A stretch of 64,000 nucleotides of DNA, from contig LT599018.1 of NCBI GenBank assembly GCA_900079685.1, forward strand, positions 613,012 through 677,011. The letters are read 5' to 3'. Origin of the DNA: an uncultured delta proteobacterium. Lineage in GTDB: Bacteria; Desulfobacterota; Desulfovibrionia; Desulfovibrionales; Desulfovibrionaceae. Numbering within the stretch: the first letter of the stretch is position 1; each line of letters starts with the position of its first letter. The notes beneath the pieces were generated by a model, which was not told the origin of the DNA, searched no databases, and was given only the letters and a program-made list of their open reading frames with translations. Made by a program: the position numbers and the translations under genes. Positions 1 through 64,000 of the stretch are shown here, one piece after another.

Positions 1-1138
1 CGTTCATTTCCTGCGGGGTGGCCTCAAGGCCTTCTTTCTTGGCGACGGTCAGAAGGAAGAGCTGGGTTTTGGCGAAGTTCGCCGCTTCCTTCTGGGCTTC
101 TTCCTTCATTTTGGTGAAGTCGTCCTCGACAAGGGTCGCCAGGTCCTTGCCCTCGCGGGAAAGCTCCTGCACTCTGCCGTGCATGATGTTCTGCGTATAG
201 CGCTCGACCATGCCTTCGGGCAGGGGGAAGTCCATATTCTCGAGCAGTTTTTCAAGGAGCAGGCTCTGGGCTTTGGCCTTGACCATTTCCTTGCGGTTTT
301 TCATGTAGGTTTCTTTGATATTGTCGCGCATGGCGGCAAGGGAATCAAGGCCACCGGCCTTTTTGGCGAATTCGTCGTCAAGTTCCGGCAGTTTGCGGGC
401 TTGCAGGGACTTGGCGGTGATCTTCATGGTTACGGTTTTCCCGGCAAGGGGCTTGTGGCCGTAATCTTCGGGGAAGGTAACCTTGCCCTCGCCGGAGTCG
501 CCGGGCATGATGGTGCGGGCCAGGGCTTCAAAATCCGGGATGACCTGGCTATCGCCGATGGCGACCTGGAAATTCTCTCCGGAAACGCCTTCAACGGGTT
601 CGCCGTTTTCGTCAAAACCGGCAAAATCCATGGTGACCACGTCGCCGTCGCCGGGCAGGCGCTTTTCCTCGACAGGGGCGCGTTCCGCCATGCCGCGGCG
701 CACGCGTTCAAGCACGTCGTCAATTTCCTTTTCTTCAACGACCGGCGTTTCTTCTGCAACGCCGATGCCGTCGTATTCCGGCAGGGTCATTGCCGGCATG
801 GTTTCGAAGGAAAAAGCGTAGGAAAAGGCCTCGCCGCGCTTCAAAGGAGCGTTGTCCCCGTCAAAGGAGAGGTCCCCGAGGGGGTCCACGTCCATCTCCC
901 GCAAAATTTCGCCGATGTTGCCGTTAACCAGTTCGTTCACGGCATCGCTGTAGATATCCTGGGAGAAGCGTTTTTCGATCATGGCCATCGGAGCCTTGCC
1001 CTTGCGGAACCCGGGCAGAGCGACGCGCGAACGGTATTGGGCGATGGTGCGGTTTAAAACGGCATCCACTTCTTCGGCGGGCACGGTGACCGCCACCTTT
1101 TTTTTGACAGGGGAAAGATCTTCCACCGTATGCTGCAT
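1..1138 (-). CDS. tig: Trigger factor, 3' end cut by window edge
   Basis: Ribosome-associated chaperone and peptidyl-prolyl isomerase that meets nascent chains at the exit tunnel. About 379 codons are visible from ATG 1138; the family is usually about 430 residues, so only the end of the C-terminal chaperone domain is missing. The ribosome-docking signature GFRKGKAP is at residues 43-50, followed by an FKBP-like domain (around VVTMDFAGFDENGEPVEG) and the helical C-terminal region. The start is supported by AAGGAGT placed properly upstream. In most bacteria tig precedes clpP/clpX, which would lie beyond the left edge. Confidence 0.93.
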   Translation of the reverse strand, partial: MQHTVEDLSPVKKKVAVTVPAEEVDAVLNRTIAQYRSRVALPGFRKGKAPMAMIEKRFSQDIYSDAVNELVNGNIGEILREMDVDPLGDLSFDGDNAPLKRGEAFSYAFSFETMPAMTLPEYDGIGVAEETPVVEEKEIDDVLERVRRGMAERAPVEEKRLPGDGDVVTMDFAGFDENGEPVEGVSGENFQVAIGDSQVIPDFEALARTIMPGDSGEGKVTFPEDYGHKPLAGKTVTMKITAKSLQARKLPELDDEFAKKAGGLDSLAAMRDNIKETYMKNRKEMVKAKAQSLLLEKLLENMDFPLPEGMVERYTQNIMHGRVQELSREGKDLATLVEDDFTKMKEEAQKEAANFAKTQLFLLTVAKKEGLEATPQEMN

Positions 1139-1329
1139 GGCAAAGACTCCTTGGGAATAACGGCATTCCGGCTTGCGTACCGCAAACATGCCGTGGGATA
1201 GCCCTAAACGGAGGCGAAAGCGCACAAAAACAGTGACCGGCCCGCCGTCAGGGAACTGATGTCTCTATCAGGTGTGGCAAGAATATGCAAGCCGTCGGCG
1301 ACAAAAACGCGCGGCGGCCCGCCGGGGTT

Positions 1330-1743
1330 TTACGCCTTTTGGGCTGCCCGTTCGGCGACCGCGCGCAGGAGGTCGTTGACGGAGCTGAACCAGGCATCGA
1401 CCATGTGGCGCATAAGGCCGACTTCCTCGGCTTTCGCCAGCAGCCCCAGAACCGGAACGCCTGAGCCGTGCGCGGCGCCCACTTCCGCCCAGGCGTCGCA
1501 CCCGGAGGGGCCGAGATAGATCACAAGATCGGCTTTGGTCGCGGAATCCACGCAAAACGTGAAGATGCGCCGCCCGTCATCGGAATTGATGAACCCCGCG
1601 AGTTCGCGTTTGGATAAAAACGCTTCCTCCGGCCTTCCTTCGCGCAGCCAGGAGAGGATTTCATGGCCCATGTCCTCAAGGCGCTCCGTAAGCATCTCCA
1701 CGGCATGCTGGTGCTTCCACGAAGCCGCGATATAAATCCGCAT
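1330..1743 (-). CDS. Nucleoside 2-deoxyribosyltransferase-like protein
   Basis: A 137-residue cytoplasmic protein. The opening MRIYIAASW and the later segment DLVIYLGPSGCDAWAEVG resemble the nucleoside 2-deoxyribosyltransferase / DUF4406 fold, where a strand-loop with a nucleotide-contacting Asp/Glu is followed by a glycine-rich turn. The frame stays open further upstream, but the start at 1743 has AAGGAAAAG before it and begins exactly at the conserved first strand. It lies alone between tig and rel, divergent from rel. Substrate is unknown; it may hydrolyse or transfer a modified nucleotide base. Confidence 0.6.
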   Translation of the reverse strand: MRIYIAASWKHQHAVEMLTERLEDMGHEILSWLREGRPEEAFLSKRELAGFINSDDGRRIFTFCVDSATKADLVIYLGPSGCDAWAEVGAAHGSGVPVLGLLAKAEEVGLMRHMVDAWFSSVNDLLRAVAERAAQKA

Positions 1744-1931
1744 GGTCTTTTCCTTGTAACGCCCGTCGCGCATCCGCGCCCGGCAGGGTTGTCCGTCGAA
1801 TGGAATGCAGCTTTGGCTATCATAGTGGAAGGCCGCTGTCGATAGACAAATCAGGCTGTATACAACTGACTCTCTCCCTGATATCATCATCTTTTTACTC
1901 GCTACTTTCTCCCGCCGGGGTGGGGCTCCAC

Positions 1932-4085
1932 ATGATTCGCATTCAGGATATTCTCGATACCATTGCCGCCTACAACCCGGAGGCGGATCTCGCTCTGGTG
2001 CAAAAAGCCTATGTATACGCGGCTGCCGCGCATGCGGGGCAGACGCGTCTTTCCGGCGAGCCCTATCTTTCGCACCCGCTGGAAGTGGCGAATTCTCTTG
2101 CGCATCTGCGGCTGGACGAGGCGTCCATCGTGGCCGGTCTCCTGCACGACACCGTGGAAGACACCAAAGCCACCATTGAGGAAATTGAAGAGGAATTCGG
2201 CGAGGAAGTCGCGGATATCGTCGACGGCGTCACCAAGATAAGCCTGATGTCTTTTGAGACCAAGGAAGAGCAGCAGGCCGAGAATATCCGCAAAATGATC
2301 CTCGCCATGAGCGAGGATATCCGCGTTTTGATCGTAAAGCTGGCGGACCGGCTCCACAACATGCGGACGCTCAATTTCCAGAAAACCCACAAGCAGAAGC
2401 TCATCTCCCAGGAAACCATGGATATCTACGCGCCGTTGGCCAACAGGCTGGGGCTGCACCGGATAAAACTGGACCTGGAAGAGCTCAGCTTCCGCTACTT
2501 GAAGCCCGACGCGTACGCGCATATCAGCGAGTGGCTGGAAAAACACCGCGCCGACGATGAAGAATACATTGACGACGTTATCAACGTCCTGAAAAATATT
2601 CTGGAGCAAAACGAGGTCAAGGCCGTCATCAAGGGCCGCATCAAGCATCCGTACAGCATTTACCACAAGATGGTCGCCCAGAACCTGACCATGGACGAGA
2701 TGCACGACATCATCGCCTTTAGGGTCATCGTGGCGGACCTCAAGGACTGTTACGCGGCGCTGGGGCTGGTGCACGCCGAATGGCGGCCGGTGCCGGGCAG
2801 GTTCAAGGATTATATCTCCATGCCCAAGGCCAACATGTACCAGAGTCTGCATACCACCGTTATCGGCCCCCGGAACGAGCGGATGGAAGTGCAGATCCGC
2901 ACCGACGAGATGGACCGGCTCGCGGAAAACGGCCTTGCCTCGCACTGGTTGTATAAAGAGGGCGGCAGGGTTCGGGCCAAGGACGTGCGCCAGTTCACCT
3001 GGCTGCGGGAAATGCTGGACTGGCAGAAAATGGAGAGCGACTCGCGGGAGTTTTTGCGGTCTTTGCGGTTCGACCTCTTCAAGGACGAGATTTACGTCTT
3101 CACCCCCAAGGGCGAGGTTAAGGAACTGCCGGAAGAAGCGACGCCGGTTGATTTTGCCTACCAGATCCACACCCAGGTGGGCAACACCTGCGTGGGCGCC
3201 AAGGTCAACGGCAAGCTGGTGCCCCTGAGCGCCAAACTGCACAGCGGCGACATGGTCGAAATAATTACCGATTCGCACCGGCACCCGAGCCGCGACTGGC
3301 TCAAGTTCGTCAAGACCGCCAAGGCCAGAACGCGTATCCAGCACTATATCCGCACGGAAGAGCGGGCCAGAAGCATAACTCTCGGCCGCGAAATGCTGGA
3401 AAAACAGGGCCGCAGGGTGGCGATAAACATCGCCAAAGCCCTGAAGGAAGGGGAACTCGACAAAATTCTCCTGGAACTCGGCGTTGCGAGCACGGACGAA
3501 TTGTTTTCCGCCGTCGGGTACGCGCGCATGACGCCGCAAAAAGTCCTCCGCCTGCTCCTGCCCAAAGAGGAAGCGGAGAAACAGGAAGAGGAAAAGCCCC
3601 ACGGGGAGCGGCCGTCCGCGCCCAAGAAAGCGGACAGCGTGGTTATCCAGGGCATGCGCGACGTCATGGTGCGGTATGCCAAATGCTGCAACCCCGTGCC
3701 CGGCGACCCCATTGTCGGCTATATCAGCCGGGGCAGGGGGGTTACCATCCATACCTCGGACTGCCCGACCATCCAGGAAATGGAGCCCGAACGCCTCATT
3801 TCCGTCCAGTGGGAGGGCGGCGAAGACACCATGCCGTATCCGGCCCGGATACGCATCTTCGCGAAAAACACCAAGGGCGTTCTCGGCATCATCGCATCAG
3901 CCCTCGCCGAGGAGAACGTCAACATCGAATCCGGCTCCGTCCGCTCCCTCATGGACAACAAGGCCGAGCTCGACTTTGTGGTGGAGGTCAAGGATACGGT
4001 CCACCTCTACCACGTCATCGACAAGCTCCGCGCCCTCGAGGACGTGGAGGAGATTTCCCGTTCCCACGCCGGGCCGGAACGTTAG
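1932..4085 (+). CDS. rel: Bifunctional (p)ppGpp synthetase/hydrolase
   Basis: Stringent-response alarmone enzyme, 717 residues, the normal length for long RSH proteins. The hydrolase HD motif is intact (H34, then H72-D73 in GLLHDTVEDT), and the synthetase domain follows with IKHPYSIYHKM. A TGS domain (DEIYVFTPKGEVKELP) sits near residue 390 and a C-terminal ACT domain near 640-717. Both activities therefore look possible, as in species with a single RSH gene. The start at 1932 follows GGGGTGGGG; the frame is open further upstream but lacks conserved sequence. The TAG stop is the first three bases of a palindromic element. Confidence 0.93.
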   Translation: MIRIQDILDTIAAYNPEADLALVQKAYVYAAAAHAGQTRLSGEPYLSHPLEVANSLAHLRLDEASIVAGLLHDTVEDTKATIEEIEEEFGEEVADIVDGVTKISLMSFETKEEQQAENIRKMILAMSEDIRVLIVKLADRLHNMRTLNFQKTHKQKLISQETMDIYAPLANRLGLHRIKLDLEELSFRYLKPDAYAHISEWLEKHRADDEEYIDDVINVLKNILEQNEVKAVIKGRIKHPYSIYHKMVAQNLTMDEMHDIIAFRVIVADLKDCYAALGLVHAEWRPVPGRFKDYISMPKANMYQSLHTTVIGPRNERMEVQIRTDEMDRLAENGLASHWLYKEGGRVRAKDVRQFTWLREMLDWQKMESDSREFLRSLRFDLFKDEIYVFTPKGEVKELPEEATPVDFAYQIHTQVGNTCVGAKVNGKLVPLSAKLHSGDMVEIITDSHRHPSRDWLKFVKTAKARTRIQHYIRTEERARSITLGREMLEKQGRRVAINIAKALKEGELDKILLELGVASTDELFSAVGYARMTPQKVLRLLLPKEEAEKQEEEKPHGERPSAPKKADSVVIQGMRDVMVRYAKCCNPVPGDPIVGYISRGRGVTIHTSDCPTIQEMEPERLISVQWEGGEDTMPYPARIRIFAKNTKGVLGIIASALAEENVNIESGSVRSLMDNKAELDFVVEVKDTVHLYHVIDKLRALEDVEEISRSHAGPER

Positions 4086-4233
4086 GAGCTGTCCCCAAAT
4101 ACGCCTTTTGTCCGATAGCTGCGTCAAGCGGCCTTTTTTGCTCCGGTCGAGTACCATCAAAGTACACTCCCTTCGCAAAAAAGGCCGCTTTCCTTGCTCT
4201 CGGCGCAAAATTCGTACTTGGAGACAGCCCCTA
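4083..4233. repeat. Palindromic interspersed element, copy A
   Basis: The ends are inverted repeats of 21 bases (4083-4103 against 4213-4233, 18 of 21 matching), starting TAGGAGCTGTC on the left. Inside is a perfect 16-bp inverted repeat (4126-4141 and 4175-4190) rich in GCGGCCTTTTTT, which would form a long cruciform or RNA hairpin and may also terminate transcription. The left end overlaps the rel stop codon. A second copy with the same layout follows ftsK at 46454-46600, so this is a mobile or dispersed repeat family rather than a simple terminator. Confidence 0.75.
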
Positions 4234-4322
4234 GGGGTATTTCTAGCCGGAGAATCATTGTCCCCGCCTGTTAGGTATGCTCCTCTATCCGTACGACATG
4301 CTACGGATGGAGGAGCTTTTGT

Positions 4323-5294
4323 ATGACGCGCACCGAAATTGACACACTCGTCAGTGAATTTCTGGAACAAACCGTCCCGTTTCCGCAGCCGGACAGGGCC
4401 GCCCCCCGCGTGCGCGTAATCGCCTCCCGGCTGTTTGGCGATCTGTTCGCGGCGATCGAGGATCTGGGGTTGACGGCCGACGAAGTCCGGGCCGGTCTGG
4501 GGTATATCCAGGAGTGCGGGCAAAAGAGAGAGATCGCCCTTCTTGCCGCCGGTCTGGGGCTTGAGCGGTTCCTTGATATACGCGGCACCGGCATGGACGG
4601 GCGGGAATCGACGGCCTGGTTCGCGGGCGGCGCTTCGCGGGGGAGTGAGAGGCCGTTATACGTATGGGGCGCGCCCGAGTGTGAGGGGTTCGCCATCCTG
4701 GATGACGGAACGGACCATGACAGAGCGGAAATTCTCTTCATGCACGGGAAGGTGGTTGCAACGGACGGCACGCCGCTGCCCAAAGCGAGGGTGGAAGTCT
4801 GGCACGCCAACCCTGACGGGGAATATTCCTGTTTTGACGCGCGGCAGACGCCGTTTAACCTGCGCCGGGTCATCATCGCCGACGAGGAGGGGGAATACGG
4901 GTTCCGCAGCATTGTCCCGGCCGGGTATGAGTGCCCGCAAAACGGCCCGGCCCGGAAACTCCTGGACCTCCTTGGACGGCCCTCCCGGCAGCCCGCCCGG
5001 ATCCATTTTTCCGTTTCCGCGCCGGATCACCGCGCCCTGATGACGCACATTGCCATTGATGGGGATACGCGTCTCCGGAACGAGTGCGCGCTCACCGGAC
5101 GAGACGGCCCGGCGCCGGACAGAAAATGGGTATGCAATCCGGAAGTGCTGGAAGAGATGGGGCTGAGCAAGCCGTTTTCCCTGATAGAGTACGACGTTAC
5201 CCTTGTGCCGGAACAGCGGGACGTGTGGGGGCAGCCCGCGCGGCAAAAACGCGCCGGAGTGGAGACTCCGGCATTCTTGCGGCGGTGGCATTAG
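4323..5294 (+). CDS. Intradiol ring-cleavage dioxygenase-like protein with altered iron site
   Basis: The 323 residues follow the catechol/hydroxyquinol 1,2-dioxygenase plan: an N-terminal helical linker domain, then the beta-sandwich core. Both iron-ligand tyrosines are present (Y168 in GEYSCFD, Y202 in IVPAGYECP). Of the two ligand histidines, which the family has as HIH, the first is Arg226 and only His228 remains (PARIHFSV). Known enzymes insert O2 into catechols using non-heme Fe(III); with this substitution activity is doubtful. GGAGG precedes the start. It is convergent with rrf2, overlapping its stop by 4 bases. A ring-cleaving oxygenase is unexpected in an anaerobe. Confidence 0.8.
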   Translation: MTRTEIDTLVSEFLEQTVPFPQPDRAAPRVRVIASRLFGDLFAAIEDLGLTADEVRAGLGYIQECGQKREIALLAAGLGLERFLDIRGTGMDGRESTAWFAGGASRGSERPLYVWGAPECEGFAILDDGTDHDRAEILFMHGKVVATDGTPLPKARVEVWHANPDGEYSCFDARQTPFNLRRVIIADEEGEYGFRSIVPAGYECPQNGPARKLLDLLGRPSRQPARIHFSVSAPDHRALMTHIAIDGDTRLRNECALTGRDGPAPDRKWVCNPEVLEEMGLSKPFSLIEYDVTLVPEQRDVWGQPARQKRAGVETPAFLRRWH

Positions 5295-5785
5295 TCTTCC
5301 AAAAATGTGTCCTTTTTGAGCTTGGAGCAGATGAAACCGTAGGCCGACGAGGCGTGGCAGGGTTTGCCGGGGCAGAAGCAGGCATCCCCCAGCATGTCTT
5401 CAAGGGAAACGGTGTTCAGCGTGTCGCGCATGGCCTGAATCGCGTTCGTCCAGATGGACCGGATGACGCAATTGTCCACGCGGGAGCAATCCGTGTCCTC
5501 GTGCAGAGAGGCTGATACGGCGTGCTCGCCGGTTTCCAGGAGGAAGGTGACGTCCCCCATGCGGATGGCCGCCGGGTGCACGTTGAGCCGGTACCCGCCG
5601 CGCGCGCCGACGATGCTTTCCAGGTACCCGGCTTCCCGCAGGATTTTGGACAGCTTTTCCAGGTATTTTACGGAAACGTCCAGACGGGCCGCGATATCCC
5701 GCAAGGATACGGGGCCGTCTTCCTCATGCAGGGCGACTTCGAGAAGTATCTGGGTGCCGTAGCGGCTGCGGGTGGTGAATTTCAT
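5291..5785 (-). CDS. rrf2: Rrf2-family transcriptional regulator of the hmc operon
   Basis: A 164-residue winged-helix regulator: MKFTTRSRYG start, recognition region SLRDIAARLDVSVKYLEKL, then the Rrf2 hallmark GARGGYRL. Cysteines typical of Fe-S Rrf2 proteins appear as C-x5-C (CSRVDNC), and there are further cysteines in the unusual C-terminal tail (CFCPGKPC and FICSKL). In Desulfovibrio vulgaris rrf1 and rrf2 lie at the end of hmc, and Rrf2 modulates hmc expression; here rrf2 follows hmcF directly and no rrf1 response-regulator gene is present. It probably represses the upstream operon in response to redox or Fe-S status. Confidence 0.88.
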   Translation of the reverse strand: MKFTTRSRYGTQILLEVALHEEDGPVSLRDIAARLDVSVKYLEKLSKILREAGYLESIVGARGGYRLNVHPAAIRMGDVTFLLETGEHAVSASLHEDTDCSRVDNCVIRSIWTNAIQAMRDTLNTVSLEDMLGDACFCPGKPCHASSAYGFICSKLKKDTFLED

Positions 5786-5802
5786 GGCGTTGCATGCTGA
5801 TC

Positions 5803-5824
5803 GGGCGCGGCTCGCGCCGCGCCC
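5803..5824. promoter_or_regulatory. Perfect hairpin between hmcF and rrf2
   Basis: A 9-bp perfect GC stem (5803-5811 with 5816-5824) with a 4-base loop fills the 45-bp gap. No U-run follows in the transcribed (minus) direction, so it is more likely an mRNA-stability or processing element separating hmc and rrf2 expression than a full terminator. Confidence 0.55.
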
Positions 5825-5830
5825 GTCAGG

Positions 5831-7225
5831 TTATTCTTCTTCCTCGGCCTCGGGTTTGAGGTGGTCCGGCACGATGGCCATGCTGACCAGCAGCGGTTTC
5901 AGGAACGACCATTTTATGCCGAGACGGTATTCTTCCTCAAGGTCCCGGATGGCATCCCAGCAGTTGTGGCAGGGCGCGATGACCAGCTTGGCGCCTGTGG
6001 CGAGAATCTGGTCGCGTTTGGTCTTGAACCCGACGTTGCGCTCGTGGCGGTACCGGCCGATGCCGTTCAGCCCGCCGCCGCCGCCGCAACAGTAGTTGTG
6101 TTCGCAGTTGGGCGTCATTTCCCGGAAGTCTTCCGCAATATAGCTCATGATCTCGCGCGTGAACTTTGAAAGCCCGTTGTTGCGCACGTAGTTGCAGGAA
6201 TCCTGTATGGTTACGGGTTCCTTGATCTTTTTCGCGGGATCGATCTTCAGCTTGCCGGTGCGCAAAGCCTCGGCCAGCCACTGCACGTAATGGATGTACC
6301 GCACGGGCGGTTTGCCGTCCGGGCGGCCGACCCAGTAGGGCCCTTCAATGACGGTTCCCCGGTGGGCGTGGCCGCATTCCGTGCCGATGACGAGTTTGGG
6401 CCGCAGCCGCTCAATGGCGTTGTACACATTGGAAACGCTGATGTTGCAGCCTTCCCAGTCCCCGGCGAACATGACGAGGGAGGTCTGTTCCCAGCCTTCG
6501 CTCGGCACGGTCCAGTTTTCTCCGGCCAGGTGGAAGAGGATGGCCGCCTCGGCCACGTCCTCGGGGTAGTGTTTGGGCTCGCGGGCGTTCAGGGTGTACA
6601 TGATGTCCGCGTCTTCCTTGTCAAAAGGAATTTCCAGGCCCGGCCACTCCTCGCAGTTTTCCTCCACCATCCATTCGCAGGTTTCCACCCAGTCCTCGGT
6701 GGTGATGTCCATCTGGGCCTTGTACACGCGGTGCATGCCGGACCCGATTTTCATTTCCCAGGGCACGAAGCCCTGCTTGAACAAAAGGCCGCGCATGTAG
6801 CTGATCATGGCGCCCACGTCTATGCCGTGCGGGCAGTATACGGCGCAGCGGTTGCAGCAGGTGCATTTGCCCCAGGCCACGTCCATGGCGTTCATCATGA
6901 ACTTCGTGTCCACCTTGCCTTTGCGGCGGACCATCTCACCCAGGGTGGACTGGATTTTGTAAGCCGGCACCTGGGCTGGGTCGCGGTCGTTGGTGCGGTA
7001 GTAAAAACAGCTTTCCGCGCACATGCCGCACCGGGCGCAGATGTTCAGCCAGGTTTGGAGGCGCGACTTGCACGTGGACTGAATCTGCTTCCACAGCAGG
7101 TCCGTGTCCACTTCCAACTCTTCCATTTCCTTGTAATATTGCTGGCCGCCCTTGTCCCCGAGGAGATTTTTAAGCGCTTCCTCGGTATTGATGGGCTGAC
7201 GGTTGCAGAAGGTTCCTTCAGGCAT
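5831..7225 (-). CDS. hmcF: HmcF, HdrD-like iron-sulfur subunit
   Basis: Cytoplasmic redox subunit of the Hmc complex, 464 residues, related to the catalytic subunit HdrD of heterodisulfide reductase. Two [4Fe-4S] motifs are visible: [11 protein letters not shown] and [11 protein letters not shown], both N-terminal. Two CCG-type cysteine clusters follow in the C-terminal half (DSCNYVRN with NYCCGGGGG, and APCHNC). It would accept electrons coming through HmcC/HmcE and pass them to cytoplasmic acceptors linked to sulfate reduction. It starts 26 bases after hmcE in the same transcription unit. Confidence 0.92.
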
Positions 7226-7251
7226 ACAGACCTCGCATTATTGGTCCGGCA

Positions 7252-7932
7252 TCACCAGGGGTAAGCCGGGCCGCGATATTCGCCGCCGCGTTTGATGGAA
7301 AAGTCCATCCCGAGCTGGCCGCGCGACATAAAATACAAAACAATGTGCGACAGTTTGGTGAACGGGGCCGCGATCAGCATGATTTCGCCGCTCAGCATGT
7401 GGAGCGTGAGCCAGAAATCATACCCGGAAAAATGCAGCGCCGCGAGGCACCCGGTAACGAGCGGCACACCCGCCAGGATGATGACGGCCCAGTCTTCCCT
7501 GACGGTAAGAATCCGGACTTCCGGGAGCGTCAGCCGCCGCACGATCAGGAAAATCAGGGAGAATATCGCGAGAATCGTGAGAACGTCCGCGAGCCCCTGC
7601 GGAATGGTCGGCAACCCGATGCCGAAGACGGATTTCACCAGTACGGAATGGCCCGCCAGGAACAGGGGAACAAAGACGACGCCGAGGTGGAACAGAAAGG
7701 TGAAAAAGGTGAAGAACGGCTGCTGCCGCATGGACCGGGTGCCGAAGGGCACCAGCCAGGCAAGCGCCGACTGCGCCGCGCCTTTGAGCCCCAGTTTCAT
7801 ATAGGGGCGGTAGGCCACGCGGTCAAGGCGCCAGTCAAGCCCCCGGATGTACCAGACGACGCGCCAGGCCATGCCCACGGCAAAGATAAGAAGCGATATG
7901 ACAAGGCCCGGTCCGGCCAGAAAACTCTGCAT
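7252..7932 (-). CDS. hmcE: HmcE, cytochrome b-type membrane subunit
   Basis: Integral membrane subunit, 226 residues, of the NarI/DsrM-like cytochrome b family. About five transmembrane helices are visible (for example LVISLLIFAVGMAW, FTFFTFLFHLGVVFVPLFL, VLTILAIFSLIFLIV). Histidines inside or beside helices (FHLGVV, LAALHFSG, LHMLSGE, KLSHIVLYF) are candidate heme b ligands. It carries electrons across the membrane toward HmcF. It ends with YRGPAYPW and lies between hmcD and hmcF on one transcript. Confidence 0.88.
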   Translation of the reverse strand: MQSFLAGPGLVISLLIFAVGMAWRVVWYIRGLDWRLDRVAYRPYMKLGLKGAAQSALAWLVPFGTRSMRQQPFFTFFTFLFHLGVVFVPLFLAGHSVLVKSVFGIGLPTIPQGLADVLTILAIFSLIFLIVRRLTLPEVRILTVREDWAVIILAGVPLVTGCLAALHFSGYDFWLTLHMLSGEIMLIAAPFTKLSHIVLYFMSRGQLGMDFSIKRGGEYRGPAYPW

Positions 7933-7991
7933 GCTGCCCCCAGTGACGGGTTTCGGCCCGTCCGTGTGGAACCCGATAGGTACTGGTTACG

Positions 7992-8132
7992 TTAATAGTT
8001 CCGCAGGTTCTTGTCCCTGCCGCTCAGGAATTTCCAGAACAAACCCAACGCGATGAGGCCAAGCCCCATGAGCACATAGGTGACGCTTTTTGTTTCCAGC
8101 ATGAAGGCATGGAGCGAGTAAAACACACCCAT
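7992..8132 (-). CDS. hmcD: HmcD, small membrane subunit
   Basis: A 46-residue protein (MGVFYSLHAFMLETKS..., ending DKNLRNY) with a single hydrophobic helix, VTYVLMGLGLIALGLFWKF. The strong ribosome site AGGAGGGAG lies 4 bases before its ATG and just past the hmcC stop at 8142. Size, position between hmcC and hmcE, and the single membrane helix match HmcD of Desulfovibrio vulgaris. Its role is probably structural within the membrane part of the complex. Confidence 0.85.
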   Translation of the reverse strand: MGVFYSLHAFMLETKSVTYVLMGLGLIALGLFWKFLSGRDKNLRNY

Positions 8133-8141
8133 TTCTCCCTC

Positions 8142-9377
8142 CTAATGGTCTTCCCGGTAATCCGGGTGTTCGAACAGCACCGGCATGAATGTGGCGATGA
8201 GCCGGTAAGCGGTGATAATCATGGTTACGATGAAGACGGAAACCAGCACTTCCAGGAAGCTCGGGAAATACCGCTCAGCGGAAGGCAACTGCCAGTTGAA
8301 GGCGATAAGGCAGATGATGAAGCGGTTGAGGATGATACCCGCCACGGCGAGCACCGAAGCCAGGCGCGCAAGGCCGATGCGCCGTTCGCGGGAGGCCGTG
8401 GCGTACAGGATCATGGGCGCGGCCACGAACCCCGCGAGTTCCACGACCCACAGGGCGCCGTATCCGGTCGCGAGGTAGCCCCAAGTATTGTTCATGGCTA
8501 TGTCGTAAATGCGGATACAGAGATACCCGGCCATGATGAAGGCCGCGCCGCGCGAAAAGCCGAAGGCGATTTCCTCCGCGCCCCTGTTGTGGGCCTCGTC
8601 CATTTTGTGGTGCATGCCCTTATGGGCGAGCATGCCCTCGAAAATGACCATGGACATCCCGGCGAACATGCTGGACACGAAGAAGAAGACCGGCAGGAAG
8701 CTGGAGTACCACAAGGGGTGCAGCTTGCCGGGGCTGGTCAGGAACAGCGCGCCGAGGGAAGACTGGTGCATGGTGGAGAGCACGACCCCGAGGATGGTCA
8801 GGGGGAGCGTGAGCTTGACGATAATGCCGCGTATTTTCCCCCAGCCCAGCCATTCAAAGGCCGCCGGGGTCCATTCGATGAACAGCACCATGAGGTAGAT
8901 GAAGACGCACAGGCCCACTTCGAACAGTACGGACGTCGTGCCCTGGGAAAGAAAGACGGGGTAGACCAGACGCCAGGGCTGGCCCACGTCGAAGTGCAGG
9001 GCGAACACCACGAACAGGTAGCCGAGAAACGCCGTGGTGATGGCCGGGCGGACGGCCGAGTGGTACCGCTTGAGCCCGAAGAGGTAGCAGGCGGCGGAGG
9101 TCGTGTAGCCCCCGGCCGCAAGGGCCACCCCGCAGAGCAGGTCAAAAGCGATCCAGATGCCCCAGGGGTTGGTGTCGTCAAGGTTGGAGATGGCGCCGAT
9201 GCCCAAGGTAAACCGGAGCAGCAGGAGAAGGCCCCCGATCCCGAGGATGACGGCGGTTATGATATTGGCCGGGGTCCATGGGATGGAGAAGAACAGCTCC
9301 AGCAGATTTTCACGGTTGATCCGGCTTTTGAGCCAGAGAGCCTGTTCCCGTATTTGATTCAGTTGGGCGCGCATCAT
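8142..9377 (-). CDS. hmcC: HmcC, NrfD/PsrC-like membrane subunit
   Basis: A 411-residue polytopic membrane protein of the NrfD family with about ten helices ([47 protein letters not shown] and others). NrfD-like subunits bind menaquinone or relay electrons and protons at the periplasmic side, docking the HmcB ferredoxin. The gene starts ATGATG, overlapping the hmcB stop, which implies translational coupling. The extra N-terminal helix before ANIIT is typical of the Hmc/Qrc type. Confidence 0.9.
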
Positions 9378-10609
9378 GAATCCTCCTTGTTCCCGGAGGC
9401 GTCATTCCCGGAGGTGTCATTCCCTGATGCATCAGGGGTCTTCGCGGACGGTTTGGCCGGTTTTCCGGCCTTCTTCTGTGGAGCCGTTTTGGCGGCTTCG
9501 GCCAGCTTGGCTTTCGCTTCCTGCCGCGCTGTTTCCATGGCGGCTTCCACGGCGGCGGCCATTTCGCCATCCTTGGCCGCGAGGGCGGCGTCTTTTTCCT
9601 TGGCCGCGGCGGCCAGGGCGTTTTCCTTCTCTTTCTGGGCTTTGGCCAGGGCTGCCTGTTTGGCGGCTTCCGCCTGTGCCTCGGCGGCTTTCACCGCATC
9701 GGCGACGGCCTGCGCCTGTTCCTCGGCGGCGACCTTTTCCTTGCGCTTGGTTATGGCGTAGGCCCCTCCCAGGAACACGGGCCACAGCCCGGCGATAATC
9801 GGCACAGAGCCCAGAGCGCCGGAGGTGAGTTCCGGAACGGACGCGGCCCCCAGCACGGGCTGGCCGAGTTTTTCATGCGGCACAGGGGAGAGGTACAGCC
9901 AGTTCGTGCCGCCCATCTCCTTTTCGCCGTAGATATGGTCCACGTATTTGCCCGGCGTCTTGGCGATGCGCTCTCGGGCGACGTGCACGAGATCCGTCCG
10001 CTTGCCGAAAAGGAGCGCCCCGGTGGGGCAGGATTCCACGCAACCGGGCAGTTTGCCCTCAAGGAGCCGGGGTTCGCACAGCGTACACTTGTGCACCAGG
10101 GGATTGATGACTTTGTTGTAATCGTAGGAGGGGACGTTGAACGGGCAGGCTATCATGCAGTAGCGGCAGCCCACGCAGAGGCTCGGATCGTACGTGACAG
10201 AGCCGTCCGGATTTTTGGTGAAGGCTTTCACGAAACAGGCGGACGCGCAGGCCGGTTCCTGGCAATGGTTGCATTGCTGTTTGCGGAACACCGGGCGGGG
10301 GGCGTCTTCCGGGCTATACTTGTTGACCACGGTGTAGCTGTCCACGGTGGTGCGGCGTTTCGTATCCAGGACGGAGAGGTCGTCAAAGGGCTTTTTGGGC
10401 GCAGGCCGGTTGTTGACGATGGCGCACGCTTCCTCGCACCGGCGGCAGCCGATGCGCAAGGTGGAGTCATGCAGCACGCCGATGGCCGCAGGGTTGGGGG
10501 TGATGTTCGACGGCGAGGCGGCCTTTGCCACGGATTCCAGGGCGGTTGTGGCAGCCACGGCCGCGCCGCCGGAAAGGCTGAGGAGCTTCAAAAAGTTTCT
10601 GCGATGCAT
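9374..10609 (-). CDS. hmcB: HmcB, periplasmic four-cluster ferredoxin-like subunit
   Basis: Fe-S subunit of 411 residues. The N-terminus [20 protein letters not shown] reads as a Tat-like signal. Four cysteine clusters follow: [32 protein letters not shown] and CTLC...CVESC, the DmsB/PsrB arrangement. A hydrophobic segment near residues 260-280 could anchor it. The last roughly 130 residues are an Ala/Glu/Lys-rich coiled coil ending in GND/GNK repeats, an unusual extension. The ATG shares one base with the hmcA TAA; an open frame further upstream is not used. Confidence 0.9.
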
Positions 10610-12477
10610 TACTTGCCTCCTCCCGTTTTTTGCGGCTTCTGGCGGAGGGCATGGCATCCGGCACAGTCGGTTGCGGCGGGTTTGATGTCCATGCGCGTAT
10701 GGCAGCTCATGCATTGTTGGTGATAGGCGACTTTCAGCAGGGGCCGGTCGTCCGGCGGGGCCGGAACGCCCGGCGAAACAGGAACACCCGGCCCGGCGCC
10801 CTTGGCGTGGCAGGAGACGCAGCTCGGGGGCGTGGCGCTCGGCGGGCTGTTGTGGTGGCAGCTGGCGCACAGCGCATTGGGCGCCGAGTGGAACCACGCC
10901 ATGCCCGGCGCGGTATCCTTGATGCCGGCGGCCAGTTTTTCCACGATTTCCCGGTGCGGGAACACCGAGGGTTCAAATTCGTCCGACAAAAGATCCAGCA
11001 CGATTTTTTCCGGTATGTTCGAGTAATCGGGGGCGGGCGTTTTCGCGCGTTCGGCCATGGCTTTTTGCGCGGCATAGCCGGTCATGGCTCCGGGAATCAT
11101 GCCTGGCCCGGCTGGCGGGGGCAGCATGGAGCCGTGCAGCTGATGCTCCGGCACGCCGGGGGGCAAATGTCCCCGCATTGCGGGATCAGCGGGGGATATT
11201 TTCTTGCCGTCCAGCGGCTGGTGGCAGGATTCGCAGTTCGGTTTGGCTTTGACGGGCATGCCGCCGTGGCAGCTCGCGCATTCGGGTGTTGCGGTTTTGC
11301 GCGTTTCGTGGCACCCCACGCAGGTACGGGAGGACGTCGGCATGTGCATGGCCGTCGATTGCGTCACGTTCTTGCCCTTGGGACTGCCCTGCGGCGTATG
11401 GCAGGTGGAGCATTTCTGCAATGTATTATGGTGGCAGCTTGTGCAGTTTTCCGCCGTCGCTTCATGCCGTTTGTGGTCGAAAACCACGGGCGGCATGGAA
11501 GGCTGCGCGGTGGTGGCCGCATCCAGCTTTTTATCCGGCACCGCGCCTTGCATGGCGGGGGGCACCGGCGGCACGGAGGAATCGGCGGGCGTTTTGGGCA
11601 GGCCCATCGTCACGGCGTCGGGCTGGCCGGCTTCAAGCCGGGGCGGGGAAGCCAGCTTCACGTACCCGGCTTTGGTTTTCGCATCATGGCAGGAGTTGCA
11701 GGTCAGGGCTCTCGCTTCCTGGGGGCCGAGTTCCTGGTGACAGGATATACACTTTTTGTGCGCCACGTCCGCGAACAGCGGCTGGTTGGGCCTGTCCGCG
11801 CTGCGCTCCTGAGTGGATGCAGGGTGGCACGACCGGCAGGAATCGGCTTTCAGGCCCGGGGAAACGGGTTTTTTAACCGGGTGGTGGCAGGCGGCGCAGT
11901 TGTCGGTGCTGCCGGGGGCGGTTATCAGCGGGTTCGCCACATGGCGCGCGTGCAGGGAGGAGTCCATGCCGCCGTCCGCTTTGGCCTGGGCGGCGCCCGT
12001 GGAAACTTGAGGGGAAGCTTGGGGGGACGTTTTGGCCGGGGGAAGGGCGGCCGCGTCATGACAGGTGCGGCATTCGGCCTGCAAGGGACCGGCCTTCATG
12101 CCCTTGTTTTTGGTGTCCGCGTGGCAGGAAACGCATCCGGTGTGGTACGCTTCCTCAAGTTCGGCCTCGGTTTTCCCGGCAACGGGGCGGAATGTCTGGG
12201 CGGTTACCGCGCCGGAAGGCTCGTGACAGGTTGCGCAGGTTTCGCCATTTTTGTCTTTTTGCGTGTGCAGATTGTGGTCAAAGGCAACAGGCGGCATCTG
12301 ACCCTGGCCGGGGGATTCAGTGGACTCCGTCGCATCGAGAATGATAATGCCGGATGCATCCGGCGCGTCATTAGGCTTTGCGGGCGTCACCTGGACTGCT
12401 AGGGCCAAGGTGACGCAGGTACAGGTAATGGCTGTCAGAAGTCCGAGAATGCGCGGCAGATGAAAACGTTTTGACAT
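10609..12477 (-). CDS. hmcA: HmcA, high-molecular-mass 16-heme cytochrome c
   Basis: Periplasmic electron carrier, 622 residues including a signal peptide (hydrophobic [19 protein letters not shown]). I count exactly 16 CxxCH heme motifs, the number known for HmcA, spread from CATCH near residue 77 to CAGCH near the C-terminus. Linkers are unusually rich in Pro, Ala and Lys, which makes it longer than the 545-residue D. vulgaris protein. It receives electrons from hydrogenase via type I cytochrome c3 and hands them to HmcB. The start at 12477 follows GGGGACAG; the frame is open 20 codons further, without support. Confidence 0.94.
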
Positions 12478-12894
12478 ACACTGTCCCCGGTCTCGTTGTG
12501 GCAGGACGGCACGCGCCCTTTGGCTCAACGCTCGCATAACCGTTGCCCTATCGAAAAAGAAAACCGGGGCAAACGGGGTTATAATCCCCCCCTCTTTAGG
12601 GAGGCGTTTATTTTTGTAGCGTGGGCGGGTACATGCGTCAAGCGGTTGATTAATGGCATTTTTCGATATGCACGAATGATTTTTTTGATAAAAGACCCGG
12701 AGGAGCGAAATACCTCAGTGAAGCTGCGGCCATGGCGCGAATACGGCTGTTTCCGTAAATGATATCAATTCCTCATTGACAACCCGGCGTGCTGCACTTA
12801 CTTCCTAGATGGTCCCATTCATGATCGGGAAAGCGGCACGCTGTGCGGCTCGGTTATGATATATTGCCGTTCATTCCCCAGGAGGAATTTTGTA
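12478..12894. promoter_or_regulatory. Divergent intergenic region upstream of hmcA and the HesB-like gene
   Basis: 417 bases without a convincing gene. Two small dyads lie close together about 100 bases before hmcA: GGGG-TTATAAT-CCCC at 12575-12589 and CCTC-N6-GAGG at 12591-12604. They are candidates for Rrf2 or other regulator binding, but no consensus is known to me. GGAGGAATTT at 12881-12890 is the ribosome site of the plus-strand gene. No clear paired -35/-10 promoter was identified for either direction. Confidence 0.4.
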
Positions 12895-13221
12895 ATGATT
12901 ACCGTCAGTGACAGTGCTGTGAAGGAATTGAATGAATTTTTCTCGGATAAGGAAAAATCTCCCATCCGGGTGTACCTCGCCCCCGGCGGCTGCAGCGGGC
13001 CGCGCCTCGCGCTCGCTCTGGACGCCCCCGGCGATGATGACGACGTTTTTGAGCAGGCCGGCTTCTCCTTCTGCATCAGCAAGGACCTTTTCGCTCAGAC
13101 CGGCGACATTTCCGTTGATGTGACGTACATGGGTTTCGCGGTGGAATCCGCCAACCCCATGGGCGGCGGCGGTGGCTGCTGCGGCTGCGCCTCCGGCGGC
13201 AGCTGCGCCAGCGCGCAGTAA
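12895..13221 (+). CDS. HesB/IscA-related small Fe-S protein (cysteine form of HesB-like selenoprotein family)
   Basis: A 108-residue protein. The core GGCSGPRLALALD resembles the HesB/IscA beta-strand motif with its conserved Cys, followed by SFCISKDLF and a C-terminal cluster GGGGGCCGCASGG. In the related HesB-like selenoprotein family the core position is selenocysteine; here the codon is an ordinary TGC. Likely role: binding or handing over iron, sulfur or an Fe-S cluster. GGAGG sits at normal distance from ATG 12895. A terminator follows the stop, so it is monocistronic. Confidence 0.75.
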   Translation: MITVSDSAVKELNEFFSDKEKSPIRVYLAPGGCSGPRLALALDAPGDDDDVFEQAGFSFCISKDLFAQTGDISVDVTYMGFAVESANPMGGGGGCCGCASGGSCASAQ

Positions 13222-13234
13222 ACCCTGTCTTACC

Positions 13235-13269
13235 GGCGGCATGGCTTTTCAGGTCATGCCGCCTTTTTT
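13235..13269 (+). terminator. Rho-independent terminator after HesB-like gene
   Basis: Perfect 9-bp stem GGCGGCATG / CATGCCGCC (13235-13243 and 13255-13263) followed by six T. It ends 7 bases before the next start codon. Confidence 0.88.
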
Positions 13270-13275
13270 CGTGCG

Positions 13276-13491
13276 ATGAACCTTAAAGAATCCGTCATTC
13301 TCGCCCTGAAGCTGGCCCGCCGTAACAAGGAAACCCTTGTGGTGGGCCACGACGGCGCGCGCTGGGAGATGCTGCCGCTCGCCGACGCGCGCTCCGACCA
13401 GCTTGCCCATGCGATCATCATCACCCCGAAGGGGTTCCGCTATCCCGAGGACGAGATGCGCATCGCCGACCTCACCGCCCAGGGACTGTAA
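13276..13491 (+). CDS. Small conserved-looking hypothetical protein upstream of prmA
   Basis: A 71-residue soluble protein (MNLKESVILALKLARR... ending IADLTAQGL). I do not recognise a family. Amino-acid and codon use are like those of neighbouring real genes, and it ends 22 bases before prmA, suggesting co-transcription. No ribosome site precedes ATG 13276, which lies only 7 bases after a terminator, so it may be read from a leaderless or very short transcript, or the true start may be internal. Confidence 0.5.
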   Translation: MNLKESVILALKLARRNKETLVVGHDGARWEMLPLADARSDQLAHAIIITPKGFRYPEDEMRIADLTAQGL

Positions 13492-13513
13492 CTTCCGCCA
13501 CGGAGACTTTGCG

Positions 13514-14386
13514 ATGGCCGACCTTATCCAGCTGACGATAACCGTTGATCCCGATATCCCTGAGGTGGAAGACATGCTCAGCGCCGTTCTGGCGGTCAAC
13601 GCGCCGGCGGGTTGGGCCGAGGAAACGCTGCCCACCGGCGAACTGCGGGCCGTGGCGCATACGGAAAACCCCGTGCATGCGGTCGAACTGGAAGCCGCCG
13701 TGCGCGCGGCTCTGCCAACGGCCGCCATTGCCCGCAGCGCCGTGGAGCGGAAAGACTGGGCATTGGCCTGGCGGGATTTTTTCACCCCGGTCGCCGCGGG
13801 CAGCCGCTTTCTGGTGCTTGCGCCGTGGATGGAAAAGGAGAAGCGCGAAACGTCGCGGGACGTCATCCTTATTGAGCCGAAAATGGCTTTCGGTACGGGC
13901 CACCATGAAACGACGGCCCTGTGTCTCGGTGTTCTGGCGGACCTGGCGGACGCGGGGCGCGTCAAGCCCGGCATGACCTTCCTGGACCTGGGCACCGGGT
14001 CCGGCATCCTGGGCATAGGCTGCGCGCATCTGGGCCTCACGGGGCTGGGGCTCGATATCGATGCCCAATCCGTGGACAACGCGCTGGAAAACTGCGATCT
14101 GAACGGCGTGTCCCATGAGGGGCCTTCCCCAGCCTTGGCTATCCGGCGCGGCAGTATTGACGACGCATCCGGGCAGTATGACCTGATCCTGGCCAACATT
14201 CTGGCCGAGCCGCTCATCAGCATGGCGGCCCCCATCGTGGCCCGCCTGAAAACGGGCGGCGCGCTCGTGCTTTCCGGGCTGCTTACCATCCAGGCGGACA
14301 AGGTGGCTGCCGCGTACCAGGCGGCGGGCCTACCCGCGCCGCGCCGCCGGGAATCCGGCGAATGGACGGCTCTTATCTGGGAGTAA
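13514..14386 (+). CDS. prmA: Ribosomal protein L11 methyltransferase
   Basis: SAM-dependent enzyme, 290 residues, that trimethylates ribosomal protein L11. Family landmarks in order: N-terminal L11-recognition domain, then EPKMAFGTGHHETTALCL, the SAM-binding glycine motif LDLGTGSGILGIGCAHLG, the acidic motif LGLDIDAQSVDNAL, and the catalytic-region motif LILANILAEPL. Length is normal. The frame is open upstream, but the start at 13514 fits the conserved N-terminus and lies directly after the small hypothetical gene. Confidence 0.92.
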   Translation: MADLIQLTITVDPDIPEVEDMLSAVLAVNAPAGWAEETLPTGELRAVAHTENPVHAVELEAAVRAALPTAAIARSAVERKDWALAWRDFFTPVAAGSRFLVLAPWMEKEKRETSRDVILIEPKMAFGTGHHETTALCLGVLADLADAGRVKPGMTFLDLGTGSGILGIGCAHLGLTGLGLDIDAQSVDNALENCDLNGVSHEGPSPALAIRRGSIDDASGQYDLILANILAEPLISMAAPIVARLKTGGALVLSGLLTIQADKVAAAYQAAGLPAPRRRESGEWTALIWE

Positions 14387-14554
14387 CCGGCCTCTTATCC
14401 TTAGGGCGGTCAATGTGCTTCGGGGATGTCCGGCCAGTGCGGGATAGAGCGTTAAAGCAATACATTAACTTTGTGTCGGGCAAGCTTGGCGCGGTATAAG
14501 GGCACATGCAACCGCTCTTGGAAGTGGAATTAATTTGCAGGGATACTAAATGCG

Positions 14555-15277
14555 GTGTACAAGCAAGCCATGAAGACGCAAGGCAGCACATACGGGACCA
14601 GGCGGAAAACGCTTGAAGCCATGTACGCGGCCATGGCCGGGCACTTCGGCCCGAGCGGATGGTGGCCCGCCAGAACGCCTTTCGAGGTGGCTCTCGGCGC
14701 GATTCTGACCCAGAACACCGCCTGGACCAATGTGGACAAGGCCCTTGCCGCCCTGGACGGCGCGACCGGCCTTATCCCCGACCGCGTTGCCGCGCTGCCC
14801 GTGCCGGAACTGGAAGCCCGTATCAGACCCGCCGGGTTTTTCCGGCAGAAAAGCCGCAAGATACTGGCCTTTCTGGAAGTATTGGAAGCTCACGGCGGGC
14901 TGGGGCACGGCGAAGCGGACTGCGGCCTCGGCTGCTTCAGCGCGATCGATACCGAAACCTTGCGCGGCCTTCTTCTTGCGGTTTCCGGCATCGGCCCGGA
15001 AACGGCGGATTGCATTTTGCTCTACGCGCTGGATCGGCCCTCTTTTGTCGTCGACGCCTACACCCGGCGGCTGTTCAACCGCCACGCCCTTGTGCCCGAG
15101 GCCGTGCCGTATGACGAACTGCAGGAATTTTTTATGGACGCGCTTGAGCCGGACGTCGCTTTTTTTAATGAATACCACGCGCTTATCGTGCGAATCGGCA
15201 AGGACTTTTGCCGCAAGACAAAACCGCGCTGCGGCCTTTGCCCGCTCGCGTCTTTTCTGGACCATGCGCCTGAATAA
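14555..15277 (+). CDS. HhH-GPD DNA glycosylase, MagIII-like (3-methyladenine glycosylase)
   Basis: A 240-residue endonuclease III superfamily protein. The helix-hairpin-helix motif is VSGIGPETADCILL, where endonuclease III has a catalytic Lys but this protein has Glu, and the catalytic Asp is in FVVDAYTRR. This combination resembles MagIII-type monofunctional 3-methyladenine glycosylases. At the C-terminus CRKTKPRCGLC matches three of the four [4Fe-4S] ligands; the fourth position (C-x5-C) is Leu, so the cluster may be absent or incomplete. Start is GTG 14555 or ATG 14570. The 3' end overlaps envC by 14 bases. Confidence 0.75.
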   Translation: MYKQAMKTQGSTYGTRRKTLEAMYAAMAGHFGPSGWWPARTPFEVALGAILTQNTAWTNVDKALAALDGATGLIPDRVAALPVPELEARIRPAGFFRQKSRKILAFLEVLEAHGGLGHGEADCGLGCFSAIDTETLRGLLLAVSGIGPETADCILLYALDRPSFVVDAYTRRLFNRHALVPEAVPYDELQEFFMDALEPDVAFFNEYHALIVRIGKDFCRKTKPRCGLCPLASFLDHAPE

Positions 15278-16433
15278 CCGCCGTCCGCATCTGGTCCCGC
15301 ACCCGGCGGGAAGCGTGGGGCAATGGATCCTGTTTGCCGCCCTTGTCCTGTGCTGCGCTTTTTTCTTCCCGGAGACGGGCCTTGCCGCCGCATCCTCCGC
15401 TAACACCTTGCAAAAGCAGATCCAGCAGGAACAGACCAAAGCCAAGACCAGGCGCGACAGCCTTTCCCGGCTGACGGCCGAGGAACGCGATCTGGATAAG
15501 GATCTGGCCGCATCCGAAAAACGGATTTTGTCCATTGAGGCTTCTCTGGAAAAGGAAGCCAAAACCCTGGACGCGCTGGCCGCTTCGGACCTGGAACTCC
15601 AGGCCAGGGGAGAGGCCCTCGAAGCGGAGCAAAACAAGACCGAGGAAGCCATGACCGAGGTTTTGCGCGTCCTCTGGGAGCTGCACGCGCGGCGGGAAAG
15701 CGTCAAGGGCCGCGATTTGCCCGACTGGCACGTCACGGACCGCGAGCACGCCTGGTCGCTGGAATTGTTCGCGTCGCTCGACGGGTACCGGAAAACCATC
15801 GCGGACCAGCAGAAGGATCTCGAAACCGTGGCCTCCAAGCGCGCGGCCTTGAGCAAGGACGTCGCGGCGCGTATCGCCGCCCGCAACAGCGAAAAAGAAA
15901 AGCTCCTGCAAAACCGTGTGCAATACGAGCAGCGCCTTGCCGGGTTACGCAAGCAGAAGCAGGAGACAGAGGAAGAGTTGACGGCCATTTTGGCTTTGGT
16001 GCAGAATCTCAACCTCCGCATGCAGGCCGAAGAGGAGCAGACCGATATCGCGAAAGCCAAGGGCAAACTGCCCTGGCCCGTGACCGGCTCCGTCAAGGGG
16101 CGGTTCAGCCCGTCGGCCAAACCGCCCGTGCGCGGCATGACCGTCGCGTTGGATGGGAATACGCCCGTTAGGGCCGTGCACAGGGGAAAGGTCGTTCACA
16201 ACGACGTGCTGCGCGGCATCGGCAGGGTGGTCATCCTGATGCACGGGGAGGAATATTATTCCCTGTACGCCTTTTTGTCCGAAAGCCCGGTACAGATCGG
16301 GCAGGATGTGGATCGTGGGGCGGTTGTCGGCACCTCCGGTTTTGTGACCTCCCTGAACGGTCCGGGGTTATATTTTGAGTTGCGGTACCACCAGAACGCG
16401 GTAAACCCGGAACAATGGCTGCGGAAATTGTAA
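15264..16433 (+). CDS. envC: EnvC-like murein hydrolase activator (degenerate LytM domain)
   Basis: A 389-residue secreted protein. An N-terminal hydrophobic segment (WILFAALVLCCAFFF) acts as signal or anchor, residues 45-260 form long coiled coils, and a C-terminal LytM/M23 domain starts at LPWPVTGSVKGRFS. The zinc-ligand positions are substituted (GMTVALDG for the HxxxD region, SLYAFL instead of LYAH, LYFELRYH instead of HxH), so like E. coli EnvC it should activate amidases rather than cut peptidoglycan. It overlaps the upstream glycosylase gene and lies in an envC-ctpA-deacetylase order common in proteobacteria. Confidence 0.87.
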   Translation: MRLNNRRPHLVPHPAGSVGQWILFAALVLCCAFFFPETGLAAASSANTLQKQIQQEQTKAKTRRDSLSRLTAEERDLDKDLAASEKRILSIEASLEKEAKTLDALAASDLELQARGEALEAEQNKTEEAMTEVLRVLWELHARRESVKGRDLPDWHVTDREHAWSLELFASLDGYRKTIADQQKDLETVASKRAALSKDVAARIAARNSEKEKLLQNRVQYEQRLAGLRKQKQETEEELTAILALVQNLNLRMQAEEEQTDIAKAKGKLPWPVTGSVKGRFSPSAKPPVRGMTVALDGNTPVRAVHRGKVVHNDVLRGIGRVVILMHGEEYYSLYAFLSESPVQIGQDVDRGAVVGTSGFVTSLNGPGLYFELRYHQNAVNPEQWLRKL

Positions 16434-16489
16434 TGCCGCTATAATGCTCCGCCTTTGACGCGGCGAAGCGAAATACGATCCCCGATATT

Positions 16490-16526
16490 GCGGCGCAACG
16501 GCGGGCCGTGTCCGCCGTTGCGCCGC
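16490..16526. promoter_or_regulatory. Strong GC hairpin between envC and ctpA
   Basis: Perfect 15-bp inverted repeat (16490-16504 and 16512-16526, GCGGCGCAACGGCGG on the left) with a 7-base loop, in a 244-bp gap. No T-run follows in either direction, so a simple intrinsic terminator is unlikely; it may protect the envC transcript 3' end. Confidence 0.6.
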
Positions 16527-16677
16527 CGTAGGCGAAATTTACGCCCGTACGGATGAAAACTACGCCGTCAAGCGGCGGTCCAGGCCAAACCGTTCCGGTC
16601 GATACATTTGCTTTACCAACAATCTGTGCTACAGGTTTTGGTGTTCGCACCGCCATAGTCTTTTTAAGGAGTCCACA

Positions 16678-17973
16678 ATGCGTTTGCGTTTTCTGACCGT
16701 CTTTTTCGCCGGCTTTGCCGCCCTGTTGTTCTTGCCCGGTTCTGGCGCCGCGGCCGAGAGCAAGTACGACGGCATGAAACGTTTCAGCCAGGTATATGAA
16801 TATGTCCGTCAGTATTATGTGCGCGAAACACAGCCCAATGAACTGATGAACGGCGCCATCAAGGGCATGCTGCAAAACCTCGACCCGCATTCCACCTATC
16901 TTTCCACAACGGAATATAAGGAAATGAAGGAGACGACCTCCGGCGCCTTCTTCGGGATCGGCATCGAAATATCCACGGAAAACGGCCAGCTCATCGTGGT
17001 GTCTCCCATCGAGGACACCCCGGCCTACAAGATGGGCCTGAAGTCGGGCGACATCATTCTGGCGGTTGACGGGCATCCTACCCAGGATATGACCATGCAG
17101 GAATCCGTTTCCAAAATTCGCGGCCCCAAGGGCACGGAAGTGGAACTCCTTATCCTGCATAAAGAAGATAAAACGCCGTCCACGGTAAAAATCGTCAGGG
17201 ATTCGATCCCGCTCATCAGCGTCAAGACGCGGTTCCTTGAGACCGGCTACGTTTGGTCACGGGTGACGCGCTTTAGCGACAACACCCAGAAAGAGCTCAT
17301 CGAAGGGCTTGCGGACGCGGCGAAAAAAGGCCCTATCAAAGGGATCGTCCTTGACCTGCGCAACAATCCCGGCGGCTTGCTGGACCAGGCGACCAAAGTT
17401 TCCGACGTGTTTCTGAGCGCCGGGGAGATCGTCTCCATCCGCGGCCGGGATGCGGCGGATTCCCGCAGCTTCAAAGCCTCGTCCGCCAATTCGGACCAGA
17501 CCTGTCCCCTGGTCGTTCTGGTCAACGCGGGCACGGCCTCCGCCTCCGAGATCGTGGCCGGCGCGCTGCAGGATCACAAGCGCGGCCTGGTGATCGGGGA
17601 GAGAACCTTCGGCAAAGGGTCCGTGCAAAACGTCATCCCCATGCCGGACGGCTCTGCGCTGAAGCTGACCGTGGCGTTGTATTATACGCCGAACGGCCGT
17701 TCCATCCAGGCCGAGGGCATCCAGCCGGACTTCGTGGCTCCGTTCGAGCCGCCGCGCGATGAGGAATCCATTGTGGCCAGAATCAACGCCATCCGCGAGC
17801 AGGACCTCAACCGCCACATCGAAAAGGGCGGCAAGGCCGATGGCGCGGGCAAATCTTCCGACGTGGAGATTACCCCCGAGGTCCGCGCTTTCCTGGAGCG
17901 GGACAACCAGCTCCGCCTCGGCCTTCAGATGGTCAAGGCGCTGCCCAAAATTCAGGAAATCGCCGTGCGCTGA
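16678..17973 (+). CDS. ctpA: Carboxy-terminal processing protease, S41 family
   Basis: Periplasmic serine protease of 431 residues with signal peptide (LTVFFAGFAALLFLPGSGAAA). The PDZ domain spans roughly residues 85-170 (GIGIEISTENGQLIV to KIRGPKGTEVEL). The catalytic Ser lies in NAGTASASEIVAGAL and the Lys 25 residues later in GERTFGKGSVQ, with DLRNNPGGLLD before them. C-terminal proteases trim or degrade envelope proteins, often together with LytM proteins such as the upstream EnvC-like product. AAGGAG precedes the ATG. Confidence 0.92.
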   Translation: MRLRFLTVFFAGFAALLFLPGSGAAAESKYDGMKRFSQVYEYVRQYYVRETQPNELMNGAIKGMLQNLDPHSTYLSTTEYKEMKETTSGAFFGIGIEISTENGQLIVVSPIEDTPAYKMGLKSGDIILAVDGHPTQDMTMQESVSKIRGPKGTEVELLILHKEDKTPSTVKIVRDSIPLISVKTRFLETGYVWSRVTRFSDNTQKELIEGLADAAKKGPIKGIVLDLRNNPGGLLDQATKVSDVFLSAGEIVSIRGRDAADSRSFKASSANSDQTCPLVVLVNAGTASASEIVAGALQDHKRGLVIGERTFGKGSVQNVIPMPDGSALKLTVALYYTPNGRSIQAEGIQPDFVAPFEPPRDEESIVARINAIREQDLNRHIEKGGKADGAGKSSDVEITPEVRAFLERDNQLRLGLQMVKALPKIQEIAVR

Positions 17974-17999
17974 CCCGCCGGATCCATACGCTTAGTACG

Positions 18000-18032
18000 C
18001 CCGCCCGGGAAACCGGGCGGGTTTTGCTTTTC
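18000..18032 (+). terminator. Terminator after ctpA
   Basis: Nine-bp perfect stem CCCGCCCGG / CCGGGCGGG around a GAAA tetraloop (18000-18021), then TTTTGCTTTTC. It lies 26 bases after the ctpA stop and shortly before the next gene. Confidence 0.8.
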
Positions 18033-18063
18033 TTCCGGCCCGCGCCGGTATAGAGTACGCCCC

Positions 18064-19380
18064 ATGCGAAAGATCCTGCGTTTTTTCAGCCTTCCCGGCG
18101 TGTACATTGCCATCGTGGGCGTTCTGGTGCTTTTCGGCGGCGCGTTCCTGTGGCGGGGCATGGTTGTTCCGCAAGGGAACATGGCAGCGCAAACATCCGG
18201 CGGCCGCCAGGGTTCCCAAGCGCAACCCGCCGTGCTGGCGGAACCGGGCGGCGATGCGCGCGCCTCCGTTTCCCGCGCGCTGCTCAATATGGTTGACCTC
18301 GCCTACGAGGAGCCGTTCGAGATGCACCTCGAAGACGCGGTCAAGCAGGCTGACTTCGCCCTGGTCCAGGCCATGCTGCGGAGCAACATGCCCCTGGACG
18401 ACGCGGTCATGGAAAAGGCGGAACTGCGGCACAACGAGGATGGGCCGTACCATTTTCAGCGGATCCGCCTGAACGTCGGCAGCGACCCTCTGCCGTTCAT
18501 CACGACGCTGCACGAATCCCTCAGGGCCTGGGCGGAAAACGCCGAGGTCTCACGCGCCGGGGACGCCCTCCCGAACGGCCGGGGGGAGCTCTGGACCATC
18601 AACGTCAACGACGTCGTGACCCATGAGCTTGTGCTCGCATCGTTGCCGCCTTCCCGGCCGGGAACGGCGGGAGACGGGCCGGGGAGGGTGTTGCGGCGTC
18701 GTGAACCCGGCGGCGCGGCGCGGCTCGCCATCGTCATCGACGATATCGGCGAGGACATGGCGGCGGCCAGAGCATTGGCGCATCTGCCGTACCCCGTGAC
18801 CTTCGCCGTCTGGCCGCGCAGCACCAATGCGCGCAAGGCCGCGGAACTGGGGCACGCCGCCGGGCGCGACATCCTCATCCACCAGCCCACCGAACCCATG
18901 AAGTATCCGGAAGTGCAGCCGGGGCCGGGGGCGCTATTCACCTCGCTGACGGATCAGGAAATAGAGGCGCGGGTAGCGGATTCCCTCACGCGGGTGCCGC
19001 ACGCCATAGGCATGAACAACCATATGGGGTCCCGGTTCACGCGGGATAAACGCGCGGCCGCCGCCATGGTCCGCCCCTTGAAAAACCACGGTTTTTTCGT
19101 GCTCGACAGCATGACGCATCCCGGCTCGGTTCTGCATGCGGAGGCGTTGCGCCTCGGCATCCCGGTGCTTAAACGCGACGTTTTTCTCGACGCCCTGCCG
19201 GGGAAGGAAAATGTCGTGCGCCAGTTGCGCAAGGCGGAAAACATCGCGCTCGTCACCGGCAGCGCCGTGGCGATAGGCCATCCTCTCCCGTACACTCTCG
19301 CCGCCCTGAAAGAATGGGGGGCCCAGCGGAACGCCCAGGTCGAGCTCGTCAAACTCTCCGATCTTCTTTTTTCGCCCTGA
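18064..19380 (+). CDS. Divergent polysaccharide deacetylase family protein
   Basis: A 438-residue protein with one N-terminal membrane helix (VYIAIVGVLVLFGGAFLW), a roughly 200-residue variable periplasmic region and a C-terminal divergent polysaccharide deacetylase domain (YibQ/DUF610 type). The domain starts at RLAIVIDDIGEDMAAA and continues with HPxxPxx-like LIHQPTEPMKYP, GMNNHMGSRFT and VLDSMTHPGS, retaining the Asp-Asp and His positions. The envC-ctpA-yibQ order is widespread and implies a role in cell-wall remodelling; the reaction is not established. Confidence 0.8.
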   Translation: MRKILRFFSLPGVYIAIVGVLVLFGGAFLWRGMVVPQGNMAAQTSGGRQGSQAQPAVLAEPGGDARASVSRALLNMVDLAYEEPFEMHLEDAVKQADFALVQAMLRSNMPLDDAVMEKAELRHNEDGPYHFQRIRLNVGSDPLPFITTLHESLRAWAENAEVSRAGDALPNGRGELWTINVNDVVTHELVLASLPPSRPGTAGDGPGRVLRRREPGGAARLAIVIDDIGEDMAAARALAHLPYPVTFAVWPRSTNARKAAELGHAAGRDILIHQPTEPMKYPEVQPGPGALFTSLTDQEIEARVADSLTRVPHAIGMNNHMGSRFTRDKRAAAAMVRPLKNHGFFVLDSMTHPGSVLHAEALRLGIPVLKRDVFLDALPGKENVVRQLRKAENIALVTGSAVAIGHPLPYTLAALKEWGAQRNAQVELVKLSDLLFSP

Positions 19381-19476
19381 AACGGCGTATCGTCCGTCCG
19401 GGGCTTGCCTTATGCCGTCCATGGGAGCATAACAAAACTGTAAGGGCCTGTTTGATCTGATTTTACGGGAGCCTGC

Positions 19477-20622
19477 ATGGACAAGAAAACAGCGATCATT
19501 CATTGCGGCGTGGACCGCGACCCGCAGACGGGCGCGGCTGGCGTGCCGTTGTATCTCGCGTCCACCTACCACCAGCCGGACGTGGCCGAACACCAGGAAT
19601 ACGCCTATTCCCGCGTGAGCAACCCCACGCGCGGCGCGGTGGAAAAAGCCCTGGCCGAGCTTGAGGGCGGCGCGGCGGCGTTTGCCTTTTCCTCGGGCAT
19701 GGCCGCCATCGCGTCATCGTTTCTGCTGTTCAGGCCGGGAGATCACGTCCTGGTCGCGGACGCCCTCTACGGGGGCACCTTCACGGCGCTGACCAAGCTG
19801 TTCAGCAACTGGGGCCTTGAAGCGACCTTTGTGGACATGACCGACCTCGACGCCGTCAAAAAGGCGATCCGCCCGGCGACGAAGTGCCTGTATATCGAAA
19901 CGCCTTCCAATCCGCACCTTGCCATCACGGATCTTGCCGGGGTGGCGGCCATCGCCCGCGAGTACGGCCTGTTGACCATGATCGACAACACCTTTGCGAC
20001 GCCGTACCTGCAGACACCCATGGAATTCGGGTTCGATCTTGTGCTGCACAGCGCGACCAAGTTTTTAAACGGGCACAGCGACGTGCTTGGCGGGTTCATC
20101 GTCGCGCGCACGCCGGAGCTGGCCCAACGGATTCATTTTCTCCAGGTCGCGTTCGGCGCGGTTCTGGGCGTTTCGGATTCCTGGCTCCTGTTGCGGGGGC
20201 TGCGCACCCTGGCCGTGCGGATGGAGGCGTCCCAGGCGAGCGCCGCCGTTCTGGCCCAAAAACTCTCCGAACTGCCGGAAGTAAAGGCCGTGTTTTACCC
20301 GACGCTGCCCGGCCATCCGGGCCGTGACATCCATATGCGCCAGGCGCGGGGCGGCGGGGCGGTTCTTTCCTTTGAGCTGAGGGACGGGGCAATGGCGCGG
20401 GAGTTCCTCCGCCGGGTCACGCTGCCCCTGGTCGCCGTCAGCCTTGGGGGCGTTGAGAGCATCATGAGTTACCCCGTGACCATGTCGCACGGCAGAATGC
20501 CCGAGGAAGAGCGGTTGCGCCGGGGCATCACCGACTCCCTGATCCGGTTCTCCGTCGGGCTGGAGGCCCCGGAGGACCTTCTGGCCGATATCACCGCCGC
20601 GCTTGCCGCGTGCCGTTCATAG
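19477..20622 (+). CDS. Cystathionine gamma-synthase/lyase family PLP enzyme
   Basis: A 381-residue trans-sulfuration enzyme. The PLP lysine is in LHSATKFLNGHSDVLGG; other landmarks are YSRVSNPTRGAVEKALAELE, the PLP phosphate region FSSGMAAI, and the C-terminal LGGVESIMSYPVTMSH. Substrate choice (gamma-synthase, beta- or gamma-lyase) cannot be read from these motifs. GGGAG precedes the ATG. It is followed after 8 bases by a cysteine-synthase homologue, so the pair interconverts homocysteine, cystathionine and cysteine. Confidence 0.88.
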   Translation: MDKKTAIIHCGVDRDPQTGAAGVPLYLASTYHQPDVAEHQEYAYSRVSNPTRGAVEKALAELEGGAAAFAFSSGMAAIASSFLLFRPGDHVLVADALYGGTFTALTKLFSNWGLEATFVDMTDLDAVKKAIRPATKCLYIETPSNPHLAITDLAGVAAIAREYGLLTMIDNTFATPYLQTPMEFGFDLVLHSATKFLNGHSDVLGGFIVARTPELAQRIHFLQVAFGAVLGVSDSWLLLRGLRTLAVRMEASQASAAVLAQKLSELPEVKAVFYPTLPGHPGRDIHMRQARGGGAVLSFELRDGAMAREFLRRVTLPLVAVSLGGVESIMSYPVTMSHGRMPEEERLRRGITDSLIRFSVGLEAPEDLLADITAALAACRS

Positions 20623-20630
20623 GAGGTTTT

Positions 20631-21584
20631 ATGGCACTTTTTGATTCCTATGCCGCCATCATCGGCAACACCCCCATGATCCGCCTGCAACGCGCCATGG
20701 GTGCAAACGCCATCGTCTTCGGCAAGATCGAAGGGGCCAACCCCTCGTCCTCCGTTAAGATCCGGGGGGCCGCGGCCATGATCCGGGACGCGGAGGAACG
20801 CGGCCTGCTCAAACCCGGCATGCGCATTATCGAGCCCACCAGCGGCAACATGGGCATCGCCCTCGCCGCGCTGGCTGCCGCCAAAGGGTATGAGCTGACC
20901 CTCGTCATGCCGGAAACCGTGAACGTGGACCGGCGGCGGCTGCTCCTGTCCCTGGGGGCCAAGCTGATCCTGACCTCCGAGACCACGGGCATGATCGGCG
21001 CGTTACGTAAGGTTGAGGAAATAGCCAGATCCAAGCCGGACGGGTATTTCAGGCCGCGCCAGTTCAGCAACCCGGTTCACGTCCAGGTTCACGAGGAATG
21101 CACCGGGCCGGAAATATGGAACGACACCAACGGCGCGATCGATGTGCTCGTCGCCGGCGTCGGAACCGGGGCCACATTGACGGGCGTTGCCCGCTACATC
21201 AAAAAGACAAAAGGGAAAAACATCACGGTGGTCGCCGTGGAACCCAAGCGCAGCCCCGTTATCAGCCAGCACTTGGCCGGGGAACCTCTGGCGCCCGGCC
21301 CGCACAAGGTTCAGGGGCTCGGCGCGGGGTTTATCCCGGATATCCTGGACGTCAGCCTGATCGACCGGGTGGAGACGACCGGAAACATGGACTCCATGTC
21401 CTTTGCCCGCACCCTGGCCAAGGAGGAAGGGCTCATGCTCGGCATCTCCTCGGGAGCCGCCGGGCTTGCCGCGTCGCGCATCGCCGCGTTGCCCGAATTC
21501 GCGGGGAAGACCATCGTCGTGATTTTGCCGGACGGCGCGGAACGGTACATGCGGACGCAGCTTTTTGAAGGCATAGAGAACTGA
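20631..21584 (+). CDS. cysK: Cysteine synthase / O-acetylserine-dependent beta-synthase family
   Basis: A 317-residue fold type II PLP enzyme. The internal aldimine Lys is in NPSSSVKIRGAAAMI, the substrate loop is TSGNMGIALA, and the phosphate-binding glycines are in GVGTGATLTGVARYIK. The likely reaction is O-acetylserine plus sulfide to cysteine; alternatively, with the adjacent trans-sulfuration enzyme, it could act like MccA, making cystathionine from homocysteine. The start at 20631 follows GGAGG. A strong terminator closes the two-gene unit. Confidence 0.87.
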   Translation: MALFDSYAAIIGNTPMIRLQRAMGANAIVFGKIEGANPSSSVKIRGAAAMIRDAEERGLLKPGMRIIEPTSGNMGIALAALAAAKGYELTLVMPETVNVDRRRLLLSLGAKLILTSETTGMIGALRKVEEIARSKPDGYFRPRQFSNPVHVQVHEECTGPEIWNDTNGAIDVLVAGVGTGATLTGVARYIKKTKGKNITVVAVEPKRSPVISQHLAGEPLAPGPHKVQGLGAGFIPDILDVSLIDRVETTGNMDSMSFARTLAKEEGLMLGISSGAAGLAASRIAALPEFAGKTIVVILPDGAERYMRTQLFEGIEN

Positions 21585-21600
21585 AAAAAGATTGCGGAAA

Positions 21601-21646
21601 ACGAGCCCCGGCCGCGTTGCAAAGGCGGCCGGGGCTCGTTTTTTTT
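21601..21646 (+). terminator. Strong intrinsic terminator after the cysteine synthase gene
   Basis: Perfect 15-bp stem (21601-21615 with 21625-21639), very GC-rich, followed by a run of eight T at 21639-21646. It lies between two convergent units. Confidence 0.95.
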
Positions 21647-21655
21647 CAGGAAAGA

Positions 21656-21853
21656 TTATTGATGTTCGTGTTCCGGGTTCAGCGGGTATTTTTGCTCCCC
21701 GGCCAGGCCGCAGTACCCGCGCCGCTGGTCGGAAGAACCCCATTTCGGCTCGGCCCAGCGCCAGGCGGCGCAATCTTTGCCTATACAGGGAGTCTTTTTC
21801 CCACCGACCAGGCTTTGCGGGCAGGTGTACTGGTGCGCTTCGCCGCTTTTCAT
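21656..21853 (-). CDS. Small cysteine-rich protein, unknown
   Basis: 65 residues, MKSGEAHQY start. Cysteines are arranged as TCPQS, PCIGKDCAAWRW and RRGYCGLAG, giving four cysteines plus several His, which suggests zinc or Fe-S binding. Similar CxGxxCxAWRW-type small proteins exist in bacteria and phages without known function. The ATG at 21853 is preferred over the one at 21859 because AAGGAG lies at the proper distance only for the former. It follows marC by 13 bases on the same strand. Confidence 0.6.
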   Translation of the reverse strand: MKSGEAHQYTCPQSLVGGKKTPCIGKDCAAWRWAEPKWGSSDQRRGYCGLAGEQKYPLNPEHEHQ

Positions 21854-21866
21854 GGGCATCTCCTTG

Positions 21867-22448
21867 TTAAAATAACTGCCGGATGTTCTGCGTGAACAGC
21901 CGGACGGCAATGGCAATGAGGATCACGCCGAAAAATTTCCGGATGATGTAAATGCCCCCTTTGCTGAGGATCCGCTCGATGCGGTCCGCCATCCTGATGA
22001 CGAAATAGACCCAGGCCATATTGAGGATGAGCGCGGCCAGAATATTGGCGCTGGCGTATTCCGCCCGCAGGGAAAGCAGGGTGGTGAAGGTGCCCGCCCC
22101 GGCGATAAGGGGGAAGACCAGCGGCACGAGGGTCGCTTCTTTCATGGGGCCCTGGTTTTGGAAAATTTCAATATCCAGCAGCATTTCAAGGCCGATGAGA
22201 AAAATGACGATGGACCCGGCAACGGCGAAGGACTGGACGTCCACATGGAAGAGCCCCAGGATGATCTCGCCGGAATAGAAAAAAAGCGCCATCAAGGCAA
22301 AGGACATGACCGTGGCTTTGCCCGCGCTGACTTTCTGTCCCCTGGCTTTTAATAAGAAGATGATGGGAATGGAGCCGAGGATATCGATCACGGCGAACAG
22401 CACGATGAACGCGCTGAATATTTCCTTGGCGTTGAAACTGCTCAGCAT
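21867..22448 (-). CDS. MarC family (UPF0056) integral membrane protein
   Basis: 193 residues with about six hydrophobic helices (FSAFIVLFAVIDILGSIPIIFLL is the first). The family signature around VIDILGSIPIIF and the central stretch LVPLVFPLIAGAGTFTTLL are clear. Function of the family is unresolved despite the name of its founding member. It is co-directional with, and upstream of, the small Cys-rich gene. The start lies directly back to back with the upstream region of the plus-strand oxidoreductase gene. Confidence 0.82.
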   Translation of the reverse strand: MLSSFNAKEIFSAFIVLFAVIDILGSIPIIFLLKARGQKVSAGKATVMSFALMALFFYSGEIILGLFHVDVQSFAVAGSIVIFLIGLEMLLDIEIFQNQGPMKEATLVPLVFPLIAGAGTFTTLLSLRAEYASANILAALILNMAWVYFVIRMADRIERILSKGGIYIIRKFFGVILIAIAVRLFTQNIRQLF

Positions 22449-22633
22449 TGCCGGTTCCGCCCGCGTTTTGCCCCCGAAAGGGATTATTCCGGTATCCTAA
22501 GTATTCCGGCATGTTTTCGTCAAGGGGGGTGATTTACACTCGCCCTTGCCGCGCGGAAAGGGTATCAGACGGAAAAGGTCTTTTTGCAGCGACGTTCGCT
22601 GACAATTTTTCCGGCCATCCGATGGAGGTACTG

Positions 22634-23770
22634 ATGCAAAAGCTCTTTTCCCCCTGCGCCCTCGGCCCGCTGGCCTTACGCAACCCGGTTGCCTTCTTGC
22701 CCTTTTTTACCGGATACGCCGACGCGCGCGGCATGGTCACGCCGCCTCTCGTGCGGCATTATAAACGGATGGCCGCATCCGGCGCGGGGCTGATCGTGGT
22801 GGAGGCCGCCGGCCTGCGTCACAGCGCGTCGCCGTATGTGATCCACGCCTATGCCGAGGAACATGTTCCCGGCCTGGCATCCCTCGCGGAGGTCATCCAC
22901 GGCCAGGGCGGCAAGGCCGTTTTGCAGATCTGCCATCCCGGCCGCTTCGCCTTTGCTCCCGGTTGCCCGGCGCCGTCCGCCGTGGCTCCTTTCGGCAACG
23001 CGGCGGTTACTCCGAAGGCCATGACAGAGGAAGACATGGCCCGCATCACCGAGGACTTTGCCGAATCGGCGGCTATCGCCATGAAGGCCGGTTTTGACGG
23101 GGTGGAACTGCACGGCGGGACCGGGTACCTTCTGGCGTCCTGTCTCTCCCCCCGCACGAATATCCGGGATGACGCATACGGCGGCAGCGCGGAAAACCGC
23201 GCCCGTTTTCCGCGCCGCGTCTGCCGGGCCGTGCGGGAGAAAGTCGGCGACTTTCCCGTGGGGTACCGGTTCATGGTCAGGGAGTATCTTGAGGGGGGCC
23301 TGAGCCTGGAAGAGGGGCTCACCGCCGGGCGGCTTATCGCGGAAGAACTGCGGCCCGCATATTTTTCCGTGACGGCCGGGACCTATGAATGTTGGGCCAT
23401 GCTGGCGCGGGAAAAGGAAAAATTTGAACCGGGCTATATGCTCCCGGAAGCGGAAGCCGTGCGTAACGCGCTGCGCGTGCCGGTCATCGCCGCCGGTTTG
23501 CTGCAAACCGGGGAACTTTGCGAAAAGGCCCTGGAAACAGGGATGACCGACGCCATCGGGCTTGGCCGCGTGCTGTTCGCGGACCCGGACTGGCTGCGCA
23601 AAACGTCCGGCGAGTCCGCCGAGCCTGCCCGGCCCTGCGTGCAGTGCGATCTGTGCATGAAACAGGTCAGCACCGGCAAGCCCGTTTTGTGCAGCCGCTG
23701 GAAGAAAGCGGAGAGAGAGGCGGTCACAGACGGCGTCCCGAAGGAACGCTTCGGGAAAGCGGCGGAATAA
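22634..23770 (+). CDS. Old yellow enzyme-like NADH:flavin oxidoreductase
   Basis: 378 residues, the FMN-binding TIM barrel of the OYE family. Hallmarks: MQKLFSPCALGPLALRNPV start, VELHGGTGYLLASCLSPRTN, then DDAYGGSAENRARFP, and GLGRVLFADPDW. The C-terminus holds CVQCDLCMK and a further Cys, resembling the [4Fe-4S] motif of 2,4-dienoyl-CoA reductases, but the protein ends there, without their FAD/NADH domains. The start at 22634 follows GGAGG; an in-frame ATG at 22622 and longer upstream reading lack support. Substrate is unknown. Confidence 0.85.
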   Translation: MQKLFSPCALGPLALRNPVAFLPFFTGYADARGMVTPPLVRHYKRMAASGAGLIVVEAAGLRHSASPYVIHAYAEEHVPGLASLAEVIHGQGGKAVLQICHPGRFAFAPGCPAPSAVAPFGNAAVTPKAMTEEDMARITEDFAESAAIAMKAGFDGVELHGGTGYLLASCLSPRTNIRDDAYGGSAENRARFPRRVCRAVREKVGDFPVGYRFMVREYLEGGLSLEEGLTAGRLIAEELRPAYFSVTAGTYECWAMLAREKEKFEPGYMLPEAEAVRNALRVPVIAAGLLQTGELCEKALETGMTDAIGLGRVLFADPDWLRKTSGESAEPARPCVQCDLCMKQVSTGKPVLCSRWKKAEREAVTDGVPKERFGKAAE

Positions 23771-23777
23771 AGGGGTT

Positions 23778-23805
23778 GCCGGGAGGCGTTTGCGCGCCTC
23801 CCGGC
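23778..23805. terminator. Hairpin between convergent genes
   Basis: Perfect 11-bp stem GCCGGGAGGCG / CGCCTCCCGGC around a 6-base loop, midway between the oxidoreductase stop and the hydratase-like stop; no strong T-run, probably bidirectional. Confidence 0.6.
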
Positions 23806-23819
23806 GGAAAGATCTGGGC

Positions 23820-24692
23820 TTATTTTTCCGTAATCGTGAACGATATTTTCTCAAAGGGGAAGGTGGCCACATAGGAGCCGGGTTTGCCGGGGATCATCGC
23901 GCCAAGGGCGCCGGTCAGGAGGTACTGGTCTTTTTCCACCCCGCCGTTCCGGGCCACGACATTGTTCACAAGCCACAGCAGCGCGTCCCACTGGCCGCCC
24001 ATGGCATCCACGCCCTTGCCGCTGTTGACGGTTTCGTTGCCGCGCGTCAGGACGACGGCGGCGCCGTCGAGGTCGATGCTTTTGACGTCGCGGGGCGGGC
24101 CGATGATGAATTTATGCGTTCCGACCCCCGCCGCTGTAAGATCGAAGAAAAATACGCGGGACAAATCCGCGAAATAAATGCGCGGGATTTCGATGCAGGC
24201 ATGGACGCTTTTAATCATGCCCTGCAACTCGGCCTTGCTCGCAACGGGTTTCTTGATGGCTTTGGCGGTCTTGAAGGCGATTTCCGTTTCCAGCATGATG
24301 CCGGGGAAGGATTTGATCGTCAGGGCCTTTTTGGTGTCCGTCACGGGTATCAGCCCGCTTTTGAACAAAGGGGCGCTCGCCGGGGAGGGGGCCTTGAACC
24401 GTTTGATCTGCGGCTCCGCCGTCACCCCCGCCTTGAAGCCCACGATGGAGTCCTTGGAGGCCTGCATCATTTTTTTATGCAAAATTTCCTGAATCAGATA
24501 GGCATTGCCTTCGGTCTTTTCGGCTTCCGGCACGTCAAGAAGCGGAATGGGCTTGCCGGAAGCAACGGCATTGAATATGGTGTCGGCTTCTTCCGCGACG
24601 TTTATGCCGAACGCGGCCTGGGCGGGAAAGAGCAGACCGGCGGCGACCGCCAACGTCATAAGGAAACGGCGGGGCTTCATGCGGCACTTCAT
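23820..24692 (-). CDS. Exported 2-keto-4-pentenoate hydratase-like protein
   Basis: 290 residues. The N-terminus KPRRFLMTLAVAAGLLFPAQAAFG is a signal peptide. The rest follows the MhpD/fumarylacetoacetate-hydrolase-related hydratase fold: EGNAYLIQEILHKKM, IVGFKAGVT, PLFKSGLIP, GIMLETEIAF with the metal-ligand glutamates, and HACIEIPR. Cytoplasmic homologues hydrate 2-hydroxypentadienoates in aromatic breakdown; an exported version is unusual. AAGAGGTG precedes ATG 24692, and the start site is embedded in a 12-bp tandem duplication, so a second in-frame ATG lies at 24680. Confidence 0.72.
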   Translation of the reverse strand: MKCRMKPRRFLMTLAVAAGLLFPAQAAFGINVAEEADTIFNAVASGKPIPLLDVPEAEKTEGNAYLIQEILHKKMMQASKDSIVGFKAGVTAEPQIKRFKAPSPASAPLFKSGLIPVTDTKKALTIKSFPGIMLETEIAFKTAKAIKKPVASKAELQGMIKSVHACIEIPRIYFADLSRVFFFDLTAAGVGTHKFIIGPPRDVKSIDLDGAAVVLTRGNETVNSGKGVDAMGGQWDALLWLVNNVVARNGGVEKDQYLLTGALGAMIPGKPGSYVATFPFEKISFTITEK

Positions 24693-24849
24693 GCGGCACC
24701 TCTTCGGGAGGGTTGATGGTCCATCGTAAGCGCGTGGCTGGCCTGAACAATATCAGATAGGCTATCCTTGAAAATACCGCATGTCAAAAAAAGAATCTTC
24801 TCTCGTGAAAAAGAATGAAAACCCTAACGATTCCGGAGAGAAACATCTC

Positions 24850-26043
24850 ATGGACAGGGCTGCCGAGCGGGTGTGGACAAGGGATTTCATCCTGATCTGG
24901 AGCGCGCATTTTCTGCTGAGTCTGGCCTTTCACGCAACCATGCCGGTCTTTCCCGTTCTGTTGCAGGACCGTTTCGGCCTCGAGGGCATCGCCATGGGCG
25001 CGGCGGCGGCAAGTTACACGCTCTCCGCCATCTTGCTCCGCCCGCCTGCCGGGTATTTGCTCGACCGTTTCGGCCGCAGGAGCGTGTACCTGCCGTCATA
25101 TTGTCTGTTCGCCCTGGTTTTTCTTCTGTATCCGCTGGCATCGGACGCCGTTGCCGTCACCGGGGCGCGTTTCCTGCACGGCGCGGTCTGGGGCGTCGTC
25201 ATGGGGGCCGCCAACACGGCGGCCGTCGACCTGCTGCCCGCTAAGCGGAGGGGGGAGGGGATAGGCTACTTCGGCCTGGCCATGATCTGCAGCATGGCCG
25301 CCGGGCCCGGCATAGGCCTGTACTGCGTGGAAGCGTTCGGGTTTGACGTCTTGTTCCGGGGCGCTTTTCTTCTGACCCTGGCGGGGTTCGCCGTGGTTCT
25401 GCCGTTGCGTTTCCCGGATATTCCGCGAAGCGACAGGCCCTTTGCCCTCACGGCCCTTTTTGAGAAAACAAGCCTGCCCGCGAGTTTGGCCGTGTTGATC
25501 TTCTGCGTGCCCTTCGGCGCGGTGAACAATTATTCCGGCCTGTTTTCCCGAAGCATTCCCGGCGCTTCGGCAGGGGTATTTTTTCTTTGTCTGGCGATCG
25601 GCACCGGCATTACCCGGCTTTTTTCCGGGCAACTGTTCGACCGCGGCGGCCCGTCGCGCATCATGCGTTCCGCGTACGCCATATTGCTGGCCGGTTGCGC
25701 GCTCATGGTCGCTTCCGGCCTGTTGCCGTGGGGGGCTGTCTCTTTCAGCGCGGGCGGGCTGTGCATCGGCATGGGCTTCGGCATCGCGGTTCCCGTGATC
25801 CAGGCCATGGTCAACGCCCTGGTTTCCCCCCAGCGCCGGGGAGCGGCCAATTCCACAATGATGACCGCCTTTGACCTGGGCATCTGCCTGGGGCTTTTGA
25901 CCACGAGCCACCTGTACGCCACGGTCGGCGTTTCCGGAACCTACGGCGTTCTATGCGGTTGCATCGTTCTTTCCGCGTTGGTCTTTTTCCTTTTCGCCCT
26001 GCCTCGATATGTGAAAGACCTGGCCGGGCAAGGAAAAACCTGA
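24850..26043 (+). CDS. Major facilitator superfamily transporter
   Basis: About 397 residues with twelve hydrophobic helices. The MFS loop 2-3 motif is present as GYLLDRFGRRSVYLP, and a related motif GQLFDRGGPSR occurs in the second half. The substrate cannot be inferred; the sequence resembles drug or metabolite efflux carriers. The frame extends to ATG 24781, but GGAGAG lies before ATG 24850 and the added residues are very polar. It is divergent from the exported hydratase gene. Confidence 0.82.
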   Translation: MDRAAERVWTRDFILIWSAHFLLSLAFHATMPVFPVLLQDRFGLEGIAMGAAAASYTLSAILLRPPAGYLLDRFGRRSVYLPSYCLFALVFLLYPLASDAVAVTGARFLHGAVWGVVMGAANTAAVDLLPAKRRGEGIGYFGLAMICSMAAGPGIGLYCVEAFGFDVLFRGAFLLTLAGFAVVLPLRFPDIPRSDRPFALTALFEKTSLPASLAVLIFCVPFGAVNNYSGLFSRSIPGASAGVFFLCLAIGTGITRLFSGQLFDRGGPSRIMRSAYAILLAGCALMVASGLLPWGAVSFSAGGLCIGMGFGIAVPVIQAMVNALVSPQRRGAANSTMMTAFDLGICLGLLTTSHLYATVGVSGTYGVLCGCIVLSALVFFLFALPRYVKDLAGQGKT

Positions 26044-26071
26044 TGCGGACGCGGGACGGCGGATATCACCA

Positions 26072-26100
26072 TTGACAGGGGGCGTGGATTGTTCTTTGAT
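26072..26100 (+). promoter_or_regulatory. Candidate sigma70-type promoter for the FMN reductase gene
   Basis: TTGACA at 26072-26077, 17-base spacer, TTTGAT at 26095-26100; the gene starts 66 bases further. A short dyad (TCCTCTTT / AAAGAGAGGA) lies between. Confidence 0.45.
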
Positions 26101-26166
26101 GCACCGTTTGCCTGAAAAAATATCCTCTTTTCACTCTGAAAGAGAGGAAAATCCCGGAGGATACCC

Positions 26167-26718
26167 ATGAAAAAACATGTTTTGATCGTGACCGGCAGCC
26201 CCCGCAGAGGCGGGAACAGCGACCTTCTCGCCGACGCCTTTGCCAAGGGCGCGCTAGGGGCTGGCCATGACGTCATGCGGTTTTCGAGCGCCAAAGACAA
26301 GGTAACCGGCTGCATCGCCTGCGATACCTGCTGGAGCAAGGGAAAGCCCTGTTCCTTTGACGACGGCTTTGACACGCTCGCCCCCATGCTGGAGCAGGCG
26401 GATACACTCGTGCTGTGCGGGCCGCTCTACTGGTTTTCCTTCAGTGCGCAGTTGAAAGCCGCCATCGACAAGCTGTACGCCTACATGAAGCCGCAATGCC
26501 CGCGCAAATTGACAATAACGGAGTCCGCGCTCCTGATGTGCGCCGAGGACACGGATATGAACGCCTTCAACGGCCCGGTCGCTACCTATAATTCCATTCT
26601 GGGATATCTCGGCTGGCAGGACAGGGGAATGCTGCTCGTGCCCGGCGTGAACGCGAAAGGCGATATCCTGAAAACGGACGCCCTTGCTCTCGCGGAAAAG
26701 ATGGGGAGCGAAATGTAA
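26167..26718 (+). CDS. NADPH-dependent FMN reductase / flavodoxin-fold protein
   Basis: 183 residues with the flavodoxin-like fold. The FMN phosphate loop is VTGSPRRGGNSDLLADAF, followed by a CIACDTCWSKGKPC cysteine cluster as in iron-sulfur flavoproteins and their relatives, and the flavin-contact segment CGPLYWFSFSAQLKAAID. GGAGG precedes the ATG. It is convergent with arsM. A role in redox defence or quinone/azo reduction is possible but not shown. Confidence 0.8.
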   Translation: MKKHVLIVTGSPRRGGNSDLLADAFAKGALGAGHDVMRFSSAKDKVTGCIACDTCWSKGKPCSFDDGFDTLAPMLEQADTLVLCGPLYWFSFSAQLKAAIDKLYAYMKPQCPRKLTITESALLMCAEDTDMNAFNGPVATYNSILGYLGWQDRGMLLVPGVNAKGDILKTDALALAEKMGSEM

Positions 26719-26751
26719 AAGGCAGCCCGTCATGGAGCTGCCTTGCTGATG

Positions 26752-27588
26752 TCATTTACGGGCCGCAATGGACAGGCTGACGACGTAGTCGGCCATTTCC
26801 TCGCCTTTGGGTAAGGTCTCGGCTATCTGCCTGTATAGCGGATCGTTCCAGTCCTGCATGTTCCGTACGTAGTCGGGTTTGGGCGTCAGCACGATGGAGG
26901 CAAACCCGGCTTTTTCCAGCATGGCCCTGGTTTCGTCCACCAGCACCGCTCCTGCCACGCACCCGACCAGTGCCGCGGCCATTTCCCGGATGGCATCGGG
27001 AAGAGGGCGCAGCAAGGCGAGATCGGAAACGGACACCGCGCCTCCGGGCTTCAATACGCGGAAAATTTCACGCCAGACCTGGGGCTTGTCCGGAGAAAGG
27101 TTGATGACGCAGTTGGAAAGCACCACATCGACACTGGCGTCCGGCACGGGCAGGTGTTCAATTTCGCCAAGCCGGAACTCCACGTTGTCCAGGCCGGTGC
27201 GCTGTTGGTACTGCGCGACGTTTTTACGCGCCCTGGCAAGCATTTCAGGGGTCATATCCACGCCGATGACGCGGCCGGACGCTTTGACCCTTTCCCCTGC
27301 CTGAAACGCGTCAAAACCGCCGCCGCTGCCGAGATCCAGCACAACCTGGCCTTCCCGCAGGGCCGCGATGGCCACGGGGTTGCCGCAGGAAAGCCCCATA
27401 TTCGCGCCGTCCGGCAGTTTGGCAAGACTTTCCGCGTCATAGCCGATGGCTTTCGCCAAACGGGCGGGGTCGGCCTGGTTGCCGCGCTCGCCTCCGCAAC
27501 AGCAGGAACGCTGCCCCGTGGCAATGGCCGCGTAGCCGGCGCGCACGGTCTCTCTCACACTATCGTTTGATTTGCGGTCCTCCGCCAT
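26752..27588 (-). CDS. arsM: Arsenite S-adenosylmethionine methyltransferase
   Basis: 278 residues. SAM motif I is [16 protein letters not shown]. The arsenic-binding cysteines typical of ArsM are present: the CCCGG cluster near residue 30, [17 protein letters not shown] and GCVAGA. The enzyme methylates As(III) to less toxic or volatile species. ATG 27588 has AGAGG at proper distance; a GTG two codons earlier is too close to it. The gene follows arsR by 20 bases and is therefore under arsenic control. Confidence 0.9.
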
Positions 27589-27608
27589 GTTCACAAACCT
27601 CTCTCACG

Positions 27609-27977
27609 TTACATGTTTTTATCGTCGCAACAAGCGGGAAACAATTCCGGCGCAACGCCGCTTTCCACCCTGTACGCCCGGCACTGATCGGGATTGCCGG
27701 AACAGCACTCCGCCGTCAGATACGCGACGGTTTCCAGCATCAGGGGGATGTTGGCCTTGTAACGCGTATTGCGGCCCTCCCGTTCCATACCAGCAAGCCC
27801 GCTGTGCACAAGGGTTTTGAGATGAAAGGAAAGATTGGTCTTCGGGATGCCCGACAACCGGGAAATTTCCCCGGCAACCAAACCGTCCGGCGCGTATTTG
27901 ACCAGCAGCCGGAAAACGGAAAGCCGGGCCTCGGACGTCAGGGCTTCAAAAATGGTGGTGGCTGTTCTTGTTTCCAT
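27609..27977 (-). CDS. arsR: ArsR-type metalloregulator
   Basis: 122-residue winged-helix repressor (EALTSEARLSVFRLL, then SGIPKTNLSFHLKTLVHSGL as recognition helix). Cysteines are C-terminal (AECCSGNPDQC and PACCDDKNM), and no ELCVCDL-type motif is present in helix 3, so As(III) may be sensed by C-terminal thiols, as in some ArsR subgroups. It starts at ATG 27977 directly beyond the operator/promoter. It likely represses itself and arsM. Confidence 0.85.
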   Translation of the reverse strand: METRTATTIFEALTSEARLSVFRLLVKYAPDGLVAGEISRLSGIPKTNLSFHLKTLVHSGLAGMEREGRNTRYKANIPLMLETVAYLTAECCSGNPDQCRAYRVESGVAPELFPACCDDKNM

Positions 27978-27983
27978 TGGACA

Positions 27984-28012
27984 ATAGTTCAACAGTAATT
28001 GAACTATGTCAA
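27984..28012 (-). promoter_or_regulatory. arsR promoter with overlapping operator dyad
   Basis: Perfect 9-bp inverted repeat ATAGTTCAA / TTGAACTAT with a 6-base spacer (27984-28007). On the minus strand TTGACA (28012-28007), a 17-base spacer and AACTAT (27989-27984) form a promoter that the dyad almost fully covers. The -10 ends 6 bases before the arsR ATG, so the transcript could start at the A of the start codon. Confidence 0.8.
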
Positions 28013-28131
28013 GATCCCTGATACAGCGGCTTTCTTTTGCCGCTCAAGTGCTCCTTTTCCGAGCCACGGGCAGAGTTTTCTCTCCGTCATTCCCCTTGCA
28101 GGGCAGCGGTACCAGGCGCTTTGAAAGAAGC

Positions 28132-28159
28132 TTGCATTACGCATCAAGTCGTATAGTAT
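28132..28159 (+). promoter_or_regulatory. Candidate promoter upstream of the coiled-coil/AAA+ module
   Basis: TTGCAT at 28132-28137, 16-base spacer, TAGTAT at 28154-28159. It sits in a 288-bp gap that otherwise shows only short dyads (CCGGA-CGCA-TCCGG) and the GAGGAG ribosome site near 28289. Confidence 0.35.
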
Positions 28160-28300
28160 ATCCGCTCACATAATACCGGACGCATCCGGTTTACCGGCTC
28201 CGGGGGAGGAGCGGATCCTTCTACATACCAGGGATGACCCCGATATACCGCACGTTACAAAACTTGTTACGCCGTATGGAATAGATTGAGGAGCATGCAC

Positions 28301-29932
28301 ATGAGCGAAGCTACCAGTAAAAAATTGGCGACCTCCGTTTCGACCGAGCCCGCGGCCAGAGCCAGAACCAGAAGTTCCCGGTCCGAAGCAGCCCTTGCCG
28401 ATATCCAGGAAAACTCTTTTTTCAAGGTCGTTTTTTCCGACAGTCTGTCCCTTGAGGATAAAATCCAGCACGTGACGAAAGCGCTGGAATTTACCAACAA
28501 CAAGGAAGAAGACCGGGCCAGGGTCAAGGAATTCGATTCTTTTAAAGAATACTTGCAGTCCGTTTCCGAAGAAATGTCCAAACAGCGCATCCAGATGACG
28601 GACACGGAAGTGTTTGCCGAACTGCAGCGCGTGTATTCCGATTTCAATAACGACCTGACCGAGTTCATCGACCAGGTAAAACCCCTCACCGACATCACGG
28701 ACGCGTTGTACAACCTGCGCCAGAGCGGGGAGACGCGGAACGTCCTGGCCCAGATCAAGGCCGATAAAGAGTGGGAATTCGAATCCGAAGAACAGAAGAA
28801 AAAACTGATGGAAACCCTTGCCTCCCTTGAATCCCGGATTACCGACCTGACGAATGCCAACTTCAGGCTGGCTCAGGACAAGGGGCTTTTCGGCTTCGGC
28901 CAGATCAGGCCGGATTCCAAAGCCCAGATCCTGACCAACGAAGCCCTGATTGAAAAACTGAAGGAAGAACTCAGCCGCAATACGGCGGAACTGGAAAAGC
29001 TCAACCAGCAAATCCAGGAACGTGAAGTCTTGCGCTCGCAGTCTTTTGAAGCGCAGAAGCTGCGGGAGTTGCTGGATTTGACCTCTGAAGAGCACACCCT
29101 GCGCCAGGCCGGGATGGTGGAATCCGCCCTCAAGTTTGTGAACCAGGGCAAAGAGCGGTTCGGGGCCATCAGAACGCACCTGGACAAGATGGTCAACCAG
29201 ATCGAAGGTCTGGGCGACAACAACGGCAACATGATCCAAATCTTCGCGGTCATGAACGAAGCGACCAAGAAAGCGGAAAACACCCACCGGGAACGCAGGA
29301 AATCCCTGGAAGAAACGGACCTCGGCGACAACCTGGTCGAAAAGATGAAGCATGATGAAGAGTGCCGGAACCTGGACGAGCATATCGACACGATGGCGAC
29401 CGCCACGGTCGATACCATGCAGACTTACGGCGAGTTGACCACCGAAGCCATCAAAATCAGAAACATGCAGGCCGCGACCAAGAAGCAGGTCGAGAGCGCC
29501 AGAGCCATGCACTCCCGGGGCATCGCCTCGGTGGCTTCCCAGCTCAGCGTGGTGGTTACCGCCGTGAACTCGGCCGCCATCAACGAAGCGCAGTCCATGG
29601 CCAGCAACACCTTGTCGGAAATGGCCAAGGTCACCAACGACATCGCCAAAAAAGAAGCCATCCGCATCGCCACGGGCCGGGACGAGATCAACTACGACCT
29701 GGAAGCCATGCTGCAGAACCTGGCGGAATTCGGCGACACGCAGCGGGAAGCCACGGAAATCACCCGGACGGCCCTGGAAACCATGCGTTCCAACCTGGAA
29801 GAGATAGAAAAGCTGGCCAAGGACGTCCAAACCGATACCAAGGACTTTGTGGGCGTGGCCGGGGATGTGCTTTCCAAAAAGACCGGCTCCACGGCCAAAG
29901 CGCCGGTGAGCAACTCTCCGTTCAAGTTGTGA
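28301..29932 (+). CDS. Large coiled-coil protein, possibly TelA-like
   Basis: 543 residues, almost wholly helical and charged, no signal peptide or membrane helix. Residues 80-260 read as long coiled coils ([18 protein letters not shown]). The C-terminal third contains [18 protein letters not shown] and [14 protein letters not shown], which resembles in pattern the conserved part of TelA/YaaN toxic-anion resistance proteins; this is a weak, visual match. GAGGAG precedes ATG 28301. The AAA+ gene follows after 10 bases, so the two probably form one module, with this protein as substrate or adaptor of the ATPase. Confidence 0.55.
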
Positions 29933-29942
29933 GATAGACAGC

Positions 29943-31802
29943 ATGCACTTGATACGAGGAACCGAGTACCTGGCCGCCTTTCCCCATTTCAAACTGGTGG
30001 ACCGGGAACAGGATCTGGAAAGAATTTCCGCCGTTCTGATCCGGAAATCATGCAACTCCCTGCTGCTGACCGGGCCGGGCGGCGTGGGGATTTCCGCGCT
30101 GGTGCTCGGCTTGCAGGCGGCGAAGGAGTTTCCGGACACGCCGTTTGACATTATCGTCAAGAAGCTGTTCTGGCTGGATACCGATTCGCTGTTTTCCAGC
30201 GGGGACAGCCTCAGGATCAACGACGATTTCCAACGGATGTTGAAAAAGCTGGACCAGACCCCCGAGTCCGTCCTTATCATCAAGGACGCCTTCAATTTCA
30301 TGGAGGCGGCGTACAACACCGGGAATTCCCATTTCATCAACGCCCTGAACAGCGTGGATAAATCCAACAGCTTCCAGGTCATCCTTGAAGCGCGGGATGA
30401 GCAGCTGACCGCGGTATACAAGTGGAATTCCGCCATTCCGGAACTGTACACGCTCTATGATGTGAAAGAGCCCACCGGCGCCAACCTGACGCGGATTGTG
30501 GCCAACGCGGGCGAAGAGCTCGCCGCGTACCATGAAATTGCCATAGATCCCTCCGCCATTGAAGAAGCCATCCACCTGACCAGCAAGTACAGAGACAGTC
30601 TGGGCCTGGGCGGGGCCCAGCCGCAGCGGTCCATATCGCTGCTGGACAGGGCGCTCGCGAGCTACCGCCAGCTGACGCACAAGCACCATCCCAAAATTGC
30701 CGAGCTTACCGCCAGGATCGCCGCAACGCCGGACGCCGGGGAAAAGGCCGGGCTGCAAACCCAACTGGACGCATGGATACGGGACTGGGAAGCCCTGAAG
30801 GCGGAAATCGGCAAAACGTATAAATACCAGCGGGACGGGGAAGCGTTGCGCTTCACGCTGCAAGACGAACTGGCCGCCCTGGAGGACGAGGCAAAGAACA
30901 ATACGCAGCCTGAGTCTTCCATGGTCAAGACCTTCGCCCAGCTGACCGCCAACGGGTTTGACTCCCCGCAGGTAGCGAAAATAAAAGATAAAATCCGGCA
31001 GATCGACAAAGAGATAGCCGGCAACGCCGAGCAGCACAAAAAACTGGTGGCCATCGCCAACAAAGATCTGCTCCTGACCAGGAACGAGGTCATAGCGGAA
31101 TTCAGCAAAATTTCGGGAATTCCCGCGACAAAGCTGGATGAAAACGAGATCGAGAACCTGATCAACCTCGAGAGCAACCTGTTATCCCGGATTTTCGGCC
31201 AGGATGACGCGGTGCGGCACGTGGCCAACTCGATCAAGGTCTCCAAGGTCGATACCATGGAGGAATCGGGCCCGGCTGTCTCCTACCTGTTCCTGGGGCC
31301 CTCCGGGGTGGGCAAGACGGAGATGGCCAAAGCCATCGCCCAATACGTATTGGGCGATGAAAAGGCGTTGGTCCGGTTCGACATGTCCGAATACATGGAA
31401 AAGCACGCTGTGGCCAAGCTCATCGGCGCGCCTCCGGGATACGAAGGGTTTGAGGCCGGGGGCATTCTGACCAATTCGGTCAGGAAAAAACCCGTGGGCG
31501 TCTATCTGTTCGATGAAAAGGGCGGCAATATCTGGGCCGTGAGAGGCTGCTACAACCAGAACTGCGACAGCGACTCGTCGCTCTATTACAGGATCAAGCC
31601 TTCCGTCTTCCACCATCTGTGGAGCCTCAGCCATAACGGCACCATCTTCCTGCCCGATACCATCGGCTCCAGCGTGCCGACAGGGCTGACGCGCTGCGAG
31701 GTGGATTCCTACGGCATCCGCACGAGGGTCTTGATGACGTTTCACGTCTATCCCAGCATTTTGAAGATAATGTGCGAGAATTACGGCGCGCCCGAAAAAT
31801 GA
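29943..31802 (+). CDS. ClpB-like AAA+ protein, truncated and chimeric
   Basis: 619 residues arranged like ClpB/ClpV without the N-domain. The first AAA+ domain (about 20-240) has a degenerate Walker A, GPGGVGIS, lacking the Lys, and no acidic pair in [10 protein letters not shown] helical middle region (260-400) follows. The second domain has an intact Walker [14 protein letters not shown], and Walker B, VYLFDE. Right after LFDE, where the family reads IEKAHP, the sequence switches to [15 protein letters not shown] and about 95 unrelated residues. Sensor 1, arginine finger and sensor 2 are missing, so the protein looks like an in-frame deletion fusion. Confidence 0.75.
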
Positions 31803-31902
31803 AGGCGGGAAAATAGCGTAACAAAGCCGCACGGCAAAACAATCCCCTCGCCGTGGAGCGGTATTGCCCGGCGCGGGAGGGAGAGCGTTGCGGCGAAGAC
31901 TT

Positions 31903-32103
31903 TTATCGCGCGTCGTGAGAGTTCCACAGCCTGATGGCCGCGCCTTCGCTGACCGACCAGCGCGTGGGGCCGTTGCCGCATTCGCAGACGACGCGGTACA
32001 GATCTTGCGTCCGGCCGAGGGGACGCGTGGTCTCAATCTTCACGGCAATTTTGCCGCACTTGATGCAAGGACGAATGGATATGGGGAAATTCTCTTTAGC
32101 CAT
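31903..32103 (-). CDS. Lar-like restriction-alleviation / zinc-ribbon protein
   Basis: 66 residues. CIKCGK and VVCECGNGP form a two-knuckle zinc ribbon, followed by SEGAAIRLWNSHDAR. This matches in layout the Lar family (Cys pairs, a GP after the second pair, A-I-x-x-W-N at the end) common on phages and mobile elements, where it counters type I restriction. No obvious ribosome site. It is convergent with the truncated AAA+ gene and is probably phage-derived cargo. Confidence 0.55.
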   Translation of the reverse strand: MAKENFPISIRPCIKCGKIAVKIETTRPLGRTQDLYRVVCECGNGPTRWSVSEGAAIRLWNSHDAR

Positions 32104-32284
32104 TCGTTGATAATAAACTTAAGAGTCCGAATAGTCAAAAGGTTCGGCTCGTGGCGGAACGGCTTTACTCGGAGCGCATACGCGACGGGTTGAAGCATAT
32201 TCTGCTGGCTCGGCGGAGCGTTATGACGTGTTGTAGGATGAGGCGTCCGCTGACCAGAGTAAGCAAATTTGTGGAGGACTGCTG

Positions 32285-33061
32285 ATGGTTTACACTCGTC
32301 CCCAAAATACACGAAAACTTGATAAAACACAGAAAGTTTCACTAGTAAAGGAATACATAGCCCAGTACGAGCAGGCTTTACGCGAGCAAGGGGTTGAAGC
32401 TCTGAATTCGAAAATCCAGCGTGAGGTATTTGCGCCGATTTTGAATGATATTGGCGAAATTTTGTTATCTCAAGCAGGTAGCCTTTTGCGTGAGAATGAA
32501 GATGTAAAAACTTTTTTAAAAAACAATCCGTTGCCGCGCCATATGGCGGAGCTATTGCCTGAAGAATTCCGAGTGTTCTCCCTGTTACTGAACTCTTTAA
32601 AGCAGTGGGTTTCAGCGGAATCCGCCGCGACGGATAGATTTCTTTTGGGCGGTACTGCGCGACAGACGTGTCGAAAAGCTGTTACACATTGTATTATTAC
32701 AGGCGAACCACTCGGTGATAGCGCTGAATTGCATCATCCAGTTCGAGATGGCAGGCCGCCTGTTCTTTTAAGCAAAAAAGGACACGAAATTGTCGAGCGG
32801 GCTGTGACGAGAGAGACTGCTGGAGAAGAGTTAGGCGGTGAGGATTTATCTGAGTCGCAAAACGAACTGTGGCAAGACCTACAGGTCATGCGTTCTCAGC
32901 GTAGTCAGTCCTGGGTTCAGTTGCGAGAAGGGTGTTTACACCTTCTTAATCCTGCGGAACCATGCAGACCTGGCGCAAAATCCTTTGCTAACGTGGTAAT
33001 GCGTGATACTGGCAGAACCCCGACGGATGTCCTTAATCTTCTTGATTTGATGGGCAAATAG
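32285..33061 (+). CDS. Hypothetical protein with HNH-like motif
   Basis: 258 residues, A/T-richer than its surroundings, suggesting recent transfer. The N-terminal half is helical and charged. In the middle CIITGEPLGDSAELHHPVRD, then GRPPVLLSKKGHE, has the spacing of an HNH/His-Me finger (Cys, His-His, later His), though only one Cys is seen, so metal binding is uncertain. GGAGG precedes the ATG by 6 bases. No family is recognised with confidence; a nuclease role is a hypothesis only. It is convergent with the Fic gene. Confidence 0.5.
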   Translation: MVYTRPQNTRKLDKTQKVSLVKEYIAQYEQALREQGVEALNSKIQREVFAPILNDIGEILLSQAGSLLRENEDVKTFLKNNPLPRHMAELLPEEFRVFSLLLNSLKQWVSAESAATDRFLLGGTARQTCRKAVTHCIITGEPLGDSAELHHPVRDGRPPVLLSKKGHEIVERAVTRETAGEELGGEDLSESQNELWQDLQVMRSQRSQSWVQLREGCLHLLNPAEPCRPGAKSFANVVMRDTGRTPTDVLNLLDLMGK

Positions 33062-33109
33062 CCACTATGATATCATCCTCGAATCCGGCGAGACAACGCC
33101 GGAAAGAGA

Positions 33110-33147
33110 AATCCCTAAAGTCCGCTTATAGCGTGACTTTCGGGATT
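33110..33147. terminator. Bidirectional hairpin between convergent genes
   Basis: A 13-bp stem with one mismatch (33110-33122 with 33135-33147), extended by a CGC/GCG inside the loop; a smaller hairpin ATCCG-N8-CGGAT follows at 33149-33166. It separates the HNH-like and Fic genes. Confidence 0.6.
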
Positions 33148-33174
33148 CATCCGAACTTGTCCGGATAGGCTGAT

Positions 33175-33903
33175 TTATGAAGGATACAACTTCGAGCAAA
33201 CCCTACCGAAGTAACCAAACATCTCAGTCGCTTCACCGGAATTGTAAAACGCTCTCAGCTTTTCGTTAAATTCTTCCGTCGTTTCTCTCAGGACGGTAAT
33301 CGGGTAATAGCCCGCCGACAAAAGCACTCCGTTCATCATCAGTGAGGCGGTTCGCTTGTTGCAATCAAAGAAAAACTGCGTCCGGGACATGAAAAGGAAA
33401 GTGGCAATTGCCCGCTCTATGGGGTTTTCCATCTGTTCGCGTAAAAAAGAAAATCCTTTTTCAGCAAGCGAGGGAAGTTCATCCGCTGCCGGTGGGACGT
33501 ACGACACCCCGTGAATGTGAACTTGCTGGCTCCTCAGTGTGCCCCATTCCAAGGCCTCTTCTTTACCGACAACAGCGTGAAGCTGCTTGGCGAAGTCCAT
33601 ATCAAGGCGAAAGGACACATTTTTTATGGAATCAATCAATTGGGTCGCTGCATCGCCGAAGCGTTTCACCTGGCTCAACTGGTCAATGCTGATGCCCCCC
33701 ACGGCTTGCCCTTGGAGAATGGTTTCCGTCTGCGGCAGGGTGGAGGGGTTATTTTCAAAAACCCCCAAAGAGTTCCAGACAATCCCGGCCATGTTCTTTT
33801 TGAACATGAAAAGGGCCAAGTCCGGCCTGTTTTCATGCGGCACCGAGATGACTGTCGGCTCCCAGGAAAAGCCGAGAGATACTTCAAAAAGCCGTTTATC
33901 CAT
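33175..33903 (-). CDS. Fic-family protein with degenerate catalytic motif
   Basis: 242 residues. The Fic core is visible as ATFLFMSRTQFFFDCNKRTASLMMNGVLL. Aligned with the family motif HPFxDGNKRT it reads QFFFDCNKRT, so the catalytic His is Gln and the Gly is Cys, while Asn-Lys-Arg is kept. N-terminally ETILQGQAVGG resembles the inhibitory helix of class II Fic proteins, with the inhibitory Glu replaced by Gln. AMP transfer by the usual mechanism is unlikely; related proteins may have other roles. TTGAGTA repeats lie upstream. Confidence 0.75.
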   Translation of the reverse strand: MDKRLFEVSLGFSWEPTVISVPHENRPDLALFMFKKNMAGIVWNSLGVFENNPSTLPQTETILQGQAVGGISIDQLSQVKRFGDAATQLIDSIKNVSFRLDMDFAKQLHAVVGKEEALEWGTLRSQQVHIHGVSYVPPAADELPSLAEKGFSFLREQMENPIERAIATFLFMSRTQFFFDCNKRTASLMMNGVLLSAGYYPITVLRETTEEFNEKLRAFYNSGEATEMFGYFGRVCSKLYPS

Positions 33904-33935
33904 TGCAGGGTCCGATGAAAGCAGGGTTTCATTCC

Positions 33936-33981
33936 ACTCAAGAACATTGAGTAGAAACGTTTAGTGTTTATCGTACTCAAT
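33936..33981. promoter_or_regulatory. Repeated TTGAGTA/TACTCAA sites upstream of fic
   Basis: Three half-sites: ACTCAA (33936-33941), ATTGAGTA (33946-33953) and TACTCAAT (33974-33981). They form a tight dyad ACTCAA-gaaca-TTGAGT and a wider 8-bp dyad. The arrangement suggests an operator in the fic promoter region; the regulator is unknown. Confidence 0.45.
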
Positions 33982-34040
33982 TTCCTACGCAATAATTGTA
34001 CAGGAATCAATGATGCCCGGCGGGCCTCCCTGAGCATGAA

Positions 34041-34080
34041 AAAGCCTCAAAACCTATGTCGTCAAAGGATTTGAGGCTTT
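34041..34080 (-). terminator. tmRNA terminator
   Basis: Ten-bp stem AAGCCTCAAA / TTTGAGGCTT (34042-34051 and 34070-34079); read on the minus strand it is followed by a short T-run. It lies 27 bases beyond the tmRNA 3' end. Confidence 0.8.
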
Positions 34081-34106
34081 AATAAATCCACCGTCAGACT
34101 AAAATT

Positions 34107-34464
34107 TGGTGGAGGCGGGGGGAATTGAACCCCCGTCCGAGAAGTTTTCACGCGGAACGTCTACAGGTTTATGCCGGGTATGCGTCTTTCCGGAAGGGTC
34201 GCCCCCGACAGGGCATCTTCCGGGCAGCCTGCCGTAAAGTCTCGCGCCCGTCGCGACAGACATCTCGGGACGCCAGCCTGTTTAAGTATGTCCGATCCGG
34301 TGGTTCCAACAGGCGAAGACCCATCCATCACGGCGCGGTCAATTAAGCCGCGTAAGCGTAGTCGTAATCGTTGCCAATTACTTGTGTGCCGCTTTTTACG
34401 AGGCCAGCGGCGCCTCGACCTGCAATTCCGGCTTCCACGTCCCCGTCGAAACCAGTGCGCCCCC
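34107..34464 (-). ncRNA. ssrA: Transfer-messenger RNA
   Basis: 358 nt. The 5' end GGGGGCGCACTGGTTTCGAC carries the tRNA-like half with the conserved GGUUUCGACGGGG, and the 3' end gives the T-arm GGGGGTTCAATTCCCCCC and CCA; GGGGGCG and CGCCTCC form the acceptor stem. The tag reads GNDYDYAYAA followed by TAA, typical of Desulfovibrio except that the resume codon appears to be GGC (Gly) rather than Ala. It rescues stalled ribosomes together with SmpB. Accessory genes lie on its 3' side. Confidence 0.96.
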
Positions 34465-34492
34465 AATTCGGATACCCGCTTGAGGTCCACAA

Positions 34493-34520
34493 TACATAAG
34501 GCATTTTCCGTAAAATGCAA
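34493..34520 (-). promoter_or_regulatory. Candidate ssrA promoter
   Basis: On the minus strand TTGCAT (34520-34515), 16-base spacer, TATGTA (34498-34493); the mature 5' end lies 28 bases further, consistent with a processed leader. Confidence 0.5.
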
Positions 34521-34524
34521 GGAT

Positions 34525-34568
34525 AAAACCGCCGGACCCCGGCCGGAAGAATCACGGCCGGGGTCCGG
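34525..34568 (-). terminator. purC terminator
   Basis: Perfect 14-bp GC-rich stem (34532-34545 with 34555-34568), followed on the minus strand by GGCGGTTTTATCC; it starts 20 bases after the purC stop. Confidence 0.88.
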
Positions 34569-34587
34569 ATGCACTTGCCGGAGCTTC

Positions 34588-35292
34588 CTAACGGCGGAAA
34601 TATTCCGCCAGTTCCTGCCCGAGCACGCGTTCCGTCGTACCGGCCTTGAACGCGCGGCAACAGCCGGGAGATACTTCGTCGATGAGCAGGGGGGCGCCGT
34701 TTTCATCCAGGCCCCATTCGATTTTGATGTCCCAGAGATCCAGCTTGCGGGCCGTGAACATATCCTTGATGGCGGCCATGACGGCCCGGTTCTTTTCCCA
34801 GAGCTCGTCCATGACCTTGCCGTCCACGATGCCCAGCGCCACCAGGGCGGAAGGCACGATGGGCGGATCGCCCGCGGCGTCGTCTTTCAGGGTTACTTCA
34901 AACACGGGGGAGGGCAGGCGCATGCCGTCCTTCACGCCGGGCACCATGGCATAGCGGCGCAGGAAGCTGCCCGTGCAGACCCAGCGCGCCACCCATTCAA
35001 TGCCGGGGGTGAACATTTTCGCCTTGACCACATCCATGGAAAGCGACGGCAGATCAAAGGAGAGCATGTGCGTGCGCGCGATGTTCTTTTCGTTGATTTC
35101 CTTGAAGATGGCGGAGGTCATCAGAAGACAGGCTTCGCCCTGGCCGGGAATGGTTTCTTCCGCGAGATTGTTGCCGCCGGGATCGATCTCGCCGGCGTCA
35201 TTTTTGGTGACCCTGTCCGTGAAAACGAGGTGGAACACGCCCGGTCCCTTCTCGTAAACATCCTTTGTTTTTCCCCGGTAAACAAGCTGCAT
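34588..35292 (-). CDS. purC: SAICAR synthetase
   Basis: Phosphoribosylaminoimidazole-succinocarboxamide synthase, 234 residues, usual length. N-terminal YRGKTKDVYEKG is the ATP-grasp-like start, followed by LPSLSMDVVKAKMF and the carboxylate/aspartate site. The C-terminal LDLWDIKIEWGLDENGAPLLIDEVSPGCCR contains the metal-binding acidic motif. It joins CAIR and aspartate in purine synthesis. It is the only purine gene here apart from purQ at 53 kb. AAGGAG precedes the start. Confidence 0.92.
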   Translation of the reverse strand: MQLVYRGKTKDVYEKGPGVFHLVFTDRVTKNDAGEIDPGGNNLAEETIPGQGEACLLMTSAIFKEINEKNIARTHMLSFDLPSLSMDVVKAKMFTPGIEWVARWVCTGSFLRRYAMVPGVKDGMRLPSPVFEVTLKDDAAGDPPIVPSALVALGIVDGKVMDELWEKNRAVMAAIKDMFTARKLDLWDIKIEWGLDENGAPLLIDEVSPGCCRAFKAGTTERVLGQELAEYFRR

Positions 35293-35448
35293 ATGAAAGT
35301 CTCCTTGCTGTAATGTCGAAGACTTTCTCTAAACCGGGCCTTGCCGGGATGCAAGCATTTTACCCGGAAGAAGGGGGGCGGCGGCGGGAAAGGCGCACGG
35401 CGAAACCCGGAACAGGCGTGGTATCCGTTCCGGGAAAAAAAACGTTTT

Positions 35449-36042
35449 TTACGTGCGCGAGAAGTAAAAGTGGCTCATATCCCCTTTCAGGCTCATCTGG
35501 TAAACCGAGTAGGAGGATTTGTCGGCCCCGGAAGCCGTGTACGCTTCCATGCCCGTGTGCCGGGTCATGACCTTGTTGATGTTGGTCAGGTCTCGCAGCA
35601 CCTCCGATTGGGAGGCTATTTCCCCAAACGCCGTGGACAGGGCGGGATTTTCGGACAAAATGGCGTCCATGCGCTCTTTTTCCGGGTGCTCGCCCGCTAC
35701 CGTCAGAGAATTGTTCCGGTCAAGCCGCAGGGTCATTTTTTGCGTCAGGTCGACGCCATTCTCGGAAAGCGTCGTATACAGCGTGTCTATGAAGCCTTCC
35801 TGCAGCTTTTCGACGTTGGCGGACAGGGTGTTCAAAACATTGTTCTCCGAGCCGGCTATTTCACTGAGAACCGCCTGGATGCGCGGGGCAAGCGACGACA
35901 GTTTCGCCTGGTCCGTCATCTCCTGCAGGGTTCCCGACCCCGGAGCCTTGCCGGCGGCGTCACCCCGTGCGTCCGGAGTGTACTTTTCGCCCGTACTGCC
36001 GACGGTTCCCGGCTGGTTCGCGTATATGGACGATATCGTCAC
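35449..36042 (-). CDS. Hypothetical helical protein
   Basis: 197 residues, no signal peptide or membrane helix. The N-terminal 40 residues are disordered-looking (Gly, Thr, Pro). The middle is helical (LAPRIQAVLSEIAGSENNVLN), and the C-terminus is NKVMTRHTGMEAYTASG, ending in HFYFSRT. I do not recognise a family. The start at 36042 is followed by a plausible coding pattern. It stands alone, with a terminator-like hairpin 150 bases upstream; function cannot be inferred. Confidence 0.55.
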   Translation of the reverse strand: MTISSIYANQPGTVGSTGEKYTPDARGDAAGKAPGSGTLQEMTDQAKLSSLAPRIQAVLSEIAGSENNVLNTLSANVEKLQEGFIDTLYTTLSENGVDLTQKMTLRLDRNNSLTVAGEHPEKERMDAILSENPALSTAFGEIASQSEVLRDLTNINKVMTRHTGMEAYTASGADKSSYSVYQMSLKGDMSHFYFSRT

Positions 36043-36192
36043 GGGCCTCTCCTTTGTGAGCAGATTTTGCCTCTGCCACTCCCTTGCCTGGAACAGAGCA
36101 AGTTTGGTGCCAGTCGTTAAAAAGTATTATCGTAAATAATATTAGTGCTATAGGAAAAGAAGGGAGTGGGAAAAAATTGACTCCGGCATGCA

Positions 36193-36223
36193 AAAAAAGA
36201 CGGCCGCATAAGCCGTCTTTTTT
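36193..36223. terminator. Symmetric intrinsic terminator
   Basis: AAAAAAGACGGC (36193-36204), 7-base loop, GCCGTCTTTTTT (36212-36223): a 12-bp stem with A/T tails, functional in either direction. It lies just before the transposase remnant. Confidence 0.75.
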
Positions 36224-36240
36224 GCCGGTCCGGTAAAACA

Positions 36241-36732
36241 GGGGGCTCCAATACGGACATTGCGCGGGATAACGGCATTGGCGTGGCGACTGTCGAGCGC
36301 TATTACCACCAGATGATCGTCCATAAAAACAGCCATTTCCAGAACCGTGTCTGTCCTCGCGTTCTGGGTATCGATGAGCACCGGTTCACCCGGCGGCACG
36401 GTTTTGTGACCACGTTTTGCGATTTACAGAAAAGAAAGGTCATCGATATCGCCCTGGGCCGCGATCAGGGCCGGTTACGTGAGTTTTTGCTTTCGCTCAA
36501 AGGCCGGGAGCGGGTGAAGGTCGTTTGCATCGACATGAACTCGGCCTATCGCACCCTTGTCCGGCAATGGTTTCCGAACGCGATGATCGTGAGCGACCGG
36601 TTTCATGTCATCCGACTGGTGCAGCATCATTTTGCCAAGGTGTGCAAACTTGTGGACGAAGAGCACATTTCTTATGGCCGTGGCGGTTTGCTGCGCGTGC
36701 TGATGACCCGGCCGAAGGAAGCAATGGGTTGA
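36241..36732 (+). pseudogene. ISL3-family transposase fragment
   Basis: Reads NTDIARDNGIGVATVERYY (end of a helix-turn-helix), then VLGIDEHRFTRRHGFVTTF with the first catalytic Asp, VKVVCIDMNSAYRTLVRQWF with the second, and VSDRFHVIRLVQHHF. It stops at MTRPKEAMG, before the catalytic Glu, and lacks the N-terminal zinc-finger part, so only about 160 of roughly 400 residues remain. No terminal inverted repeats are visible. It is a decayed insertion sequence next to the integrase. Confidence 0.85.
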
Positions 36733-36843
36733 GCAATAGTGGTCATGGTCAAAAGACTCCTTTGAACTGGTTGGGTGTTATGGCCTCCTCAAGCGAGGCC
36801 CGGTTAAATCTTTCTGCCGTTGTGGGCATTGCGTAACGTCTCG

Positions 36844-39225
36844 TTAGCGATTGGCTTCCCCCGCCCAATACCCTGCCTTCAATCCTTCAAGGTCCAGCAA
36901 CGGCCGAGCATACTCGCTGAACCCTTTCGTCACCTCCGCATAGAGTATGTGCGGCAAGGTGTCCGGGGCATATCGACCGTATGTCATGGTGTCGTGGCTG
37001 TGCCCCAGGTGGCGGGCTGCACTCTTTTCCATGACGCGGTTCTGGTCGCACCAGCGGGAAAGGGTGTGCCGGAAGCTATGAAAGTTCTTTTGCGGCTCGT
37101 TCTTTTTGGGGGCAATGCCCACGGCCTTCCGGTATTTGTTGAACCATTTGGACAGTTGGTGCCCGAAATTATCTTCTTCCTTCCGCCTATACAGTTCAGG
37201 GAACAGACGGCCGTCGCCTTGTGGCAGTCTGCCCTTTGCCCGCGCCGCTTCCGCTTTTTTGAATATCCAGCCGACATAGTCGAGGAAGGCGAGGTCATCC
37301 GTCAGCACCGGGGACAGGGGCACATAGTGGCGGGAGGCCGCAGTCTTGAGCCGCTGATACTCTTTGCCCATGTTGATGAACAGACACAACGTTTCCTTTC
37401 CTTCACCGTGCGCCGCCGTCTTGGCTTCCACTATGGCTTGGGGAATGGAGACACCAGGAACGAAGACTCGGCGGTGGTCCCCCTGCCGGTTCACCAAGAC
37501 AATATCGTCTGTGTGAAGCTGAGACAGTTCTTCAAGTCGTGCCCCGGTAAAGAGGCCGAGCAACGGAACCCAAAAGCGGGACGCCTTGCCCCCGGAATCA
37601 AGTTTTCCGTGCCGGGCGACACGATTTTGTTCCCGCGCCGTGGTTCCGACAAGAAAACTGTGGGCACTGAACAGACTTGTCACATCCTGGTCGGTGAACG
37701 GGTCTCGTTCCTCGTGCGGCTGCTTTTCTGCCTTGATTTGTAGGATTCGCGCTATGCGGGGGTTGGTGTGATACTCCGATGTGGCCGCCCAATTGAGAAA
37801 AGCCGTGGGCGACTGGAAGTAGGTCTTGATGGTGTTGACCTTGATTCTGTCTTCCGGGGGGACGCCTCCCGATTCCGCAAGGTGAATAAGGGCGGGAGTG
37901 CCCAAGTCCCGGTATGCTCTGCTTTTGCTTCTGTTGGCCGGGAGTTGAAGTATGATGGTCTTGTACCGCTTCAAGTGCGCCGCGCTCAGACGGGACACCG
38001 GCAGGCGGTCATCTGGGTCAACAATGGCTTGGAACAAGGCGAACTTCGCCCGCTCCATTCGTGCAACCTTGGGCTTCCACGAGCCGTCAAGGGACTTATC
38101 TCGGAACATTTCCTCTATCGCTTCGGAGAGCTTCTTACCGGAAGGTGGTGTTTCCGGCTCTGGTGCCGTGGCTGCCGAGGGCGTAACGGCTGCGGCGGTG
38201 GGCGGCTGTGTCTGGACCTTCACCCGCCGCTTCTCCCGGCGCTGTTCCTGCCGTTCTTCAAGTCGGATGATTGCGGCGTCGTGGGCCTCATATTCTCCCA
38301 ATGCCGTTTGCGCACCTAGCTTTGCGTCAGTCATGCTCATTTTCAACATTTCGTTATATGCTCTGACGAACGGCATTGATGCTTTGGGTGGTGTTGCCAA
38401 GATGGCATCCGCATTTTCCGTTTCCGGGTCGGTGCTGACCCCGTTCCACCGTAAAAGCCGCTCTGTAGCCCGCGCCGTATACCAGTGTGCTTTCCCGCTG
38501 ATTAAGGCAACCCGCAGTTCCTCTTCCATTTTACGGCAGTTCTCAGAAAGCCTACGCGCCCGTCCCATAACATCATCTTCGGGCAGAGCGGGGGTAGGGT
38601 CATTGGCGAGGTATTCTTCCACTTCGTCTAAGATGGCATCCGCCTCCGGGTCGTCCGGTATCGGTCCCAAGTTACGACGAAAGGCTTCTTCCCCGGCTTC
38701 GGTGGAAAGAATCTGCCGCCCCTTGAGCGCAAGTAAAAGTGTGGTCTCCGCTATGGTACGAATCTCATCATCTGTCAGGCTGCCGAGTGCCCGGCCTTGG
38801 AAAAGGGGTGTGTACCCATGTTCATATGCTGTTTCGCCTTGTGCCACTTGCATTTTATCTCCACTTACGGGCCGGGGTGTGGACCTCCCGGCGCTAAAGG
38901 TTTTTCCTTCGTAAGTGGTCCCTATTAGATTTCGTTGGGAGAGAGGGTATTTATCACGGGCCAAAACGACCTCACGAACAAAGGCGAAAACCTCAAGCGC
39001 CGCCGTGGCGAGTCTGAGCGCCCGGAGCTTTGCCTCCGAGGCATAGCAACGGCCAAGACTGCGGCGATACTCGGTTTTCCCCAGGCAGGGCTGTAGGTCC
39101 GCCGGGATGCGGATACGGAAGGCCGGGGAATTATGGTGGGTGAAGAGGTAGGGAACGCCCTTACCGGCAGAAGCGGCGACGGTGACGGCGGGGGAGGAAG
39201 GCGCTACGGCGGTGCCTAAAAACAT
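36844..39225 (-). CDS. Tyrosine site-specific recombinase (integrase), large DUF6538-type
   Basis: 793 residues. The N-terminus VPYLFTHHNSPAFRIRIPAD resembles the DUF6538 domain found in such integrases. A long variable middle is followed by a core-binding domain (about 370-500) and the catalytic domain. Catalytic residues visible: Arg in LFTGARLEELSQLH, His-x-x-Arg in FHSFRHTLSRW, His in ARHLGHSHDTM, and the nucleophile Tyr in YGRYAPD. It lies 120 bases from the 3' end of tRNA-Met and reads away from it, the usual layout of an element integrated in a tRNA gene. It appears intact. Confidence 0.9.
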   Translation of the reverse strand: MFLGTAVAPSSPAVTVAASAGKGVPYLFTHHNSPAFRIRIPADLQPCLGKTEYRRSLGRCYASEAKLRALRLATAALEVFAFVREVVLARDKYPLSQRNLIGTTYEGKTFSAGRSTPRPVSGDKMQVAQGETAYEHGYTPLFQGRALGSLTDDEIRTIAETTLLLALKGRQILSTEAGEEAFRRNLGPIPDDPEADAILDEVEEYLANDPTPALPEDDVMGRARRLSENCRKMEEELRVALISGKAHWYTARATERLLRWNGVSTDPETENADAILATPPKASMPFVRAYNEMLKMSMTDAKLGAQTALGEYEAHDAAIIRLEERQEQRREKRRVKVQTQPPTAAAVTPSAATAPEPETPPSGKKLSEAIEEMFRDKSLDGSWKPKVARMERAKFALFQAIVDPDDRLPVSRLSAAHLKRYKTIILQLPANRSKSRAYRDLGTPALIHLAESGGVPPEDRIKVNTIKTYFQSPTAFLNWAATSEYHTNPRIARILQIKAEKQPHEERDPFTDQDVTSLFSAHSFLVGTTAREQNRVARHGKLDSGGKASRFWVPLLGLFTGARLEELSQLHTDDIVLVNRQGDHRRVFVPGVSIPQAIVEAKTAAHGEGKETLCLFINMGKEYQRLKTAASRHYVPLSPVLTDDLAFLDYVGWIFKKAEAARAKGRLPQGDGRLFPELYRRKEEDNFGHQLSKWFNKYRKAVGIAPKKNEPQKNFHSFRHTLSRWCDQNRVMEKSAARHLGHSHDTMTYGRYAPDTLPHILYAEVTKGFSEYARPLLDLEGLKAGYWAGEANR

Positions 39226-39229
39226 GATT

Positions 39230-39302
39230 GCCCCTCAAAGAACCCCGCCGTTGTTCGGCTGTGTGGACCCAACTTGTGGACCCACGGGGTTGTTTGAGGG
39301 GC
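39230..39302. repeat. Inverted and direct repeats between integrase and tRNA-Met
   Basis: Outer inverted repeat GCCCCTCAAA-N2-ACCCCG (39230-39247) with CGGGGT-N2-TTTGAGGGGC (39285-39302). Inside are two direct copies of TGTGGACCCA (39262-39271 and 39275-39284), period 13. Possible recombinase arm or excisionase sites. Confidence 0.65.
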
Positions 39303-39344
39303 AGAGCACGTAAAACCAGGATAAGTGCCTGATTTTATTAACTT

Positions 39345-39421
39345 TGGTAGCAAGGGAGGGAATTGAACTCTCGACACCGCGGGTATGAACCGCGTGCTCT
39401 AACCATCTGAGCTACCTTGCC
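39345..39421 (-). tRNA. tRNA-Met (anticodon CAT)
   Basis: 77-nt cloverleaf: acceptor GGCAAGG with CCTTGCT, D-arm AGCTCAGATGGTTAGAGC, anticodon stem CGCGG / CCGCG around TTCATAC, T-arm GAGAGTTCAATTCCCTC, encoded CCA. The G1-U72 pair and the stem exclude initiator tRNA. It is most likely elongator Met; an Ile-CAU tRNA (lysidine-modified) cannot be fully excluded from sequence alone. Confidence 0.95.
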
Positions 39422-39557
39422 GTAAGCATTGACCGCGTACACGGTCAATGGAAGGGCTATTTACCCAAGACTCGAACTCTTGGCAAGGTTTTTTTCCAAC
39501 TTTCTTGCAAGGCGCACCGCCTTGGTGTAAAACCCAATCCCCAACAGGAGATCAGCC

Positions 39558-39779
39558 ATGCCCGTCATTATGCCGGAAGGCGAACTTCTGCGGCGCGCCG
39601 CAGCCTGGATTTGCAAGGAAAGAGAGGCTCGTCCCGGCAAATCGCTGTCGTCATGCATGGACGAAGCCGGCATGCGGTATAATTTGAGCCCCAAGGACCA
39701 GCAAATGCTGGCCGAACTGTTTGCTGAAAATAATGCTCATACTGCTCCGTGCGGCAAAGCCGCCGGGAGGACAGACTGA
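39558..39779 (+). CDS. Small hypothetical protein upstream of lptF
   Basis: 73 residues, soluble, MPVIMPEGELLRRAAAWICKE start; the middle SLSSCMDEAGMRYNLSPKDQQML reads as a helical domain. No family is recognised. AGGAG lies 7 bases before the ATG, and the stop is just before the lptF start, so it is probably translated and co-transcribed with lptFG. Confidence 0.6.
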   Translation: MPVIMPEGELLRRAAAWICKEREARPGKSLSSCMDEAGMRYNLSPKDQQMLAELFAENNAHTAPCGKAAGRTD

Positions 39780-39784
39780 ATATT

Positions 39785-40978
39785 TTGCGCGTCACGCTGG
39801 TACAGCGGTACATTATCAAGGAGCTCGCCCAGGGCTTTGTCTTGTGTTTCGTCTCGCTACTGACGCTCATCCTGATGGGGCGCGGGCTCCAGATGCGCAA
39901 CCTTTTTCTGGGGCTCGATCTTTCCGCCCTGGATGCGGCGATGCTGTTCTTCTACATGATTCCCATGTTCATGCTGATCGTTGTGCCGTTTTCCTGCATG
40001 CTCACGGTATTTCTCTCCTTTTTGCGGATGAGCACGGACAGGGAGCTCGTGGCCCTGCGGGCGGGCGGGGTGAGCCTGTACCAGCTTCTTCCGGCGCCGC
40101 TTATTTTTTGCACCCTTTGCGCCGTGATGACGCTCTTTGTCTCCTTGTACGGCGTTTCCTGGGGTATGGACAATTTCCGCGCGACCATCGTGGATATCGC
40201 CAATAACCGCGCGCGCATCGTTGTCCAGCCGGGTGTGTTCAACCAGGACATCTTCGGGCTCACCCTCTTTGCCCGCCAGGTTGACCCGGACACCCAGGAA
40301 ATGCGCAGCGTCATCTTTGAGGACAGGACGCAGGACAAGAAAAACCGCCTGACCATTCTGGCGGAGACCGGAACGATCAAGGCGGAGCCGAGCACCGGCA
40401 GCTTGCTCTTCACGTTGCATAACGGCCATATATACAGGGCGGACGGGGAGCAGTTCGGCATTCTCGGCTTTGACACGTACGAGATCCGGCTCGACCTCTC
40501 CAAAGTTTTTTCCGGCGCGGATATCGGTGAAATACGGCCCAAGGAAATGTCCTGGGATCAGCTGCGGCAGGCCTATCGCGAGCCGGACGTGTCCTCCCCG
40601 CGCTTTCAGTTGAAAGTGGCCGTGGAGTTGCAAAAACGCTGGGCCTTGCCCGTGTCCTGCATCGTTCTCGGGCTTTTTGCCATGCCGCTCGCCTGCATGT
40701 TCGAAGGAGTGCGGCGCCAGATGGGCGTGGTCCTTTCCCTGGTTACCTTCCTTATCTATTACAGCGTTTTTTCGCTGGGGATTTCCATCGGCGAATCCGG
40801 CAAGGTCGCCCCGGCCTTCGGTTTGTGGGTGCCGAACGCGCTGTTCGCGGTTCTCGGCATTCTGGGATTGTACCTGACCGTTCGTGAGCAGGTGCCCACT
40901 GTCCAGTCAATCCTGCTGCGCATTCCTTACCTCAGGCGGCGCGAGGAATTGCGGGTGCAGCAAGGGGACGGCCAATGA
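39785..40978 (+). CDS. lptF: Lipopolysaccharide export permease LptF
   Basis: About 397 residues. Three N-terminal helices (FVLCFVSLLTLILMG, FFYMIPMFMLIVVPFSCML, LIFCTLCAVMTLFVSLYG), a large periplasmic beta-jellyroll (about 140-270) and three C-terminal helices. The cytoplasmic coupling segment STDRELVALRAGGVS is typical of the YjgP/YjgQ family. With LptG and LptB it extracts lipopolysaccharide from the inner membrane. TTG 39785 (MRVTLVQRYI) fits family N-termini; GTG 39749 in frame lacks a ribosome site. GGGAGGA lies upstream. Confidence 0.9.
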   Translation: MRVTLVQRYIIKELAQGFVLCFVSLLTLILMGRGLQMRNLFLGLDLSALDAAMLFFYMIPMFMLIVVPFSCMLTVFLSFLRMSTDRELVALRAGGVSLYQLLPAPLIFCTLCAVMTLFVSLYGVSWGMDNFRATIVDIANNRARIVVQPGVFNQDIFGLTLFARQVDPDTQEMRSVIFEDRTQDKKNRLTILAETGTIKAEPSTGSLLFTLHNGHIYRADGEQFGILGFDTYEIRLDLSKVFSGADIGEIRPKEMSWDQLRQAYREPDVSSPRFQLKVAVELQKRWALPVSCIVLGLFAMPLACMFEGVRRQMGVVLSLVTFLIYYSVFSLGISIGESGKVAPAFGLWVPNALFAVLGILGLYLTVREQVPTVQSILLRIPYLRRREELRVQQGDGQ

Positions 40979-42063
40979 AGCTGTTGACGCGCTACCTTTT
41001 GCGGAACAATCTGTTTCTGCTGTTCGCCATCCTTTTGATAGGCACCGGGCTCTATGTGCTGACCGACCTTTTCGAGCGCCTGGATTATTTTTTGGACGCC
41101 TCGTTCAGCCTTTTCAACATCCTCTGGTTTTACGCCCTTAAAATCCCGTTCATCGTGGGGCAGATACTGCCCGCGGTTTTCCTGATCGCGGTCATCGTGC
41201 AGTTCAGCCTCATGGCCAAGGCGCGCGAGCTGGTCGCGTTGCAATCCGGCGGGGTTTCCCCCTTTTCCTTTCTGCGGTTTCTCCTGGTGTACGGGGTTCT
41301 CTGGGCCGTCCTGCAACTGGCGCTGGCGCAGGGGCTCGGCGTCGAGTGCGACAGGATCGCGACCAAAATCTGGCGGGAAGAGATAAAAGGCAAATCCGAG
41401 CATGACTTGGAAATGCGCGGCCTTTGGTTCGTTGACAAATCGTATATAGTCTATCTGGGCGTTGCCGACCCGATCGGCGGCAAGGGGACCGATTTTCTGG
41501 CGTATCAGTTGTCCGACGACAGCAAACAGATGCGCCAGATGATCCGGGCGGAATCCTTTTCCGTTGCCTCCAAAAGGGAATGGCGGCTGCACAACGCCAC
41601 GGTCATTACACCGGAAAATTACGGCTACAAAGTGACGCCGGAGATGACCATACCGCTGCGGCAGGACCTGGCGGCGTTCGCGGCCATTGACCCGGACGTC
41701 AAACCCGCGCACCTGCCGGTATGGAGCCTTTACGAAGCCATCCGCAGCCTGGAGAAATCCGGGTCCAACGTTGAAGTCTTGCGGACGACGTTCCATTCCC
41801 GCTTCGCCTACGCGGCTTCGATCGTTGTCATGGGTATTCTGGGGCTGGCCATCGTGCTCTGGCGGAACAACGTGTATCTGGCCGTCGGGGTGGGGCTCGT
41901 GCTTACCTTTGTTTTTTACGCCGTCTCAACGCTCTGTATCAGCCTGGGCGAAAAAGGCGCGCTTGTCCCCGTGATTGCCGCGTGGTTTCCCGTGGGCCTG
42001 TTTTCCGTGCTGGGGCTGGCCGCTGTGTTCTGGCACATACGCCCGCGGTTGCGTTTGTCCTGA
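40975..42063 (+). CDS. lptG: Lipopolysaccharide export permease LptG
   Basis: 362 residues, partner of LptF with the same architecture: N-terminal helices (LFLLFAILLIGTGLYVL and others), coupling motif AKARELVALQSGGVSPF, periplasmic jellyroll about residues 130-260, and C-terminal helices (SIVVMGILGLAIVLW). It overlaps lptF by four bases (ATGA), implying translational coupling. LptB and LptA/C, the other Lpt parts, are encoded at 57-59 kb in this window. Confidence 0.9.
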   Translation: MKLLTRYLLRNNLFLLFAILLIGTGLYVLTDLFERLDYFLDASFSLFNILWFYALKIPFIVGQILPAVFLIAVIVQFSLMAKARELVALQSGGVSPFSFLRFLLVYGVLWAVLQLALAQGLGVECDRIATKIWREEIKGKSEHDLEMRGLWFVDKSYIVYLGVADPIGGKGTDFLAYQLSDDSKQMRQMIRAESFSVASKREWRLHNATVITPENYGYKVTPEMTIPLRQDLAAFAAIDPDVKPAHLPVWSLYEAIRSLEKSGSNVEVLRTTFHSRFAYAASIVVMGILGLAIVLWRNNVYLAVGVGLVLTFVFYAVSTLCISLGEKGALVPVIAAWFPVGLFSVLGLAAVFWHIRPRLRLS

Positions 42064-42078
42064 GGTTCCGGGCGCCGT

Positions 42079-42654
42079 CTAATCCGTGGCCATATCGCGC
42101 ATGGCCTGCCATAGCGCGTCCAATCCCGTGCGGTCGAGGCTCGATGTAATGATGGGCGGCGCCGGGAGAAGGGCGGTCCAGTCTTTTTGCCGTTTCTGCC
42201 GTTCATTGCGGGTGCATTTGTCCGCTTTGGTCAGGATAGGAATACACCGCACGCCGTTGGCGGATGCGAAAGACAGCATGGCCAGGTCGGACTTTTGCGG
42301 CGGCAGGCGGCAATCAAGAAGAACGACCAGCCCGCGCAGCGCTTTCGCGGAAACAAGATATTGCTCAATGAGCGCCGCCCAGCGTTCCTGCTCGGTTTTG
42401 CTGCATTTGGCGTAGCCGTATCCGGGCAGGTCCACCAGAAAGAAGTTGTCGGGCTGCACGCGGTAATAGTTGACGCTGCGGGTTTTGCCGGGCGTGGAGC
42501 TGGTTTTGGCAAGCTGTTTTCTGCCCGCCAGCGCGTTGATGAGCGAGGATTTTCCCACATTGGAACGGCCTGCCAGCGCGATCTGCGGGGTATCGGCCCC
42601 CTGGAGCTGTTCCAGGGTGAAAGCCGTTGTTTCAAGTACCAAAGTGGGGTCCAT
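42079..42654 (-). CDS. engB: Ribosome-biogenesis GTPase EngB/YsxC
   Basis: 191 residues. GTPase motifs: G1 [11 protein letters not shown]2 threonine in [12 protein letters not shown]3 [10 protein letters not shown]4 TKADK, G5 region SSLDRTG. It assists 50S subunit assembly. The start at 42654 ([10 protein letters not shown]) is supported by GAGGCAG; the frame remains open 26 codons further without conservation. It is convergent with lptG and divergent from aroQ. Confidence 0.92.
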
Positions 42655-42744
42655 ACTGCCTCGCGTATCTTGACAATAACAATCATTGAAGGGAAAATAT
42701 TTCGTTTTGACCCTCATAGCCCATACCCGCATAAAAGGAAAGCA

Positions 42745-43212
42745 ATGGCAGCTCCCTATACAATCCTGGTGTTGAACGGGCCGAATCTCGGCGCCCTTGG
42801 CGTGCGCCAGCCGGAAATTTACGGAACGACCGGGATGGACGCCGTTCCCGCCCTTGTCGATACGATTCTCGGTCCTGTCGCAAAGTCTAGAGTAATTCTA
42901 GACTTCGACCAGAAGAACGGGGAAGGCCAGCTTATCGACCGGCTGGAGTTGGCCCGGCGGGAGAAAGTGGACGGAATAGCCTTTAACGCGGGCGCCTACA
43001 CCCATACCAGCCTGGCCATTGCCGACTGTCTTGCCTGGATCGCCATCCCGACGGTGGAGGTGCATCTCTCCAACGTCTGGGCCAGGCCGGAACAGATCCG
43101 TCATCAGAGCCACATGGTTTCGCAGGTTATCGGCGTGGTGGCGGGGTTCGGGATACACAGTTACGCCCTGGCGGTGCAGGCCCTGTACCTGCACCTGGAA
43201 AAAGGCGCATAG
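42745..43212 (+). CDS. aroQ: 3-dehydroquinate dehydratase, type II
   Basis: 155 residues, normal for the dodecameric type II enzyme of the shikimate pathway. Motifs: [21 protein letters not shown] with the catalytic Arg and Tyr, then [25 protein letters not shown] and [19 protein letters not shown] with the active-site His. The more usual NLLG is NLGALG here, a small change. AAAGGA precedes the ATG. It is followed by efp, probably on one transcript. Confidence 0.92.
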
Positions 43213-43341
43213 ACATTTCGCGGCAGGGATTTGCGGACAAATCCTTGCGGACGTGGTATCTTTTTCACGGATTCCGCGCTCAAAAACGTAACAACGGCGC
43301 CCGGCTCTGTTCCGGGAGCTGCTACTATCCATGGAGGATGC

Positions 43342-43905
43342 ATGTATTCGACGACCGACTTTAGAAAGGGGCTCAAAATTGAACTGGACGGAACCCCTTA
43401 CGAAATTGTTGAATTTCAACATTTCAAGCCCGGCAAGGGCGGTGCGATGGTCCGGACGAAGCTCCGCAACATCCTGACCGGCCGGCTGCAGGACAATACC
43501 TTCCGTTCCGGTGAAAAAGTGGGGCGGCCGGACCTCGGCACCACGGAAATGCAGTTTTTGTACCGCGAAGGCACGGATCTTGTGTTCATGGACCTGACGA
43601 CCTACGAACAGCTCCATATCCCGCAGGAAACCGTGGGCCTCAAGGCGACCTACCTGAAGGAAAGCCAGATCGTGGAAGTGCTGCTGTACCAGGGCAACCC
43701 GCTCGACTTTGAACTGCCGGTTTCCCTTGTTCTCGCCGTGACGGAGACGGAACCCGGCGCCAAGGGCGACACCGTCTCCAACGTGACCAAGCCCGCTACC
43801 CTGGAAACCGGCGCGGTCGTTCAGGTTCCCATTTTCGTCAACGTGGGCGACAAGGTCAAAATCGATACCCGCTCCAACGAATATCTGGGCCGCGAGTCTT
43901 CCTGA
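43342..43905 (+). CDS. efp: Elongation factor P
   Basis: 187 residues with three beta-barrel domains. The loop that is post-translationally modified in other bacteria reads [13 protein letters not shown], with Lys at the tip. The C-terminal OB domain ends [12 protein letters not shown]. It relieves ribosome stalling at polyproline. TGGAGGA precedes the ATG at 43342. No epmA/epmB-type modification gene is seen nearby. A terminator follows. Confidence 0.94.
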
Positions 43906-43929
43906 GGTCTAGAGACCTTCGCTTATTTT

Positions 43930-43962
43930 CCCCGACTGCTTGCGGTCGGGGTTCTTTTTTAT
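43930..43962 (+). terminator. efp terminator
   Basis: CCCCGAC / GTCGGGG stem (43930-43936 and 43945-43951) followed by TTCTTTTTT. Confidence 0.88.
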
Positions 43963-44002
43963 TATAGCAACAAAGAACACTCTAGAAATTGTCTAAATTG
44001 AG

Positions 44003-46456
44003 GTGAGCGTCACGGGCAGCAAACTTTCCCGGGATATTTTCGGGCTTTTTCTTCTCTTTGTCGGGCTGCTGCTGCTGCTCAGTCTCGGCTCGTACAATCC
44101 CCAGGACCCGAGCCTGACCCATGTAGCCAACGCCGGCAGGGCGGTCGGCAACAAGGCGGGCCTGTTCGGGGCCTATGTCAGCGGCTTTTTTGCCGACATG
44201 GTGGGAATCGGCGCCTATTTTATCCCCTGCGCCTTTCTGGTGGCCGGGTCGCGGCGGATACTCGGCCGCGACCCGTGGGTCTGGTGGCGCTGGTGCGGCT
44301 TTTGCCTGCTCGCCGGGTGCACCGTCGTGGCCGGAGAGGCCTGGGACGTCTCCATTGCCGCCATCGGCCCGGGCGGCCTTTTGGGGCACGCCTTGCAATC
44401 CTTTTTCAGCGCGTACCTCGGCTCGGTGGGGACCACTCTGTTTTGGGGCTTCCTCTTCCTGCTCGGCGTGCAACTCATGACGGGATTTTCCTGGCTTGCG
44501 TTCACCCATGCCTGTGTGTTGCGCCTTGCGGCCCATATCCGGCAGACGCTGGAAAACAGGCCGCAAAAGCCCGCGTTCAGCCCCAAGCCCGTCCGGATTG
44601 CCATTGCGGAACCGGCGCAACCCAAAACGATTCTTGTGGAGCCGGTGGCCAAGCCGGTGCCGGTAAAAACGATCGAAAGCGAGCCTTCCTTTATTTTTGA
44701 GGAAAAAGCCGCAACCGCGCCAGGCCTCGCTGTTCCCGGAGCCGCCCATGCCGGGGAAGCGCGGGCCCTGCCCGGCGCGGACCTCGGGTTTTTGCAGCCC
44801 GGTCTTGCCGATGAAGACCCGCCCTGGGTACGCGACCTGGAGGAGGGGAACGTCGGGGAACTGGCGGTCCGTAACCTGAATATCCCCAGGTCCGCCCCGG
44901 CGGCAGTCACGCCGCCGCCGCCCGCCGCGGCCAAGGAGAGCCCCGCCGCCTCCTCCATTACAATCCAGGAAGCCGTGACCACGATTCCGGCTGCCGACCC
45001 GGAAAGCCCCAGGGTGAAGCGGGTGGCCCTGCCGCCGTTTTCCCTGCTGCACACGGTTGCGTCCGCCTCCCCAAAAACACCCCGCGAGGCGCTGGAGGCC
45101 AAGGGCAGAATCCTCATGACCTGCCTTTCGGACTTCGGCATTCACGGGGAGCTTGTGGGCATCGCGCCGGGGCCTGTTGTGACCATGTTCGAAGTGCGCC
45201 CGGCCGCCGGGGTGCGGGTGGCGCGCATAGAAAACCTCAGCGATGACCTCGCTCTCGCCCTGAAGGCCATCGCCGTCCGCGTGCAGGCGCCCATTCCGGG
45301 AACGGACACCGTGGGCATAGAAATCCCCAACGACAACCGGGAACTCGTCTGCCTGAAGGAACTTTTTTGCTCCAAGGCTTTCGCCGAGTCCGAATCCCTG
45401 CTGAGCATGGCTCTGGGCAAAGATATCCAGGGCGCGCCCGCCATGGCGGATCTCGCCCGCATGCCGCACCTGCTCGTCGCCGGGGCCACGGGCGCGGGCA
45501 AAAGCGTCTGCCTGAACTCCATCCTGCTTTCTTTCCTCTACAAAGCCCGGCCCGAGGAAGTAAAACTCCTCCTGGTCGACCCCAAGCGGGTGGAAATGGC
45601 CGTTTACGCGGACCTGCCGCACCTTGTGCACCCGGTCGTCACGGAAATGGAACTCGCCAAAAACGCCCTGAACTGGGCCGTGGGCGAAATGAGCCGCCGC
45701 TACAACGATCTGGCCCTGCTGGGCGTGCGCAATATCGCCGCCTACAACGAAAAGCTCAAGGAACTGGATAAGGCCAAACACCCGGATCTCGCGCACCTTG
45801 AATACATGCCGTATCTCGTTATCATCATTGACGAACTTGCGGACCTTATGATGACAGCCGCCAAGGAAGTGGAAGGGTATATCATGCGCCTGGCCCAGCT
45901 CGCCAGGGCGGCGGGCATCCACATGATCCTGGCGACGCAGCGGCCCAGCGTGGACGTGGTGACGGGCCTCATCAAAGCCAACTTCCCGTGCCGCATTTCG
46001 TTCCAGGTGACGTCAAAGCACGATTCGCGCACCATCCTCGACGCCGTGGGCGCGGAGCACCTGCTCGGCAAGGGGGACATGCTCTATAAGCCCGCGGGCG
46101 GCAAATTCCGGCGGCTGCACGGCGCGTTCGTCAGCGACGAAGATGTGGCGGCCGTCGCGGATTATTGGCGCAGCCGCCAGAAGCCGGACTACTCCGTCGA
46201 CTTTACCGACTGGGGGAACGAGGGCGGCGGTTTCGGGGGCGGCAACGGCGGCGGTGGCGGCGGCGAGGATATCGCCTCCGACCCCATGTACGCCGAGGCC
46301 GTGGCGTTCGTGCGGGAGCAGGGCAAAGCCTCCATCTCGCTGATTCAGCGCCGGTTCCGGATCGGGTTCAACCGGGCGGCGCGGTTTGTGGAACAAATGG
46401 AACAGGACGGCATCATCGGCCCGGCTGATGGCAGCAAGCCGCGTCTGGTCCGCTAG
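44003..46456 (+). CDS. ftsK: DNA translocase FtsK/SpoIIIE
   Basis: 817 residues. Four N-terminal membrane helices (FGLFLLFVGLLLLLSLG first), a Pro/Ala-rich linker about 180-350, then the motor: Walker A AGATGAGKSVCLNS, Walker B YLVIIIDELADLMM, and LATQRPSVDVVTGLIKANFP. The C-terminal gamma winged-helix (AEAVAFVREQGKASISLIQRRF) follows a Gly-rich stretch. It pumps DNA toward dif at the septum. The start is GTG 44003 with a weak ribosome site. The TAG stop is the first triplet of palindromic element copy B. Confidence 0.93.
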   Translation: MSVTGSKLSRDIFGLFLLFVGLLLLLSLGSYNPQDPSLTHVANAGRAVGNKAGLFGAYVSGFFADMVGIGAYFIPCAFLVAGSRRILGRDPWVWWRWCGFCLLAGCTVVAGEAWDVSIAAIGPGGLLGHALQSFFSAYLGSVGTTLFWGFLFLLGVQLMTGFSWLAFTHACVLRLAAHIRQTLENRPQKPAFSPKPVRIAIAEPAQPKTILVEPVAKPVPVKTIESEPSFIFEEKAATAPGLAVPGAAHAGEARALPGADLGFLQPGLADEDPPWVRDLEEGNVGELAVRNLNIPRSAPAAVTPPPPAAAKESPAASSITIQEAVTTIPAADPESPRVKRVALPPFSLLHTVASASPKTPREALEAKGRILMTCLSDFGIHGELVGIAPGPVVTMFEVRPAAGVRVARIENLSDDLALALKAIAVRVQAPIPGTDTVGIEIPNDNRELVCLKELFCSKAFAESESLLSMALGKDIQGAPAMADLARMPHLLVAGATGAGKSVCLNSILLSFLYKARPEEVKLLLVDPKRVEMAVYADLPHLVHPVVTEMELAKNALNWAVGEMSRRYNDLALLGVRNIAAYNEKLKELDKAKHPDLAHLEYMPYLVIIIDELADLMMTAAKEVEGYIMRLAQLARAAGIHMILATQRPSVDVVTGLIKANFPCRISFQVTSKHDSRTILDAVGAEHLLGKGDMLYKPAGGKFRRLHGAFVSDEDVAAVADYWRSRQKPDYSVDFTDWGNEGGGFGGGNGGGGGGEDIASDPMYAEAVAFVREQGKASISLIQRRFRIGFNRAARFVEQMEQDGIIGPADGSKPRLVR

Positions 46457-46600
46457 GAGCTTTTCTAAATTGTCTTTTCGTCCTCTGGCTGCGTCAGGCT
46501 CGCTCCGTGCGAAGCTTATGTATGCTCAATACACTGCGCTCCGCCCGGAACTCGCCTTCCTTGCCGGAGAACGAAAATCCTAATTTAGAAAAGCTCCTGA
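46454..46600. repeat. Palindromic interspersed element, copy B
   Basis: Perfect 17-bp terminal inverted repeat AGGAGCTTTTCTAAATT (46455-46471 with 46582-46598), extended inward by a shared TTTTCGT. The left half aligns with copy A (4083-4233): both have TAGGAGCT, TTTT, GTCC and GCTGCGTCA in the same order and spacing, and CTTCCTTGC near the right end. Like copy A it begins exactly at the stop codon of the preceding gene. Confidence 0.75.
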
Positions 46601-46622
46601 AAAATACTTTTTTGGAGAGAGT

Positions 46623-47297
46623 ATGCGAAATTTCATGTACGCGGTCATCGCCCTGTGCGGACTGCTCGTCTTTGCTTCTTACGCCCAAGCCGCCGATCCC
46701 GTGGCTTCGGCCGTGCAGAAACGGTACGAATCCATCAAGGGCATGCGCGCCGAGTTCACGCAGCTCCTTGAGCATCAGGAGAGCGGCAGCAAAGAGGAGC
46801 GCAAGGGCGTCCTGTATTTTGCCAAACCGTTGCAGGTCCGTTGGGAAACAACCAGCCCGATCCCCGAGGTTTTGCTCGTGACGCCCGGCGCCATCTGGAA
46901 CGTCTTTCCCGATGAAGACATGGCGTACAAGTATCCTCCCGAGCTTTCCGACGAGTCGGGCAGCATCGTACGGGTCGTGACCGGGCAAAGCAACCTGGAG
47001 AAGGACTTCACGATCGAGAACAAGGGTACAAAAAACGGCCTGGCCACCTTGACGCTGTATCCCAAAAACCCGACGACTTCCATGACCGAAGCCGAACTGA
47101 CGGTGGAGGCAAAGACCGGGGCCATCAAGCATGTGACCATTGTTGATTTTTACAACAACCGCAATTCCATCACCTTCACGTCCCAGACGCTTGATCCCCG
47201 GCTGGACGCGGCCCTGTTCACCTTTGCCCCGGCCAAAGGCATGAAGGTGGAAGACCGCACGAAAAGCGGCGTGATGTCCAAGCCCCTGATGCAGTGA
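46623..47297 (+). CDS. lolA: Outer-membrane lipoprotein carrier LolA
   Basis: 224 residues with signal peptide (YAVIALCGLLVFASYAQA). The mature part follows the LolA beta-barrel: VQKRYESIKGMRAEFTQ, KGVLYFAKPLQVRWE, PEVLLVTPGAIW, and near the end IVDFYNNRNSITFTSQ. It ferries lipoproteins from LolCDE to the outer membrane. GGAGAG precedes the ATG. The ftsK-lolA order is common; here the palindromic element is inserted between them. Confidence 0.9.
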   Translation: MRNFMYAVIALCGLLVFASYAQAADPVASAVQKRYESIKGMRAEFTQLLEHQESGSKEERKGVLYFAKPLQVRWETTSPIPEVLLVTPGAIWNVFPDEDMAYKYPPELSDESGSIVRVVTGQSNLEKDFTIENKGTKNGLATLTLYPKNPTTSMTEAELTVEAKTGAIKHVTIVDFYNNRNSITFTSQTLDPRLDAALFTFAPAKGMKVEDRTKSGVMSKPLMQ

Positions 47298-47314
47298 AAA
47301 AAGCGGATTTCTCA

Positions 47315-48097
47315 TTACGATGAGCGCAAACCGACGGCCTTTTTCAGGGCCGTCAGTTCGTTTTGGGAGAGTTCACGGACGGCGCCCGGGGCAAGGTCTC
47401 CAAGATGCAGTGGCCCGATGTCGGTGCGGACGAGGCGCAGGATGGTCAGGCCGAGGTCCCGGCACATGCGCCGTATCTGCCGGTTGATGCCCTGGTTCAA
47501 CACCATTTCCAGGACAAACCCTTTGCCGGGCAGCAGCCGCGCCTCCACCGGGGCGAGTTTTTCGCCTTCGGCAAGCGTCATGCCGCGCCGCATGGTTTCC
47601 AGCATGGCGCGGGAAGGCTCTTCCCGGACCGTTACCCGGTATGTCTTGGGCAGGTGGTAGCGCGGGTGGGTCAACCGCAGGGTCATTTCCCCGTCATCGG
47701 TCAGGAGGAGCAAGCCTTCGGAAAAATAATCCAGCCGCCCGACGGGGTACAGGCGCAAACCGGCGAATGTCCGTGGCAGAAGATCCACGACGGTCCGCCT
47801 GCCCTGGGGGTCCCTGGCCGTGGACACGACCTGCACCGGTTTGTTGCACAAGAGGTATGCATGGCTTTGCGTGGCGGGTTTGGAGAGGGGGGCGCCGTCC
47901 ACCGTAACGGCATCCGCCGCCGGGTCGATTCTGGTTCCGGGTTCGGTGACCACAACCCCGTTGACCGCCACCCGGCCCTCCTGGATCATGGCGTCGGCAG
48001 CCCGGCGGGAGGCAAGACCGGCCTGGGCGATGGCCTTGTTCAGACGCAAACCGGTGTCGGCACCGGCGGAAGAGGGCTTGGGCGCGTTTGTCTTCAT
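47315..48097 (-). CDS. rluB: rRNA/RNA pseudouridine synthase, RluB/RsuA family
   Basis: 260 residues. N-terminal S4 RNA-binding domain (LRLNKAIAQAGLASRRAAD to VNGVVV), then the catalytic domain with Asp in YPVGRLDYFSEGLLLLTDDG and the C-terminal motif NQGINRQIRRMCRDLGL. RluB acts on 23S helix 89, RluE/RsuA elsewhere; the S4 domain and GINRQIRRM favour RluB-like. It is convergent with lolA with a 17-base gap. Confidence 0.88.
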   Translation of the reverse strand: MKTNAPKPSSAGADTGLRLNKAIAQAGLASRRAADAMIQEGRVAVNGVVVTEPGTRIDPAADAVTVDGAPLSKPATQSHAYLLCNKPVQVVSTARDPQGRRTVVDLLPRTFAGLRLYPVGRLDYFSEGLLLLTDDGEMTLRLTHPRYHLPKTYRVTVREEPSRAMLETMRRGMTLAEGEKLAPVEARLLPGKGFVLEMVLNQGINRQIRRMCRDLGLTILRLVRTDIGPLHLGDLAPGAVRELSQNELTALKKAVGLRSS

Positions 48098-48230
48098 ATG
48101 TTCGCGTGACTATGCTGCAGACGGGAGAAATGTCAAGCAACCCCGATGGTAATCCTCTGGCGGTTTCGCCTGTTTTTTGGCATAGTCGCTCATTCACGCA
48201 ACGCGATTGAATCGAGGAATGTAACAGCAT

Positions 48231-49994
48231 ATGCAGACCCCCGTTCCCGAGCGCCGGGTGCAGAGCTTCGCCCTGTACAAGCGCTGCCTTGGCTACTTCA
48301 AACCCTATTGGGCGCATATCACGCTTGCGGCGGTCGCCATGCTGCTTGTTGCGTGCACCCAACCGCTGGTCGCCTATCTCGTCAAACCGACCATGGATGA
48401 AATATTCGTCAAAAAGGACGCCTCCTTTTTGCTCCTTATCGCGCTCGCGTACCCGGCTCTCGAACTGGCCAAGGTCTCGTTCCGCACCATCCAGAATTAT
48501 GTGATGCAATACTGCGGCCTCAAGGTGCTTGAACGGCTCCGCGACGAGTTGTTCCAAAAAATGATTTTTCTGCCCATGCGGTTTTATGAGGGCGCGCAAG
48601 TCGGCATGCTCATGAGCCGCGTCATCAACGACGTGGTGCTCATCCGCGCCAGCATGCCGGCGCTGATTATGCTTGTCCGGCAGATTTTCACCGTCATATT
48701 CCTTATCGGCGTCGCTTTTTACCAGGACTCTTTCCTGGCGTTCTGGGCCATCATCGTCATGCCCGTCGCCTTTTTCCCGTTCATTTATTTCGGTCGCCGC
48801 ATGCGTAAGCTGAGCCGCAAAGGCCAGGCCAAACTGGCGGATATTTCCGTGCTGCTCCAGGAAATTTTCAGCGGGATCCGGGTAGTGAAGGCGTTTTCCA
48901 CGGAAGAGCGCGAGGCAAAACGGTTTGACAAGGAAAACAGGCGGCTTCTTTCGCTTCTTCTCAAGCAGACGCTGGCCAGCGAAATGTCCTCTTCGGTCAT
49001 GGAGTTCATGGGGGCGCTCGCAGGCGCGCTGGTTGTCTATTATGGCGGCATGATGGTTATCAACGGCGTGTCTACCCCCGGCACCTTCTTTTCCTTCCTG
49101 ACCGCCACCATCATGCTGTACGACCCGGTCAAGAAGATGTCCACGTCCAACAATGATATCCAGAAAGCCCTGGCGGGCGCGGAGCGGGTTTTTGAAATCC
49201 TGGATTCCCCGCACATCACCGTTGAAAAGGACGGAACTATCCCGTTTGCCGAAGACTTCAAGGACCTGACGTTTGAAAACGTCTCTTTCCGCTATCAGGA
49301 CGGCACGCGCGCGCTCGACAACGTGAGCTTGACCGTCCGGCAAGGGGAACGTATCGCCCTTGTCGGGCCTTCCGGCGGCGGAAAAACGACGTTCGTCAAC
49401 CTGATCCCTCGCTTCTACGAGCCGACGGAAGGCCGTATCCTGCTGAACGGGAGACCGCTCGAAGAGTATACCCTGGAGTCGTTGCGCCGGACCATTGCCA
49501 TGGTTTCCCAGGACAGCTTCCTGTTCAACCTTTCCGTGGCCGAAAATATTTTATACGGGCAGGAAGAGGCCGGGGAAGAGGCACTGCGGGAAGCCGCCAA
49601 AGCCGCTTATGCCGACGGGTTCGTCTCGTCGCTCCTGGAGGGGTATGCAACCATGGTCGGCGAGCGCGGGGCCAAACTTTCGGGCGGGCAGAAACAGCGC
49701 CTGACCATCGCGCGGGCCATCGTCAAAGACGCGCCGCTGCTTATCCTTGACGAAGCCACCAGCGCGCTGGATTCGGAATCCGAGGGTATCGTGCAGAAAG
49801 CGCTGGAAAACCTCATGCAAAATCGCACCAGCATCGTCATTGCCCACAGGCTGTCCACCATCCTGAACGCCGACCGTATTCTGGTTGTGGAAAACGGGCG
49901 CATTGTGGGGCAGGGCAGGCATGAGAAACTGCTGCTTACGTCCCCGCTGTATGCGAGGCTGTACGCCATGCAATTCGGCCAGGAGGGAGCATGA
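48231..49994 (+). CDS. msbA: Lipid A / phospholipid ABC exporter MsbA
   Basis: 587-residue half-transporter. Six membrane helices occupy residues 20-310 (HITLAAVAMLLVACTQPLVA first). The nucleotide-binding domain has Walker A LVGPSGGGKTTFVNL, signature KLSGGQKQRLTIAR and Walker B LLILDEATSALD with the switch His in VIAHRLST. It flips lipid A-core to the periplasmic face. It heads an operon with two acyltransferase-type genes and a glycosyltransferase; the next gene overlaps by four bases. Confidence 0.9.
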   Translation: MQTPVPERRVQSFALYKRCLGYFKPYWAHITLAAVAMLLVACTQPLVAYLVKPTMDEIFVKKDASFLLLIALAYPALELAKVSFRTIQNYVMQYCGLKVLERLRDELFQKMIFLPMRFYEGAQVGMLMSRVINDVVLIRASMPALIMLVRQIFTVIFLIGVAFYQDSFLAFWAIIVMPVAFFPFIYFGRRMRKLSRKGQAKLADISVLLQEIFSGIRVVKAFSTEEREAKRFDKENRRLLSLLLKQTLASEMSSSVMEFMGALAGALVVYYGGMMVINGVSTPGTFFSFLTATIMLYDPVKKMSTSNNDIQKALAGAERVFEILDSPHITVEKDGTIPFAEDFKDLTFENVSFRYQDGTRALDNVSLTVRQGERIALVGPSGGGKTTFVNLIPRFYEPTEGRILLNGRPLEEYTLESLRRTIAMVSQDSFLFNLSVAENILYGQEEAGEEALREAAKAAYADGFVSSLLEGYATMVGERGAKLSGGQKQRLTIARAIVKDAPLLILDEATSALDSESEGIVQKALENLMQNRTSIVIAHRLSTILNADRILVVENGRIVGQGRHEKLLLTSPLYARLYAMQFGQEGA

Positions 49995-50638
49995 AAATAC
50001 CTCCGGGACTCGTCGGGCCGTTCATCGGTTTGCTGTACCGCCTATGGTGCCGTTCCTTACGGTATACCCAGATTAACCGGGAAGCCTGTGACGCCCTTTC
50101 CCGGCAGGGAAAACCCCTGGTTTTCACGTTCTGGCACGGCGAGGTGTTCGTTTTCCCTTTCAAACGTCAGGATTGGCGTATTTTTACCATTGTCAGCCGC
50201 AGCACGGACGGGGAATATCTTGCCCGCATACTTCAGGACCAGGGCGTTTTTACCTTGCGGGGGTCAAGCTCGCGCGGCGGACTCGCCGCGCTGCTTCGCG
50301 GCACCAAAATCATGCTTGAGAACAGCATGCACGCCTGCATCGGCATTGACGGTCCGCGTGGCCCGCGCCACGAGGTCAAGAATGGAGCGCTCTTTCTTGC
50401 GCACCGGGCAAACGCCCATATCGTGCCAATGCGCGCCATTTGCACGCGCGCCAAAGTGTTCAATTCCTGGGACCGATTCACTCTGCCGTACCCATTTTCC
50501 CACGTAACTATGATATTCGGCGATCCTTACCAAATAGAAGCCGAAGAATTGACCGAAGAGGTTCTGGCGGTGGAGCGGCAGCGGCTCAAGACCGCCTTGC
50601 AATCCCTATTGCCGGAAGAAGGGGGAGAGGGCGCGTGA
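49991..50638 (+). CDS. DUF374 lysophospholipid-acyltransferase-like protein
   Basis: 215 residues. LVFTFWHGEVFVFPF has the H-x4-D/E-like position, then VSRSTDGEYLARIL, TLRGSSSRGGLAALL and ACIGIDGPRGPRHEVK, the motifs of DUF374 proteins related to glycerolipid acyltransferases. It starts within the msbA stop (ATGA) and ends within the next start (GTGA). The context suggests acylation or modification of lipid A or a related envelope lipid; the exact reaction is unknown. Confidence 0.85.
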   Translation: MKIPPGLVGPFIGLLYRLWCRSLRYTQINREACDALSRQGKPLVFTFWHGEVFVFPFKRQDWRIFTIVSRSTDGEYLARILQDQGVFTLRGSSSRGGLAALLRGTKIMLENSMHACIGIDGPRGPRHEVKNGALFLAHRANAHIVPMRAICTRAKVFNSWDRFTLPYPFSHVTMIFGDPYQIEAEELTEEVLAVERQRLKTALQSLLPEEGGEGA

Positions 50639-51555
50639 AACGGGCGTTCTATTTCGGGCTTGCGCGGCTTATGCGTAAACTGGACTTTCCCGGCATTGCC
50701 CGGGTGGCTAACGTCCTCGGTTTCGTCATGTGGACGTTTTTGTTCCGCCGCCGCAAGGCCACCATCGAGCGGATCAAGCACCACCTGAACCTGCCGGAGC
50801 GCGAGGCCGTCCGCGTGGCGAAAGCCAGTTTTTACAGCACGGCGCTGTCATTTTTGGAAATATTCCTGAACGACAGGCTCCGCATGGAGTACGTTCAGGT
50901 GGAAACCCCCGACCTCTTGCGGCAAATGATGGCGCCGGGCCAGCCCGGCATGCTTGCCACAGCCCATTTCGGCTCGTGGGAGCTCTTGGGGGCCATTCTC
51001 AGCCAGACGGCCTCGCGCCCGACGATGACGGTTGCCAGGAAACAGAAAGACCCCGTGGTCTCTGACTTGATTAAGGAACTGCGCGGCGAATCCAAACTTA
51101 TCGCCGTGGATCACCGGTCCGCTTCCGGGCCGGCCCTTGAGTGCATGCGGAGCGGGGGGACGGTCGGGTTTCTTCTGGACCATAACACCAACCGCAAGGA
51201 ATCGATATTCCTGCCGTTTTTCAACGACGTCGCGGCCGTGAACATGGGGCCTGCCTTGCTGGCGGCGCGGGTGAAGGCCATGGTCTACCCCGTGTTTCTG
51301 CGCCGCGACGGCCTGCGCCGGTACACCCTGCATATGCACGAGCCGCTGGACGTGGCGACGCTGGAAGGCTCGCTGTCCGAACGGGTCCGCAGGATCGCGG
51401 AATTTTACACCAAGGCCGTGGAAGACGAAGTGCGTGCATGCCCGGAGCAGTGGCTCTGGATGCATAATCGCTGGAAAACACGCCCGCCGGAAGACGACGA
51501 ACGTCCCGCGAAAAAGAAACGCGAATCCGGTAACAGGGACGCCGATGCCGTATAG
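50635..51555 (+). CDS. Lipid A biosynthesis acyltransferase, LpxL/HtrB-like
   Basis: 306 residues. The acyltransferase HX4E box is MLATAHFGSWELLGAIL; RKQKDPVVSDLIKELRGES and VGFLLDHNTNRKESIFLPFF are the other family blocks, and EQWLWMHNRWKTRP is the typical C-terminal signature. One N-terminal hydrophobic helix follows the GTG start at 50635, which overlaps the upstream stop. It adds a secondary acyl chain to Kdo-lipid A; Kdo synthesis is encoded at 55.7 kb. Confidence 0.9.
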   Translation: MKRAFYFGLARLMRKLDFPGIARVANVLGFVMWTFLFRRRKATIERIKHHLNLPEREAVRVAKASFYSTALSFLEIFLNDRLRMEYVQVETPDLLRQMMAPGQPGMLATAHFGSWELLGAILSQTASRPTMTVARKQKDPVVSDLIKELRGESKLIAVDHRSASGPALECMRSGGTVGFLLDHNTNRKESIFLPFFNDVAAVNMGPALLAARVKAMVYPVFLRRDGLRRYTLHMHEPLDVATLEGSLSERVRRIAEFYTKAVEDEVRACPEQWLWMHNRWKTRPPEDDERPAKKKRESGNRDADAV

Positions 51556-52582
51556 CTTTGTCCCCGGCCAGAGTGTGCCGCTTTTCGCGGAGGAATACCT
51601 CCGGCAAGTCAAGGCAGGCGGACATCCGCTGCATTTGCGGCACCTGGGCCTGACGTTTTACGGCTTGAACGACTGCCTGTATTTCGGCGACCACAACGGC
51701 CAAATTCTGCTGCCGCCGCAGGGCACGGATTTGCGCTACATTTTCCGTGAGTCCTGCAACTATCCCGCGAGCGAGTGCACCCTGGAAACCCGGCTGCAAA
51801 CCTGCCTGCTGGCGGCTTCCGATCCCCTCGAGATTGACGAGGCCGCCGCCTTGAACACGCCGGGCATGCGCAACCTCTGGCACTGGATGACGGAAGGCCT
51901 GCCCAAGCTGCTGGCCCTGGAATCCATCGGCTATACCGGGCGGTATATCGTCCCGGAGACGCCGGTGGTGCTCTCTTTCATGGAGATGCTTTCCATCGCG
52001 CCGGAGAGGCTGCTGCCCAGAGGCGGGAGCTACCGCGTCAAACGGCTGCTGTTGCCGCAGCGCTTATCCGGTTTTGACCTTGTCGAGTATATGCCGCTGG
52101 TGGAAATGACACGGGGCAGACTGCTGGATGCCGTGGGGCGGCTTGACGGGGAAAAACGCGTGTATGTCCGGCGTGTCGGGCGGCGAAAGCCGGTCAACGA
52201 AGAGGACGTGCTGGCCGTGCTGGAGGATTTCGGTTTTGCGGCCATGGTTCCGGAAGATTTTTCCGTTCCCGAACAGCTGCGGTATATGACCAACGCCTCG
52301 TGTTCCGTCATGGCACACGGCGCCAACGCCGCGCTGACGCTCATGCAGCCGCCGCGGTCCGCAGTGGTGGAATTTTTCAGCAACCGGTACGTGAGCTACA
52401 ACAACCTCCATGCCGTGCGCTTGCTGCGCCTGCGCTATCACCCCCTGGTGGAGGATCTGGACGTTTCCTCCGCCCCGGCGGAGGGTATGGCGCTTTCCGA
52501 ATTCCTCTGGAGCGGCCTGCACATGGACATGGCCGTGGACACCAGACACTTGCGCGTTCTGCTGGAAAGCATTTTGGAGTGA
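51545..52582 (+). CDS. Glycosyltransferase family 61 (DUF563) protein
   Basis: 345 residues. The C-terminal half has the GT61-type order: YVRRVGRRKPVNEEDVLAVL, FSVPEQLRYMTNASCSVMAHGANAA (the conserved gain-of-access HGA segment) and PPRSAVVEFFSNRYVSY. The N-terminal half contains LWHWMTEGLPKLLALE, also typical. It overlaps the lpxL-like gene by 11 bases, so it likely decorates the same glycolipid. The start at 51545 lacks a good ribosome site, consistent with translational coupling. The acceptor sugar is unknown. Confidence 0.78.
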   Translation: MPYSFVPGQSVPLFAEEYLRQVKAGGHPLHLRHLGLTFYGLNDCLYFGDHNGQILLPPQGTDLRYIFRESCNYPASECTLETRLQTCLLAASDPLEIDEAAALNTPGMRNLWHWMTEGLPKLLALESIGYTGRYIVPETPVVLSFMEMLSIAPERLLPRGGSYRVKRLLLPQRLSGFDLVEYMPLVEMTRGRLLDAVGRLDGEKRVYVRRVGRRKPVNEEDVLAVLEDFGFAAMVPEDFSVPEQLRYMTNASCSVMAHGANAALTLMQPPRSAVVEFFSNRYVSYNNLHAVRLLRLRYHPLVEDLDVSSAPAEGMALSEFLWSGLHMDMAVDTRHLRVLLESILE

Positions 52583-52592
52583 GGAACTGTTC

Positions 52593-52985
52593 CTAGGAAA
52601 TTATGTCCTGATGGAGAGGGGTAAGATCGTACCGCTTGATGTGCTGCATGGGGAAAAAACTGAGCGACCCGTCGGGCGCCGTGACCTTCAGGGTATTGTG
52701 GTCCGTGACGGCGGCTTCAAGGCAGGGGAGGTTGAGGCTCCCCCCCGCCGAATAGTGGATGCTCAGCATGAACAGCGCGCCGCGTGTGGCAAAATACGCG
52801 GCGTTTTGCGTGGCCGTTCTGATGGCCTCCACCATGGCCGTGTACCAGGCCAGACGGAGCCGGTTCCGGTTTTCCGGGGTGTCGTGCGTGCCGCACAACG
52901 CCATTTTCTGGCTGTCCGGCGCGGGAATATAGCCGGTAACCCAATGCGCGCCCGAATCTTTGCCGCAGATATGGCACGGGATCAT
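52593..52985 (-). CDS. Small hypothetical protein with zinc-type motif, downstream of purQ
   Basis: 130 residues. MIPCHICGKDSGAHWVTGY and ALCGTHDTPENRNR suggest a CxxC plus C/H metal site at the N-terminus; the rest has alternating strands (LFMLSIHYSAGGSLNLPCLE). No family is recognised. GGAGGGAG precedes the ATG, and the gene follows purQ by 35 bases in the same direction, so it is co-transcribed. Convergent with the GT61 gene. Confidence 0.65.
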   Translation of the reverse strand: MIPCHICGKDSGAHWVTGYIPAPDSQKMALCGTHDTPENRNRLRLAWYTAMVEAIRTATQNAAYFATRGALFMLSIHYSAGGSLNLPCLEAAVTDHNTLKVTAPDGSLSFFPMQHIKRYDLTPLHQDIIS

Positions 52986-53020
52986 ACGCTCCCTCCGGTT
53001 TTTCTGCCGGATACGGCCGG

Positions 53021-53836
53021 CTATCGGGCCTCGCGTAAATACCGCACGGCATTTTCAAAAATAACCGTGCCCAGAGGTGCGCGTTCGCCACGGGTCCAGC
53101 CCGGGTGGTTCGTTTCGTGGGAAAACGCTTCCGGGTGCGGCATGAGGCCGAAAATTCTGCCCGTCGGGTCCGTCAGGCCGGCAATGGCGTTGGGGGAACC
53201 GTTGGGGTTTTCCGGGTAATGCTGGGTCGGCAGGCCTGTTTCCGGGTTCGCGTAGTAAACCGGGGCCAGATTTTCCGCCATGATGCGGTTCATGATGGTG
53301 TCATTGTCCACAACCAGGCGGCCTTCGCCGTGGCGCACGGGAAGGTAGAGCCGGGTGAGCCCTTTGGTGAACACGCAGGGGCTGGCACTATTGACGGCAA
53401 GCGTGCACCAGCGGTCCTCGAACCGGGCGGACTCGTTGTGCATGAGAGAAACCTGGCGGGTCAGGTATTGCAGATCCAGGGCGGGCAGCAACCCAAGTTT
53501 GACAAGGAGCTGAAATCCGTTACAAATGCCCAGGACAAGGCCGCCCTTGTTCAGGTACGCAAGCAGTTGGTCCATGAGCGGCGCGTTATTCGCGTCCGTG
53601 CTGTGTTTCCAGCGTATGCTCGCGGCCTGGGCGGCGCCGAGGTCGTCGCCGTCAAGGAAGCCGCCCGGGAAAACCAGAAGGCTGTAGCCGTCCAGACGGG
53701 CTTTGCCGTTGGTCATATCGGAAAAGTGAATAATATCGGTCTTGTCGGAACCGGCAACAGTCGCCGCATGGGCGCACTCCACTTCGCAGTTGGTGCCGTA
53801 ACCGGTGATAACCAGGGTGTTGACCGTGCCAGACAT
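53021..53836 (-). CDS. purQ: Phosphoribosylformylglycinamidine synthase, glutaminase subunit
   Basis: 271 residues, class I glutamine amidotransferase. Start VNTLVITGYGTNCEVECAHA, oxyanion-strand LLVFPGGFLDGDD, nucleophile Cys in LVLGICNGFQLLVKLG and catalytic His-Glu in LMPHPEAFSHE. It supplies ammonia to PurL in purine synthesis. It is somewhat longer than the roughly 225-residue Bacillus type. AAGGAG precedes the start. Divergent from pyrG. Confidence 0.9.
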   Translation of the reverse strand: MSGTVNTLVITGYGTNCEVECAHAATVAGSDKTDIIHFSDMTNGKARLDGYSLLVFPGGFLDGDDLGAAQAASIRWKHSTDANNAPLMDQLLAYLNKGGLVLGICNGFQLLVKLGLLPALDLQYLTRQVSLMHNESARFEDRWCTLAVNSASPCVFTKGLTRLYLPVRHGEGRLVVDNDTIMNRIMAENLAPVYYANPETGLPTQHYPENPNGSPNAIAGLTDPTGRIFGLMPHPEAFSHETNHPGWTRGERAPLGTVIFENAVRYLREAR

Positions 53837-54009
53837 GGAAACTCCTTGAAGCGCAACGCATACAATTTCAGCGCGTTGCTGGTGAAGATCGGGGGAATCA
53901 CTTTACTTTCATGCGGTATCGCAGTCAACTGCTGACCGCTTTGCAAAAATAGGGTATGTATACCCGATTTCATAAAACGACCCACCCAATAGACGCAGCA
54001 GAGGATGTT

Positions 54010-55686
54010 ATGAGCGCAGACAAAAAGGCGGCGGCCAAGGAAACGAAGTATATTTTCATCACCGGCGGGGTTTTGTCCTCGCTGGGCAAAGGCATGGCCG
54101 CGGCGTCCATCGGCGCGTTGCTCAAGGCGCGCGGGCTTTCCGTCACCATCCAGAAGCTGGACCCGTATATAAACGTCGACCCCGGCACCATGAACCCGTT
54201 GCAGCACGGGGAAGTGTTCGTCACGGACGACGGCGCGGAAACGGACCTCGACCTCGGCCACTACGAGCGCTATCTTGGCGAACCGCTCAGCCAGAAGAAC
54301 AGCTATACCTCGGGCAGCATTTATTACCGGGTCATCACCAAGGAACGGCGCGGGGATTATCTCGGCAGCACCGTGCAGGTCATCCCGCACGTTACGGACG
54401 AGATCAAGCACGCCATCCGCAGCCTTGAGGACCACCATGCGGACGTGGTCATCGTGGAAATCGGCGGCACGGTCGGCGACATTGAAAGCCAGCCGTTTCT
54501 TGAAGCCATCCGCCAGATGCGGGGCGACCTCGGCAAAGACCTCTGCCTGTATATCCATCTTACGCTCGTGCCGTACCTGCGCGCGGCGGGCGAATACAAG
54601 ACCAAACCCACCCAGCACAGCGTTAAGGAACTGCGCAGCATCGGGATCCAGCCGGACATCATCCTCTGCCGCTGTGAGGAAGCGCTGACCTCCGACCTGA
54701 AGCGGAAAATCGCGCTGTTCTGCGACGTGGAATCCGACGCGGTCTTCACCTCCGCCGACGTTACCAACGTGTACGAAGTGCCCCTTAAGTTTTACGAGGA
54801 AGGCCTGGACCAGAAAATCGCCATCATGCTGCGCCTGCCGGCCAAAAACGCCAAGCTCGAACCCTGGCGCAAACTCGTGCAGGGCATGGCCAACCCCAAG
54901 GGCGACGTGACCGTCGGTATCGTGGGCAAATACGTGGAGTTGAAGGAAGCCTACAAGAGCCTGCACGAAGCGCTGATCCACGGTGGCGCCGCCAACGAGG
55001 TCAAGGTCAATCTCCGGTATATCAATTCCGAGGAATTGAACCCCAAGAACCTTAAAGAAAACATGGCCGGGCTGGACGCGGTGCTCGTGCCGGGCGGCTT
55101 CGGCAACCGGGGCATTGAAGGAAAGATCGAGGCCATCCAGTACGCGCGGAAAAACAAGGTTCCGTTCTTCGGCATTTGCCTGGGGTTGCAATGCGCCGTT
55201 ATCGAGTTCGCCCGGAACGTGGCGAACATTCCTGACGCGAATTCGGAAGAATTCAATCCGTTCGCGGAAAACAAGGTCATCTACCTGATGACGGAATGGT
55301 TCGACCCCCGTAAACAGTGCGTGGAGCAGCGCGATTCCGTCAGCAACAAGGGCGGCACCATGCGCCTGGGGGCGTATCCCTGCCATCTGCTGCCGGGTAC
55401 CATAGCCCACCAGATTTACGGCGGCAAAGATACGATCGAAGAGCGCCACCGCCACCGGTTTGAGTTCAACAAGGCTTACAAGGGCGCGCTTGAAGAAAAG
55501 GGAATGATATTCAGCGGCATGTCTCCCGACGGGGAACTCGCGGAAATCATCGAACTGCCGGATCATCCCTGGTTCCTGGGCTGCCAGTTCCATCCGGAAT
55601 TCAAGTCCACCCCCATGCGCCCGCATCCTCTGTTCGCGGGCTTTATCGGCGCGGCCAAAAAATACCGCGCGGACCATACGAAATAG
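54010..55686 (+). CDS. pyrG: CTP synthase
   Basis: 558 residues, normal length. The synthetase domain starts [20 protein letters not shown] (P-loop), with [12 protein letters not shown] and [17 protein letters not shown]. The glutaminase domain has PGGFGNRG, nucleophile Cys in [12 protein letters not shown], and catalytic His in [11 protein letters not shown]. It converts UTP to CTP. Located 10 bases before kdsA, it feeds CMP-Kdo formation. AGAGG precedes ATG 54010; 18 upstream in-frame codons are unsupported. Confidence 0.95.
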
Positions 55687-55696
55687 CGAGCGCTGT

Positions 55697-56527
55697 ATGC
55701 AGACAAAACGGGACATGACTCCCGAAACATTATACGCGCGCCTGTGTGAACGCCCCTTTGTGTTCGCCGGGCCGTGCGTGCTGGAAAGTTACGAGCTGGC
55801 CCTGGAAACCGCGTACGCGGTGAAAGCGGCTGCTGCGGCAGCCAATCTGACGGTTGTCTTCAAAAGTTCGTATGATAAGGCCAACCGGACGTCCGCTTCG
55901 GGATTTCGCGGGCCCGGCATGGAAAAGGGGCTGGAGTGGCTTGCGCGTATCCGCGAGGAAACCGGCCTGCCGCTGGTGACGGACGTGCATGACCCTGTAG
56001 AGGCCGCCATTGCCGCGACCGTCGTGGATATCCTGCAAATCCCCGCCTTTTTGTGCCGCCAGACGAACCTCCTTGTGGCGGCGGCCAAGACCGGCATCAT
56101 CGTCAACGTCAAAAAGGGGCAGTTTCTGGCGCCCTGGGACATGGGACCAGTGGCGGATAAAATCCGCGGGGCCGGGAACAAAAAAATTCTTCTCACGGAG
56201 CGCGGGGCCACTTTCGGGTACAACAACCTGGTCGTGGACATGCGCTCTTTCCCCGTCATGCGCGCAATAGGCTGCCCGGTCATCATGGACGCCACCCATT
56301 CGGTGCAGTTGCCCGGAGGGCAGGGCGCGTGTTCCGGCGGCGACCGCCGCCATGTGCCGACCCTGGCGAAAGCCGCCGTGGCCGCCGGCGCGCACGGGGT
56401 GTTTCTTGAATGCCACCCGGACCCGGACAACGCCCTGTGCGACGGCCCCAACAGCTGGCCCGTGGCGCAGCTCGCGCCTCTCCTGAAAGACCTGGCCGCT
56501 CTCTGGGAACTGACATATGTCCGCTGA
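55697..56527 (+). CDS. kdsA: 3-deoxy-D-manno-octulosonate 8-phosphate synthase
   Basis: 276 residues. Motifs: FVFAGPCVLESYELAL, FKSSYDKANRTSASGFRGPG, LVTDVHDP, IPAFLCRQTNLL, VKKGQFLAPWDM, LTERGATFGYNNLVVDMRS and VIMDATHSVQLPGG. It joins phosphoenolpyruvate and arabinose 5-phosphate. The Cys in GPCVLES and the downstream His/Asp are metal ligands of the metal-dependent class. It overlaps kdsC by 11 bases. Confidence 0.95.
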   Translation: MQTKRDMTPETLYARLCERPFVFAGPCVLESYELALETAYAVKAAAAAANLTVVFKSSYDKANRTSASGFRGPGMEKGLEWLARIREETGLPLVTDVHDPVEAAIAATVVDILQIPAFLCRQTNLLVAAAKTGIIVNVKKGQFLAPWDMGPVADKIRGAGNKKILLTERGATFGYNNLVVDMRSFPVMRAIGCPVIMDATHSVQLPGGQGACSGGDRRHVPTLAKAAVAAGAHGVFLECHPDPDNALCDGPNSWPVAQLAPLLKDLAALWELTYVR

Positions 56528-57131
56528 CGCGTTCGATGACTCTTTGGGCGCCGCCGCGCATGCCTCGGACATCAGGCGGTTCGCGGCGCTTTCCGGGGAG
56601 GCGCGCGCCCGCATCGCCAAGGTGAAATTGCTCATTTTGGACGTGGACGGCGTGCTGACGGACGGCGGCCTGTATTACGGCGCCGACGGCGGCGTAACCA
56701 AACGGTTCAACGTGCAGGACGGGCTCGGCATCGAGATAGGCCGGCAAAGCGGCCTGTTGCGTTTCGCGGTCATTACCGGTATGGACAAACCCGCTGTGGC
56801 GGCGCGGCTCCGCGATCTGCATATTGACGATTACTTTCCCGGCCTTATTGATAAGCGGGAAAGCTGCGATATTGTGTGTCAACGCCATCAGCTTGACAAA
56901 GAAGAAGTCGCGTTCATGGGCGACGATTGGATCGATATTCCCGTCATGGCGGCTGTCGGCGTGCCGTTGGCCGTCAGCAACGCGCAGCCGGAGACAAAGG
57001 CCGCGGCCCTCTATGTGACGGAGGCCCGTGGCGGCGACGGGGCCGTGCGCGAGGCAGTCCGGCTGATTTTGTACTGCAAGGGACAACTTGACCAGGTTTT
57101 CACTGCCTGGATGAAACGATACGGTTCATGA
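56517..57131 (+). CDS. kdsC: 3-deoxy-D-manno-octulosonate 8-phosphate phosphatase
   Basis: 204 residues, HAD superfamily without cap. Motif I LLILDVDGVLTDGGLYY (both Asp), motif II VITGMDKPA, and motif III-IV around VAFMGDDWIDIPVM. The N-terminal 35 residues are longer than in E. coli KdsC. It dephosphorylates the KdsA product to Kdo. It overlaps kdsA upstream and lptC downstream (ATGA). Confidence 0.93.
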   Translation: MSADAFDDSLGAAAHASDIRRFAALSGEARARIAKVKLLILDVDGVLTDGGLYYGADGGVTKRFNVQDGLGIEIGRQSGLLRFAVITGMDKPAVAARLRDLHIDDYFPGLIDKRESCDIVCQRHQLDKEEVAFMGDDWIDIPVMAAVGVPLAVSNAQPETKAAALYVTEARGGDGAVREAVRLILYCKGQLDQVFTAWMKRYGS

Positions 57132-57784
57132 AAAAAATCCTCGGCGCCTTGAGCGTCTTTATAGCTCTGGGCATTGCCTGGTATATCTTCTCGGACGGCG
57201 GGCTGAACCTGGGCGCCGCCAAAAAGCAGATCGTGCAAACGGCGCAGGACGCCGTCGTCAGCAATGCCGCCCCGGAAGACGTCGCGGCGCTTGCCTTGAA
57301 GGCCATCAGCCTGACGCAGGGCGAACACGGCGCCGAACTCTGGCGGCTGAAAGCCGACTGGGGGAACATGCGCCGCCGCGACAACGTTATGGAGCTTGAA
57401 AAACCCCACTTCACGTACTATATGCCTCCTGACAACAAAGCGGTCACGATTACCTCCAGCAAGGGGGAGATCGAGCAGGAAGAGCAGAAAATCCGCTTCA
57501 TTGATTCCGTTGTCGCCACCTATGACGGGCGCACGCTCCACGCGCCGGAGATGCTCTACTTCGGCAAGTCCCGTGAACTCGTCTGCCCTCAGGGTGGCAG
57601 GGTGGAGGGCGAGGGCTATGAAGGCTCCGCCAACCGGATCGTCTGGCGTGTGAATGAGCAGATTATTGAGTCGCTAGGCAATGTTGACGTTTCCTTTGAG
57701 AATGATATTTTTACCACCCAGCCGGAAGACGCCGGAACGCCGGGGGCCCACAAAAGGCCTGGTGCGAAAAACGCCCAAGGATGA
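57128..57784 (+). CDS. lptC: LptC-like lipopolysaccharide transport protein
   Basis: 218 residues with one N-terminal membrane helix (ILGALSVFIALGIAWYIF) and a periplasmic beta-jellyroll (HGAELWRLKADWGNMR, HFTYYMPPDNKAVTITS, GSANRIVWRVNEQIIES). It receives lipopolysaccharide from LptFG and passes it to LptA. It overlaps kdsC and lptA by four bases each. Confidence 0.88.
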   Translation: MKKILGALSVFIALGIAWYIFSDGGLNLGAAKKQIVQTAQDAVVSNAAPEDVAALALKAISLTQGEHGAELWRLKADWGNMRRRDNVMELEKPHFTYYMPPDNKAVTITSSKGEIEQEEQKIRFIDSVVATYDGRTLHAPEMLYFGKSRELVCPQGGRVEGEGYEGSANRIVWRVNEQIIESLGNVDVSFENDIFTTQPEDAGTPGAHKRPGAKNAQG

Positions 57785-58446
57785 GCATGCGAATGGATTG
57801 TAACGCCCACTACGCCACGCCGTCGCAACGGTATGCCGGGAAAATTATCGGCATCGCGGTTGTTGTCTGCCTTTTTGCGTTGGCCCCGCTTGCCGGGGTG
57901 ATCGCGGCCCCCGCCGCGGCTCCCGCGTCTTCCGCAACCGGCGCGCCTGGCGCGCCTGGCGCCCCCAAAGGGAACAGCACGCGGATCGTATCCGAAAAAA
58001 TGACATACGACTCCAACAAGAACCAGGTCGTTTTCGAAGGCAACGTACACGTTACCCGGCCGACCATGGAAATCTGGTCCGACATCCTGACCGTCGTCAT
58101 GGACGACAGCGGCAAAAAAACCGCCTCTTCCAACTCCAGCTCCCTGGGGGTGAACGGTGGCAAGGTTGACAAGATCATCGCGGAACGGAACGTGCGCATC
58201 AAGCAGGAGAACAAGAACGGCACCTGCGGCAAGGCGACGTACTTTGTCAACGCGGGAAAAATCACCATGGAGCAGAACCCGGTGCTCGTTGACGGTGACA
58301 ACCGTATCCGCGGAAAAATCATCAACTATTACACCGAGTCGGGTAAAAGCGAAGTTCTCGGCAACGTTGATGTCCAGTTCACGACCGACGACAACAAGGG
58401 GCCGTCGCTCCCCGGCTTCGGCGCCGGGGAAAAGGCATCGCAATGA
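57781..58446 (+). CDS. lptA: LptA lipopolysaccharide bridge protein
   Basis: 221 residues. The signal peptide is around IIGIAVVVCLFALAPLAGVIAA; an Ala/Gly/Pro repeat (GAPGAPGAP) follows. The jellyroll starts TRIVSEKMTYDSNKNQVVFE, the typical OstA/LptA opening GNVHV, and ends GNVDVQFTTDD. It forms the periplasmic oligomeric bridge to LptD. It overlaps lptB by four bases. Confidence 0.9.
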   Translation: MSMRMDCNAHYATPSQRYAGKIIGIAVVVCLFALAPLAGVIAAPAAAPASSATGAPGAPGAPKGNSTRIVSEKMTYDSNKNQVVFEGNVHVTRPTMEIWSDILTVVMDDSGKKTASSNSSSLGVNGGKVDKIIAERNVRIKQENKNGTCGKATYFVNAGKITMEQNPVLVDGDNRIRGKIINYYTESGKSEVLGNVDVQFTTDDNKGPSLPGFGAGEKASQ

Positions 58447-59165
58447 GCACATTGCAGGCAGAAGGGCTGCGTAAGCGCTACGGCGACCGCGAGGTGGTGC
58501 GCGGCGTTTCCGTTTTCGTCAACCAGGGCGAGGTCTGCGGTCTGCTCGGGCCGAACGGCGCGGGCAAAACAACGACCTTTTACATGCTCACCGGCATCCA
58601 GAAGCCCACGGCTGGCGAAGTGCGGCTTGACGACAAGGTCATCGCGGACTGGCCGCTGCATGAACGGGCGCGGGTCGGGGTTTCCTACCTGCCGCAGGAA
58701 AGTTCCGTCTTCCGCCGTCTGTCCGTCATGGACAACCTTCGCGTCATCCTGGAGCATACCGGCCTCTCCCGCAAGGCGCAACGCGACAAGGCCTGGGCTC
58801 TCCTGGAGGAATTCCGCATCTCCCACCTGGTGAACTCTTTGGCCGCGCACCTTTCCGGCGGGGAACGCCGCCGCCTTGAAATCGCCCGCGCGCTCATCCG
58901 GGAGCCGAAGTTCGTACTGCTGGACGAGCCCTTCGCGGGCATTGACCCCCTTGCCGTCGACGACATCCAATCCCTCATCATCGGCTTGAAGGACAAGGGG
59001 ATCGGCATCCTTATCTCGGACCACAACGTGCGGGAAACGTTGCGCATTTGCGACAGAGCCTACCTCATGCACGAAGGCGAGGTCATCATTGAGGGAACGC
59101 CGACGGCCATCGTCGCCGACCCCAAGGCCCGCCGCGTGTATCTCGGCGAAGGGTTTTCGCTATAA
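58443..59165 (+). CDS. lptB: LptB ATPase of the lipopolysaccharide exporter
   Basis: 240 residues. Walker A LGPNGAGKTTTFYML, Q-loop SYLPQESSVFRRL, signature HLSGGERRRLEIAR, Walker B FVLLDEPFAGIDP and switch His in LISDHNVRETL. It powers LptFG, encoded 17 kb away. It is the last gene of the overlapping pyrG-to-lptB run; a sigma54 gene, its common neighbour, is absent. Confidence 0.95.
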   Translation: MSTLQAEGLRKRYGDREVVRGVSVFVNQGEVCGLLGPNGAGKTTTFYMLTGIQKPTAGEVRLDDKVIADWPLHERARVGVSYLPQESSVFRRLSVMDNLRVILEHTGLSRKAQRDKAWALLEEFRISHLVNSLAAHLSGGERRRLEIARALIREPKFVLLDEPFAGIDPLAVDDIQSLIIGLKDKGIGILISDHNVRETLRICDRAYLMHEGEVIIEGTPTAIVADPKARRVYLGEGFSL

Positions 59166-59295
59166 GCCCATCCTCGTGTTTTTCATGAGAAGCGTTGTAT
59201 AAAATACTTGCCTTTTTTTCGATTTCCGCTATTTTTTCGTGCTGTTCATGGTTCTGCCGTGAACTTCGTATCTGACGCAAGGGGAGGTGATTGTT

Positions 59296-59499
59296 TTGCC
59301 CGGAGTATATCTTAACGATGACGACTACAGCTTCGACATCGCGCTTCGCCGTTTCAAGAAGCAGGTGGAAAAGGCCGGCATTCTTTCGGAAATGAAGAAG
59401 CGCCAGCATTATGAAAAGCCGAGCGTCATGCGCAAGAAGAAAAAGGCCGCCGCCCGTAAGCGTCTGCTGAAAAAAATGAGAAAGATAAACCAGGGGTAA
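59296..59499 (+). CDS. rpsU: Ribosomal protein S21
   Basis: 67 residues starting [18 protein letters not shown] from a TTG codon with GGGGAGGTGA at ideal distance; GTG 59287 in frame overlaps that ribosome site and is not credible. The basic tail [17 protein letters not shown] is typical. It heads the rpsU-yqeY-dnaG macromolecular-synthesis cluster. Confidence 0.93.
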
Positions 59500-59566
59500 G
59501 CAATGATTGACGGAATGCGGTCGCGCCTCCGTTCGCATATTGCTCTACAGCCTTTCTGACACGGCC

Positions 59567-59591
59567 GGGAAACCTGGGAACCAGGTTTCCC
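59567..59591 (+). terminator. Hairpin after rpsU
   Basis: Perfect 11-bp stem GGGAAACCTGG / CCAGGTTTCCC with a 3-base loop, followed by a T-rich but interrupted stretch; likely attenuates read-through from rpsU into yqeY. Confidence 0.7.
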
Positions 59592-59703
59592 TGTTGTGTC
59601 TTCTCCGTCTTTTCTGTTCAAGGTCGATCCGGGGCCGGTTTGCGGCCGCACCGGCCCAAGGCGTTTTCGCTGTGTCATTCCCCCCAACCCACGGGGTTCC
59701 GCC

Positions 59704-60156
59704 ATGAGTTTATCGCAACGTTTAGAATCCGATTACCTCACCGCCTATAAATCCAAGGACGCCGTCCGGCTTTCCGTCTTGCGGCTTCTGAAAACGGCCA
59801 TGAAAAACCTTCTTGTGGAGCGCCTGCAAAAGCCGCTGGAAGAAGGTGACATTCTTGACCTTGTCGCCAAGCAGTGCAAACAGCGCCAGGATTCCATCGC
59901 CCAGTATACCGCCGCCAACCGACCTGACCTTGCCGCCAAGGAAGAAGAGGAGCTGCGCATCCTGAAAGAGTATATGCCCGAACAAATCACGGGCGACGCT
60001 CTGCGCGCGTTGGTCAGGGAACTTGCGGCCGAGACCGGCGCGGCAAGCCCCAAGGATATGGGCAAGATCATGCAGGCGCTGACGGCCAAATACAAAGGCC
60101 AGTACGACGGCAAGGAAGCGAGCGCCGTTGTGCGCGACGTTCTGGCAGCCGGCTGA
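59704..60156 (+). CDS. yqeY: GatB/YqeY domain protein
   Basis: 150 residues. LSQRLESDYLTAYKSKDAVR start, RQDSIAQYTAANRPDLA and EEEELRILKEYMPEQI are the family blocks; TGAASPKDMGKIM and the C-terminal helix complete it. The domain resembles the tail of the GatB amidotransferase, and its function on its own is unknown, possibly tRNA-related. It lies between rpsU and mutS2. Confidence 0.9.
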   Translation: MSLSQRLESDYLTAYKSKDAVRLSVLRLLKTAMKNLLVERLQKPLEEGDILDLVAKQCKQRQDSIAQYTAANRPDLAAKEEEELRILKEYMPEQITGDALRALVRELAAETGAASPKDMGKIMQALTAKYKGQYDGKEASAVVRDVLAAG

Positions 60157-60160
60157 TTCC

Positions 60161-62518
60161 ATGGATTCACGGGCTCTGACGCTTCTTGAGCTGCCCAAGG
60201 TGCTTGGCTACCTTGCGGAAAAAGCTGTTTCCGAAGCCGGTAAAGCGGCTTGTCTCGCTCTGCGCCCGCAAAACGAGGTTGCCGCCGTCCGCAAGGCGGG
60301 CGCCTGGTTCGCGCAGGGACGCATCTGGAAGGCCAAAACCGGGTTCATTCTCCCCGCGTTCCTCAGCCTTGACGGCGTTCTGGCCTACCTTGAATCCCCC
60401 CTTGCGCTTCTGGATATCGACGCTCTCTGGGGCTTGCGCCAGACGCTTGTTCCCGCGAAGGAGCTTTTGGCGTCTCTGGAAGAGACCGATGCGCCGGACG
60501 GCGAATCGCAGTGGCCGCTGCTCGCGGAGCGGGCGCGTTCCTTTGCGTTCCCGCACCAGAGTATTGCCGCGCTCGTCCGTTGCCTCGCGGACGACGGGCG
60601 GCTGCGCGACGAAGCCTCGCCCGAGCTGCTCCTCGCTCGCGGGGGTATCCGTTCCCTGCACCAGACCTGCGCCCGCAGGGTCAGGGAGTTCATCCAGCAG
60701 AACAACCTGGAGCAGTTTCTCCAGGACGATTTCATGACCCTGTCCTCGGACAGGTACGTGCTGCCCTTAAAGACAAACTTTAAGGGACGGCTCCAGGGCG
60801 TTATCCACGATTACTCGCAAACCGGTGAAACCTGCTATTTCGAACCCGTGTTCCTGATGGAAGTGAACAACCGGCTCCAGGAATTAAAGCAGGAGGAACG
60901 CGAGGCGGAGATCAAGGTCCTGCAGTACCTGACCGGCCTGATACAGGGAGAGCTGCCCGCCATCCGCGACGTATACGCGCTGCTGACGGATATGGACGTC
61001 ACCCTTGCGGCCGCGGCGCTTGCGGACGTTTACGGCGGCGTTGCCGTCGAATTCGGTGAGGAAGAGCCCGTCGCTCTGCATAACGCCTGCCACCCCCTGC
61101 TGTTTTTGCAGCATAAGGCCGGGCCGAAAACGTCGCCGTCGCCCATTCCCGTGGATATTCTGCTCAAAAGGGAACAGCGGGCCCTCATCATCAGCGGCGG
61201 CAACGCGGGCGGCAAGACGGTCAGCCTCAAAACGCTCGGCCTCACGGCGCTCATGGGCATGTGCGGCCTGCCTGTCCCGGTGGCGCCCGGCAGCACCTTG
61301 CCCTTGTGGCGGGATATGCACGTTTTTATCGGTGACGAGCAGAGTCTGGAAGATCACGTCTCCACCTTCACCGCCCAGATCCGCAATCTTTCAAAGGCCT
61401 GGGACGCCGTAGGCGCGCACAGCCTGGTCATTCTCGATGAATTCGGCGCGGGCACGGACCCGGCCCAGGGCGCGGCCCTGGCGCAGGCCGTTGTGGACGG
61501 GTTGCTCGATGCCGGGGCCTACGTCCTGGCTGCCACCCATTTCCCGGCCTTGAAAGCGTATGCGCTGTCCCGTGAAGGCGTTCGCGCCGCGTCCGTGCTG
61601 TTCGATCCCAAATCGAAAAAACCTCTGTTCCGCCTGGCCTATGACCAGGTGGGCGCCAGCCAGGCGCTCGACGTCGCCAAGGAACACGGCCTGCCGGATC
61701 CCATCCTGCGCCGGGCCGAACAATACCTGCTCCTGGACGGCGCGGACACGAGCAGCCTCATCGACAGGCTCAACGCCCTGGCCGTGGAGCGGGAGAAGGA
61801 ACTTTCCGGTCTTGAGGCCGAGCGCAAAAAGCTGCACGACAAGCGGACCCGGCTGGACGAAAAATTCGCCAAGGAACGGGAAGAACTTTTCGGCCGCATC
61901 CAGGCGGACGCCCAACACGTTCTGCGGGAATGGAAAATGTCCCGGATCAGCCACAAACAGGCCTTGAAGGAACTTTCCAAAGCCCGCAAAGACCTGCTGG
62001 CGGAAGCAGGCGCGGCGCAGCCGCAAGAAGTCCCTGCGGCGCAGGGGGCCTCTGCGTCTGAATATTTCCCCGGCATGACGGTGCGGTATACGGCATGGGA
62101 CAAGAACGGCACCGTGCTCGAGGTGGACAGCCGCCGGAAAAAGGTGCGGCTGGATCTTTCCGGGGTCACCGTCTGGGTGGACATGGCGGATTGCGTCCCC
62201 ACCCAGGCAAAGGAACGCAGCGCCGGAGTGCCGCACGTTCCCGCCCAGGCCGCGCCGGGAAAATACGCCTCCGGCAACAGTGTACGCCTTGACCTTAGAG
62301 GCATGCGTGCTGATATTGCTATAACGGAACTTGAACGTTTTCTGGATGCCGCTATAATGAATGGCCGCACGGAATTGGAAATTTTGCACGGACGGGGTAC
62401 CGGGGCTTTACGCCGCGAAGTCCACGCCTTTTTGAAAAACTACCCGCCGGCGGCTTCCTTTGCCGTCGCCCCTGAAGATCAGGGAGGCGACGGGGTGACA
62501 TGCATTGTGTTGAAATAG
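60161..62518 (+). CDS. mutS2: MutS2 ATPase/endonuclease
   Basis: 785 residues. Helical core and clamp in the first 300; Walker A ALIISGGNAGGKTVSLKT near 345, Walker B SLVILDEFGAGTDP, then LAATHFPALK. A long coiled coil (about 530-620) follows, and the C-terminal Smr nuclease domain is VRLDLRGMRADIAI with ILHGRGTGALR. It acts in suppressing recombination or in ribosome-collision rescue, depending on species. It starts 4 bases after yqeY. Confidence 0.93.
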   Translation: MDSRALTLLELPKVLGYLAEKAVSEAGKAACLALRPQNEVAAVRKAGAWFAQGRIWKAKTGFILPAFLSLDGVLAYLESPLALLDIDALWGLRQTLVPAKELLASLEETDAPDGESQWPLLAERARSFAFPHQSIAALVRCLADDGRLRDEASPELLLARGGIRSLHQTCARRVREFIQQNNLEQFLQDDFMTLSSDRYVLPLKTNFKGRLQGVIHDYSQTGETCYFEPVFLMEVNNRLQELKQEEREAEIKVLQYLTGLIQGELPAIRDVYALLTDMDVTLAAAALADVYGGVAVEFGEEEPVALHNACHPLLFLQHKAGPKTSPSPIPVDILLKREQRALIISGGNAGGKTVSLKTLGLTALMGMCGLPVPVAPGSTLPLWRDMHVFIGDEQSLEDHVSTFTAQIRNLSKAWDAVGAHSLVILDEFGAGTDPAQGAALAQAVVDGLLDAGAYVLAATHFPALKAYALSREGVRAASVLFDPKSKKPLFRLAYDQVGASQALDVAKEHGLPDPILRRAEQYLLLDGADTSSLIDRLNALAVEREKELSGLEAERKKLHDKRTRLDEKFAKEREELFGRIQADAQHVLREWKMSRISHKQALKELSKARKDLLAEAGAAQPQEVPAAQGASASEYFPGMTVRYTAWDKNGTVLEVDSRRKKVRLDLSGVTVWVDMADCVPTQAKERSAGVPHVPAQAAPGKYASGNSVRLDLRGMRADIAITELERFLDAAIMNGRTELEILHGRGTGALRREVHAFLKNYPPAASFAVAPEDQGGDGVTCIVLK

Positions 62519-62533
62519 CCTTGGAGGCATAAG

Positions 62534-64000
62534 GTGAGCGGGGCATATTCAGGAAGGTCCGCCACGCGGGAAATCAAGGCGCGGTTGAATATCGCGGATG
62601 TTGTCCGGCGGTACGTCAACTTGCAGCGCCATGGGAACCGCTGGGTGGCGCCGTGTCCTTTTCACCAGGAAACAAAACCGTCGTTTTCCGTGAACGAGGA
62701 AGAAGGGTTTTTCCATTGTTTCGGGTGCCAGGCCTCGGGCGATCTTTTTGATTTTTACGCGCGCATCAACGGTCTGGAATTCCGGGAAGCACTGGAACAG
62801 CTGGCCGAGGAAACCGGCGTCAAGCTGGAGAGCTTCAAGGGAAAAGGTGAGGGCCACGGCGAAGCGACGCAGGAACGCCGGACGTTCCTGAAAATGTATG
62901 AGCTCGCGGCCGGGTACTACGCGCGAAACCTCGCGAGCGAAGACGCCAAAGAGTGCAGGGCCTATATTGCCAAACGCCGCCTTGCGCCGGAAATAATCGA
63001 AAGCTTCGGCCTCGGCTGGAGCTCGCGCGGCTGGCAGGGGCTCGCGGATACGCTGCGCCGGGCGGGGTTCCCCGCCGATGGCGCGGTGAAGGCGGGGCTC
63101 CTCAGCCCTTCGGACAGAGGCTCGCCCTACGACCGGTTCCGGGGGAGGCTCATGTTCCCCATCCGGAGCCTGACCGGGCATGTTATCGCGTTCGGCGGGC
63201 GTATCATCAATCCGGATGAAGATGCGGCGAAATACATAAACAGTGCTGATTCGCCGATTTACAAAAAGGGCGATCACCTGTACGGACTATTTCAGGCGCG
63301 GCGGACGATCAGCGCGAAAAAGTCCGCCATGCTGACCGAAGGCTACATGGACGTGCTTACCCTGCACCAGTATGGGTATACCAACGCCTGCGGCGTTCTG
63401 GGCACGGCGCTCACGCCGGAGCAGGTAAAGCGTCTCGGGGGGTTTTCTTCCACGCTGGAGCTGTTGTTCGACGGCGACGGGCCCGGCCGCAAGGCCGCCT
63501 TGCGCGGGGTGGAGATGGCCGTCGCGAAAGGCATGCGCTGCCGCGTCGTGCTGATGCCCGAGGGTGAGGATATCGACAGCCTGCTGCACGATTCCGGGCC
63601 GGAGGCGTTTGAGGCCCTGCGGGAATCGGCCCCGGACGGACTGGATTTTTGCATCCGCATGCTGCAGGCGGAATCGCCGCGCGATGCGGTTGCATGGGTG
63701 AAAAATTTTCTGCGCCAGGTTGAATTGCCGGAACTGTTGCCCGGCTATCTTTCCAAGCTGGCGCGCGGACTTGAGCTGGACGAAGCTATTCTGCGGCAAA
63801 GCCTTCCCGGCATGGAGAGGGCGGCGCGGCAGCCTGTTCCGTCCGCAGCGCCCGTCGCGGCGGCCCAGGCCGTCATGACGAGGCCCCTCGCGGGGCAGGA
63901 ACATCTTCCCGACCGCGGGCTGGAAGCGGAACTTATCCGGTATGTGGTGCGCAACCCGCACCATCTGCCGGTACTGCGGGATCACGGGGCCGAACTGCTG
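62534..64000 (+). CDS. dnaG: DNA primase, 3' end cut by window edge
   Basis: 489 codons visible. The zinc-binding CHC2 motif is CPFHQETKPSFSVNEEEG with FHCFGC. The catalytic core follows with LMFPIRSLTGHVIAFGGR, the TOPRIM motif MLTEGYMDVLTLHQYG and the metal site LLFDGDGPGRKAA. The helicase-binding C-terminal domain is only begun. The GTG start is supported by GGAGG. It follows mutS2 by 15 bases; rpoD would be expected beyond the edge. Confidence 0.94.
   Translation, partial: MSGAYSGRSATREIKARLNIADVVRRYVNLQRHGNRWVAPCPFHQETKPSFSVNEEEGFFHCFGCQASGDLFDFYARINGLEFREALEQLAEETGVKLESFKGKGEGHGEATQERRTFLKMYELAAGYYARNLASEDAKECRAYIAKRRLAPEIIESFGLGWSSRGWQGLADTLRRAGFPADGAVKAGLLSPSDRGSPYDRFRGRLMFPIRSLTGHVIAFGGRIINPDEDAAKYINSADSPIYKKGDHLYGLFQARRTISAKKSAMLTEGYMDVLTLHQYGYTNACGVLGTALTPEQVKRLGGFSSTLELLFDGDGPGRKAALRGVEMAVAKGMRCRVVLMPEGEDIDSLLHDSGPEAFEALRESAPDGLDFCIRMLQAESPRDAVAWVKNFLRQVELPELLPGYLSKLARGLELDEAILRQSLPGMERAARQPVPSAAPVAAAQAVMTRPLAGQEHLPDRGLEAELIRYVVRNPHHLPVLRDHGAELL

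Follow-up and report, generated by a model that had tools for sequence, protein, structure and literature searches.

A coiled-coil protein paired with a Clp-derived AAA+ ATPase with a degenerate first site in bacteria and jumbo phages, and a remnant of the module in a delta proteobacterium

Among the described AAA+ machines, Pex1/Pex6 combines an inert ring with a motor ring, ESCRT-III/Vps4 relies on a C-terminal motif of a helical polymer for recruitment of the AAA+ ATPase, and ClpV (TssH) of type VI secretion is a motor of Clp origin devoted to a single helical-assembly partner. In its design, the module analyzed here is similar to AAA+ remodellers in which one ring is dead and which have a helical partner of their own. 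The parallel with Pex1/Pex6 and ESCRT-III/Vps4 is one of working principle, homology being claimed at the AAA+ level alone, and the likeness to ClpV (a dedicated motor and a helical partner) is an analogy, from which the module differs in its dead D1. Dodola (DolA/DolB) is similar in being a small operon with a ClpB-like ATPase, although the match to DolB is confined to D2, and comparison of the coiled-coil and third proteins with PADLOC and Pfam revealed no DolA-type protein in the module. The gene pair itself is present in the Agrobacterium jumbo phage Atu_ph07, where gp493 is a homologue of the coiled-coil protein (CC; 35% identity) and gp492 of the ATPase (AAA; 42%), in the same order as in the window, with D1 dead, D2 intact and the third gene some 1.5 kb beyond the pair. 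Unlike its counterpart in the window, gp492 is a full-length AAA+ protein; it is annotated as ClpB or ATP-dependent protease, and gp493 as a hypothetical protein. The published account names gp492 ClpB, ties it to chaperone work and counts it as one of seven Clp-like proteins, never as part of a module (PMC6102473). We found no description of the trio of CC, AAA and third gene in the literature, and so far it seems to have been annotated merely as "ClpB" plus hypothetical proteins.

The window, a stretch of 64,000 nucleotides from an uncultured delta proteobacterium, contains, at the coordinates given, the two ORFs that the earlier note had reported, namely, an ORF for a 543-residue CC and, after 10 bases, a ClpB-like ORF (Table 1). 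The similarity of these ORFs to their homologues far exceeds chance, full-length homologues being present in dozens of loci; the window AAA matches phrog_4871 with E=8e-104, reaching profile position 576 of 764, and the pair has the arrangement by which we recognize the module, CC followed on the same strand by a PHROG 4871-type AAA+.

Table 1. Features of the module remnant and its surroundings (positions in the window)
Feature	Position	Strand	Basis or remark
CC, intact ORF, 543 aa, helical coiled-coil, first gene of the module	28301..29932	+	homologues in 60+ loci
CC C-terminal tip SNSPFKL, candidate docking motif with conserved Pro-Phe	29909..29929	+	PF statistics
Fused AAA ORF, 619 aa	29943..31802	+	
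AAA+ 5' part, 525 codons: D1, middle helical region, D2 to Walker B	29943..31517	+	homology
D1 Walker A position GPGGVGIS, without Lys as in all homologues	30072..30095	+	sequence
D2 Walker A GPSGVGKT, intact	31296..31319	+	sequence
D2 Walker B VYLFDE, intact; AAA homology stops at its end	31500..31517	+	sequence
Third gene 3' part (OB-like, Cys-containing domain), in-frame fusion to AAA	31518..31802	+	identity to L090/L015
Methyltransferase + ArsR-type regulator pair	26752-27992	-	
Unknown ORF, beside the remnant	32285-33061		
Fic protein	33175-33903		weak match to SoFic and PDC-S04 defence models
tmRNA gene	34107-34464		
ISL3 transposase fragment	36283-36732		
Large integrase-like protein, adjoining tRNA-Met	36844-39225		
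tRNA-Met	39345-39421		

In the relatives, with phage members drawn from IMG/VR and Atu_ph07 and 28 bacterial loci from one GTDB scan, the unit consists of CC, a full-length AAA+ protein (660-812 aa) and a membrane protein with one TM helix and a four-Cys OB-like domain. The neighbourhood search that had been proposed as a check recovered the homologous pair throughout: in 57 of the 57 loci with both genes readable (six more loci, which end inside or before AAA, are outside this count), CC is immediately followed, on its own strand, by a full-length AAA+, with a median gap of 23 bases and three gaps greater than 300. The third gene is next after AAA in nearly all loci outside Gilliamella. Within about 10 kb, no other neighbour family is shared by more than 8 of 47 loci, barring the reverse-strand shadow ORFs of the module, and no theme is seen among the bacterial neighbour genes. 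The trees of CC and AAA have 24 of 43 splits in common, against a mean of 0.2 and a maximum of 2 for label shuffles. Both genes evolve under purifying selection (dN/dS 0.04-0.12, and 0.10-0.22 for the third gene; rough values, with dS near or above saturation), which for CC and AAA holds also in Gilliamella, where the third gene is absent. Accordingly, the idea of a machine devoted to a partner of its own, as opposed to a general chaperone, is well supported at the level of the family, given the recurrence of the pair and the presence of other Clp/ClpB proteins in the host; it does not extend to the window copy, which is broken, and it overlooked the third gene. Two loci depart from the common layout: a phage contig (L122:11609-14168) with 2.56 kb between CC and AAA, the sole large interruption seen, and a Micavibrio MAG (L105:11900-14223), in which the AAA frame is apparently split into ORFs of 108 and 630 aa, possibly a second decayed copy or a sequencing error.

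The asymmetry between the two ATPase domains is the most consistent trait of the AAA protein. The first Walker A of the window copy indeed lacks its lysine, as had been noticed, and so do 54 of 54 homologues; in 52 homologues, Asp occupies the place of the Walker B Glu. The window D1 Walker B, SVLIIKDA, was said to have lost its acidic pair, which applies to the first acid, replaced by Lys, but not to the second position, where Asp in the Glu place leaves a single acid. Both the YRG pore motif and the RR finger that D1 of a host Clp protein has (L003, the one host protein compared) are replaced in this family as well. D2, in contrast to D1, keeps GKT and DE in 55 of 55 homologues, the pore Tyr in 54 of 55, an Arg-finger-type motif in 52 of 54, and GAR in 54 of 54, so that the loss confined to D1 is conserved across the family and does not reflect decay. 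No Clp N-domain was found in AAA, and the IGL/IGF loop that binds ClpP is missing from D2 in all 51 full-length homologues that allowed the segment to be located, setting the family apart from protease ATPases of the ClpA/ClpX type. With D1 inert, D2 intact and this loop absent, the family AAA+ looks, from its motifs, like a one-ring motor with no ClpP partner, and the PHROG label "ATP-dependent protease" is probably wrong. With ClpB/Hsp104, the family shares the tandem AAA+ domains, the D2 motifs and the lack of an IGL/IGF loop; it differs in the absent N-domain, the inactive D1, which departs from the Lys in both Walker A motifs that marks ClpB/Hsp100, and the dedicated neighbours. The score against the ClpB model TIGR03346 is 231.9 bits, compared to a cut-off of 1232, and that against the ClpV model TIGR03345 is 207 bits, compared to 885. 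No type VI secretion genes are conserved around the module; VgrG-like genes are near a single locus, in Halopseudomonas laoshanensis, where VgrG-like, DUF4123 and VasX_N genes lie just upstream of the module (L109:1821-9438).

The predicted model of CC, of modest confidence, is nearly all helix (pLDDT 72, pTM 0.45), with the highest conservation at about residues 389-460, a region that includes a mildly hydrophobic helix (413-432). Pro-Phe is present in the final 12 residues of 49 of 58 unique CC proteins, compared to 1.2% of random 12-mers, and in the model this tip, a candidate docking motif, ends a low-confidence linker. CC matches no Pfam family, and a plasmid search for CC homologues yielded none. 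The sequence search of the PDB gave nothing convincing (one match, E 6e-4, spanning 53 positions), and the fold search of the PDB and BFVD retrieved generic long-helix proteins, including alpha-pore-forming ones, with scores usual for helical bundles; these matches are uninformative and carry no weight in our reading. The TelA-like C-terminus perceived in the earlier note did not hold up: no Pfam TelA match was obtained among 14 CC proteins, and although the profile-profile score against a narrow TelA set (33.3) is above all 40 shuffles, that against a wider set (27.7) is equalled or beaten by 2 of 60. Homology of CC to TelA (PF05816) is accordingly not supported, the likeness being only that of long helical proteins. 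The genome of the window also encodes a genuine TelA (G000:C1:1823790-1824782, L173; E 8e-108), which adjoins a membrane protein, a pairing kept in relatives.

The third protein belongs to no Pfam family, and the sequence search of the PDB returned nothing convincing. In its predicted model (pLDDT 94), long N-terminal helices and a strongly hydrophobic helix are followed by a beta domain, for which the best 50 structural matches listed (VIA) are all OB folds, with Z of 6.3-7.8, a range common for unrelated models. Four Cys are located within the last 130 residues in 31 of 39 proteins, and the OB-like domain may be periplasmic, with disulfides. The third gene was not found in any of 13 Gilliamella loci read or elsewhere in two searched Gilliamella genomes. 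Since it is absent in this genus, the third gene is dispensable, and, given that Gilliamella manages without the membrane protein, action at the membrane may be secondary. A separate, second partial match to the third protein occurs away from the module in one genome (that of locus L102; G494:C2:999401-999796, E 1.4e-14).

The module is patchily distributed. Its bacterial hosts include Gilliamella (14 of 35 genomes), Halopseudomonas (5 of 37 genomes of the genus), Mameliella (3 of 198 genomes of the family), Plastoroseomonas, Dongia, Micavibrio and deltaproteobacterial MAGs; it is found in 2 of 385 genomes of the class of L098, both loci already in the set, and in 1 of 395 genomes of the phylum of the window, which is the window's own. 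In Gilliamella, the loci read occupy a single chromosomal site, with one flank constant and the other mostly groES/groEL. Among the viral records carrying the module, which reach 608 kb, 11 of 18 have a large terminase match. In the CC tree, the window groups with Gilliamella (support value 99), the next to join being Plastoroseomonas (100). This grouping crosses class boundaries and is nested in a larger set to which nearly all phage rows belong; the deeper parts of the tree are uncertain given the long branches. Judging from this cross-class grouping, the module was moved by horizontal transfer, in a direction of which we are unsure. A compact, co-inherited unit with a conserved pseudo-ATPase ring is common to several bacterial classes and some of the largest phages, and its study would reveal the purpose of the private Clp motor of giant phages; it lends itself to direct tests through its partner, its candidate docking tip and a naturally occurring variant that lacks the membrane protein.

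To the computed features of the family (module composition, co-inheritance, D1 loss with D2 retention, purifying selection, patchy spread) and the fusion in the window, we attach a reading that we hold with about even confidence: the window copy is a decayed, horizontally acquired accessory trio, of which the intact copies would serve as a Clp-derived remodeller of CC near the inner membrane. The intact AAA+ would assemble as a hexamer, the inert D1 ring serving as a scaffold and the D2 ring, with its Walker A/B, Arg finger, sensor 2 and Tyr pore loop, as the motor. CC would be a dedicated client or adaptor, gripped perhaps via the Pro-Phe tip, and assemblies of CC would undergo remodelling close to the inner membrane, the third protein perhaps serving there as an anchor or a sensor, with the membrane part optional. 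In a bolder and quite doubtful version, the trio would represent a new class of AAA+ machines, associated with the inner membrane and found in both bacteria and jumbo phages, whose pseudo-D1 Clp motor dismantles a helical CC polymer recruited through Pro-Phe, following an ESCRT-III/Vps4- or Pex1/Pex6-like logic.

The patchy, accessory distribution and the carriage by jumbo phages are also what would be expected of a conflict module, with CC and AAA+ as the sensors of infection and the membrane protein contributing to action on the envelope, be it in anti-phage defence, phage-versus-phage competition or superinfection exclusion. D2 weakly matches ClpB-like DolB of Dodola and the candidate PDC-M37B, but the DolB match spans D2 alone, as would that of any Clp family member, neither CC nor the third protein matches anything in PADLOC or Pfam, the family of DolA included, and recurring defence neighbours were not seen. 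Considering also the fixed chromosomal site, strong purifying selection and lack of the membrane part in Gilliamella, we find a conflict function conceivable, if unlikely. A dedicated stress or assembly chaperone, that is, a disaggregase or an assembly factor acting on virions or on host proteins, for which CC would be the substrate adaptor and the membrane part incidental, lies close to the published reading of gp492 (PMC6102473). Such a role draws on that suggestion, on the Hsp100 ancestry of AAA and on the adjacency of the CC-AAA pair to groEL in most Gilliamella loci; it is made rather doubtful by the missing Clp N-domain and inert D1, the existence of bacterial modules without phage neighbours, and the co-conservation of the third gene in most lineages.

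Coming back to the remodeller reading, its first part concerns the fate of the window copy. The earlier note had described the second Walker A and B as intact, which is correct, but the D2 domain is incomplete: homology to AAA relatives ends at residue 525 (base 31517), whereas full-length relatives extend about 185 residues further, so that about 185 codons, including sensor 1, the Arg finger and sensor 2 of D2, are missing. Residues ~528-612 of the ORF correspond instead to the C-terminal end of the gene located after AAA in relatives (L090 third protein, 58% identity over 86 aa, E=2e-36; L015 third protein, 52% over 83 aa), and of this third gene, the C-terminal part alone remains, without start and TM helix. 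By comparison with the Plastoroseomonas locus, where the corresponding stretch runs from AAA codon 532 to codon ~133 of the third gene, the missing DNA amounts to about 0.9 kb, with a putative junction at about 31517-31527; the fusion is in frame, for which any such join has a one-in-three chance. As read from one assembly, AAA and the third gene were joined and broken by a deletion, and the window copy should have no ATPase function and is almost certainly dead as a motor. An intron or intein in place of the deletion is ruled out, the remainder of D2 being absent and the tail belonging to another gene. With D2 cut after Walker B and the third gene incomplete, the window falls short of the full module; it is a remnant and not a working member, and the interest rests on the intact family. 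An assembly error behind the fused ORF, with an intact module in the genome, is very unlikely: there is a single assembly, and the sole same-genus genome (74% complete) lacks CC, but the genome consists of 3 contigs, and a search of it with the AAA fusion found no further AAA copy. Mere decay of clpB or clpV, as the truncated D2 and a D1 without catalytic residues in the window might suggest, deserves almost no credence, being contradicted by D1 changes common to all homologues, which have an intact D2 and are under purifying selection, and by the other Clp genes of the host, at 30% identity; the member that decayed here is one of a different family.

The remnant is flanked by the methyltransferase/ArsR pair, presumably an arsenite methyltransferase locus, and, on the other side, lies beside a mobile-element setting (32285-39421) that extends to the tRNA-Met gene.
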